Below, piece after piece: positions 1-43,142 of a DNA stretch of 43,142 nucleotides (position 1 is the first letter of the stretch; each line of letters starts with the position of its first letter). The DNA comes from Aeriscardovia sp. (GTDB lineage: Bacteria; Actinomycetota; Actinomycetes; Actinomycetales; Bifidobacteriaceae): the NCBI GenBank assembly GCA_017632535.1, contig JAGBRC010000015.1, positions 1-43,142 on the forward strand, given 5' to 3'. The position numbers were made by a program, and so were the translations under genes. The notes under the pieces are model-generated. The model was not told the origin of the DNA. It made no database searches and was given only the letters and a program-made list of their open reading frames with translations.

Positions 1-1
1 C

Positions 2-346
2 GGAAACGACTACAACTTCGCCCACCCGATCGTAGTTGGCATGGACAACCTTCAGCCCACAATCACCGCCCTCATCGGGCAGGGCACCGAGCCCGGGCTC
101 GCGCAAAAGATTTTGGCCCTCCCCTTCCAGGCCATGCCCGCCGCAGACATGTCTCCTGCAGGGAGCTCTTCTGCCAGCCCGATGGCTTCCGGAGGCCAGG
201 TTCAGGTGCAAGGGGCGAAGGCCGCATCCGACCTCGCTTCCACCGGATCTGACGCCGCCGCAGCGGCGATCGGCGCAGCCGTACTCCTGGCCGCCGGAGT
301 GGCGGCAGAGGTCTTGAAAAAGAAAGGGGCTAAAGAAAACAGATAG
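2..346 (+). CDS. C-terminal part of an unknown membrane-anchored protein (5' end outside window)
   Basis: The reading frame is open from the first bases of the window to a TAG at 344-346, so this is the 3' end of a longer gene; the ATG at 41 is probably internal. The visible 114 residues begin GNDYNFAHPIVVG. A low-complexity Ala/Ser/Gly/Gln linker follows, then a hydrophobic Ala/Val/Leu segment and a KKKGAKENR basic tail. That arrangement suggests an extracytoplasmic or cell-surface domain tethered by a C-terminal membrane helix, with the basic tail in the cytoplasm. I do not recognise the family. A clear intrinsic terminator follows within 25 bases of the stop, so this is the last gene of its transcript. 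Confidence 0.6.
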   Translation, partial: GNDYNFAHPIVVGMDNLQPTITALIGQGTEPGLAQKILALPFQAMPAADMSPAGSSSASPMASGGQVQVQGAKAASDLASTGSDAAAAAIGAAVLLAAGVAAEVLKKKGAKENR

Positions 347-367
347 GCTGTGAGCCTATTTTAAACC

Positions 368-396
368 GGCCGGCCTTGTGCCGGCCTTTTTATTTT
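368..396 (+). terminator. Intrinsic terminator after the first (partial) gene
   Basis: A perfect 7-bp stem, GGCCGGC (368-374) and GCCGGCC (380-386), closes a CTTGT loop and is followed by a T-rich tract TTTTTATTTTTT. It lies 21 bases after the stop codon at 346. Confidence 0.88.
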
Positions 397-446
397 TTGA
401 TTTAAGTTCGAGTCAAATTGCGGGGAGCTTCGCTTTTAAAAATTTG

Positions 447-519
447 TGGGCTCGAGGGGAATTGAACCCCCAACCTCCTGTTCCGGAGACAGACGCTCTA
501 TCCATTGAGCTACGAGCCC
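447..519 (-). tRNA. tRNA-Arg (anticodon CCG)
   Basis: The minus strand folds as a standard 73-nt cloverleaf. The acceptor is GGGCTCG/CGAGCCC with discriminator A. The D arm is GCTC/GAGC. The anticodon stem TCTGT/ACAGG closes the loop CTCCGGA, giving anticodon CCG, which reads the Arg codon CGG. The T loop is TTCAATT. The 3' CCA is not encoded. It lies only 12 bases downstream of the YbbN-like gene on the same strand, so it may be cotranscribed. Confidence 0.93.
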
Positions 520-531
520 GCTTCCACTATT

Positions 532-1488
532 CTAATACAGCAGGCAGGCAAGTTTCATCCTGGCGTTCTTCGCCCTTGGATCTCCTGCAGGAAGCATGGA
601 GATGTAGGAGAGAATGCGGTCTTTGACCTTTCCGTCCGGATCTTTGCAGGAGGCAATGAAGTCCAAAAGGCGCCCTAGGCCGTCCTCCACGTGTCCTTCG
701 TAGACTTCCAGATCGGCTGCGGCCAGCTGGGCCTCCAGATCTTTAGGATCCTTTGCGGCTTTTTCCCTTGCAGAAGCGGGATCAGACTTCTTTACCCTCG
801 CTATGAGCTCGGCTTTCGCGGCCTTGGATGCGGCCTGCCCGTCTGCGGGGTTCTCATCTACAATCTTTCTAAACTCCCGTGCAGCTTTGTCGAACTCCCC
901 CTCTTTTTCAAGCTTTTCTGCCTCTGAATAGAGGCTCTTTTCTTCCTCAGGAGCTTCTCCCTTTCCGGCTTCCTCCCCCTTGCCCATCTTGGGGGCAGAA
1001 CCCGTCACCCCTTCCTGCGCCGCAGCGTCGAGGGCGGCTTCCACGCTCCCTTTCGCAAGTTCTTCTTCCTGGTCAGGATCCAAATCCAAAGGCCCCTCGA
1101 AAAGGGGGAGGAGCTTTCCTTTAATCATGGCGAAAAGCGCCGGGAGGGTGGAGGGATCCACTACGGCGGCTTCGTTTGGGTCTTTGGAGGCGTCAATTCT
1201 CAAAAGCTGGAGCTTGCCTCCCTCTCCTTCCACGGCGCGGGCGAGATCGTCTGCAAAGCCTTCCTTGCCGGCTCCGTATATCAGCAGGAGTATGGGGTAA
1301 GTGGCCGAGGCGGGGGCATAAGACTCTACAGAGGCAAAAGAGACGTCCAAAACGTAGGAAAAGGCCTGTTTCTCCCCTTGTGACTCCTTGCGGCCCGTCG
1401 CCGCCTTCACTTTCAATCCCGACAGGTCCACGGCCCCTGCCAAAGATATCCCTATTCGTCCATTCCTGTTTTCTTCGCTTTCATTCAT
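532..1488 (-). CDS. YbbN/CnoX-like thioredoxin-fold protein with TPR-type C-terminal domain
   Basis: The 318-aa product has an N-terminal thioredoxin-like region (about residues 45-150, with YPILLLIYG and ALFAMIKGKLLPLFEG resembling the fold core). It lacks the CxxC redox pair, so it is probably not an oxidoreductase. After an acidic linker (about 150-190) comes a helical region containing EFDKAAREFRKIVDENP. It ends like the YbbN C-terminal TPR domain, with DGLGRLLDFIASCKD and a terminal helix. Family members act as chaperone-like holdases or co-chaperones; that role here is inference. The ATG is preceded by GAAGGGAAATTT. It is the last gene of a minus-strand unit with the lipoprotein (10-bp gap) and membrane protein upstream. 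Confidence 0.75.
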   Translation of the reverse strand: MNESEENRNGRIGISLAGAVDLSGLKVKAATGRKESQGEKQAFSYVLDVSFASVESYAPASATYPILLLIYGAGKEGFADDLARAVEGEGGKLQLLRIDASKDPNEAAVVDPSTLPALFAMIKGKLLPLFEGPLDLDPDQEEELAKGSVEAALDAAAQEGVTGSAPKMGKGEEAGKGEAPEEEKSLYSEAEKLEKEGEFDKAAREFRKIVDENPADGQAASKAAKAELIARVKKSDPASAREKAAKDPKDLEAQLAAADLEVYEGHVEDGLGRLLDFIASCKDPDGKVKDRILSYISMLPAGDPRAKNARMKLACLLY

Positions 1489-1498
1489 AAATTTCCCT

Positions 1499-2488
1499 TC
1501 AGCTCGCTTTTACGGAGACGGGCTCTCTGGCCGCCCCCAACACTTCAATTTTCGTACCTTTTGAAGAAGAAGGAATAAACAAGGCGACCACATTCACGTA
1601 TTTGGCGGTCAAAGTCTGGGAGGGCTCGGAAGAGAAGAGGGCCTTTTCCGCAGCCGTGGCGGGCTTGGCCGTGCCGCCCTTTCCGGCATCTCTTACCCAA
1701 GTCGAATTGATCTGGACTATTACAAGGTCGCCGGTGGAGAGCTTTAGGATTTTGGCCGAGGAGCAATCTGGGAAAAAAGTCTGGCTCTGGCTCCCCTTGG
1801 AGGCCGACAGAGCCGTCGCGAGCTCATTTTTCAGCTCCTGGAGGTTCATGTACAAATCCCCGGTCTCAAATTTTTGAAGGTATGGCGACTTCTCCCCTTC
1901 TTCCAACAAGTTCACATACCAGGAGACGGCCTCCTGAGGAGTGGCTATGAGGCCGGCATCCAGCTGGTCTCCATACTTCACCCTCTGGGTGCCAGATGCC
2001 TCAAAGGGGAGCTGTCCTCCCGGGTACAAGATGACTTCCGACCAAAGGGTGTAGTTGGACCTCGGCGAAGACTGGGTGAAAGTCAAAATCCTTTGCGAGT
2101 ACAGATCCCCGGTGGGCTCGGTTAAGACGGTTATGGACCTGGGCCAGGAGCAGGAGGAGGGGAGGAAGACAGCCGAGGCGGGATAGGGGATCTGCATGTC
2201 TGCGTTTGCCTGCCCCGTAGACGCCTCAACCTTCATCTGGCTCTCCCTTATAGAAAGCTCCGGCCCTGAGAGGAGGGAGGGGAGGGAGGAAAAGTTCTTG
2301 TCCCCTGCGGCGGAGAGGCCGGAAAGGATGCGGTTTTCGGCATTTTGCCGGGTGCTTTCCGTGGCGCAGGCGGCGGTTCCGGCCTTAGGGGGCACAGGCT
2401 CTGTCAGAGGATCTCCGCAACCTGCCAAAAGGAGGGGTAAGAAAAGCGCCAAAATGAGGGCGAGGAGAGCTTTAGGCTTTCTTTTCAC
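1499..2488 (-). CDS. Secreted lipoprotein, conserved actinobacterial type, function unknown
   Basis: The 329-aa product starts at GTG with a lipoprotein signal: a KRKPK n-region, a Leu-rich h-region and the lipobox LLAGC (Cys about residue 24). The mature part is Ser/Thr-rich and contains LWSEVILYPGGQLPFE and SWYVNLLEEGE; it resembles a family of uncharacterised actinobacterial lipoproteins (possibly DUF8094, from memory). The start lies inside the end of the upstream membrane-protein gene (17-bp overlap), so the two are likely translationally coupled and may work together at the cell surface. No catalytic motif is evident. Confidence 0.7.
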   Translation of the reverse strand: MKRKPKALLALILALFLPLLLAGCGDPLTEPVPPKAGTAACATESTRQNAENRILSGLSAAGDKNFSSLPSLLSGPELSIRESQMKVEASTGQANADMQIPYPASAVFLPSSCSWPRSITVLTEPTGDLYSQRILTFTQSSPRSNYTLWSEVILYPGGQLPFEASGTQRVKYGDQLDAGLIATPQEAVSWYVNLLEEGEKSPYLQKFETGDLYMNLQELKNELATALSASKGSQSQTFFPDCSSAKILKLSTGDLVIVQINSTWVRDAGKGGTAKPATAAEKALFSSEPSQTLTAKYVNVVALFIPSSSKGTKIEVLGAAREPVSVKAS

Positions 2489-3638
2489 GCTTCTCTTCCT
2501 CCTTTTCTTCCTTCAGCCTCTTAAAGTAGGCTCCCAGATCCTCGCTCTTGGGGTGCAGCTGCACCGGCTCGGATGAGCCGGACTTTGCCAAAAGGTTCAC
2601 GCTTCGCTTGTCGACTATGGCGGGTCCCTTATTTTTAGCTTTGGGATCCGATTCTTTAGAGGAGGCCACCGAGAAGGCGGTTCCTGCCGCCAATGCTTTG
2701 AAGGCGGCCGGGAAGGAAGGGGGTTCGGATCCGAAAAGCGAGGGCTTTTGGGCCATGGGATCTTCGCTGGATCCAAAGTCCATGTGTCTGAGGGCCGACA
2801 GGTCCATCACCTGCGTGCTCACGTCGTCTTCCTCGCTCTTTTCCCGAATCTTAAATACTTTGGTGCTTTTGACGGTCCTGGGGCGGCTGTGGCCGCGGCG
2901 CCTGTCCAAAGCGCGCTGGTCTTGGACCCACCTGGGAGCCTCCCCCGGTGAGGCAGGCTCCGCCTCCTTTTCAGGGGCACCCTTCCCTTTTCTGCAAAGC
3001 TTTGAAAAGGCCAGAGCTACAAAGGCGAAAAGGGCGCCCACGCATCCCAAGAAGGCGTAGGGGCCTGTGAGGTTGACGACTTTCGCCCTTTTCCATCCCA
3101 AAGACAGGTCCACGGGGGTGCCTTTGGGATTGAAGAGGATCAGATCCTGATCCGGAGAGGGATCCCACTGAAAGCCCATCGTCTTGCCGCATTCCACTTT
3201 TTCCCACATGTCGCTGTCCTGGAAGGTGACCGGGGAGTCCTCGGGCCAGGACTTTGGCCCCGAAGACGGTTCTGAGGCCAAACTCGTCCAAGAGGCCAGG
3301 CCGCTTATCTGGGTATAGGGTGAAGATCCGATCCACCCCTCCACGTCCCCGCTTTGCCCTATCGCCACGCACACGCTCTGGCTGGAGGAGGCTCCCACGC
3401 TGACTTCGCTTCCAGTTAAAGACAAAAGGCCTGGAACCGATACCAGGTACTCGCTTGAAGAAGAGAGGGAGGCTGAAATTTCGCTTTTAGGCTTCCAAAG
3501 GACGGAAGAGAGGATGGAAAGGGTGAAAAACGCGATCGCGACGGCGGCAAAGGTTGCAAAGAGGCAGAAGCGGACGGCCTTAAAGGCCTTTCCCCCGAAC
3601 GGAGAAGCTTTGCCAGATGGGGGGGAATGTCTGTCCAC
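2472..3638 (-). CDS. Two-helix membrane protein with extracytoplasmic loop and charged cytoplasmic tail
   Basis: I place the start at GTG 3638, which has GAAGG upstream; an in-frame TTG at 3656 would add six residues. Near the N-terminus is a membrane helix (FCLFATFAAVAIAFFTLSIL). A Ser-rich extracytoplasmic domain of about 140 residues follows, then a second helix (FLGCVGALFAFVALAF). The C-terminal cytoplasmic region of about 170 residues is highly charged, with RRRGHSRPR and a final EEKEEEKREKK. The family is not recognised. It heads an apparent operon with the lipoprotein and the YbbN-like protein, suggesting an envelope function. It is divergent from the FKBP lipoprotein across a very short shared promoter region. 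Confidence 0.65.
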   Translation of the reverse strand: MDRHSPPSGKASPFGGKAFKAVRFCLFATFAAVAIAFFTLSILSSVLWKPKSEISASLSSSSEYLVSVPGLLSLTGSEVSVGASSSQSVCVAIGQSGDVEGWIGSSPYTQISGLASWTSLASEPSSGPKSWPEDSPVTFQDSDMWEKVECGKTMGFQWDPSPDQDLILFNPKGTPVDLSLGWKRAKVVNLTGPYAFLGCVGALFAFVALAFSKLCRKGKGAPEKEAEPASPGEAPRWVQDQRALDRRRGHSRPRTVKSTKVFKIREKSEEDDVSTQVMDLSALRHMDFGSSEDPMAQKPSLFGSEPPSFPAAFKALAAGTAFSVASSKESDPKAKNKGPAIVDKRSVNLLAKSGSSEPVQLHPKSEDLGAYFKRLKEEKEEEKREKKA

Positions 3639-3674
3639 GGCCGCCTTCGCTCTCAAAAGTTTACATTACAGCTT

Positions 3675-3682
3675 ATTATAAA
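3675..3682. promoter_or_regulatory. Shared -10 region of a divergent promoter
   Basis: The sequence TATTATAAAT contains a perfect TATAAT on the minus strand (3680-3675) and a TATTAT -10-like hexamer on the plus strand. On the plus strand it ends about 7 nt before ATG 3687, which has no Shine-Dalgarno sequence, so the FKBP transcript may be leaderless. On the minus strand it sits about 37 nt before GTG 3638. No good -35 box is evident on either strand. Confidence 0.45.
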
Positions 3683-3686
3683 TCAG

Positions 3687-4673
3687 ATGTTTAACGTGCA
3701 TATTCACAAGGCCAGAGCGCTAAAGCTCCTCTTGGCCGCGCTGGCGACGGCGGGCCTCTGCGCGGGCCTCGCCGCCTGCGGGAACTCTTCTTCTTCCTCC
3801 TCCTCCAGTTCCTCTTCCAGCGCCTCCGCCCCCCTTTCCAAACTCGAAGGGGTGAGCGCTACAGGAGAGAGCGGGCAAGAGCCCCAGATCCACTTCAAGA
3901 CCCCGATGACAATTTCCCAAAATTCTTACGCGGTCCTCATCCCCGGCACCGGGGCCAAGCTCAAAGAGGGGGAGACTGTCTGCTACCAGTACATGGTCTA
4001 CAACGCCAGGACGGGATCACAGATAGACTCTACCTGGAAGCAGACTCCGCTGTGCTCCCTCACTCTAAACAGCTCCCTTGAAGCAGGCTACGAGCAGGTT
4101 CTCTCTTCCCAGAACCTCGGAGCTTCGGTGGCCTTCGGAGTGCCTGGAAGCCAGGAAAGCTCCTCGGCTTCCGGACCCGCCAACAGCGGGGACGCCTATA
4201 TATCGGTGATGACGCTTGTGAGCGTAGTTAAGACGCTGTCTAAGGCGCAGGGGACGACAGTGGAAAACATTCCAGCCGATCTTCCCAAAGTCACTACCAA
4301 CTCCTCTACCGGAGAACCCAGTTTGGACTTCAACAACTACAAGTCAAATGGGCAGTTCGTCTCCCAGACCCTTATAAAAGGGACCGGCTCCGTTGTCTCT
4401 TCTTCCGGATCTGTCGTAGTCAAATATTCAGGCTGGGTACTTTCGACAAAGAAGCTCTTCCAATCGACTTGGAATGAAGGAAACACCACGGCCTCTTTCT
4501 CCCTTTCCAACACCATAGAGGGCTTCCAAAAGGGCTTGGCCGGGCAGACTGTGGGTTCCCAGGTCCTCCTCATCATCCCGCCCAGCATGGGATACGGCAG
4601 CAACGCCCAGAGCGGCATTCCGGCAAACTCCACCCTGGTATTTGTAGTAGACATCCTCGGCACGGCAAATTAG
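3687..4673 (+). CDS. FKBP-type peptidyl-prolyl isomerase lipoprotein
   Basis: The 328-aa product starts at ATG 3687. It has a lipoprotein signal peptide ending in the lipobox LAAC (Cys about 31), then a poly-serine tether of about 12 Ser. Next comes an FKBP-like region (VLIPGTGAKLKEGETVCYQY) and a C-terminal FKBP domain with the characteristic VVVKYSGWVL, FQKGLAGQTVGSQVLLIIPP and GYG...IPANSTLVFVVDIL. It should act outside the membrane as a cis-trans prolyl isomerase or chaperone. The tandem arrangement, with a degenerate first copy, resembles other actinobacterial FKBP lipoproteins. No Shine-Dalgarno is visible and a -10-like element sits just upstream, suggesting leaderless translation. A second, cytosolic FKBP lies at 32.6 kb. 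Confidence 0.85.
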   Translation: MFNVHIHKARALKLLLAALATAGLCAGLAACGNSSSSSSSSSSSSASAPLSKLEGVSATGESGQEPQIHFKTPMTISQNSYAVLIPGTGAKLKEGETVCYQYMVYNARTGSQIDSTWKQTPLCSLTLNSSLEAGYEQVLSSQNLGASVAFGVPGSQESSSASGPANSGDAYISVMTLVSVVKTLSKAQGTTVENIPADLPKVTTNSSTGEPSLDFNNYKSNGQFVSQTLIKGTGSVVSSSGSVVVKYSGWVLSTKKLFQSTWNEGNTTASFSLSNTIEGFQKGLAGQTVGSQVLLIIPPSMGYGSNAQSGIPANSTLVFVVDILGTAN

Positions 4674-4685
4674 CTAGAGAACGCC

Positions 4686-4716
4686 AAAAACCCGCCCTTT
4701 TTGGGCGGGTTTTTTT
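4686..4716. terminator. Bidirectional intrinsic terminator between FKBP lipoprotein and atpC
   Basis: CCCGCCC (4691-4697) pairs with GGGCGGG (4703-4709) around a TTTTT loop. It is flanked by AAAAA on the left and TTTTTTT on the right, so it can terminate both convergent transcripts. Confidence 0.92.
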
Positions 4717-4722
4717 GAAGGG

Positions 4723-4982
4723 CTAATCCTCTCTGCCGCTGTCTACCGCAACCACGAGGCGGTTGCGGTCAAAGGAGGCAAACCCCCCTTCGATTGAGAA
4801 GGCCAGATCTTTTTCGGCCTTAACCTTCATCTCCCCCTTGGAGAGGATGACGAGGGCCGAGGCGTGGCCTGCGAGAAAAGTCATCCCTCCCCCTATGGCC
4901 GGAACTTCGACCTGGAAGGCCTGCCCTTTCCACAGGGGCCCTTCTTTGGAGACCACTGTGACCTCGAAAGACTTGGCGGCCA

Positions 4983-4983
<1 letters not shown>
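4723..4983 (-). CDS. atpC: F1F0 ATP synthase epsilon subunit (short form)
   Basis: The 86-aa epsilon subunit of the F1 central stalk starts with FEVTVVSKEGPLWKG and carries the family signature of a beta-sandwich with GGGMTFLAGHASALVILSKG. It stops right after the sandwich (LVVAVDSGRED). The usual C-terminal two-helix domain found in 130-140-aa homologues is missing. That domain mediates epsilon inhibition of ATP hydrolysis, so this enzyme probably lacks that brake (inference). It is the last gene of the operon; its ATG overlaps the atpD stop by one base (TAATG), and the bidirectional terminator follows. Confidence 0.93.
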
Positions 4984-7331
<2,348 letters not shown>

Positions 7332-7332
<1 letters not shown>

Positions 7333-8951
7333 CAGGCTTGCCCCACCACCATCTTTTCTTGGTCAACCTCCCCCACGGGCCTCGCCTCCTTTACGAGGGG
7401 CTCGCCGGTGTGGGTGATGAACCTTGTCCTAAACTCTTCCACGGCTTTTTCAAGCTGCGCCTCGGTGTCTTTGGAAAAGTCTTTAGAGTCCCTAATCTCG
7501 CCCAAGATTCCCGTACCGTCTTCCAGCCAGTCGCACAGCTCGTTTGCAAAGCGCACCACGTCTTCAAGGTCGAGGTCGTCAAACTTGCCGTGCGTCCCAC
7601 TCCACACCTGTACGACCTGCCTTTCCATAGGCACGGGGTGGAACTGTGGCTGCTTTAGAAGCTCCATGAGGCGCGATCCGCGGGTCAGCTCGGCTTTTGT
7701 GGCGGGGTCGAGGTCGGAAGAGAACATGGCAAAGCCCTGAAGGTCCCTGTACCTGGCCAAGGAGATCTTGAGAGTCCCGGAGACCTTTTTTAGGGCTTTG
7801 GTTTGGGCGGCGCCCCCTACCCTCGATACCGACCTTCCCACGTCTATCGCGGGCCTCTGGCCGGCATTGAAAAGATCTGACTGCAGGAAAATCTGCCCGT
7901 CAGTTATGGAGATGACGTTGGTGGGGATGTAGGCGGAGATGTCGTTGGCCTTCGTCTCCACTATCGGCAGTCCCGTCATCGAGCCGCCGCCCTTGTCGTC
8001 TGAAAGCTTGGCGCAGCGTTCAAGGAGCCTGGAGTGGAGGTAGAAGACATCGCCAGGATAGGCCTCTCTCCCCGGCGGTCGGCGAAGAAGCAGGGAAATG
8101 GCCCTATAAGCTTCGGCCTGCTTGGAAAGGTCGTCAAACACTATGAGCACGTGCTTTCCGGAATACATCCAGTGCTGGCCTATGGCCGATCCGGTGTAAG
8201 GGGCGATGTATTTAAAGCCTGCAGAATCGGAAGCCGAAGCCGCCACAATGGTCGTGTAGCGCATGGCCCCATTCTCTTCCAGGGATGCGCGCACGCCCGC
8301 AATAGTTGAGCCTTTTTGCCCCACGGCCACGTATATGCAGCGCACCTGTTTGGATGGGTCGCCGCTCTCCCAGTTTTTCCTCTGGTTGATTATGGCGTCG
8401 AGCGCGATCGCGGTCTTGCCGGTCTGCCTGTCTCCGATAATCAACTGCCTTTGCCCGCGGCCTATAGGGACCATGGCGTCTATTGCCTTTATCCCCGTTT
8501 CCATGGGCTCGTGGACAGACTTTCTGTGTATTACATCCGGCGCCTGGGCCTCCAAGATCCTGCTCTCTTCGCACCGGATTTCCCCCATGCCGTCTATGGG
8601 GCGCCCGAGGGGGTCGACTACCCTCCCCAGGTATGCGTCTCCTACGGGAACCGAAAGCACCTTGCCCGTCCTCTTGACGGGCTGGCCCTCTTCAATTCCG
8701 GAAAAGTCGCCCAGGATTACCGCCCCTATCTCCTGTTCGTCCAGGTTGAAAGCCAGTCCCTGCACTCCCCCCTCAAAGGAGAGAAGCTCATTTGACATGC
8801 ATCCTGGCAGGCCGGCTACCCTGGCTATTCCGTCGCCAGCGTTCACAACTCTGCCCACCTGCTCGCTGGGGGGCAGGGAAGGGGAGTAGGAGCCGGCGAA
8901 TTCCTCGAGGGCTTGGCGTATCTTTCCCGGATCTATTTTCAAATCCGTCAT
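7332..8951 (-). CDS. atpA: F1F0 ATP synthase alpha subunit
   Basis: The 539-aa non-catalytic F1 subunit carries Walker A GDRQTGKT, the region [16 protein letters not shown]-like ([16 protein letters not shown]), [17 protein letters not shown], and the alpha/beta signature [14 protein letters not shown]. The N-terminal region ([12 protein letters not shown]) fits docking to delta. The C-terminus is extended (EKMVVGQA), as is common in actinobacteria. It overlaps atpH by four bases (ATGA). Confidence 0.98.
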
Positions 8952-9799
8952 TTGTTTCCTTCAATTTTTGCGCAAAAGGCCAATTTTGTCTCCATGTTCG
9001 CTTTCAGGGCTTCAAGCTGGGAGCTCGCGCTCATATCCGTGACGTCGGCCCCGCAGCGAACGGTAAATCCGCCGACGAGGGAGGGGTCTAAAAGCTGTCG
9101 AACGTGCACGGGCTTTTTGAGCTTTTTGGAAAATGCGGCTTTCAAGGCCTCAACCTGGCCCGAAGTGAGAAGGGAAGCGGATCGAACTTCGATCCCAGCC
9201 TCGCCCAAGGAAGAAGTTACTGCCTCTATCTGCTCTCCAAGGAGTGATGAGTATCTTCCCCCTCCCTCTTGCGCGCATCTTGCCGCTAGGATCCGGCTCT
9301 CCTCTTCAAAGCCTTCCGGAATGAGCTTTTCGCAGAGCTCCTTCCTCTTTTGCCCCGAGGCGAGCTTGTCGGAAAGGCAGCGGTCTAAAAGCGGATGGCT
9401 GGATGCGAGCTCCTGGAAGAGCTCCAGCTCTCCTCTCACCTTCTGTGCGGTTTTACGATTTTTGGCCCCTTCAATCAGGCAGTCTTTGCCCATTTTTTCA
9501 GCGGCCCAGGCAAGATCTTCCCTTCTGCTCCATGCAAGGGAGGAAAGCAGAGCTGCAGCCTTCGCCGCGTTGGGACTGGCGCCCTGCAAAAGGGCGGAGG
9601 CGAGCTCCTCTTTTTCAGAAAGGGTGTGCGAGGAATCCAAAAAAGCCTCAAGAATTTTGTCGTGGGAGGCAATGAGAGAAGAAAGGGCAAAAAGCGATAG
9701 GGCAGTGTCAACATTTGCCTGATTGAAAAAACTCCCCAGTGCGGACTCTTTTTCAGCCCTCTCGAGAGAGATCCTAGAAGTCTGCCCTCCCGGCTTCAC
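8948..9799 (-). CDS. atpH: F1F0 ATP synthase delta subunit (long form)
   Basis: This 283-aa delta (OSCP) subunit has a GTG start that overlaps the atpF stop (GTGA). It has an N-terminal six-helix-type domain ([20 protein letters not shown]) and a C-terminal conserved part ending [32 protein letters not shown], matching the family's P.LIGGxxxRxGDxxxDxS signature. It is about 100 residues longer than the roughly 178-aa enterobacterial form. It resembles the 270-280-aa delta of bifidobacteria rather than the mycobacterial b-delta fusion. It forms the peripheral-stalk cap on F1. Confidence 0.95.
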
Positions 9800-10326
9800 T
9801 TTTCCTCCCCGGAGCCAATCCTTGAAATAGCCGAATCCGACATGCTCGTTTGTACGCCGGGATCTTTCAACTCGGATCCCAGGATTTTAGATGCCATGGA
9901 GACTGCCAGGCTTCCCACCTCGGCGCTGAGGTCGGAAAGGGCTTTGGCCTTTTGGGCCTCGAGGTCAGCTTTGGCCTCCTGTCGGATCTTTTCAGCCTCG
10001 GCCGCCGCCCTCTCTTGGGCTTCAGCCACGATTTGATCGGCCTGGGATCTGGCCTCCTGTCGGATCTTTTCAGCCTCCATCTTCGCCGATCCCAAAAGCT
10101 CGTCGTACTTTTCCTTGAGTTTTTGGGCGTCCTGCTTCATGGCCGTGGCGTCTTCTATCTGCCCTTTGATCTTTTTTGCGCGCTCGTTCATCACCTTGTT
10201 GAACTTGGGCATGACGAATTTGGCGAAGACTATGAGAAGCACTACGAGCACGACTGAAGACCAGATGAGATCGTAGACCTTGGGGAAAAATAGGTCAGAT
10301 CCTGAGCCCGCTGCTAACACAACCAT
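9796..10326 (-). CDS. atpF: F1F0 ATP synthase subunit b
   Basis: The 176-aa peripheral stalk subunit has one N-terminal membrane helix (LIWSSVVLVVLLIVFAKFVM) followed by a long charged coiled coil. The segment AEKIRQEA occurs twice, 26 residues apart, and the underlying 27 bases are identical, pointing to a recent internal duplication or repeat homogenisation. A short C-terminal domain (SMASKILGSELKD) contacts delta. It sits 18 bases downstream of atpE. Confidence 0.95.
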   Translation of the reverse strand: MVVLAAGSGSDLFFPKVYDLIWSSVVLVVLLIVFAKFVMPKFNKVMNERAKKIKGQIEDATAMKQDAQKLKEKYDELLGSAKMEAEKIRQEARSQADQIVAEAQERAAAEAEKIRQEAKADLEAQKAKALSDLSAEVGSLAVSMASKILGSELKDPGVQTSMSDSAISRIGSGEEK

Positions 10327-10344
10327 CGGGACCTCCCGGAGGGG

Positions 10345-11458
<1,114 letters not shown>

Positions 11459-11540
11459 TTTCTAGGATGAGCATTATCCCTCGCCTTCTACTCGGTTGTC
11501 TCGTTGGTTGCGCGCGATTCAAAAAGTCAAAATCGGCGTT

Positions 11541-11563
11541 ACACCTCATTAATTTATAGGTGT
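11541..11563. promoter_or_regulatory. Inverted repeat upstream of the ATP synthase operon
   Basis: ACACCT (11541-11546) and AGGTGT (11558-11563) are separated by an AT-rich 11-base spacer. The spacing suits a protein-binding site, about 80 bases upstream of atpB. No regulator is identifiable. Confidence 0.3.
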
Positions 11564-11594
11564 CATCAGACAAACCCGGCCTGTTTTACGCCTG

Positions 11595-11623
11595 TTGCGC
11601 CTACAGTTTTTCCCTGTTACAAT
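11595..11623 (+). promoter_or_regulatory. Promoter of the initiator tRNA gene
   Basis: A TTGCGC -35 (11595-11600) and TACAAT -10 (11618-11623) are spaced by 17 bases. The expected start is about 11630, just before the tRNA at 11635. GTTAC/GTAAC arms overlap the -10. Confidence 0.55.
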
Positions 11624-11634
11624 AGGTAACACGA

Positions 11635-11708
11635 CGCGGGGTGGAGCAGCTCGGTAGCTCGCTGGGCTCATAACCCAGAGGTCTCAGGTCCAAATCCTGA
11701 CCCCGCTA
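11635..11708 (+). tRNA. Initiator tRNA-fMet (anticodon CAT)
   Basis: The 74-nt cloverleaf starts CGCGGGG and ends CCCCGCT with discriminator A, so position 1 (C) and position 72 (T) are unpaired, as in initiators. The anticodon stem has the three initiator G:C pairs (GGG/CCC) around CTCATAA. The T arm TCAGG/CCTGA encloses TCCAAAT. Position 55 is therefore C rather than the near-universal T (pseudouridine). The 3' CCA is not encoded. A promoter and a terminator flank it closely, so it is a single-gene transcript. Confidence 0.95.
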
Positions 11709-11718
11709 CGAAGTAAGT

Positions 11719-11740
11719 CCCCATTTATGGGGGCTTTTTT
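11719..11740 (+). terminator. Intrinsic terminator after tRNA-fMet
   Basis: CCCCAT (11719-11724) pairs with ATGGGG (11727-11732), followed by TTTTTT (11735-11740), 10 bases after the tRNA. Confidence 0.8.
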
Positions 11741-11835
11741 ATTGCCGCATAAGGCGCATAAATCCGAGGACGGCGATCTCGGCTTTCACACAAACAAAGC
11801 GGAAAAATAAAGGGCCAAAATTAAATCCTGACAAA

Positions 11836-12096
11836 ATGTCCCAGATTGGGGGGCAATCGGCGAAAGAGGTTGGCACTTCTCCTTTGCCGGATGGGGCCCC
11901 GTTAAAACTTCCTTTCCTGCAAGTTTTGGACGCGAAAGCCTTAGAGGAGGCCTTTTTCGCCCTGATGGAGCTTGAGGCGTTGCAGATTAAATCAACTCAA
12001 ATGAAGACGGGTAAAAGGGCAAACGCCCCGAAGGCGGCCCCAGCAACCTTGGCCCGGCAGGCAGATCGTTTGCCCTTTTACCCGGCAGGAACCTAA
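11836..12096 (+). CDS. Doubtful small hypothetical ORF (86 aa)
   Basis: An ATG-started frame of 86 codons has plausible codon use in its middle (an acidic helix-like stretch LDAKALEEAFFALMELEAL). No Shine-Dalgarno is evident close to the ATG and no family is recognised. Its last third is formed by the two arms and loop of a perfect 18-bp inverted repeat, which is odd for a coding region. It may be a gene remnant or non-coding. Confidence 0.25.
   Translation: MSQIGGQSAKEVGTSPLPDGAPLKLPFLQVLDAKALEEAFFALMELEALQIKSTQMKTGKRANAPKAAPATLARQADRLPFYPAGT
12008..12084. repeat. Perfect 18-bp inverted repeat with 41-base loop
   Basis: CGGGTAAAAGGGCAAACG (12008-12025) is exactly complementary to CGTTTGCCCTTTTACCCG (12067-12084). 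The 41-base GC-rich loop has its own pairing potential. There is no flanking T tract, so it is not a simple terminator. It lies between tRNA-fMet and the small heptad-repeat gene. Confidence 0.85.
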
Positions 12097-12116
12097 AGAT
12101 GCGTAGGATCTTGCTC

Positions 12117-12251
12117 TTATATTTCTCTTGGCCTTATTTCTTCGCAGTCGGCCTTAAATTTTGCAAGATCGGCCTTTAATTTGGCGTAGTCTGCGTCCAG
12201 GTTGGCCAAGTCGGCATCCAATTTTTGTTTGCTCTTGTCTTCGTCTGCCAT
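12117..12251 (-). CDS. 44-aa heptad-repeat (coiled-coil) mini-protein
   Basis: An ATG at 12251 is preceded by an excellent ribosome site (AAAAGGAGG, 8-9 bases upstream). It opens a 44-codon frame ending in TAA at 12117-12119. The product starts MADEDKSKQK. It then has four exact seven-residue units: LDADLAN, LDADYAK, LKADLAK and FKADCEE, ending IRPREI. The periodic hydrophobic positions predict a short amphipathic helix or coiled coil; there is one Cys and no signal peptide. The strong ribosome site and clean periodicity make it likely to be a real gene. Function unknown; it stands alone in a gene-poor stretch. Confidence 0.72.
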   Translation of the reverse strand: MADEDKSKQKLDADLANLDADYAKLKADLAKFKADCEEIRPREI

Positions 12252-12932
12252 TTGACCGCTCCTCCTTTTCATATCGCTTTATCTTCGCAAAGGCTTCCAG
12301 CAGTGCCTTGAGCCCCTCAAAAATAAAAATTCTGTGTGTCTCGGGAAAACTCGAAAAGAAAGCCCTGCAGCCCTGCAGCTTTATCGGTCTTCCTGAGAAT
12401 CCATATTAATCCCCTGCAAGGGTGTTGCCCCTTTTTTACGTCCGATCCTTTAAAGCGCATTCCATGGAGAAACTTAATGGGCTTTCAATGCCTTTTCCCC
12501 AATTTTTCCAATTTCAAAATTAAATACGCCTTGCGCTGCCATATGCGCCAGAGACTTATAAAAAGGGTCGAGGGGCGCCCCAGCGGCGCATGCGCATGAA
12601 AAGGTGTGAAGGCGCAACGCATTTGCCGGTTTTGCCGGCCCAAAACTTTTAAACGCCTAAGCTTGCGCGTCCGGCTGGGGGAACTCAAATTCTAGAGCGG
12701 AAGCGCGGCAAATCGGACTTTTCAAATTCAGGTAAGAAGAAAACCAGAAGGCTGCCCGGATCCCGCGCAGGGCTGTTTTTGGAAAACAAATCAAAGGCGG
12801 GGAAAACTTGGCACTGGCAGAGAACCCTTGGGCTGGAAAAATAAGCGGGGGGGGATTGTCTCAAAAGCGGCGCGCGCCCAAGGGGAGGGGCAAACTCCAA
12901 ACCCCACTCCAGCCTATTAAAAATCCTCCGGC
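12252..12932. other. Gene-free intergenic stretch, about 680 bases
   Basis: No frame here has a convincing ribosome site or recognisable product. I see only weak structure: an AAGGG/CCCTT hairpin before a T run near 12418-12437 and a short GCCGG/CCGGC hairpin near 12630. There are also a few homopolymer tracts (for example eight G near 12850). It could hold non-coding RNA or decayed sequence, but nothing identifiable. Confidence 0.5.
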
Positions 12933-14153
12933 CTATTTGCCGCTCGCCCCAAATTCCTCCCTGATTTCTTTTGAGTTTTCATCATAGGAGGGGGCATCCT
13001 TCTTGGCGCCGTATGAATTCCACGTCCCGTACTTGAAGGGGTCTCCCAAAACGAGCTGGCCGTCGGGCATCTCTTTGACCATGCCCCTGGAGACTATCTG
13101 GGGCATGCGACGCGTGTCGTCGACGTTTAGGCAAAGGCCGCATGGCACTCCCGCCTCCGAAATCTTCCTCTGCCACTCTTCTGCGGGACCTGAAGAGAGC
13201 ACTCCCTCCATGAGGGATTTGACCTTCTTCCAGTTCTTTTCCCTGAGGTCGTTTGTGGCCATGTCGGGATCCTTCGCCCATTCGGGGTGCCCCAAACAGG
13301 CGCTCAAAAGTCCCCAGAGCCTGTCGTTTCCGCAGCAGATCGCCACCATTTCGTCGGCGCACATGAAAGTGTCGAAAGGATACATGTAGGGGTGGCGGTT
13401 TCCGATTCTCTTCGGCCTCTGCCCGAGCCCTAGAGAGCTCATAAGCCCTTGGGCCATGAGGGAGAAGGAAGTGTCGAGCATGGAAATGTCGACAGTAGTG
13501 CCCTTGCCCGTTTTTTCCCTGGCGTAGAGGGCAGTCACAATTCCGGCGTAGCCGTGGATTCCGGCGACAATGTCGGAAATGGAAGTGCCCACCCTGGTCG
13601 GAAGCCCCCCCTCATCGGCGGGAAGACCCGTCAGATCCATAAGTCCGCTCCAGGCCTGAATGACGGTGTCGTAAGCGGCCTCTTGGGACATGGGGCCCCA
13701 CTGCCCAAAGCCAGATATGGAGCAGACGATGAGGCGGGGAAACTTTTTGACCAGATCCTCTGGGTCGAGCCCGTTTTTGGCCATGACTCCAGGGCGGAAG
13801 TTTTCAACTACCACGTCGGCTTTTGCAATCATCTTCATGAGGAATGCGTGGTCGTCCGGGTTCCTAAAGTCCAGGGCTATGGATTCTTTTCCGACATTGG
13901 CTATGCGGAAATAGTCCGAAGATCCGTCGGCTACGTAGGGTCCCATGCTCCTGGTGTCGTCCCCTTTGGGAGGCCTTTCTACATGTATCACCCTGGCCCC
14001 CGCATCGGCCAGCATCCTGGTGCAGGTGGGCCCTGAAAGGACGCGGGTGAGATCTACTACCAAAACTCCCTCGAGTGGGTAGGGTTTGGACGGGTCGAGG
14101 CGCGGATTTTCCTGCGCCGCCTTCTTATAGTCGGGATCCTGTTGTTCCGTCAT
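12933..14153 (-). CDS. Class III (CaiB/BaiF) CoA-transferase, second formyl-/oxalyl-CoA transferase paralogue
   Basis: The 406-aa product has the class III CoA-transferase core: VLVVDLTRVLSGPTCTRMLAD, the VVVENFRPGVM motif and VGTSISDIVAGIHGYAGI. The Asp in SISD (about residue 194) aligns with the nucleophilic Asp169 of Oxalobacter Frc. It is clearly diverged from the other copy at 15.5 kb. Given its place in the oxalate cluster it may be an acetyl-CoA:oxalate CoA-transferase like E. coli YfdE, or act on another dicarboxylate (inference). The ATG has AGGAGG seven bases upstream. It is last in the cluster and follows a terminator-like hairpin only 26 bases before its ATG. Confidence 0.85.
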   Translation of the reverse strand: MTEQQDPDYKKAAQENPRLDPSKPYPLEGVLVVDLTRVLSGPTCTRMLADAGARVIHVERPPKGDDTRSMGPYVADGSSDYFRIANVGKESIALDFRNPDDHAFLMKMIAKADVVVENFRPGVMAKNGLDPEDLVKKFPRLIVCSISGFGQWGPMSQEAAYDTVIQAWSGLMDLTGLPADEGGLPTRVGTSISDIVAGIHGYAGIVTALYAREKTGKGTTVDISMLDTSFSLMAQGLMSSLGLGQRPKRIGNRHPYMYPFDTFMCADEMVAICCGNDRLWGLLSACLGHPEWAKDPDMATNDLREKNWKKVKSLMEGVLSSGPAEEWQRKISEAGVPCGLCLNVDDTRRMPQIVSRGMVKEMPDGQLVLGDPFKYGTWNSYGAKKDAPSYDENSKEIREEFGASGK

Positions 14154-14179
14154 TCTATCCTCCTGTAAAAGTGGCCCAT

Positions 14180-14222
14180 AAAAAAGCGGGCGCCTTCAGG
14201 CTGAACGCCGGAAAGCTCCCGC
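14180..14222 (-). terminator. Terminator hairpin in the leader of the second CoA-transferase gene
   Basis: Read on the minus strand, GCGGGAGCTTTC (14222-14211) pairs, with one mismatch and one G-U, with GAAGGCGCCCGC (14197-14186). Six U follow, ending at 14180, 26 bases before ATG 14153. The stem base GCGGG/CCCGC and U tract match the leaders of oxc and frc, but the loop differs. It could end the carrier transcript or attenuate the CoA-transferase gene. Confidence 0.75.
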
Positions 14223-14340
14223 AGTCTTTAAATCTCCCCCAAGGCCGGGCCTTTTGCCGAGGGATTTGCTCCGATTTTCCCTAAGAAAGGAGGGCGTAGG
14301 CGAAACCTGCACTCCAATAAATCGGAACGACAGATGGATT

Positions 14341-14401
14341 TACCACTCAAAACTGTGGCACAAGCTTCTCCCGCGCTAGAGGGCGTGGGAGATGAGTGGT
14401 A
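14341..14401. repeat. Nested inverted repeats spanning the stop codon of the carrier gene
   Basis: Outer arms TACCACTCA (14341-14349) and TGAGTGGTA (14393-14401) pair perfectly. They enclose a near-perfect inner hairpin, CTCCCGCGC and GGCGTGGGAG, whose loop contains the TAG stop of the AEC carrier. No U tract follows, so it may stabilise the 3' end of upstream RNA rather than terminate. Confidence 0.5.
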
Positions 14402-15434
14402 TCAGCCAAATCCACAGCACGCATGTACCTGCGAAACAGACTGTGGAAATAGCCAGCGTACTTGTGCCTTCCTTGACGTAGATATTGTTTTGGCTGGAAA
14501 TTATAACGCCGCTCATTGCAGGAGGCAGTCCGGTTCCAAGGGCCAGCATCTCGAGGAGGATGAGGCTGTTGGGGTGCCTCCACATTCCGCACAAAAATCC
14601 TACGAAGATTAGGATTCCAGGCATGAGGAGCAAGCGGTAGAAAACGTTCCAGATAATTTCCCAGCTGAAGGCGAAAGTCCCCGTGGCGGCCAGGGCGACG
14701 CCTGCCGCGAGAACGGCGACGCCGGAATTAGCCTTGGCTATCAGCTCGAAGTTCGGGGTGAACCAAGAAGGCCACGGAATTCCGATAAGCACCCATATGA
14801 CGGCGAGGATAGGGGCCGCGGCCACGGGCTTGCAGCAAGCGCGGAGGATTGACCATCCGGCGCCACGGTGGATCTTCTTGCCCTTTTCATCGTATTCCTT
14901 GAGGGTGCCCGCCTTGGCGGCCTGCTCGTTGTAGTAGGATTCCACCAAGGACACGCCAATGGGAATAGTAATGGCATTTACTACTATGGATATAATGCCA
15001 ATCACCAGATTGGTATTGGTGGTGTCGCCGAAAATCGGGTCAAGCACTGCAAATCCCAGGAAGCCGATAGTGGGCGAACCTGCGATCAGTGCGCAAATGG
15101 CGGCTTCGGCCTTGTTGCGCTTGAACAGCCACTTGTCCAAGTAGTAGCAAAGCATGAAAAGAGCCGTGACGCCGATAAAGGAAATGAGGGTCAAGACTCC
15201 GTCTTGGATGAACAGCTTCCTGGAGGCTTTGGCAATGGAAGCAAACAAAGCCGCAGGGAGGGCCACGTCCAACACGAAGTAGTTCAAGGCTTGTCGGCCC
15301 GCGTTATCTATGAAGGGCCTTTTTTGGCCCTTCCATTTCCACCCCAGGCACCACCCCAGGGCCATGATGACCAGAATTGGGACCAGGTCATCTACAATGA
15401 TCTTTCCTATGTTCATTGGAAGTCCTATAGACAT
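14376..15434 (-). CDS. AEC (auxin efflux carrier) family permease, likely oxalate/formate carrier
   Basis: The product of about 352 aa has some ten hydrophobic segments. Near the N-terminus are DDLVPILVIMALGWCLGW and ALNYFVLDVALPAALFASI, typical of the Mem_trans/AEC fold. Next are GSPTIGFLGFAVLDPIFG and, after a central hydrophilic loop (DEKGKKIHRG), a second half with NSGVAVLAAGVALAATGTFAF. AEC proteins carry organic acids such as malate and malonate. Sitting between two CoA-transferase genes, downstream of frc and oxc, it is the obvious candidate for oxalate uptake or oxalate:formate exchange in place of an OxlT-type carrier (inference). The start is uncertain: ATG 15434 lacks a ribosome site, while ATG 15416 has AGGA upstream. 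A 13-bp hairpin lies immediately upstream. Confidence 0.85.
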   Translation of the reverse strand: MSIGLPMNIGKIIVDDLVPILVIMALGWCLGWKWKGQKRPFIDNAGRQALNYFVLDVALPAALFASIAKASRKLFIQDGVLTLISFIGVTALFMLCYYLDKWLFKRNKAEAAICALIAGSPTIGFLGFAVLDPIFGDTTNTNLVIGIISIVVNAITIPIGVSLVESYYNEQAAKAGTLKEYDEKGKKIHRGAGWSILRACCKPVAAAPILAVIWVLIGIPWPSWFTPNFELIAKANSGVAVLAAGVALAATGTFAFSWEIIWNVFYRLLLMPGILIFVGFLCGMWRHPNSLILLEMLALGTGLPPAMSGVIISSQNNIYVKEGTSTLAISTVCFAGTCVLWIWLIPLISHAL

Positions 15435-15438
15435 GACT

Positions 15439-15474
15439 GGAGGGAAGTTAAGATTTTAACTCCCCTCCTTTTTT
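15439..15474 (+). terminator. Strong hairpin before the carrier gene; terminator on the plus strand
   Basis: GGAGGGAAGTTAA (15439-15451) pairs with TTAACTCCCCTCC (15456-15468) through a 4-base loop with one mismatch (G-U pair on the minus-strand RNA), followed by TTTTTT (15469-15474). On the plus strand it is a textbook terminator although no plus-strand gene ends here. On the carrier mRNA (minus strand) the same stem buries the only GGAGG sequence and abuts ATG 15434. Confidence 0.7.
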
Positions 15475-15489
15475 ATAGGTTTATTTTGT

Positions 15490-16812
15490 CTACTTAATCA
15501 CTTCCGGAGCAGCATTCTTCGGTCCGCGGGCCTCGGAAATTGTTCCATCGGCAACCATTCCCTGAATGTCGCTCTCGCTGAACCCGAGGCCGGAAAGAAT
15601 TTCCTTGTTGTTCTCGCCGAGATCGGGGGCGCGCTTGTAGGAAGGCTTGTAGTTAGACATGGTGAAGGGCAGGCCTATGGTCTTGAAGTCCCCGCGGTTG
15701 CCGCCCTCGTCGATGGTGACGATGGTGCCGTCGGAGTTCAGATCGGGGTCGTTTTCAAGCTCGTACCAGTCCATGATGGGCCCGCAGGGAAGCCCTGCCT
15801 TGCCGAACATCTCGGTGAGGGTGAACTTGTCGTAGTTCTTGGTGAAGTCCTCGATTTCGGCGTAGAGCTCCTCTTTGTGCAGCTGGCGGTGCTGCCAGGT
15901 GTCGAAGCGGGGGTCGTCGATGAGCTGGGGCTTGCCTATAGTGTTGCACAGAGCTTCCCAGCTGGACTTGGGATCCTGGATGACGATGTAAACGTAGTCG
16001 TTGGGATCGGTATCCCAGCCCTTGGCCTTGTAGCACCATCCGATGACCTGTCCGCCCTCGGTGTTTTCGGCCCTGGGGATGGCCTTGCCCCACTTGAAGT
16101 CGGTGTTGTAGACGGCGTAGTGGGGAAGGGCTCCGAGGTTGTCGAGCATGATCTGGTCGCGGAGCTTGATGCGGCAGAGGTTGATGGTGGCGTTGACCAT
16201 GGACTGGTACACGAAGCACCCTTCCCCGGTGCGATCCCTCTGGGCGAGGGCGGCGAGGATGCCTATGCAAAGGTGCATGCCGGAGTTGGAATCTCCGAGC
16301 GCGGCCGCGGACTGGGTGGGGACGTTGAACTTGCCCTCGTTCCAGCCGGTGGCGGAAGCCGCCCCGCCGGCGCTCTGGGCCACGGGCTCGTAAGCCTTTA
16401 CGTTTTCAAAGCGGGAGCCCTTGTTGAAGCCCTTGATGCTGCCCATTATGAGGCGCGGGTTGAGCTTGTGCACGTCTTCCCAGCCAAATCCTAGCTTGTC
16501 GACTCCGCCGGGCTTGATGTTTTCCACGAAGATGTCGGCCTTCTTGAGAAGCTCGGTCATGACCTTCTTGCCGGATTCGGTGCGGACGTCCAGGGTGAGG
16601 GACTTCTTGTTGGCGTTAAGCTGCAGGAAGTAAAGGCCCCAGGAGTCTGCGATGTCGAGGAGCTGATTGCGGGTGGGGTCTCCCGAACCGGGCTTTTCAA
16701 TCTTGATTACGTCTGCCCCGAGCCAAGCCAGGATCTGGGTGCAGGACGGGCCGGACTGGACCTGGGTCCAGTCGACTACTGTAATTCCCTTCAGCGGTGC
16801 AAATTCATTCAT
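15490..16812 (-). CDS. frc: Formyl-CoA:oxalate CoA-transferase
   Basis: I set the start at ATG 16812 (MNEFAPLKG), which has AAAGGTG upstream, rather than the GTG at 16833. The 440-aa class III CoA-transferase moves CoA from formyl-CoA to oxalate. It aligns closely, from memory, with Oxalobacter Frc: VVDWTQVQSGPSCTQ, FVENIKPGGVDKLGF, and ALGDSNSGMHLCIGILAAL. Asp174 in GDSNSG matches catalytic Asp169. PTRNQLLD has Gln where Oxalobacter Frc has Trp48, as I recall for E. coli YfdW. The glycine-rich active-site loop reads TEGGQ instead of GGGGQ. It follows oxc with its own promoter and leader terminator. Confidence 0.93.
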   Translation of the reverse strand: MNEFAPLKGITVVDWTQVQSGPSCTQILAWLGADVIKIEKPGSGDPTRNQLLDIADSWGLYFLQLNANKKSLTLDVRTESGKKVMTELLKKADIFVENIKPGGVDKLGFGWEDVHKLNPRLIMGSIKGFNKGSRFENVKAYEPVAQSAGGAASATGWNEGKFNVPTQSAAALGDSNSGMHLCIGILAALAQRDRTGEGCFVYQSMVNATINLCRIKLRDQIMLDNLGALPHYAVYNTDFKWGKAIPRAENTEGGQVIGWCYKAKGWDTDPNDYVYIVIQDPKSSWEALCNTIGKPQLIDDPRFDTWQHRQLHKEELYAEIEDFTKNYDKFTLTEMFGKAGLPCGPIMDWYELENDPDLNSDGTIVTIDEGGNRGDFKTIGLPFTMSNYKPSYKRAPDLGENNKEILSGLGFSESDIQGMVADGTISEARGPKNAAPEVIK

Positions 16813-16844
16813 AAATAAACACCTTTCAATCACTGTATAAGCCT

Positions 16845-16906
16845 ATTAAAAAAGCGGGCGCTTCTCCTCACGCACTCGCGTTGGGAAAAGCGCCCGCAAT
16901 GATTAA
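16845..16906 (-). promoter_or_regulatory. 62-bp attenuator-like leader module of frc
   Basis: On the minus strand, GCGGGCGCTT (16897-16888) pairs perfectly with AAGCGCCCGC (16863-16854) around an inner ACGC/GCGT hairpin, and is followed by six U (16853-16848). The U tract ends 35 bases before ATG 16812. A GATTA-N6-TAATC hairpin (16916-16901) immediately precedes it. The 62 bases recur with a single change upstream of oxc at 18691-18752. Confidence 0.85.
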
Positions 16907-16923
16907 TGCTCTAATCGCCTCCT

Positions 16924-16952
16924 ATTATGTAACAAGAAAAGTTACTTTTCAA
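16924..16952 (-). promoter_or_regulatory. Promoter of frc
   Basis: On the minus strand a TTGAAA -35 (16952-16947) and CATAAT -10 (16929-16924) are separated by exactly 17 bases. Each hexamer is one base from consensus. The -35 overlaps the end of oxc. GTAAC/GTTAC arms lie in the spacer and could be an operator. Expected start about 16917, so the whole small hairpin plus terminator is transcribed. Confidence 0.65.
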
Positions 16953-18663
16953 TAGGAAGATTCACTGGCCCGTCCTCGTGGAAGATGACGGGATTGAGGT
17001 GGCCTATGTGTCCGCTCTCCTTGCCCATGTTGGGATCCAGCACGGCATTGATGACGGTGGGCTCTTTGGAAGCGTAAGCCTCTTTGAGGGCATCCTCCAT
17101 CTCCTGATAGGTGCGCACGCAATACGCCCTGCCCCCGAAGGCGCGGGCTATAAGGTCGTATTGACCGCTGGGATCCAGGTAAGTCGGGGAGACCATGCCG
17201 TCAATTTCGGAATCTTTGCCGTTATAAATTCCTCCATTGTTGCAAACCACAACTATTACCGGCAGATGGTAGCGGCAGATGGTCTCAGTCTCCATTCCGT
17301 CAAATCCGAAGGCGGAATCGCCGGCCAGGTCGATTACGGGGCGCCCAGTCTCCACGGCGGTAGCTATGGCGTAGGGCAGTCCCACTCCCATAACCCCCCA
17401 GGTTCCGGTGTCGAGGCGGTGGCGGGGCTGGAAGATATTGATTACGTCCCTGCCGGTGTCGAGGGTGTTGGCCCCCTCAGACACCAGGTAAGTGTCGGGG
17501 TTTTCGGCTATAAGGTCGCGGATGGGGAGCATGGCACCGTAGAAGCCCATGGGCTCCCTGCTCTTGCCGGCCTCTTCGGCCTTGCTCATCTTCTCCACAT
17601 TGGAGGCCTTCTTTTCAGCGATCTTGTCCAGCCAGTCCTGGGGGGCCTTGTAACCCGTCGCCTTGACGGCGGGGACGAACTTGCTGAGGACGGAAACCAT
17701 GTCTCCTACGAGCGGAGCCGCAATGTGGCGGTTGGAATCTATCTCCTGCCCGTCGATGTCGACTTGTATGAACTTCACGTCAGAAGAGAAGGGCTTGGGG
17801 GAGGCGCCGTTGCTCAAAAGCCAGTTGAGCCTGCAGCCCAAAAGCAGGATCACATCCGACGTCCCCAGGGAGAGGGACCTTGCGGCGGCGGCGCTGTTCT
17901 TGTCTCCGTCGGGAATAATTCCCTTAGCCATGCTCATGGGGAGGAAGGGGATGGAAGTGGAAGAGACTAGGTCCCTTATCTGATCTTCGGCCTTGGCGTA
18001 AGCTGCGCCCTTTCCGAGAAGGATGGCGGGGCGCTTTGCGGAAGTGAGGATGTCTACAGCCCTTTTCACCGCTTCATCGCTCGGGAACTGGGCCGGGGCA
18101 GGATCGACCGGCACGTGGATGGTTGAAGCGGGATCGATTGAGGGATCGAGCATCTGGCCGAGCATCTCTCCGGGGACGTCGAGGTACACTCCTCCCGGGC
18201 GACCGCCTATAGCGGCCCTGATCGCCCTTATAACTCCTAGGCCCACGTCCTCGGGCTTGTCAATGCGGAAGGCAGCTTTGCAGAAAGGCTTGGCGGCATT
18301 GTACTGGTCCATCCCCTCGTATTCGCCCCTGTCCATATCGACGAGGGCGCGATCGGAAGATCCCGAAATCATAATCACAGGCCAGCAGTTCTCGGTAGCT
18401 TCCTTGAGGGCCACTAGGCCGTTCAAAAATCCGGGGGCGGAAACGGTCATCGCGATTCCGGGGCGGCCGGTGAGGTATCCGGCGGCGGCGGCGGCTTCTA
18501 CCGCGGCGTCCTCCCTGCGGAAGGCATAGAAGTGTATCCCTTCCATCTCCATCAGGCGGGCGACGTCAGTTACCGGGATGCCCACGAGGCCGTAGACATT
18601 TTTTACCCCGTTGGCTTTGAGGGCTTCGACCAAGAGATCTGCGCCGTTCATTTTTACAGTCAT
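16942..18663 (-). CDS. oxc: Oxalyl-CoA decarboxylase (thiamine diphosphate-dependent)
   Basis: The start is ATG 18663 (MTVKMNGADLLVEAL), with AAGGAG seven bases upstream; the frame extends upstream to 18717 but runs through the leader hairpin. The 573-aa product converts oxalyl-CoA to formyl-CoA and CO2. The N-terminal Pyr domain has GIPVTDVARLM and the ThDP-activating Glu in FRREDAAVEAAAAAGYLTG. The C-terminal PP domain has the metal/ThDP motif GDSAFGFDGMETETI...CNNGGIYNG, strongly resembling Oxalobacter Oxc. A central domain binds nucleotide in this family (ADP activation). Product formyl-CoA is consumed by Frc downstream. It has its own promoter and attenuator-like leader. Confidence 0.95.
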   Translation of the reverse strand: MTVKMNGADLLVEALKANGVKNVYGLVGIPVTDVARLMEMEGIHFYAFRREDAAVEAAAAAGYLTGRPGIAMTVSAPGFLNGLVALKEATENCWPVIMISGSSDRALVDMDRGEYEGMDQYNAAKPFCKAAFRIDKPEDVGLGVIRAIRAAIGGRPGGVYLDVPGEMLGQMLDPSIDPASTIHVPVDPAPAQFPSDEAVKRAVDILTSAKRPAILLGKGAAYAKAEDQIRDLVSSTSIPFLPMSMAKGIIPDGDKNSAAAARSLSLGTSDVILLLGCRLNWLLSNGASPKPFSSDVKFIQVDIDGQEIDSNRHIAAPLVGDMVSVLSKFVPAVKATGYKAPQDWLDKIAEKKASNVEKMSKAEEAGKSREPMGFYGAMLPIRDLIAENPDTYLVSEGANTLDTGRDVINIFQPRHRLDTGTWGVMGVGLPYAIATAVETGRPVIDLAGDSAFGFDGMETETICRYHLPVIVVVCNNGGIYNGKDSEIDGMVSPTYLDPSGQYDLIARAFGGRAYCVRTYQEMEDALKEAYASKEPTVINAVLDPNMGKESGHIGHLNPVIFHEDGPVNLPIEK

Positions 18664-18690
18664 AATCGCTCCTTGCATCACAAAAAGCCA

Positions 18691-18752
18691 ATTAAAAAAG
18701 CGGGCGCCTCTCCTCACGCACTCGCGTTGGGAAAAGCGCCCGCAATGATTAA
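18691..18752 (-). promoter_or_regulatory. 62-bp attenuator-like leader module of oxc
   Basis: It is identical to the frc module at 16845-16906 except at 18708 (C for T). In the RNA this turns a stem A-U pair into G-U, so the terminator stem GCGGGCGCTT/AGGCGCCCGC still forms. Six U (18699-18694) end 30 bases before ATG 18663. A perfect GATTAA-GTTT-TTAATC hairpin (18762-18747) precedes the terminator. Confidence 0.88.
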
Positions 18753-18771
18753 AAACTTAATCTTGCCCCCA

Positions 18772-18800
18772 ATTATAGAAGGCTGTCTGGAGTTTGCAAA
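18772..18800 (-). promoter_or_regulatory. Promoter of oxc
   Basis: On the minus strand a perfect TATAAT -10 (18777-18772) lies 17 bases from TTTGCA (18800-18795) as -35. Expected start about 18765, in a G run. It begins right after the hsp20 stop, so oxc can be transcribed independently of hsp20, with the leader hairpins inside the transcript. Confidence 0.65.
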
Positions 18801-19223
18801 TTAGTCAGCAATCTCTATAAATTCTTCGCCCTTAGGGGTCTCAATCTCCTTGGGGATGGTGAGGGTGAGGATGCCGTCAGAAAGGCGGGCCTTGATGTCG
18901 GTGGAGAGCAACTCCTTGCCTACGTAGAAGGTGCGAGAGCACGCCTCCACGGAGCGTTCGCGGCGAAGGTACTGCTTGCCGGCCTTGTCTGCCTCTTCCT
19001 TCTCGCCCTTCTTGGCGGACACTATCAGGTATCCGTCCTTGAGCTGGAGGTGGATCTCCTTCTTGGTGAAGCCCGGCAGCTCTATTTCGAGCTTGTAGTC
19101 GGAGGGGGTTTCGGAGATGTCGGTGCGCATCAGGGACGCCATGGATCCGCTCTGTGCGCGGCCGAGGATCGCGCCCCAAGGGGTGTCGGACAAATCATTT
19201 ATTACATCAGGCAGAAACGCCAT
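18801..19223 (-). CDS. Small heat-shock protein, Hsp20 (alpha-crystallin) family
   Basis: The 140-aa ATP-independent holdase chaperone carries the alpha-crystallin core from about residue 32: MRTDISETPSDYKLEIELPG, FTKKEIHLQLKDGYLIVSAK, the RRERS strand, and the terminal ARLSDGILTLTIPK (A-x-x-x-n-G-v-L motif), ending EFIEIAD. The ATG has AAAGGAAAAAGACT upstream. Neither a CIRCE nor an obvious HAIR-type element was found upstream, but the intergenic region to ppa contains imperfect inverted repeats. It is directly upstream of oxc. Confidence 0.93.
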   Translation of the reverse strand: MAFLPDVINDLSDTPWGAILGRAQSGSMASLMRTDISETPSDYKLEIELPGFTKKEIHLQLKDGYLIVSAKKGEKEEADKAGKQYLRRERSVEACSRTFYVGKELLSTDIKARLSDGILTLTIPKEIETPKGEEFIEIAD

Positions 19224-19322
19224 AGTCTTTTTCCTTTCGTCTATCTTCTTCTGCCCTTTCCAACAGTAAAAAAACAGGAATTATTCATTTTTACTCAGAG
19301 AAAAATCCAATTCCTCAGTAAT

Positions 19323-19349
19323 ACTTGTTAAAGTAGGCACTTTACAAGT
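19323..19349. promoter_or_regulatory. Inverted repeat just upstream of ppa
   Basis: ACTTGTTAAAGT (19323-19334) and ACTTTACAAGT (19339-19349) are inverted copies with one single-base bulge and a 4-base spacer. The site ends two bases before the ppa Shine-Dalgarno, so it could be an operator or an mRNA hairpin near the ribosome site. Confidence 0.4.
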
Positions 19350-19360
19350 TAGGAGTGGAA

Positions 19361-19855
19361 ATGAAAGAGGATATAGTTACCGTCCTTGTCGAAATTCCCA
19401 GGGGCTCTAGGAACAAGTACGAGCTGGACCCCAAGAGCGGAAGGATAAAGCTGGACAGGACCCTGTTCACGGCAATGGGCTACCCGGACGACTACGGTTT
19501 TATAGAAGGGACCCTGGGAGAAGACGGGGATCCTTTGGACGCCCTCGTCATGGACGTGATCCCGGTCTTCCCGGGGTGCCTCATAGAGTGCAGGGTCGTG
19601 GGAATGTACCACATGGTCGACGAAGAGGGCGGCGACGACAAGATCATCCTCGTGCCCAATGACATAAGGTACGACGCCATCAGGGACATAGACGACATCG
19701 AAAGGTTCCACAAAGACGAAATCTGCCACTTCTTTGAGCAGTACAAGGCTTTGGAGCCCGGAAAGAAAGTGATGCCCGGAGCTCATATGGAAGACAAGGC
19801 CCACGCCATGGAATGCCTGAAAGCGGCCCAGGCCAGGCTCAAAGAGTCCCTCTGA
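19361..19855 (+). CDS. ppa: Inorganic pyrophosphatase (family I)
   Basis: The start is ATG 19361 with AGGAG five bases upstream (a GTG at 19355 overlaps that site). The 164-aa soluble enzyme hydrolyses pyrophosphate to two phosphates. Family I residues are visible: VEIPRGSRNKYELD, MGYPDDYGFIEGTLGEDGDPLDALV (Mg-binding Asp cluster), VVGMYHMVDEEGGDDKII, and HFFEQYKALEPGK. It is divergent from hsp20 and convergent, with a 2-base gap, to a membrane-protein gene. Confidence 0.97.
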   Translation: MKEDIVTVLVEIPRGSRNKYELDPKSGRIKLDRTLFTAMGYPDDYGFIEGTLGEDGDPLDALVMDVIPVFPGCLIECRVVGMYHMVDEEGGDDKIILVPNDIRYDAIRDIDDIERFHKDEICHFFEQYKALEPGKKVMPGAHMEDKAHAMECLKAAQARLKESL

Positions 19856-19857
19856 GG

Positions 19858-20535
19858 CTAAATTCCCAGAGCGCAAAAGAGGGCTGGAACCAAGGCCCCT
19901 AGCGCCACTGGTATAAAGAGCGCCGGCGCGAAGGCCCGGGCGCGGGATCCGGTCAGGAGCGGATCCTCTTTGACCGACTTAGCAACGACGAAAAATCCCA
20001 GGCAGAATATCAAAAGCTCGCACAAAATTCCGATTATCATCAGAGCTCCCTTTTCCCATCCCAAATTTTCCATCCACAATTCCGGTACAAACACCCACCC
20101 CATGAGGCTTATCGACAAGAAGGAGTGGGCCGAGAGGGACGAAAGCGACCAGAGGGCGTTGGTGCGCTTTTTTCTAAAAATCTGAAAGAAGAAGGCAAAG
20201 GCCAGGGCGCAGAGCAAAAGAAAGAACGCAGATTCAAACCAGGCCCGCGAGGGCAGGGGAAAAGGCAGGTACAAAAAGACGGCGCTGAGCACCAGGGAGG
20301 CGCCTCCGAAAAAGGATCCGAAACCCTTGGCAAAGCGCGGGGCCATGACGTCTGCTTTGGGAAAAGTGGAGTTTAAAAGGGCGCTCAGGAAGGCTTCGAA
20401 GACGAGGGCGATTATGCGCCCGGCCCACAAGCCCCCGCGTCCGGCCCTGTCCCAGAGGGCGGGCAGAAAAAACAGGATGCCCATAACCACTGCCCATGCA
20501 AGAGACATCCTCAAAAATCTTTTGGCAGACTTCAT
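19858..20535 (-). CDS. Integral membrane protein, function unknown
   Basis: The 225-aa very hydrophobic product has about six predicted helices, including LAWAVVMGILFFLPALW, ASLVLSAVFLYLPFPLP, SAFFLLLCALAFAFFFQIF, SFLSISLMGWVFVP and ILCELLIFCLGFFVVAKSV. Short basic loops (RKKRTN) are likely cytoplasmic. No family is recognised. The stop is two bases from the ppa stop and there is no terminator between them. It follows nth on the same strand with a 48-base gap. Confidence 0.7.
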   Translation of the reverse strand: MKSAKRFLRMSLAWAVVMGILFFLPALWDRAGRGGLWAGRIIALVFEAFLSALLNSTFPKADVMAPRFAKGFGSFFGGASLVLSAVFLYLPFPLPSRAWFESAFFLLLCALAFAFFFQIFRKKRTNALWSLSSLSAHSFLSISLMGWVFVPELWMENLGWEKGALMIIGILCELLIFCLGFFVVAKSVKEDPLLTGSRARAFAPALFIPVALGALVPALFCALGI

Positions 20536-20583
20536 CCGCCCTCCGCCGTTTGCAATTAAGTGTGACTATGTAAATCTAGTACT

Positions 20584-21234
20584 TTAACCGTGCTTCACAA
20601 AGGGGCACAGATCCCTTAAGGGGCATGAAGCGCAGTCTGGAGCTTTGGCGTGACACACTTCCCTGCCGAAAGCTATCAGGGTATGGGACATCGTTATCCA
20701 CTCTTTGGGCGGGAAGATCGCGCACAGCTCTTCTTCTATGACTTTCGGGTCGGGGTGGGGGCGGTCCCACTGGCTGTGCCAGCGCAGTCGCGAAGTCACC
20801 CGGGTCACATGGGTGTCTACGGGAAAGCCGGGAACGGAAAAGCCTTCGGCCAAAACTACGTTCGCGGTCTTCCTGCCCACCCCCCTGAGGCGCGTCAGCC
20901 CCTCCATAGTCCCCGGGACGGTTCCACCCCCATCTTGCAGCTGTCGGGAGAGCTCTCTCAAATTTGCGGCCTTGGCCTTGTACATGCCCAGGGGCCTTAT
21001 TATCTCTTCTATCTCCCCTTCGCCCGCGCCGGCCATTGCCCGAGGCGTGGGGAAAGCGGCGAAAAGGGCCGGGGAGACGAGGTTCACCCTTTTATCGGTG
21101 GTCTGGGCGCTGAGGACTGTGCAAACTAAAAGCTCAAACCTGTTTCTAAATTCCAGCGTGCACCTGGCGTCCGGGAAATTGGCCCTGAGGATTGCCGCCT
21201 CTTTTAAGATCTTCTCCCTAGGAGCTTTTTCCAT
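20584..21234 (-). CDS. nth: Endonuclease III (DNA glycosylase/AP lyase)
   Basis: The 216-aa base-excision-repair enzyme acts on oxidised pyrimidines. It shows LVCTVLSAQTTDKRVN, the helix-hairpin-helix LRGVGRKTANVVL with the catalytic Lys, the catalytic Asp in FPVDTHVTRV, and the [4Fe-4S] ligand set C-x6-C-x2-C-x5-C in CHAKAPDCASCPLRDLC. The ATG has GGAGGGGAG immediately upstream. It is divergent from the peptide-binding protein gene across 42 bases that hold AT-rich promoter-like sequence for both. Confidence 0.97.
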   Translation of the reverse strand: MEKAPREKILKEAAILRANFPDARCTLEFRNRFELLVCTVLSAQTTDKRVNLVSPALFAAFPTPRAMAGAGEGEIEEIIRPLGMYKAKAANLRELSRQLQDGGGTVPGTMEGLTRLRGVGRKTANVVLAEGFSVPGFPVDTHVTRVTSRLRWHSQWDRPHPDPKVIEEELCAIFPPKEWITMSHTLIAFGREVCHAKAPDCASCPLRDLCPFVKHG

Positions 21235-21261
21235 CTCCCCTCCAATTTGTTAGGCTAGTTC

Positions 21262-21276
21262 TATAAAGTCTAAAGT
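21262..21276 (+). promoter_or_regulatory. Probable -10 region of a leaderless transcript for the peptide-binding protein
   Basis: TATAAA (21262-21267) ends nine bases before ATG 21277 and no Shine-Dalgarno is present. Actinobacteria often use leaderless transcripts of this layout. The -35 is not clear. Confidence 0.35.
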
Positions 21277-22764
21277 ATGAAAAAAAGAGAAGCCCGAACA
21301 GGAGATTACAGCACCAAAAAATGGATCACGTTTTCATCCCTCGTGGTGATCCTGTCCCTAATCTGCTGGGGAATTTGGGCGGGGGCGGAAAAGATCTCCG
21401 ACAGCGGGAGGCAGATTACGATCGGCCTTCAGGGCATGCCGACTTCTCTCGATATGCGCACCACCTGGAACCCCAATGCCCAGAGGGTGCTTCTTCAAAA
21501 CGTCTACCAAGGGCTCTTGATTAGAAACGATCAAAACGAAGTAGCCCCCGGACTGGCTTCGGGGTGGAATGAGAGCCAAGGGGGGCTCCTTTACACTTTC
21601 CAGCTGCGAAAAACTTACTTTTCCGACGGAAAAAGGGTCGTGGCCCAGGACGTCATCTGGTCAATAAAGACTTTGGTGAGCGAGAAATATCCGGGATACC
21701 TCGACTTTGCGGGCGTGAGCTCGTTTAGCTCCCCGGGCCCTTACACCCTCCAAATCCACCTCTCGCGGCCCAATCCGGAGCTTCTCTGGTACCTGGCCGG
21801 CCCCTCTTCCATCATCATCGAGCCGAATAAATACAACTACCAGGGCCTGCCCGTAGGGGCCGGCCCCTACGTCGTCTCCTCCCAAGGCCCCCAGTCTATA
21901 ACCCTCACCCGCAACCCCTACTACTGGAGCAAGCCCTACTACTCGACTGTGGTCTTCAAGTACTTTTCGTCTTCTGCAGACGAAATCTCCGCCCTCAAGG
22001 ACGGGCAGATCCAGGGGGCCTGCGATCTCACTTCTTCTTCCGGGCTTCCGACTTCCTACAAAGTTTACAAGGGCCTGAGCAGCAAAATCGTCACCCTCGT
22101 CTTCAACGACCATCCTTCCAGCCTGATGAGCGATCTCAAGGCCAGGCAGGCCATGAGGCTTTTAATCGATAAAAACCAGGCGGTATCGGCCGCGGGAGGC
22201 CTGGGAATGGTCGTGGCGGGCCCTGTGCCTATGCTGGACCCGGGGTATCAGGACCTCACTTCCCAATTTCCTTTCAACCAGAAGGAAGGGAAGGAAAGCA
22301 TAAACTACTACTACAACAAAACCTTTACCCTGGCCTATAGGAACTCCCTTGTCGAGCCTGTGGCCGAATCGATCAAAAGCCAGCTGGCGGCGGCGGGAAT
22401 CACGGTAAACATTTACAAGCTGACCGCCGACCAATGGAACAATGACGTGGCATCCAGCATGAAGTACGACATGGTCCTTTACATCAGCGGGGGCAGCCAC
22501 ACCCTGGGAACCTGGACGAGCGGGGACACCTGGTGGGGCTATGACTCCCCACAGGCCGACCAAATCTACCAGCAGGCCATCATCTCCCCCGACTACGGCA
22601 CCTATACGGAGGGCATGGAAAAAACCGCCCAGCTCATAGCCCAGGGCCAGCCGGCCGACTGGCTCTACCAGATGCAGGTTTTGGGAGCCTGGAAGGATGG
22701 GATAAGCGGGGTGCCGGAGAACCTGACCGACTATTGCCTCCCCGTCTTCGGGCTGAAAGGGTGA
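21277..22764 (+). CDS. Extracellular peptide-binding protein (SBP family 5), membrane-anchored, orphan
   Basis: The 495-aa product has an N-terminal hydrophobic helix (FSSLVVILSLICWGIWAGA) without a lipobox Cys in the usual position, so it is an uncleaved anchor or signal peptide. The rest is a family 5 solute-binding protein: ITIGLQGMPTSLDMR, VYQGLLIRNDQNEVAPGLASGW, YTFQLRKTYFSDGKRVVAQDVIWS and KARQAMRLLIDKNQAV. Such proteins deliver oligopeptides or nickel-like ligands to Dpp/Opp ABC permeases. No permease or ATPase gene adjoins it, so its partner must lie elsewhere. The substrate cannot be predicted. Confidence 0.88.
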   Translation: MKKREARTGDYSTKKWITFSSLVVILSLICWGIWAGAEKISDSGRQITIGLQGMPTSLDMRTTWNPNAQRVLLQNVYQGLLIRNDQNEVAPGLASGWNESQGGLLYTFQLRKTYFSDGKRVVAQDVIWSIKTLVSEKYPGYLDFAGVSSFSSPGPYTLQIHLSRPNPELLWYLAGPSSIIIEPNKYNYQGLPVGAGPYVVSSQGPQSITLTRNPYYWSKPYYSTVVFKYFSSSADEISALKDGQIQGACDLTSSSGLPTSYKVYKGLSSKIVTLVFNDHPSSLMSDLKARQAMRLLIDKNQAVSAAGGLGMVVAGPVPMLDPGYQDLTSQFPFNQKEGKESINYYYNKTFTLAYRNSLVEPVAESIKSQLAAAGITVNIYKLTADQWNNDVASSMKYDMVLYISGGSHTLGTWTSGDTWWGYDSPQADQIYQQAIISPDYGTYTEGMEKTAQLIAQGQPADWLYQMQVLGAWKDGISGVPENLTDYCLPVFGLKG

Positions 22765-22783
22765 ACCTGTTAAACTAGCAAGT

Positions 22784-25318
22784 ATGTCAGAAGAGGGCAA
22801 CAAAAAGCGTCCCGAGAGGGCCAAGACCGTAGACGGCCTTGAAGAAAAGTGGACCCGGTGGTGGTCAGAAAAGAAAATTTACGAATACAAGGGCACGGAC
22901 CGGAGGGGCACCTACTCCATCGACACCCCGCCCCCCACCGTCTCGGGGCACCTGCACGTGGGGCACGTCTTTAGCTACACCCACACCGACATTATCGCCC
23001 GCTACAAAAGGATGAGGGGCTTTAGCGTCTTTTACCCCATGGGTTGGGACGACAACGGCCTGCCCACCGAAAGGCGGGTGCAGAACTACTTTGGAGTCTT
23101 TGTCGACACTTCCTTAAAGTTCGACCCCGCCTTCCGCCCGCCCCTCGAAGGAGGAAAGGCGCCCAAGGATTTTAGGGCAGTGCCGTGCTCTAGGGAAAAC
23201 TTCATAAGGCTCTGCGAAGAGCTGAGCCAAAAGGACGAGGAGCAGTTCAAAGACCTCTGGGTCCAGCTGGGCCTCAGCGTGGACTGGTCCAAGAGCTACC
23301 ACACCATAGGGGAAGAATGTAGGAGGATTTCGCAGCTCGAGTTTTTGAGAAACCTTGAGCGAGGTCAGGCTTACCAGAAGATGGCCCCGGTCCTCTGGGA
23401 CACCACTTTTCAAACTGCCGTCTCCCAGGCCGAGCTCGAAGGGAGGGAATACCCCGGCTTCTACCACAAGCTCCTCTTCCACGGGGAAGGAGGGGATGTG
23501 GCGATAGAGACCACTAGGCCTGAACTTTTGGCCGCCTGCGTGGCCCTCATAGCCAACCCGAAAGATCCCCGCTACGCCCACCTCAAGGGGAAAACCGTCA
23601 AGACCCCCCTCTTTGGAGTAGAAGTCCCCGTCCTCTTCCACGAGGCGGCAGAAATGGACAAAGGGGCCGGGATCGCCATGTGCTGCACATTTGGGGATGC
23701 CACGGACGTCGAATGGTGGAGGGAGCTAAAGCTTCCCCTGCGCCCCATTCTCACAAAGTCGGGCAGAATCTCCCCCCAGGTTCCCGAGTGGATAGAAAGC
23801 GAAGAAGGGAAAAAAGCCTTTGAAAAGCTGGAGAACCTCACGACCTTCAGCGCGAGGAAGGAAATCGCCTCCCTCCTAGAAGAGAGCGGGGAGATGGAGG
23901 GGGATCCGGTCCCCACTTCCAGGATGGCCAACTTTTACGAGAAGGGGTCAAAACCCATAGAGATCCTCCCTTCCCGACAGTGGTACATAGTCAACGGATC
24001 GCGCGACGAAGAGCTGAAAAAAAAGATGCTGGAGTGCGGGAGGGATCTTTCCTTCCACCCTGCCTTCATGGAAAAAAGGTACGAAAACTGGGTGGAGGGC
24101 CTAAGCCAGGACTGGCTGATATCCCGGCAGAGGTTCTTTGGGATTCCCTTCCCGCTCTGGTACAGGATCAAAGAGGACGGGGAAGTGGACTATTCTTCCC
24201 CCATCCTCCCTTCCCCGGAAGATCTCCCCGTAGATCCCTCTTCGCAGGCCCCCAAAGGGTTCAAAGAGGAGGCGAGGGGGATTGCCGGAGGCTTTGCGGC
24301 CGAGCCCGACGTTATGGACACCTGGGCGGGAAGCTCTCTTACCCCCCTCTTGGCCACCGGCTGGAAGAGAGACGAGGGCCTCTTTGAAAAGACCTTCCCG
24401 ATGGACCTTCGCCCCCAGGGCCAAGACATCATCCGCACCTGGCTGTTCGACACGGTCCTTAGGACTTGGATGGAGTTTGAAAAGCTCCCGTGGAAGGACG
24501 TGGCGCTCTCCGGATGGATCTTGGATCCGGACCACAAGAAGATGAGCAAGTCAAAGGGGAACGTGGTCGTCCCCAAAGAGCCCATAGAGGCCTACGGCCC
24601 CGACGCGGTCAGGTACTGGGCCGCCTCGGCCAGGCTGGGGGTAGACACGGCCTACGACGAGGGAGAAATGAAGATAGGGAGGCGCCTGGCCAACAAGATC
24701 CTCAACGCTTCCAACTTCATCCTCGATCTGGGAGGTGGCGCGGGGGACATTTCCCGCGTCACCTCCCCCTTGGACCTTTCCCTGCTTTCCTCTCTGGGGG
24801 AGGTCGAAAAGAAGGCCACCCAGGCTTTGGAAGCCTTCGACCACGCCTCGGCCCTCCAGGAGGTGGAGGACTTCTTTTGGAGCTTTTGCGACGACTACAT
24901 AGAGCTGGTCAAAGACAGGGCCTACAGGGGCAGCGAAAGCGCCAGAAGCGCCCTCAGGCTCGCTTTGGAAGCCATCCTGTCGCTCTTTGCGCCCTTCCTC
25001 CCCTTCGTCACCGAGGAGGCGTGGCACTGGGCGCACCCGGATGGCATCTCCATTCACCTTTCCCCGTGGCCAAAGCCCTTTGAAACCGGGCAAAGCCCTG
25101 AGGGATTTAGGCAGGCGGCGCTGTGCCTGTCGATGCTTAGAAAGCTGAAAAGCGAAAAGAAAGTCTCGCTGAAGACCGAAGTTGAAAGCGCGAGAATCTT
25201 CGGCAAGGGGGCGGCGGCGGCGCAGATCGCAGCCGACGACCTCAAGGCCGCCGTGCACGCAGAGGCTATAGAGTTTGACCCCACAGAGGCGCAAACCGGG
25301 GCCGAAATAAAGTTCTAG
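22784..25318 (+). CDS. valS: Valine-tRNA ligase
   Basis: The 844-aa class Ia synthetase has the HIGH motif as HVGH in TVSGHLHVGHVFSYTHTD and KMSKS in DHKKMSKSKGNVV. The editing (CP1) domain shows AIETTRPELLAACVALIA, and PMGWDDNGLPTERRV and the anticodon-binding region (FFWSFCDDYIELVKDRAY) are also present. The C-terminus ends without the tRNA-binding coiled-coil arm found in E. coli-type ValS, consistent with the shorter actinobacterial/archaeal-like form. The ATG lacks a ribosome site; TAAACT lies nine bases upstream, possibly giving a leaderless transcript. The end overlaps the convergent rho gene by four bases. Confidence 0.97.
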   Translation: MSEEGNKKRPERAKTVDGLEEKWTRWWSEKKIYEYKGTDRRGTYSIDTPPPTVSGHLHVGHVFSYTHTDIIARYKRMRGFSVFYPMGWDDNGLPTERRVQNYFGVFVDTSLKFDPAFRPPLEGGKAPKDFRAVPCSRENFIRLCEELSQKDEEQFKDLWVQLGLSVDWSKSYHTIGEECRRISQLEFLRNLERGQAYQKMAPVLWDTTFQTAVSQAELEGREYPGFYHKLLFHGEGGDVAIETTRPELLAACVALIANPKDPRYAHLKGKTVKTPLFGVEVPVLFHEAAEMDKGAGIAMCCTFGDATDVEWWRELKLPLRPILTKSGRISPQVPEWIESEEGKKAFEKLENLTTFSARKEIASLLEESGEMEGDPVPTSRMANFYEKGSKPIEILPSRQWYIVNGSRDEELKKKMLECGRDLSFHPAFMEKRYENWVEGLSQDWLISRQRFFGIPFPLWYRIKEDGEVDYSSPILPSPEDLPVDPSSQAPKGFKEEARGIAGGFAAEPDVMDTWAGSSLTPLLATGWKRDEGLFEKTFPMDLRPQGQDIIRTWLFDTVLRTWMEFEKLPWKDVALSGWILDPDHKKMSKSKGNVVVPKEPIEAYGPDAVRYWAASARLGVDTAYDEGEMKIGRRLANKILNASNFILDLGGGAGDISRVTSPLDLSLLSSLGEVEKKATQALEAFDHASALQEVEDFFWSFCDDYIELVKDRAYRGSESARSALRLALEAILSLFAPFLPFVTEEAWHWAHPDGISIHLSPWPKPFETGQSPEGFRQAALCLSMLRKLKSEKKVSLKTEVESARIFGKGAAAAQIAADDLKAAVHAEAIEFDPTEAQTGAEIKF

Positions 25319-26883
25319 TCCTTTACGGACTTGGCGAGCATGTCCAAAAACTCCCTGTTTGAGGGCGTCTGGCGCAGGCGCGGTATAAGCGTCTGGTAGG
25401 CCTCTTCTACATCCAGCCCCCCTATGGCGCGCCTGAGTCTGTAAATCAACGACAGGTCGCTTGAAGGCACTAGAAGCTCTTCCTTCCTGGTGCCGGAGGC
25501 GTTGATGTCTATAGCGGGGAACATCCGCTTTTCGGCCAACTCCCTGGAAAGCTTCAGTTCCATGTTTCCCGTGCCCTTGAACTCTTCGAAAATCACTTCG
25601 TCCATTTTCGATCCCGTCTCCACCAGGGCCGTGGCTATTATGGTCAAAGAGCCGCCGTTTTCTATATTCCTGGCGGCCCCGAAGAAGTTCTTGGGAGGAT
25701 AGAGGGCCTGAGAATCCACTCCTCCGGACAGGACCTTGCCCGAGAGGGGCATGGAGAGGTTGTAGGCCCTGGCCAGGCGAGTTATGGAATCTAGGAGGAC
25801 GACGACGTCTTCGCCCAGCTCTACCAGCCTCTTAGCCCTCTCTATAGCCAGCTCTGCCGCCATGGTGTGGTCCTCTGCTGGCTTGTCGAAAGTGGAGGCG
25901 ATAATTTCCCCGCTCACGGTGCGCTGCATGTCGGTCACTTCCTCGGGCCTCTCGTCTATCAGAACCACCATGAGGTGGCACTCGGGGTTGTTGGCATGGA
26001 TGGCGTTGGCAATCCTCTGGAGCATTATGGTTTTGCCGGCCTTGGGCGGAGCCACGATAAGGCCCCTCTGTCCCTTACCTATAGGGGAGACGAGATCTAT
26101 CACCCTGCCTTCGAGGTTGGAGGGGACGGTCTCCATGCGCAGCCTCTCGTCAGGGTAGAGGGGGGTGAGCTGGGAGAAGTGGGGGCGGTTCTGGCTCTCT
26201 TCCACGCTCATGCCGTTTATAGTTTCAATGCTCTTTAAGGGGATGTACTTCTTCCCCCTTCCGGCGCGCATATCGATCCTCTCGGGCTGGACCAGGCCCG
26301 TCACCGCATCTCCCTTCCTAAGGCCGTATCGCTTGACCATGGAAATCGAGATGTAGACGTCGCTGCTTCCCGGAAGGTAGCCGCTGGTCCTTATGAACGC
26401 GTAGTCGCGGTTGTCGCGGATGTCCAAAATCCCGGAAATAGGAATGGATTCCTCTTCTTTCTCACTCTCTTCCGGGCGCGAATACCTCTGGGGCTTGTAA
26501 TTTCTGTATGAGCCCTGGCTCTTGGCGTAGTACCTTCGATCCCCCTCGGGCCTGTACCGGTTCACCTCATACGAATCTTCCACTGTCCTAACTTTCTGCA
26601 ACGGTTTTTTGGGCGGAAGCGACTCCATCACGGCTCTAAAAGCCGAATCGCGTTCCTCTTCCTCCCGGCTTTCCCTCTCCGAAGGAGCGGGGGATCTTCC
26701 GCCTTCAGAGCGGGGGGAGGGGGCCTCTTCAGGCTTTGCCGCCTTTGCCAGAGCCTGAGAGAGAACGCCCACGAGGGCGGGCTTTCTCATCGTCGACACC
26801 CCTTTAACCCCGAGTTTTTTAGCCATATCTTGCAATTCGACGAGCTTCTTGCCTGAAAGCGCATCGCTATCGTCATTAAACAC
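25315..26883 (-). CDS. rho: Transcription termination factor Rho
   Basis: The 522-aa hexameric RNA helicase has a Rho N-terminal SAP-like domain (KKLVELQDMAKKLGVKGVST) and a basic/acidic linker of about 110 residues. The RNA-binding CSD follows (GILDIRDNRDYAFIRTSGYL), then the ATPase with Walker A APPKAGKT, HLMVVLIDERPEEVTDM, VVLLDSITRLARAYN and the Q/R loops (SGGVDSQALYPPKNFFGAARNI). The N-terminal insertion is much shorter than in mycobacteria or streptomycetes. I use GTG 26883 with AGAGG upstream; the spacing is wide, so the start is not certain. It is downstream of pgi on the same strand. Confidence 0.96.
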   Translation of the reverse strand: MFNDDSDALSGKKLVELQDMAKKLGVKGVSTMRKPALVGVLSQALAKAAKPEEAPSPRSEGGRSPAPSERESREEEERDSAFRAVMESLPPKKPLQKVRTVEDSYEVNRYRPEGDRRYYAKSQGSYRNYKPQRYSRPEESEKEEESIPISGILDIRDNRDYAFIRTSGYLPGSSDVYISISMVKRYGLRKGDAVTGLVQPERIDMRAGRGKKYIPLKSIETINGMSVEESQNRPHFSQLTPLYPDERLRMETVPSNLEGRVIDLVSPIGKGQRGLIVAPPKAGKTIMLQRIANAIHANNPECHLMVVLIDERPEEVTDMQRTVSGEIIASTFDKPAEDHTMAAELAIERAKRLVELGEDVVVLLDSITRLARAYNLSMPLSGKVLSGGVDSQALYPPKNFFGAARNIENGGSLTIIATALVETGSKMDEVIFEEFKGTGNMELKLSRELAEKRMFPAIDINASGTRKEELLVPSSDLSLIYRLRRAIGGLDVEEAYQTLIPRLRQTPSNREFLDMLAKSVKD

Positions 26884-27002
26884 GGATTGAGAACCTCTCA
26901 GATAAACAAAGAAAAAATCAGATTAAGATCTTGCAAACGGGCGATCTCGAAATTTTAGATAATCGTATTCTGTATTCTACTATTGCGCCCAAACCTATTC
27001 AA

Positions 27003-28649
27003 TTAGGATCTGTATTCCCAGTACCACTCTATGAGGCGGCGCGTGGAAGGATCTACTTCAGACAGATCTGATCCCGCCTGCGATACGAGGCCAAATACCT
27101 TTTGGCTGAGCTTTTTGCCCAGCTCCACCCCGAATTGATCGAAGGAGTTTATCCCCCACACGACCCCTTGGCAAAACACTATGTGCTCGTACATGGCCAC
27201 AAGCTCCCCCAAGGTGTAGGCGCTGAGGGTGCGGCCGAAAATCGACGTGGAGGGTCGGTTTCCCGGGCATCTTTTCTCTTCCGCCGTTCCGGGCTCCGTG
27301 CCGAAAGCCAGGGCCGCAGTCTGGGCGATGAAGTTGGAGACGAGCTTTTCCTGCATCTCCTCCTCTTCTTTGTCCAAAGGATTGGAGTTGTTGGCGAAGG
27401 CTATAAAGTCGGCCGGGATGAGGTGGGTGCCCTGATGGAGGAGCTGGAAGAAGGAGTGCTGGGAGTTGGTCCCAACCCCTCCCCAGTAAATCTCCCCGGT
27501 AGCCAGATCCACTTGCCTGCCCGAAAGATCCACCCTCTTTCCGTTGGATTCCATCGTCAGCTGCTGGAGGTAGTCGGGAAGCTTTCTGAGGTAGTCGTTG
27601 TAGGGGAGGACTGCGTGGGTTTCGGCTCCGAAAAAGTCTGCGTACCAGACGTTCAGCATAGCCATCTGTATGATCGCATTTTCCTCGGCGCTGGTGGAGA
27701 AGAAGTATTCGTCTACAGCCCTGAGCCCCTCGAGGAACCTCTCAAAGATATCGGGCCCCAAAGAGAGGACCAAGCAGAGCCCTACGGCGCTGTCGACAGA
27801 GTACCTCCCCCCTATGAAGGGGAACATCTCGAAGACGTTTTCAGGCCTCACTCCAAACTCTTCGGCCTTTCCCGCCTTTTCTGCGCTGCACACCGCCGCA
27901 AAGTGCCTGCCGACAGCTTCCTTCTCCCCTTCCAGAAGGCCCTTTTCTCCCAGGCCTTTAAGCAGCCACCTCTTGGCCTCCTGCGCGTTGGAGAGGGTCT
28001 CCTGGGTGCCGAAGGACTTGGAAGCTACGACAAAGAAAGTGGAAGCGGGATCTAGGCCCTTGACGGCCTCTATGAAGCTGGAAGGGTCGACATTCGAAAC
28101 AAATCTAGCCTGCAGGGATCCGTCGCTTCTGGACTGAAGCGCGCTGTACACCATCTCGGGCCCGAGATCCGATCCCCCGATGCCGATATTGACTACAGTC
28201 TTTATGCGCCTGGCCCCTTCCATGCGGATCTTGCCTCCCCGCACAGCCTTGGCGAAAGAATACATCCTCTCCAAAACGCCCCGTATGTCTTCTAAAGCCT
28301 TTTGCGCGCTTTCTCCGGCGCCGCTCGCCATTCCTTCAGGGGCGCGCAGGAAAGTGTGGAGCACCGCCCTGCCCTCGGTGGAATTTATGGCCTCCCCCCT
28401 CACCATGGCGCTGGCCCTCTCGGGGATTCCGGCCTGAGTGGCCAGCTCTGCAAAGAGGGAGGGCATGTCCGAATCGATCAGGTTTTTGGAAAGATCTACC
28501 GTAAAATCCCCCACGGCAAAGGAGAGCTTTTCGGTCCTCTGGGGATCTTGGAACCAGGTGGCAAGATCTTTGCCTTTTATGCTTTCAAACCGCTGCTCTA
28601 GCTTCTCCCACGCGGGAAGATGCCGGGGATTTTGAGGTGAGAGTGTCAC
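27003..28649 (-). CDS. pgi: Glucose-6-phosphate isomerase
   Basis: The 548-aa enzyme interconverts glucose-6-P and fructose-6-P. It has TVVNIGIGGSDLGPEMVYSAL, the family signatures (FPFIGGRYSVDSAVGLCL and INSFDQFGVELGKKLS), the Glu in NVWYADFFGAETHAVLPY, and AFANNSNPLD. GTG is the start, with TGGAGGAAAAA upstream. Length and motifs match the proteobacterial/actinobacterial type. Confidence 0.97.
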   Translation of the reverse strand: MTLSPQNPRHLPAWEKLEQRFESIKGKDLATWFQDPQRTEKLSFAVGDFTVDLSKNLIDSDMPSLFAELATQAGIPERASAMVRGEAINSTEGRAVLHTFLRAPEGMASGAGESAQKALEDIRGVLERMYSFAKAVRGGKIRMEGARRIKTVVNIGIGGSDLGPEMVYSALQSRSDGSLQARFVSNVDPSSFIEAVKGLDPASTFFVVASKSFGTQETLSNAQEAKRWLLKGLGEKGLLEGEKEAVGRHFAAVCSAEKAGKAEEFGVRPENVFEMFPFIGGRYSVDSAVGLCLVLSLGPDIFERFLEGLRAVDEYFFSTSAEENAIIQMAMLNVWYADFFGAETHAVLPYNDYLRKLPDYLQQLTMESNGKRVDLSGRQVDLATGEIYWGGVGTNSQHSFFQLLHQGTHLIPADFIAFANNSNPLDKEEEEMQEKLVSNFIAQTAALAFGTEPGTAEEKRCPGNRPSTSIFGRTLSAYTLGELVAMYEHIVFCQGVVWGINSFDQFGVELGKKLSQKVFGLVSQAGSDLSEVDPSTRRLIEWYWEYRS

Positions 28650-28731
28650 TTTTTCCTCCAGATTTTCAAATAAGACTCGGGCGCAAACAGATCGTCGTTG
28701 ATCTCTCTAAATGCTACCACCTCGGGGCAAA

Positions 28732-29826
28732 TCAGGATTTGAGCATGGAAGAGAGAAAAGAGCGCAAGGGCATGGGGATGGAAGGGGAAAGCGGCCCCGC
28801 ACGCCGGATTTCCCGGCAGATCTGGTAGGGGGAAGCGGCCTTTATCCCGCCTGGCCACTGCACCCCGGAGGCGACTTTGGGCTGGGAGGCGGCGGAGGTA
28901 GAGGCTATGCACACCCTCCATGCGTCCAAAACCTCCCACCTTCCCTTAGAAATCCGGGAAAGCTCCCCCTCCCACTCCTTTTTCTGCCTGCCCATGTTCC
29001 CTCCCATTTTTAGGGCCGGAGATCCGCCCTGACCTCCCAAAAAGGCCCTCCTTTTTGAATCCAGGCGCACGAGGAACTCCGGGGAAATCTGGTCGTAGAC
29101 TACCCCTTCTCCCCCCCTGTAGTTTTTTGCGTCCACCATCCACAGCCTCACCCTGCCCTGCCCGTCCACCCCTGCCAGGACAAGGTCAATGTCGGAGGGG
29201 ATCTTTTTCCCTCCCTTGAGGCCGTAGAGGCTGGCAAAGACCAGCACATCCGGACATGAGAGGGCGAAGAACTTAGCTAAAAGCTTTTCGCCCTTCGCTC
29301 CCGCCATGGAGAGGGACGCAGAAAAAGGGGCCGAGGACAGCCCTGCTCCCGGCTCCCCCACTATTCTTCCCTCCCGGGCGAGCTGCCAGTAGGGGTAGGA
29401 GGCGGCAAAAGCAAAATTGGGATCCTCCTCCCCCCGGCAGGCCTCCTTTTCTTCTAGGAAGCCGAAAAAGCTAGGGGAAGAAAAGGACCTCGAAATCTTG
29501 TACTTTTCGGCCACCCTCTTGGCATCCTTTTTTGAAAGCTCCCCGGCCGAGATCCCTTTCTTTTTTTGCCCCGCCAGGGCGATGGAGGCCCTGCGCCCCA
29601 AAAAGAGAAGGCAGAGGAGGGAAAAGAGCATGGAGAAATTGGCAAGAAGGGACGGGGAGGGGAAGGCCCCGAGGCCTTTGAAAAGCGAAAGGGCTAGGAG
29701 GGGCAAGAGGAGGGGCGGGGAGGAAAAGAGGATTCTGCGGGAAGGCTTTCCGCAAGACTTTAGAAAGCGGAGCGCCCCCTCGCCCGCCCCGGCCAAAAAG
29801 GTCAGGGCGAAAGCCAAAAGGGTCAT
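28732..29826 (-). CDS. Membrane-anchored NERD-domain protein (nuclease-related)
   Basis: The 364-aa product has two or three N-terminal hydrophobic segments (MTLLAFALTFLAGAGEG; ILFSSPPLLLPLLALSL; LLANFSMLFSLLCLLFLG). A cytoplasmic NERD domain follows at about residues 175-300: GAKGEKLLAKFFALS, SDIDLVLAGVDGQGRVRLWMVDAKNYRGG, with the D-(E/D)xK-like Asp...VDAKNYRG core of PD-(D/E)xK-fold nucleases. Family members are linked to DNA processing but mostly uncharacterised. Its ATG overlaps the stop of the sensor kinase by four bases, so the two are made together. Confidence 0.78.
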   Translation of the reverse strand: MTLLAFALTFLAGAGEGALRFLKSCGKPSRRILFSSPPLLLPLLALSLFKGLGAFPSPSLLANFSMLFSLLCLLFLGRRASIALAGQKKKGISAGELSKKDAKRVAEKYKISRSFSSPSFFGFLEEKEACRGEEDPNFAFAASYPYWQLAREGRIVGEPGAGLSSAPFSASLSMAGAKGEKLLAKFFALSCPDVLVFASLYGLKGGKKIPSDIDLVLAGVDGQGRVRLWMVDAKNYRGGEGVVYDQISPEFLVRLDSKRRAFLGGQGGSPALKMGGNMGRQKKEWEGELSRISKGRWEVLDAWRVCIASTSAASQPKVASGVQWPGGIKAASPYQICREIRRAGPLSPSIPMPLRSFLSSMLKS

Positions 29827-31286
29827 GCCCCTTCAGGGGCCCCATTCAGGTTTATTGAAAGTTCGACTTTTGTGCCGCCTGCGGGGGCTGAAGACCATAG
29901 GATGGAGCCCTGGAAATCGACTTTCACGAAAGTCTCCACTATCTTCATCCCAAGGCTCGCGCCCGAAGGGGGCATCTTGCCCAGCCCGACTCCGTCGTCC
30001 AGGATTGTCACAGAGAGCCCGCGCCCCTTCCTTTTGGCGCGAATGCAGATCTCCCCTTCTCTTTCTCCCGCAAAGCCGTGCTCCACCGCGTTGGCGACGA
30101 GCTCGGAAAGGATGAGGGCCAAAGGCGTGGCGTCCTGAGGGGCCAGGAGCCCAAATGACCCCTCATAGGAGATGGAGATCTTCTGATCCCCTTCCCGCAT
30201 GATGTCTACGTTGGTTTGAAGGAGCTTGGTCAGGGCGCAGTCAAAGTCGATTAGCTCGTCTTTGCTCTGGGAAAGGGCATCGTGGAGGATGGAAATAGCC
30301 TGCACCCTCCTTTTGGCAGTCTGCAGGGCCTTTTTCACCTCTTCATTTTCCGAATCTCTGATTTGAAGGGCCAGAAGGGAAGCCACGGACTGGAGGTTGT
30401 TTTTAATGCGGTGGTTGATTTCGGAGATAGTGGCGTCTTTTATCTTCAGCTCGTTGTCCCGGCGGCGGATTTCAGTTATCTCCCTGCACAGCACCACCGC
30501 TCCGCAGTAGTCCCTCTCGTTCCACAGGGGAAGGGAGCGCAACGTGGCTGAGACGTTGTTTATACTCAGGACCGCATCCAAGGGCCTCTCGCCTGAAAGC
30601 AGAGTCCTCATTCCTTCGCTCAGCTCTTCTGGGGCCGCAAGGCCTTCGACGAGCTCGGAGAGGTTCTGCCCCGTCAAAGGGCCCCGGGAGCCCAGGCGTT
30701 TAAAGCAGCTTATGGCATTGGGGGAGGCGTCGGTCACCAGGGAGACCGAGTTTAAAGTCACAAATCCGTCAGGGACATGGGCGTTATGCCTCTGGGTATT
30801 GACGGGGACCCTGTAGGGAAATTGCCCCAAAGGAATCATGGAAAATAGCTTCCAGGACGAATCTATCCCCGTCTGCTCCCACTTGCCCGTGTGGGCGGAG
30901 GGGTAAGCCATGCGGAGGACCACTCCCGCCTTTTCCCCTTGCCAGCTGGCGCTGACGGCGCTTATGGACTTAAATTCCGGATTTGAAGGGCAAAGGGGGC
31001 GCTCGGAAGAAAGGGCGCAAGAGAGGAATGGGGAGAGGGCCGCGGGAAACTTTTGCCCCACCATGTCTTCGGGGCGGCAGGAAGGGGCGGTGGCCGGGCG
31101 CACTTGGGCCGCGCAGATGAATCCCCCGCTGCCATCTTTTACGGCGAGCTGCAGATCGCAGTACCCCAGATCCGCTATTATCCCCCAGTCGGCTATAAGG
31201 GAGTGGAGCAGGTGCCGGGCGCCGTCGGTGAGGTTTGAACAGGCCAGGATCCTGTCGGGATCTTTCAAATTGCCGCACTCGTTCAT
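29823..31286 (-). CDS. PdtaS-like cytosolic sensor histidine kinase (HisKA_2 type)
   Basis: The start is ATG 31286 (MNECGNL), rather than the longer TTG frame. The 487-aa product has no membrane helix. It has an N-terminal GAF-like sensor (to about 150) and a PAS-like domain (VTDASPNAISCFKRLG, VVLCREITEIRRR). A HisKA_2 dimerisation box follows, with the phospho-His in ATISEINHRIKNNLQSVAS, then a HATPase with LSELVANAVEHGF, LDDGVGLG and GASLGMKIVETF. This layout is that of actinobacterial PdtaS, whose partner PdtaR is an ANTAR-domain, RNA-binding antiterminator. No response regulator gene is present next to it. Confidence 0.88.
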   Translation of the reverse strand: MNECGNLKDPDRILACSNLTDGARHLLHSLIADWGIIADLGYCDLQLAVKDGSGGFICAAQVRPATAPSCRPEDMVGQKFPAALSPFLSCALSSERPLCPSNPEFKSISAVSASWQGEKAGVVLRMAYPSAHTGKWEQTGIDSSWKLFSMIPLGQFPYRVPVNTQRHNAHVPDGFVTLNSVSLVTDASPNAISCFKRLGSRGPLTGQNLSELVEGLAAPEELSEGMRTLLSGERPLDAVLSINNVSATLRSLPLWNERDYCGAVVLCREITEIRRRDNELKIKDATISEINHRIKNNLQSVASLLALQIRDSENEEVKKALQTAKRRVQAISILHDALSQSKDELIDFDCALTKLLQTNVDIMREGDQKISISYEGSFGLLAPQDATPLALILSELVANAVEHGFAGEREGEICIRAKRKGRGLSVTILDDGVGLGKMPPSGASLGMKIVETFVKVDFQGSILWSSAPAGGTKVELSINLNGAPEGA

Positions 31287-31349
31287 TTTTCCAATCCTAA
31301 AGTAAAGCAAGTAAATTTAATTGTAGTAAGACATGCGAAAGGAGCTGCA

Positions 31350-32069
31350 ATGCAAGCCGCAGCCAGGGCGGGGGCAGCGAAAAGCGCCCCCGCAAGGTCA
31401 GGCAAAAAGGTCTGTCTGGATGTGCACGGGCGGGTGAAGCCCGCAGCGCGGGGCTGGATACACGCCGCCTTTTCCCCCGCGGCAGCGGCGGCATGCATAG
31501 TGGCGATATGCCTCGCGCCTACAAAAGGCCTCAAGGCCGCGTGCAGCGTATACCTGGCTTCCACCTGCCTGCTTTTCATAAATTCCGCCTGCTACCACAT
31601 AGGCAACTGGGGGCGCCGCGTGACGGATGTTTTGCGCAGGATCGACCATGCCAATATATTTCTCCTGATAGCCGGCACTTACACTCCCTTTTCCTTTGCG
31701 CTGCCCTTTTTGGGGAGGGTAATTGAGATTTCGGTGATGTGGGGCACAGTGGCGGTGGCGCTCCTTGTAAACGTCTTTTGGATCTCGGCCCCCAGGTGGC
31801 TCTATACCGCTACCTACATCGTCATAGGCGTCGCCGGGGCGGCCGTAATGCCATTTTTATGGATGTCTCCCGAAGCGGGGTTTGTGGTGGTAATCCTCGC
31901 CGCCTGCGGGGGCCTGCTCTATATCGGGGGAGGAATCGTCTACGGGGCCAAAAAACCCGATCCGTGGCCCAAGGTCTTTGGGTTCCACGAAGTTTTCCAC
32001 GCCTTCACGGTGTTGGGGTACACCCTGGAAATCGCGGCGGTGTTCATAGTCATCTGCAAGATGAGGTGA
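31350..32069 (+). CDS. Hemolysin III / YqfA-like seven-helix membrane protein
   Basis: The 239-aa product of the PAQR/hemolysin III family has about seven membrane helices after a basic N-terminus. Metal-binding signature residues are present: S-x3-H in INSACYHIGNW, the Asp in RRIDHANIFLLIAGTYTPF, and H-x3-H in GFHEVFHAFTVLGY. These suggest a Zn-dependent membrane hydrolase-like fold; the cellular role is uncertain and hemolysis is not implied. AAAGGAG lies before the ATG. Its stop abuts the convergent greA stop. Confidence 0.92.
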   Translation: MQAAARAGAAKSAPARSGKKVCLDVHGRVKPAARGWIHAAFSPAAAAACIVAICLAPTKGLKAACSVYLASTCLLFINSACYHIGNWGRRVTDVLRRIDHANIFLLIAGTYTPFSFALPFLGRVIEISVMWGTVAVALLVNVFWISAPRWLYTATYIVIGVAGAAVMPFLWMSPEAGFVVVILAACGGLLYIGGGIVYGAKKPDPWPKVFGFHEVFHAFTVLGYTLEIAAVFIVICKMR

Positions 32070-32555
32070 CTATTTTTCCCCCATCGGGGAGACTTCTAGG
32101 ATCTCGGCCCGCATCTCCCTTCCCGCAGGAGTCTGGTAGGAGACCGACTCTCCGGCACTGTGGCCCAAAACTGCCGCGCCTATGGGGCTCTTGGGGCTTA
32201 TGATCCTCTTGTCGGTGATGCAGTTTAGATCCCGGCTTCCAACCAAAAATTCAGCTTCCTGTCCGCCAAATTTGAGCTTCACTACGCTCCCCTCGCGCAC
32301 TTTGCCGTCGTTGGACACGGAAAGGATTTTGGCCGAGCGCAGCTTTTGGGTGAGCTCGTTTATCCTGCTTTCGTTTTTGCCCTGCGCCTCTTTAGCGGCC
32401 TGGTATCCGCCGTTTTCGCTCAAATCCCCTTCGGCCCTGGCCTCTTTTATCTTTTGGGCGATTTCGCTCCTCACTTCGCCTTTGCGATGCTCTAGCTCCT
32501 TTTGCATTTTGTCGTAGGCGTCCTGAGTGAGGCGGATGACTTCCTCTTCCGACAT
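32070..32555 (-). CDS. greA: Transcription elongation factor GreA
   Basis: The 161-aa protein rescues backtracked RNA polymerase by stimulating transcript cleavage. It has the N-terminal coiled coil with the acidic tip in ARAEGDLSENGGYQAAKEAQG (Asp and Glu of the D-x2-E catalytic pair). The C-terminal FKBP-like domain ends with ISPKSPIGAAVLGHSAGESVSY. The GG in the tip (rather than AE) is the usual actinobacterial variant. It starts six bases after the FKBP stop, in one operon with it. Confidence 0.96.
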   Translation of the reverse strand: MSEEEVIRLTQDAYDKMQKELEHRKGEVRSEIAQKIKEARAEGDLSENGGYQAAKEAQGKNESRINELTQKLRSAKILSVSNDGKVREGSVVKLKFGGQEAEFLVGSRDLNCITDKRIISPKSPIGAAVLGHSAGESVSYQTPAGREMRAEILEVSPMGEK

Positions 32556-32561
32556 ATGGCC

Positions 32562-32978
32562 CTACTTTCTAGCGGAAAGAATGTCTACCACGAACACCAA
32601 AGTGTCTCCGCCCGCAATGCCGGCCTCGCGCACGCCCCTCTTGCCGTAGGCGTAGTCTGAGGGGGCCACGATGAGGAGCCTAGATCCCACGGTCTTGCCC
32701 ACCAGGGTCTCATCCCAAGCTCGTATCAGCATCCCTTCGCCAATCGGGAAGCTGGCGGGCTCGCGCCTGGCAAAGCTCGAATCGAAGGGGTCTTTTTTGC
32801 CCCACACGACCCCGCTGTAGTTTACTGTGACAGTGTCTCCCTTTTCCACTTTTGCTCCATCGCCCTTCACGAGCTCCTGGCAGATGAGGGAGGGGTTTTG
32901 GGGCTGATCGGGATTGTCGAAAGTTATGTCGGCAGATCCGCCGAACTTGGCCTCTACCTTGGGCATTTCTTCCTGCAT
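32562..32978 (-). CDS. FKBP-type peptidyl-prolyl cis-trans isomerase (cytosolic)
   Basis: The start is ATG 32978 (MQEEMPKVEAKFG), preceded by AAGGAGG; the longer frame to 33050 has no ribosome site. The 138-aa product is a single FKBP domain: VEKGDTVTVNYSGVVWG, DSSFARREPASFPIG, MLIRAWDETLVGKTVGSRLLIVAP, YAYG, and DTLVFVVDIL. There is no signal peptide, so it acts in the cytosol. It is just upstream of greA, an arrangement also seen in bifidobacteria as far as I recall. Confidence 0.93.
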   Translation of the reverse strand: MQEEMPKVEAKFGGSADITFDNPDQPQNPSLICQELVKGDGAKVEKGDTVTVNYSGVVWGKKDPFDSSFARREPASFPIGEGMLIRAWDETLVGKTVGSRLLIVAPSDYAYGKRGVREAGIAGGDTLVFVVDILSARK

Positions 32979-33062
32979 GCTTCCTCCTTGCTGGGTAAAA
33001 AGTTTTTGAAAATGAAAAGAAACGTATAAATATATAACTATAGCGTACAAGAGGAGGATTTA

Positions 33063-33839
33063 TTGTCAAGGAACAGGGAACCGGCCGAGATCATCAGGCT
33101 CAGGGAGGCGGAAAGGGCGCTAAGCGCCGCGCAAAGCGCCTACAGCCAGAGGGTTAAGCAGGGAGAAAAACAATTAAAACAAGCCCAGAAGGCGCACGAA
33201 AGGGCGGTGGAAAGCGCAAAATCGGAACTGGAAGGAGAAAAGGAAGCGTTCCAGGCGCCTATAGATTCTTTCGAAGGCGCCGTACTCTACCGGACTCGTT
33301 TAGACTTTGGGCAGGCCTCATTAAAGCTCGACCCGGCGCTCGGATGTGAAATCGAAATGAGGGGGGGGCTCTACACCCCGCCTTCCGGGGAAGGCGAGGC
33401 GAAAGACACTAGGAGCCTCGATCTTCACTTCTACTCCCCTTCGGGCCAGCTCGACGTTTCAGCCCCCTACGCCAAAGAAAAGGAGGCTCACGAATTTGCG
33501 GGCAAAGTCTACGCCGCGGCCAAAGACTGCATCAGGGCGGAAGAGGAATACCAGAAAAACGTGGCCCTTCTCACGAAGGGAGTAGATGAGGCTATGGCCA
33601 ACACCCACGCCATAGACGTGGCCCAAAGCTCTCTAGCACAGGACAAATCTTCAACCCAGTCTGTGGAAGCGGCCGAAGCGTACTTGGAAAAAGTCAAGCA
33701 GGAGACCCCCAAGGAGATGCTCAAAAGCTACAAGAGGGGCAAGGCCCAAAAAAAGCTCGTGACCTGGAGCGTAGTCATAATCCTGTGCGTGATTGTGGTG
33801 GCCCTGCTGATAACCTGGGCCAGCGGAGGGTTTAAGTAA
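33063..33839 (+). CDS. Coiled-coil protein with C-terminal membrane anchor, unknown
   Basis: The TTG start at 33063 is well supported by AGGAGG five bases upstream. The 258-aa product begins with a long charged coiled coil (about 5-65). A beta-rich central region, possibly PH-like, follows (VLYRTRLDFGQASLKLDPALG and LDLHFYSPSGQLDV), then another helical region. One C-terminal membrane helix (VTWSVVIILCVIVVALLITW) leaves only a few residues outside. It resembles tail-anchored proteins, so the bulk should face the cytoplasm. No family is recognised. It is divergent from the FKBP-greA pair over an AT-rich 84-base region. Confidence 0.72.
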   Translation: MSRNREPAEIIRLREAERALSAAQSAYSQRVKQGEKQLKQAQKAHERAVESAKSELEGEKEAFQAPIDSFEGAVLYRTRLDFGQASLKLDPALGCEIEMRGGLYTPPSGEGEAKDTRSLDLHFYSPSGQLDVSAPYAKEKEAHEFAGKVYAAAKDCIRAEEEYQKNVALLTKGVDEAMANTHAIDVAQSSLAQDKSSTQSVEAAEAYLEKVKQETPKEMLKSYKRGKAQKKLVTWSVVIILCVIVVALLITWASGGFK

Positions 33840-33844
33840 AAAAG

Positions 33845-33925
33845 TGCCCCCGGCGGGGGTCGAACCCGCACGCCAAAAGGCGGTGGATTTTAAGTCCACT
33901 GCGTCTGCCATTTCGCCACGGGGGC
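33845..33925 (-). tRNA. tRNA-Leu (anticodon TAA)
   Basis: This is an 81-nt class II tRNA with acceptor GCCCCCG/CGGGGGC and discriminator A. The anticodon stem GTGGA/TCCAC encloses CTTAAAA (anticodon TAA). It has the long variable arm GCCTTTTGGC typical of Leu, and the T loop TTCGACC. CCA is not encoded, and a T6 tract follows almost directly, probably serving termination. Confidence 0.95.
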
Positions 33926-33942
33926 ACGCTACAAATATAGCA

Positions 33943-34866
33943 CTAGGAAAGCAGTTTCCTGGCTTCGTCGAGTATTACCCCGTCAAGGAGGGCCGCATCT
34001 GAAAAAAGGTACGAATCCAGGGGGGAGGCTGCGAGGACCTGGCTCCATATCAGGGCCCCGGTTCGGATTACCCGGCGCCTGAGAGGGGGGATGATGGGGT
34101 AGTCCTGCATTTCTTCTTCCTCCATCTCCATCAGCTTTTCGCAGACTTCGATCCCCTTTGTCCTCTCAATCTCAAATTTTTTGTAGGGGGAAAACTCCCT
34201 CTCACCTGCCGCCATAAAGCTGACCACGGCTATGGTGCCAGAAATTCCTATGAGGCGCTGGGCGGAAGGGATTGGAACGGTGCAGATCTCTTCCCTGATA
34301 AAGCGCTCCGCCCTTTTCCTTTTATCTTCCGGCATAGGACCCGAGCCAAATCCGAACTTTTCGGACATCCTGACGCATCCGATGTCTAAGGATTTGACAA
34401 AAGAGGGATCTGGGCCCTCTCCCAGCGCGAACTCCGTAGATCCCCCACCCAGGTCCACGAGGAGCTTTACGCCCCCGCCCTGGCTGCGGCATGCGGCCTC
34501 AAATCCCAGCTTCCCCTCTTCTTGGCCGGTGAGGATTTCGGGCTCCACCCCGAAAGTGTCCCAGACTATCTTTCTAAACTCCCCAGAGTTTTCGGCATCC
34601 CGCACGGCGCTGGTGGCTACAAATCGAAGGCGCTCGGCCCCGCAGGCGAGGATGTCGGCCTTAAAGCCCTCGAGGGAAGGGCGGAGCTTTTTAAGGGCGT
34701 TGCCCGAGAGCCGGTGCGTCTTTTCTACGCCCTCCCCGAGCCGTATCGTCCAAACCTTTCTCGGTATGACGATCTGCATTTGCAGCCCCAAAGGCGATGG
34801 AAAGACGTCCGCCACCTCCATTTTGACCGAGTTGGTCCCGCAGTCTATCCCCGCTATCCTCACCAT
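33943..34866 (-). CDS. Ppx/GppA family exopolyphosphatase or pppGpp phosphohydrolase
   Basis: The start is ATG 34866 ([21 protein letters not shown]), which overlaps the DUF501 stop by seven bases and has GGAG upstream; the longer frame to 34953 is the neighbour's coding region. The 307-aa product of the ASKHA fold shows phosphate-1 GIDCGTNSVK, the FVATSAVRDAENSGEF segment, ILTGQEEGKLGFEA, and phosphate-2 LLVDLGGGSTEFALG. A single-domain length of about 310 is typical of actinobacterial homologues (Ppx1-like). Which of polyphosphate or pppGpp it hydrolyses cannot be told. Confidence 0.9.
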   Translation of the reverse strand: MVRIAGIDCGTNSVKMEVADVFPSPLGLQMQIVIPRKVWTIRLGEGVEKTHRLSGNALKKLRPSLEGFKADILACGAERLRFVATSAVRDAENSGEFRKIVWDTFGVEPEILTGQEEGKLGFEAACRSQGGGVKLLVDLGGGSTEFALGEGPDPSFVKSLDIGCVRMSEKFGFGSGPMPEDKRKRAERFIREEICTVPIPSAQRLIGISGTIAVVSFMAAGEREFSPYKKFEIERTKGIEVCEKLMEMEEEEMQDYPIIPPLRRRVIRTGALIWSQVLAASPLDSYLFSDAALLDGVILDEARKLLS

Positions 34867-35423
34867 GCTCCAACTTCCTTCGCTATCTCGTCTCCTATGG
34901 GGTTGATTCCCGGCCCCATCACAAGGCTCTGGGCCAGAAGGGCGTGCAGGCACTTGACCCTTTCCGGCATTCCGCCTGCCGAGGCTTTAGAGGGACAGGG
35001 AGGAGCATTGAGGATTTCCCCCACTTCCCCTCTAAAGCGCAGATACATCAGGTGGGCCCGAAGGTACCCCTTCCTCAGTTCAGGATCTCTTTCAAGCCTG
35101 AGGTTCCACCCCCTCATGGCTCCAGCCGATTCCAGCTGCGAAGCCCTGCGGGAAAGGTCCTTGTCTACAAGGTAAAAGACGGTGGGGAAAGGGTGTCCGC
35201 GAACTTGCGGGCTCACTACGACGGCCGCCACCCTCCCCCGACATCGGGCGCCCACGGCCGCCATCCCGTCGGGGCTGCGCCCCAGGCTCTTGCACACTTC
35301 CTCCCTCTCTTGGCAGCTGGCAGGGCGCGAGAGGAGGAATCGGGCGAGATCGCGGCAGAAGGCCGCATCTTCGTAAGAAAGGCTAGAACTTGGAAGCGCG
35401 CTTGAAGGCGGATTTGCCTGCAT
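34860..35423 (-). CDS. DUF501 protein
   Basis: I place the start at ATG 35423 ([13 protein letters not shown]), giving 187 aa and a 41-base overlap with eno. A TTG at 35441 is also in frame. The body shows [25 protein letters not shown], the conserved [44 protein letters not shown] and [28 protein letters not shown]. This matches the actinobacterial family found between eno and ppx. Several Cys and Arg residues are conserved in it; function unknown. In most relatives an FtsB/DivIC gene sits between eno and this gene; here it is absent. Confidence 0.88.
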
Positions 35424-36672
35424 ACACCCCGCTCTCGCCAAGCATCATCTCGATCTTCAAAAGCCTGTTGTATTTGGCCACCCTCTCCCCTCTGGCAGGC
35501 GCGCCGGTCTTAATCTGGCAGGCGTTCCTGGCTACGGCGAGATCGGCGATGAAGGTGTCCATGGTTTCCCCGGACCTATGGGAAACCATGGTGGAAAAGC
35601 CGTGCCTGAAGGCTATGCGCATGGCGTCGAGGGTCTCGGAGACAGTCCCTATCTGGTTGGGCTTGACGAGAAGGGCGTTGCAGGCCTTGAGGTCTATAGC
35701 TTTAGAAATCCTGGAGGAGTTGGTGGTGAGAAGGTCGTCTCCAACTATCTGTATCTCCCCTCCGAGCTTTTCTTCCATTTCGCTCCACGCTTCCCAGTCG
35801 TCCTGGGCGAATGGGTCCTCTATCGAAACCACAGGGTAAGCCTCTACAAGCCTTTGCCAGTAATCCATCATCCACTCGCGGCTGCGGGCCGAGCCCTCGA
35901 ACATGTAAGTGTTGGAATCTTCATCGAAGAACTCGCTGCTGGCCGCGTCGATTCCGATCCCGATTTCTTTTCCGGGCTCGAACCCGGCAGCCCTCATGGC
36001 TTTGAGCAGCAGGTCTATGGCGTGGGCGTTGCTTTCGAGGTTGGGGGCAAATCCGCCCTCGTCCCCCACTGAAGAAGAGAGGCCCTCCTCTTTCAAGATC
36101 GACTTCAAGCTGGCGTAAGTTTCGCATCCCGCTTCCAGGGCTTCCTGGAATGAATCGAAGCCGTAGGGGATGATCATGAACTCCTGGATGTCGATGTTGT
36201 TGTCGGCGTGTACGCCTCCGTTGAGGATATTCATGCAGGGGACGGGAAGGATGTAGCCGTTCACGCCTCCCAGGTACCTAAAGAGCGCAAGATCCGCGCT
36301 CTGGGCGGCGGCGCGCAGGTTTGCCATCGACACCCCGAGTATGGCGTTGGCTCCGAGCTTGGACTTGTTCTTCGTCCCATCCAGCTCTATCATGCGCTCG
36401 TCTATCCCGCGCTGGTCAATGGAATCTAGGCCCAATAGGGCGGGAGCGATGACGTCCTTTACAGCTTTGATGGCGCCCGAAACGCCTTTACCGTTGAAGT
36501 GCTTGGCGTCTCCGTCCCTCTTTTCTACAGCTTCGTATATCCCCGTAGAAGCCCCCGAGGGGACGCAGGCCACTCCCTCGGCCCCGTCATCGGTCTCGAG
36601 GCTCACTTCCAGGGTGGGGTTCCCTCTCGAATCCAAAATCTGCCTGGCATTTATTCTCTCTATTGCTGCCAC
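35383..36672 (-). CDS. eno: Enolase
   Basis: The 429-aa glycolytic enzyme (2-phosphoglycerate to phosphoenolpyruvate) starts at GTG 36672 with AAGGGGGAA upstream. It shows [45 protein letters not shown], the metal ligands in [11 protein letters not shown] and [12 protein letters not shown], and the signature [17 protein letters not shown] followed by [17 protein letters not shown]. Its start overlaps the end of mfd and its end overlaps DUF501, indicating a tightly coupled cluster. Confidence 0.98.
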
Positions 36673-39600
36673 GATTCCCCCTTATCGGTTGTAAAAAGTT
36701 GAAAGAGGGCGAGGGAAGCGGACGCCAGGGCGCCGCCTTCCTGAGAGCCCTTGTCTAAAGGAATTTTAAAACCTGGCTCAGATTTGAGGTAGGATGAGCC
36801 GGCAAATAGGCGCCCAAGGCGAATCTGCGTGGAGTCGGGGAGGGGAGAGGAGAGGAGGAAGAATAAGAATCCCCCCCTGCAGCTTATCTCCTTTACGCCG
36901 CACTCTTCCGCCTGCCACTCTAGGCGCCGCTGGGCAAAGAGGGCGCGCATGGGGGCGGGGATTTGCCCATAGCGGTCCTCCAGGCTCCTTTCAATTTCTT
37001 CCAGCTCTTCTTGCCCGGGTGCGGAAAAGATGGAGGAATAGGCCTCCATCCTGAGTTTTTGGGAAGGGATGAAAGAATCGGGGACAAACGCCCTTTCCGG
37101 CAGCTCTATCTTGGGGCGCTGCTCCTCCTTTTTCAAAAGGCCCTTCTCCCTTTCCACCCCTTCCTTCATCATCCGCACAAAGTAGTCAAAGCCCACCCCT
37201 TTTATAAAGCCGCTCTGCTCTTCTCCCACCAGGTTTCCTATCCCCCGCAGCTCTAGATCTTTTAGAGCTATTTTGTATCCGGATCCCAAAGAGGCGTTCT
37301 CTTCTATAGTTTCCAGCCTCGCCTGGGCGTCCGAAGTGATTCCCTGGGGGTGGAGGAAATAGGCGTAGGCCCTTTGCGACGACCTTCCCACCCTCCCCCT
37401 GAGCTGGTGGAGCTGGGCCAGCCCGAAGCAGTCCGATCTCTCCACTATCAGGGTATTGGCGGAAGGGATGTCGAGCCCGGTCTCAATTATCGAGGTCGAC
37501 ACTAAAACGTCCACTTTCCCCTTCCAAAAGTCGTTTATAACCTTGTCGAGCTTGGATGGGGGCATCTTCCCGTCTGCAACTTCCACTCTGCATCCCGGGA
37601 CGGCAGAAGAAATCCTGGCCGCGGCCGAGTCCAGGTCCTCTATTCTTCCGCACACGTAAAACACCTGTCCGGATCGCAAGAGCTCCCTAGAGATGGCCGC
37701 GGCTACAAGGTCTTCTTTCCATTCGCCCACATAAGTCAAAACGTCCATCCTGTCTTCGGGAGGGGTGGTCAGAGTGGAAACTTCCCTCACTCCTACCAGG
37801 CTCATTTCAAGCGTCCTCGGGATCGGGGTGGCCGAAAGGGAGAGGACGTCCACCTCCGGCCTAAGCTTTTTCAAAAACTCCTTGTCTTTTACCCCGAACC
37901 TCTGCTCTTCATCGACTATGACCAGACCGAGATCTTTGAAGGAAACGGAAGAGGAGAGGATTTTTTGAGTCCCAATCAGTACGTCCACGTCCCCGGAGGC
38001 GGTGGCGGCGCAGATATCTTTGGCCTCTTTGGCCGTCCTGAAGCGGGAAAGTCCCTCGACTCTCACGTTGAAGGGGGCAAAGCGCGCGCGGAAAGTCTCG
38101 AGGTGCTGCTCGGTCAGAAGGGTCGTGGGAGCGAGGATCGCCACTTGTTTCCCTCCCTGCACGGCCTTGAACGCGGCGCGCATGGCGATCTCGGTTTTCC
38201 CAAAACCCACGTCCCCGGTTATGAGCCTGTCCATGGGGAAAGGCGACTCCATGTCCTTTTTGACTTCCTCTATCGCCCTGAGCTGATCCGGAGTTTCCCT
38301 GTACGGGAACGCCGCTTCCATTTCGCGCTGCTTTGGGCCGTCCAGCGGGAAGGCGTGCCCCTCCAGCTTCCCTCTCTGGCAGTAAAGCTTTACGAGCTCT
38401 TGGGAAACCTCTGCGGCATGCTTTTTAGCCTTGGATCTCGTCGACTTCCACGCTGGGGAGCCCAGGCGGTCGAGCTTGGGGGAGTCGGAGCCTAAGTACC
38501 GGCTCACTTGTGAAAGCTGGGAGGCGGGAAGGTAGAGCATATCTGCGCCCCTGCCGGAAGAGGAAGCGTATTCTAGTGCCACGTAATCGGCCGCGCCCTC
38601 TTCGCTCTCCCTCTTTTCCAGCCCGATAAACTTGCCTATCCCAAACTGGGGATGGACTACAAAGTCTCCCGGCTCCAGGTCGGGAATGTCCACGCTCTTT
38701 TCCCTAAAGGAAATTTTTCCCGTAGGGGCGAGGGTGGATCTGCCGAAAAGATCGGTTTCCGTAATCAGGGCAAATTTTGATTCCAGATCCTCAAAGCCTT
38801 CCTCCATCGAAGAGGAGGCAGGGATGAGAGGAAGGCGGGGAAAGTTGGAACAGATCTTTTCGGCCCCCTCCCCAAAGGAAGAAAGGACCACTGTAAATCC
38901 TGGAAGGTCGAGAGCTTTTTTCGCCTCCTCCTTTTCCCCCCTACACTTTGGGGCAGCAATGAGCCCAAAAGCGGGCGCATTTTCGGCAAAGACCGCGTCT
39001 TCTCCCTTAAGCTCCTTTTTAAGCTCGTCAAAATTGGAAAAGTCCGGTCCTGAAAAACTCGAAGAGAGCATTCCCTCCCCCTTCTGGGCCTCCAAAAACT
39101 TTTCCGAAGCCTCCTTTAAAAGGGCGGATGTCTGCTCCATGGAGGAAGAGTTCGAGAAGAGGAAGAGGCGGCCGCGAAGGAGGCTTGAGAGGGAGGTCAA
39201 GTGGAGGAGGAAGGGCTCCACCGCTTCCATCCCCGCCTCGCACCTGCCCTCAGAAATTTTTTCAAAGAGGCTCCCAAAAGACGGGCGGCTTGAAAGCTCC
39301 CCGGCGCGCTCCTTGACGTCTTCCGTTATCAAAAATCCGTGGCAGGGTCCCAAGTGGCACTCCTCCACCCCTTCAAAAGTGCGCTGGGAAAGGACGGAAA
39401 ACTTCCGCATCCTGCCTATTTTCCCCCCGTCCCAGAAGATTCTCACGGGGTTGTCCATGTTTGGGGGAAACACGTCCAAGATGTGTTCCCTGGGGGCCAT
39501 TTGCCCCCTCAAAGACACCGCTTCCGCTTCGCGGTACCCAAGAGAGCGAAGGCGAGCTTCCAACTCTTTTTGGCCAACCTCCTCTCCCGCATGAATGAAA

Positions 39601-40025
39601 AGGGGCGGCTCTTCGAAGAGCGGGGAGATGGGCTGCAGGAGGGATCTGAGGGCGCACACCGCCAGCTTTACCTTCCCCCAGCCCTTCCTCTTGTCGGGAA
39701 AGCGGAGGCGCCTGAAGATCTTGTACCTTTCGGCAACGGTCTGGGGCCTGGGGGAAAGCTGCTCGTAGGGCAGGGCCTCTGGAGTGGGCAGGAGCGCCAC
39801 CTCATCCGGATCTCCCTGCCACCAGTCGAGGCAGGATTTATAGGCCTTTTCAGCTTCCCCGGGAGTGGGAAGGACTAGGACCGCTTCCCGCTTTGCCATG
39901 CAGCTTGCGGCGATGAGGGCCGAAGAGGGGAAATTTAGATGAACAGTTCCTTTCGCCCCCAAAAGACGGCAAAAAGAGGGGCTGCCCTCCAGATCTCTTT
40001 TAAAGACTGCCAAACTACCTGGCAT
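36660..40025 (-). CDS. mfd: Transcription-repair coupling factor
   Basis: The start is ATG 40025 ([12 protein letters not shown]), which overlaps the pth stop; the longer frame to 40049 begins with an unlikely TTG. The 1121-aa ATPase removes stalled RNA polymerase and recruits UvrA. In order: UvrB-homology N-terminal domain ([17 protein letters not shown]), the RNA-polymerase-interacting CarD-like domain ([20 protein letters not shown]), helicase domains with Walker [14 protein letters not shown] box [24 protein letters not shown], and the TRG/RecG-like motif [18 protein letters not shown]. It is between pth and eno. Confidence 0.97.
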
Positions 40026-40593
40026 TGAATCTTTCCTGAGTTTTTGCAAGGCCTTCGGAAATAATGGATTGCACAGCCTCTATCGCCTTAGCTTCGCCTT
40101 CTGCCATTTTTTCCTTCTCTTCCGGGGAGAACTTTCCCAACACCCACGAAATGGAGCCGCCGGGGCGGGTTGGCCTTCCTATTCCGATTCTCACCCTGTA
40201 GTAGGAAGGAGTGCCCAGGTAAGAATCTATGGACTTTATCCCGTTGTGCCCCGCAGCCGAGCCTCCCAGCTTCACTTTTACCCTTCCTACCTCCAAATCC
40301 ATGTCGTCGTGCACGACTATGAGGCGGGAGGGGTCGATGTCATAGTAAGAGAGCATGGACTGCACGCTGGCCCCGGAGGAGTTCATGTAGGTTAGGGGTT
40401 TGTCTAAGAAGATTTTCGCACCCCCCTCTTTAAAAATTTTTGCAACCGAAGAAAGCTTGGAATCTCTAAAGGATTCCCCAGCCTCCCGCGCCATAAGGTC
40501 GAGAGCTGCAAACCCTGCATTGTGCCGAGTCGAATCGTAGCGCGGCTCCGGGTTGCCAAGTCCTGCTACCAGCCAAATATTGTTTTCGCTCAT
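40015..40593 (-). CDS. pth: Peptidyl-tRNA hydrolase
   Basis: The 192-aa enzyme recycles peptidyl-tRNA. Family features are LVAGLGNPEPRYDSTRHNAGF (catalytic His), the Asn in KPLTYMNSSG, catalytic Asp in VVHDDMDLEVG, and GGSAAGHNGIKSIDSYLGT. The ATG overlaps the ychF stop by four bases and its stop overlaps the mfd start. Confidence 0.97.
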   Translation of the reverse strand: MSENNIWLVAGLGNPEPRYDSTRHNAGFAALDLMAREAGESFRDSKLSSVAKIFKEGGAKIFLDKPLTYMNSSGASVQSMLSYYDIDPSRLIVVHDDMDLEVGRVKVKLGGSAAGHNGIKSIDSYLGTPSYYRVRIGIGRPTRPGGSISWVLGKFSPEEKEKMAEGEAKAIEAVQSIISEGLAKTQERFNAR

Positions 40594-41654
40594 ACGTTGA
40601 ACCGGAATTCGACCACATCCCCTTCCTCCATCACATAGTCCTTTCCTTCGATGCGCACTTTCCCTTCCTTCCTCGCGTTTTCATAGCTGCCGGCCTCTAA
40701 AAGATCGTCGCAGGAAACTACGCTCGCCTTGATAAAGCCCCTCTCGAAATCGGAGTGGATTACGCCTGCGGCCTGCGGGGCGCGACTTCCTTTCCTTATC
40801 GTCCATGCCCTCACCTCTTTAGGGCCGGCCGTGAGGAAGGTTTGCAGGCCCAGAAGCGAAAAGCCTGCGGCCGCGAGCTTGTCCAGTCCGGACTGATCCA
40901 AAAACTCTTCAGCCTCTTCTTCGGGCAATTGCGACACTTCCCTCTCCAGCTCTGCGTTCAAAAATATGGCCGGCGCGGGAGCGACAAAGTCCGACAGGTC
41001 CTTCTTGAGGGCTTCGTCTTCCAAAGAGGCGTCGTCTGCATTGAAAACATAAATGAAAGGCTTCAAAGTCAGAAGGTCTACTCCCTTCAAAAGATCGTAA
41101 TCTATTTCCTTTGCGCGGTCGGAGAGGATCTTGCCCTCTTTGAGGGCCTCATAGACTTTCTCCATCGCTTCCAGCTTCTTTTTGTCCTCCTTTCCGCCTT
41201 TTACATCCTTTTCCACCTTGGGGAGCATCTTTTCGAGCACCTGCATGTCGGAGAGGATGAGTTCAGTATTTATGGTCTCTATATCGCTTTTGGGATCGAC
41301 TCTGTTTTCGACGTGCACTATATCGTCGTCTTTAAAGACTCTGACGACCTCGCAAATGGCGTCCGCCTCGCGGATGTGGGAAAGAAACTGGTTTCCCAAC
41401 CCTTCCCCTTTGTAGGCGCCCTTGACTATGCCGGCAATATCTACAAACTTTACAGTAGCAGGGACCAGGGTCTCGGTTCCGACCAATTTGGCGAGTTTGG
41501 AAAGCCTTTCATCTTTCAGGGGCACCACGCCCACATTGGGATCTATTGTGGCGAAGGGGTAGTTGGCGGCCAAGGCGTTGTTTTTCGTGAGGGCGTTGAA
41601 CAGCGTGCTCTTGCCCACGTTGGGAAGTCCTACTATTCCTATAGTTAAACTCAT
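40590..41654 (-). CDS. ychF: Redox-/ribosome-associated GTPase-like ATPase YchF (OLA1 family)
   Basis: The 354-aa P-loop protein has G1 GIVGLPNVGKSTLFNALT, G3 VDIAGIVKGAYKGEGLGNQFL, a G4 position with FNADD (NxxE-type, explaining ATP preference in the family), and the C-terminal TGS domain ending YVMEEGDVVEFRFNV. The ATG has no clear ribosome site; TATTAGACT lies about ten bases upstream, so it may be leaderless. It heads the ychF-pth-mfd-eno-DUF501-ppx cluster. Confidence 0.97.
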   Translation of the reverse strand: MSLTIGIVGLPNVGKSTLFNALTKNNALAANYPFATIDPNVGVVPLKDERLSKLAKLVGTETLVPATVKFVDIAGIVKGAYKGEGLGNQFLSHIREADAICEVVRVFKDDDIVHVENRVDPKSDIETINTELILSDMQVLEKMLPKVEKDVKGGKEDKKKLEAMEKVYEALKEGKILSDRAKEIDYDLLKGVDLLTLKPFIYVFNADDASLEDEALKKDLSDFVAPAPAIFLNAELEREVSQLPEEEAEEFLDQSGLDKLAAAGFSLLGLQTFLTAGPKEVRAWTIRKGSRAPQAAGVIHSDFERGFIKASVVSCDDLLEAGSYENARKEGKVRIEGKDYVMEEGDVVEFRFNV

Positions 41655-41705
41655 ATACTAAAGTCTAATATTCCGCTTATTTCACCTGAAAGGGGCAAAA
41701 AGGAA

Positions 41706-42446
41706 ATGAAATCCAAGGTGGTAGTAGTAACCGGGGCCTCCAGCGGCATAGGGGAAGCGACCGCAAAGCTGCTGGCCGAGAAAGGGCATAAGCTCGTCCT
41801 GTGCGCCAGGCGCGAAGAAAAGCTCAGGGAGGTGGCCTCCTCTATCAGGGAGAAGGGCGGAGAGGTCATATTCCTCAGGGCCGACGTCACAGACATAGTG
41901 CAGATGGAAGAAGTGGCCCAGGCCGCCATAGCCGAGTTCGGCCGGATCGACGTGTGGGTAAACAATGCGGGCCTCATGCCGGTTTCCGAAATTATCAAAG
42001 ACAAGGTGGACGAGTGGGACAGGATGGTGGACGTGAACGTTAAGGGCGTCCTCTACGGCATCCACGCCTGCCTGAAGATTATGAGGGAGCAAGGGGAAGG
42101 GCACATCATCAATATGGGATCCGTTGCGGGGCATGTTTCCAACCCGGCTTCGGCAGTCTACTCTGCCACCAAGTTTGCCGTTAGGGCGCTAAGCGACGCC
42201 TTAAGGAAGGAAGAGGCGGAAGCCAAGAGCGGGGTCAGGGTAACCGTGATCGCCCCGGGCGCCGTCGACACCGAGCTTCTCAGCACTATAACAGATCTCG
42301 ATGCCCGCAGGGACGACGAAGAGTTTTACGCCTCCACAGCCATCCCCGCCTCGGACGTGGCAAAGTGCGTCGACTTCGCCATAGACATGCCGCCCGAGGC
42401 CTGCGTAGACGAGCTGATTTTGAGGCCCACCCTCCAAGTGCATTAA
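41706..42446 (+). CDS. Short-chain dehydrogenase/reductase (SDR), NADP-type
   Basis: The 246-aa classical SDR has the cofactor loop TGASSGIG, ARREEKL after beta-2 (Arg pair suggests NADP preference), the NNAG motif in VWVNNAGLMP, the catalytic Ser in NMGSVAGHVS and Y-x3-K in VYSATKFAV. It most resembles the YdfG/serine 3-dehydrogenase-like group, but the substrate is not predictable. AAAAGGAA precedes the ATG. It is divergent from ychF over about 50 bases. Confidence 0.93.
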   Translation: MKSKVVVVTGASSGIGEATAKLLAEKGHKLVLCARREEKLREVASSIREKGGEVIFLRADVTDIVQMEEVAQAAIAEFGRIDVWVNNAGLMPVSEIIKDKVDEWDRMVDVNVKGVLYGIHACLKIMREQGEGHIINMGSVAGHVSNPASAVYSATKFAVRALSDALRKEEAEAKSGVRVTVIAPGAVDTELLSTITDLDARRDDEEFYASTAIPASDVAKCVDFAIDMPPEACVDELILRPTLQVH

Positions 42447-42489
42447 GCCTTTTTTGCGATCCCGCCCGCGCCGCCAAGGGCAAATTAAA

Positions 42490-42537
42490 AAGAAAAAGAG
42501 GCGCCCCAGGGAGGCTGTGGGCGGAGAGCAGGCGCCT
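42490..42537 (-). terminator. Possible terminator for the right-end minus-strand gene
   Basis: AGGCGCC (rc of 42537-42531) pairs with GGCGCCT (rc of 42505-42499) on the minus strand across a 25-base loop. A T-rich tract CTTTTTCTTTTT follows. The loop is long and the distance from the stop at 42785 is about 250 bases, so this is tentative. Confidence 0.45.
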
Positions 42538-42554
42538 AATCTGGATCGGCAAAC

Positions 42555-42575
42555 GGGGCGGCAGGCCCCTTTCTT
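42555..42575 (+). terminator. Weak possible terminator after the SDR gene
   Basis: GGGGC (42555-42559) and GCCCC (42565-42569) form a 5-bp stem with a 5-base loop followed by TTTCTTT, about 110 bases after the SDR stop. Confidence 0.35.
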
Positions 42576-42784
42576 TCCATTCGAAGTGCCCCTTTGGCTA
42601 ATTAGGCGCAGAGAAATTTGCAAGTCAAAAACCGATGGCACTATATGCGGCTAAGAGAGCTGCACGAGACGGGCAGAGTGTGATGAGGCGCGCATTTTGA
42701 TGCAGCCGGAAGACTGCTCCCCGCAGAAATTTGGATGCTCCCGGCCCCGTCCTTTTGAGATCGCGGAAGGGGATTTAGGCCAGA

Positions 42785-43142
42785 TCAGTTTCCAGTGGAA
42801 GACGATGCGTCCCCCATGTCCAGTATCCAAGCCCCCGGCTGGCTGGCGGACGGGGCATAGGAAGCGTAGATTCTAGATCCGTCTTTCATGCTCCAATTCA
42901 GGCTTCCCCCACTCAGATCAGAATTCGAATTGGCTGAAACGCCATTTACAAACGACTTGATCTGAGCTTGGGCGGACGCCGGCATCTGCGTTTCCTCTGC
43001 CACGCAGGAAAGGACCGGCCCCCAATCCGAAGTTCCCGAAACGCTGAAAGCCGATTGACTTGTAGGGCTGCCCTGCAAGTTTGCGCTTCCCCCCTCGTTT
43101 GAGCAGCTCTGCGAGTTTTCCAGATCAGAAACGGCGTCCGTC
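42785..43142 (-). CDS. C-terminal part of a probable secreted/surface protein (5' end outside window)
   Basis: The frame is open from the right edge to TGA at 42785-42787; the TTG at 43078 is internal. The visible 119 residues are rich in Ser, Asn, Gly and Ala, with two Cys (SQSCSNEGG and VLSCVAEE) that could form a disulfide. The core TDGSRIYASYAP-like stretch is KDGSRIYASYAPSAS followed by QPGAWILDMGD. Low charge and composition suggest an exported or lipid-anchored protein. No family is recognised. Confidence 0.55.
   Translation of the reverse strand, partial: TDAVSDLENSQSCSNEGGSANLQGSPTSQSAFSVSGTSDWGPVLSCVAEETQMPASAQAQIKSFVNGVSANSNSDLSGGSLNWSMKDGSRIYASYAPSASQPGAWILDMGDASSSTGN

What the first reader, a model, noticed from the sequence alone, without database searches (positions are those of the whole stretch)
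16845..18800. Duplicated promoter-plus-terminator leader modules controlling oxc and frc
Seen: oxc and frc each have a sigma70-like promoter (TTTGCA-17-TATAAT; TTGAAA-17-CATAAT). A 62-base module follows, identical in both except one base, and that change (A-U to G-U) keeps the stem paired. The module is a full intrinsic terminator (10-bp GC stem plus U6). It ends only 30-35 bases before the start codon, so it lies inside the transcript of the gene it precedes. Duplication with pairing preserved in two leaders suggests selected attenuation/antitermination, perhaps sensing oxalate, oxalyl-CoA or formyl-CoA. I know of no described element of this kind for oxalate genes. A plain alternative is that the hairpins are just the terminators of hsp20 and oxc.
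Basis: partly seen in the sequence, partly recalled or inferred. Interest (0 to 1): 0.8.

Follow-up and report, generated by a model that had tools for sequence, protein, structure and literature searches.

The report
Paired terminator leaders before oxalate genes
In a genus of tiny-genome Bifidobacteriaceae from ruminant guts, the two main oxalate-degrading genes each start with the same promoter-then-terminator RNA leader, whose hairpin loop has not changed in seven species, so it is probably a selected on/off control, although what it senses is unknown.

Summary
All seven genomes of the genus (0.6-0.9 Mb, Bifidobacteriaceae; named relatives are 'Aeriscardovia sp.' ruminant MAGs) carry exactly two copies, always before oxc and frc. 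No strong copy sits elsewhere in these genomes, in 114 further family genomes, or in Rfam. The apical 18 nt (CCAACGCGAGTGCGTGAG) are identical in all 14 copies, while fourfold-degenerate sites of neighbouring genes are only 23% invariant. They are the two most stable tandem terminators in the relative scanned (G004), and among the most loop-conserved. The oxc promoter upstream of the hairpin is invariant; frc's is looser. So these are probably not just hsp20/oxc terminators. Best reading: a duplicated leader attenuator, with a trans-acting factor reading the apical loop. The signal, the factor and actual termination are not shown. Against: proximity alone is common (15 of 26 tandem terminator-like hairpins in G004 lie within 50 nt of the next start), and compensatory change is nearly absent. 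ANTAR, BglG/RAT and leader-peptide attenuation were tested and not met.

The parts
18772..18800 (-). oxc promoter: TTGCAA-16-TATAAT (or TTTGCA-17), directly after the hsp20 stop
   Evidence: TTGCAA-16-TATAAT identical in 7/7 species with a variable spacer
18747..18762 (-). oxc leader P1: weak 5' hairpin GATTAA-GTTT-TTAATC
   Evidence: predicted fold
18700..18743 (-). oxc leader terminator hairpin (14-bp stem plus 4-bp apical stem)
   Evidence: dG about -35 kcal/mol
18713..18730 (-). invariant apical segment CCAACGCGAGTGCGTGAG (oxc copy)
   Evidence: identical in 14/14 copies; fourfold sites 23% invariant
18694..18699 (-). U6 tract, oxc copy
18668..18688 (-). hairpin GCTTTTTG...CAAGGAGC that pairs the oxc Shine-Dalgarno; kept in 7/7 species
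   Evidence: predicted
16942..18663 (-). oxc, oxalyl-CoA decarboxylase
   Evidence: TIGR03254 above cut-off
16924..16952 (-). frc promoter TTGAAA-17-CATAAT, overlapping the oxc 3' end
   Evidence: a -10-like hexamer in 7/7, a -35-like hexamer in 5/7
16901..16916 (-). frc leader P1: GATTA-GAGCAT-TAATC
   Evidence: predicted
16854..16897 (-). frc leader terminator hairpin
16867..16884 (-). invariant apical segment, frc copy
16848..16853 (-). U6 tract, frc copy
15490..16812 (-). frc, formyl-CoA transferase
   Evidence: TIGR03253 above cut-off
14186..14222 (-). third, related terminator hairpin before the second CoA-transferase; variable loop
12933..14153 (-). second CoA-transferase (CoA:oxalate CoA-transferase / YfdE-like; best profile hit below curated cut-off)
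14376..15434 (-). YfdV-like auxin-efflux-family transporter
   Evidence: below curated cut-off
18801..19223 (-). hsp20, upstream gene in all seven species

Best explanation
A duplicated, genus-specific leader attenuator. Each promoter starts a leader with a short AU-rich hairpin and a very strong intrinsic terminator that begins about 20 nt after the predicted start site. By default RNA polymerase is released after about 75 nt (inferred). A trans-acting factor, most likely an RNA-binding protein, reads the invariant loop and 5' arm and lets polymerase pass, so oxc and frc are co-induced (inferred). Shown: architecture; sequence constraint on promoter (oxc strongly), loop, stem pairing and U-tract; restriction to oxc and frc. 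Not shown: termination, relief of termination, signal, factor. In oxc a second hairpin over the Shine-Dalgarno may add translational control (predicted only).
For: Two copies in each of 7 genomes, always before oxc and frc; no other strong match in those genomes or in 114 other family genomes. The exact 18-mer across one genome for each of 84,980 species gave otherwise only two unrelated hits. Apical 18 nt invariant in 14/14 copies while fourfold sites differ by 0.31-0.48 between all species pairs but one and are 23% invariant. Among 67 intergenic terminator-like hairpins comparable between G004 and G005, the two rank 4th and 5th for apical identity; of the three above, one looks like a tRNA end and two were not identified. 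Strongest tandem terminators in G004, and oxc is the only one with a 10/12 promoter between upstream stop and hairpin. oxc and frc promoters each exceed all 2000 shuffles. The U-tract is kept although its sequence varies.
Against: No transcript data. Upstream genes (hsp20, oxc) run the same way in every species, so a terminator for them is also served. Terminators within 50 nt of the next start are common here. Covariation is nearly nil. No mutually exclusive antiterminator fold is predicted; the hairpin is in every full-leader fold. No factor is identified. The fourfold-site comparison may overstate constraint, because many intergenic regions in this genus are 85-90% identical.
Confidence: 0.55

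Rival explanations
1. Plain intergenic terminators of hsp20 and oxc, kept alike by gene conversion; oxc and frc are expressed by constant partial read-through.
For: Both hairpins follow a same-strand gene in all species; 15 of 26 tandem terminator-like hairpins in G004 lie within 50 nt of the next start. The sister-genus genome G016 has nearly the same stem with another loop after oxc. The 5' arm is identical between the two copies of each genome in 7/7, which fits gene conversion.
Against: Ordinary terminators here do not keep their loops (median apical identity about 0.72). A conserved promoter lies between hsp20 and the hairpin, so its own transcript meets it. In sister-genus genomes G016 and G062 an hsp20 terminator-like hairpin lies ahead of the oxc leader instead.
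Confidence: 0.2
2. Two sibling small RNAs: the promoter and terminator make a stand-alone transcript of about 75 nt that acts in trans, and the genes downstream use read-through.
For: Promoter plus short transcript plus terminator is the anatomy of an sRNA gene; loop invariant.
Against: Always and only placed before oxc and frc; conservation continues into the Shine-Dalgarno hairpin of oxc; no other promoter seen for oxc downstream of the hairpin.
Confidence: 0.08
3. A DNA operator: the loop half-sites ACGC-GAGT-GCGT and TTAATCATT are bound by a repressor just downstream of the promoter.
For: Imperfect palindrome at a near-constant distance from the -10; the oxc -10 is itself flanked by an inverted repeat.
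Against: Does not explain the 14-bp stem with pairing kept in varying positions, nor the U-tract on the sense strand only; no regulator gene was recognised next to the cluster.
Confidence: 0.08
4. A 5'-UTR stabiliser or processing hairpin that raises mRNA life for highly expressed enzymes, with little termination.
For: Very stable hairpin near the predicted 5' end; frc fourfold sites are more constrained than those of the neighbours, compatible with high expression.
Against: A kept U-tract is not needed for that role.
Confidence: 0.09

Closest known systems
eut locus of Enterococcus faecalis (EutV ANTAR antitermination; PMC3369931)
   Same: Intrinsic terminators placed before several genes of one catabolic locus; in eut, deletion of the terminators gives high unregulated expression.
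   Different: eut leaders carry dual hairpins with A1/G4 hexaloops that compete with the terminator; here none is found in the required position and the conserved loop is inside the terminator.
BglG/LicT RAT antitermination
   Same: Leader terminator before catabolic genes, protein-relieved.
   Different: No RNA-binding domain of this family (PF03123) found in the genome; no separate RAT-like hairpin overlapping the terminator in the fold.
PyrR or HutP type leaders (from memory)
   Same: A protein recognises a conserved sequence in the loop or body of a leader hairpin.
   Different: Rfam negative. A resemblance of principle only, not tested further.
L. acidophilus oxalate-inducible frc-oxc operon (cited in PMC8773937)
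   Same: oxc and frc induced together, by oxalate under acid conditions.
   Different: Its control region was not examined here; no such leader is mentioned in the passages read.

Membership tests
Intrinsic terminator | GC-rich stem followed at once by a U-rich tract | tested here: met
   stem of about 14 bp, at least 5 T in the first 8 nt in all 14 copies
Leader attenuator | Terminator lies between the promoter and start codon of the gene | tested here: met
   for sequence; transcription start not measured
Leader attenuator | Read-through changes with a signal | not testable with these tools
   needs RNA or reporter data
ANTAR target RNA | Two hairpins with hexaloops having A1 and G4, the second overlapping the terminator | tested here: not met
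   no A1+G4 hexaloop before or in the hairpin in any of 14 leaders; definition from PMC8164766 and PMC3369931
ANTAR target RNA | ANTAR protein in the genome | tested here: met
   one PF03861 gene; PdtaS-like kinase in the window
BglG/LicT antitermination | CAT_RBD protein present | tested here: not met
   own genome is 95% complete
Leader-peptide attenuation | Short translated ORF before the terminator | tested here: not met
   no ATG before or within the hairpin; 1-nt length changes in the 5' arm break any frame
Known Rfam riboswitch or leader | Covariance match above gathering score | tested here: not met
   only tRNAs

The most novel reading that the evidence does not exclude
A new class of antitermination in which the terminator's own invariant apical loop is the recognition site for an unknown factor that reports oxalate (or its CoA esters) and co-induces oxc and frc in a reduced gut actinobacterium.
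Probability: 0.3. Interest if true: 0.7.

Novelty: new variant of a known kind. Interest (0 to 1): 0.55.

Why it matters
I found no RNA-level control described for oxalate breakdown genes (a limited search of an open-access library). A genome of under 1 Mb that keeps two near-identical leaders for this pathway suggests oxalate is central to its energy budget. If confirmed it gives a compact regulatory part and a way to find its protein partner by co-conservation.

Tried and rejected
Homology of the loop to a conserved hairpin in the sister-genus oxc leader: not supported (shuffle p 0.02, 0.56, 0.82, and the best alignments mostly fall outside that hairpin). A long-range helix around the frc terminator (GAAAGTTAATC with GATTGGCTTTC): strong in four of seven frc leaders and weak or absent in the others and in oxc, so not claimed. 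Compensatory covariation as proof: not supported. The 18-mer hits in Bifidobacterium choloepi (beyond a thioredoxin-reductase-like gene) and Demequina (apparently inside a coding stretch) look like chance. Viral contigs: no match. Other oxc-bearing genera of the family: no module. Literature searches combining oxalate, riboswitch and formyl-CoA, or oxalyl-CoA with leader and terminator, found no paper.

Full report
WHAT IS THERE. The window is contig C34 of a 0.62-Mb, 95%-complete assembly. The related named records are 'Aeriscardovia sp.' MAGs from yak, goat and water buffalo fore-stomachs, so the family is Bifidobacteriaceae. On the - strand lie hsp20, oxc, frc, a YfdV-like transporter, a second CoA-transferase and, after a gap, atpB. 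Each is a 14-bp stem with a 4-bp apical stem and a U6 tract, far more stable than shuffles (-36 to -39 kcal/mol against about -20). oxc starts at 18663 and frc at 16812, so the U-tracts end 30 and 35 nt upstream.

IS IT MORE THAN A TERMINATOR? In all seven genomes of the genus the gene order is the same, so the upstream genes (hsp20, oxc) always run the same way and synteny cannot separate the two readings. Sequence constraint can. The apical segment CCAACGCGAGTGCGTGAG and the preceding TTAATCATTGCGGGCGC are identical in all 14 copies. Fourfold-degenerate sites in oxc, frc, yfdV and hsp20 are invariant in only 23% of cases across these species; if columns were independent, 18 invariant columns would have a chance near 2e-12 per locus. 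That figure is a guide only, because intergenic regions in this genus are often well conserved. The direct control is better: of 67 intergenic terminator-like hairpins that can be compared between G004 and G005, median apical identity is about 0.72, and the oxc and frc hairpins score 0.94, the one difference being a C-run length. Of the three that rank above, one looks like a tRNA end; the other two, at G004 contig C3 86891-86945 and 85973-86022, I could not identify (Rfam finds nothing on that stretch at gathering score). The two are also the most stable tandem terminators in G004.

PROMOTERS. TTGCAA-16-TATAAT is present in 7/7 species before the oxc hairpin with a variable spacer, ending 18-20 nt before the module. 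For frc the -10 is kept loosely and the -35 in five of seven, ending 16-18 nt before the module. Both sets exceed all 2000 shuffles. In G004 oxc is the only tandem case with a 10/12 promoter between the upstream stop and the hairpin, and none is seen between hairpin and start for oxc. In two sister-genus genomes (G016, G062) a hairpin with a T-run lies right after the hsp20 stop, ahead of the oxc leader, the usual order.

RESTRICTION. A covariance model built from 13 of the 14 copies, run over 121 family genomes, finds the two strong copies per genome (83-102 bits) and otherwise only their reverse complements, the weaker hairpin before the second CoA-transferase (24-29 bits where found), and hits below 30 bits. 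The exact 18-mer in one genome each of 84,980 species returns the genus plus two unrelated places.

LIMITS. In G004 15 of 26 tandem terminator-like hairpins lie within 50 nt of the next start, so position alone means little. Pairing is kept in 98% of cells, but no pair shows a two-sided change in the count, so covariation does not prove RNA function. Within each genome the 5' arms of both copies are identical (7/7) while the 3' arms match in only 2/7; this fits gene conversion or recognition of the 5' half of the hairpin, and the two cannot be told apart here. Folding shows no competing antiterminator for the hairpin, so relief would need a bound factor or modified polymerase.

MECHANISM, COMMITTED. 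A leader attenuator read by a trans-acting factor at the invariant loop, co-controlling oxc and frc (0.55). Shown: anatomy, constraint, restriction. Inferred: termination, relief, signal. ANTAR antitermination, the nearest known design through the eut locus (PMC3369931), was tested: an ANTAR gene is in the genome and a PdtaS-like kinase in the window, but the leaders lack the dual A1/G4 hexaloops (definition PMC8164766), so it is not filed there. BglG-type and leader-peptide control were also not met.

VERDICT. The finding is real and selected; its regulatory reading is likely but unproven. Interest 0.55, new variant of a known kind.

Noticed in passing
L041, L042, L043 (about 80 nt before oxc): In the sister genus a different hairpin, TGTCCRCTGGGCGGAATGGCGTAGRGGA, is nearly invariant in three species before oxc and found nowhere else in 121 family genomes.
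   Followed up: partly
window 18765-18783: The oxc -10 box is flanked by an inverted repeat (GCCYCC-TATAAT-N-GGRGGC in relatives, weaker in this genome), a possible operator.
   Followed up: no
window 14222-14186 and 15468-15439: Hairpins also precede the second CoA-transferase (with U-tract) and the transporter (U-rich tail in only some species); loops variable.
   Followed up: partly
window 29823-31310: PdtaS-like histidine kinase gene; the only ANTAR gene found in the genome is on another contig (C27).
   Followed up: no
G004 contig C3:86776-86951 (in L127): A 175-nt stretch outside recognised conserved genes is 97% identical to G005; unidentified, no Rfam match at gathering score.
   Followed up: partly
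window 9972-9999 and 10050-10077: Exact 28-nt direct repeat with 78-nt spacing inside an ORF of the ATP synthase region.
   Followed up: no
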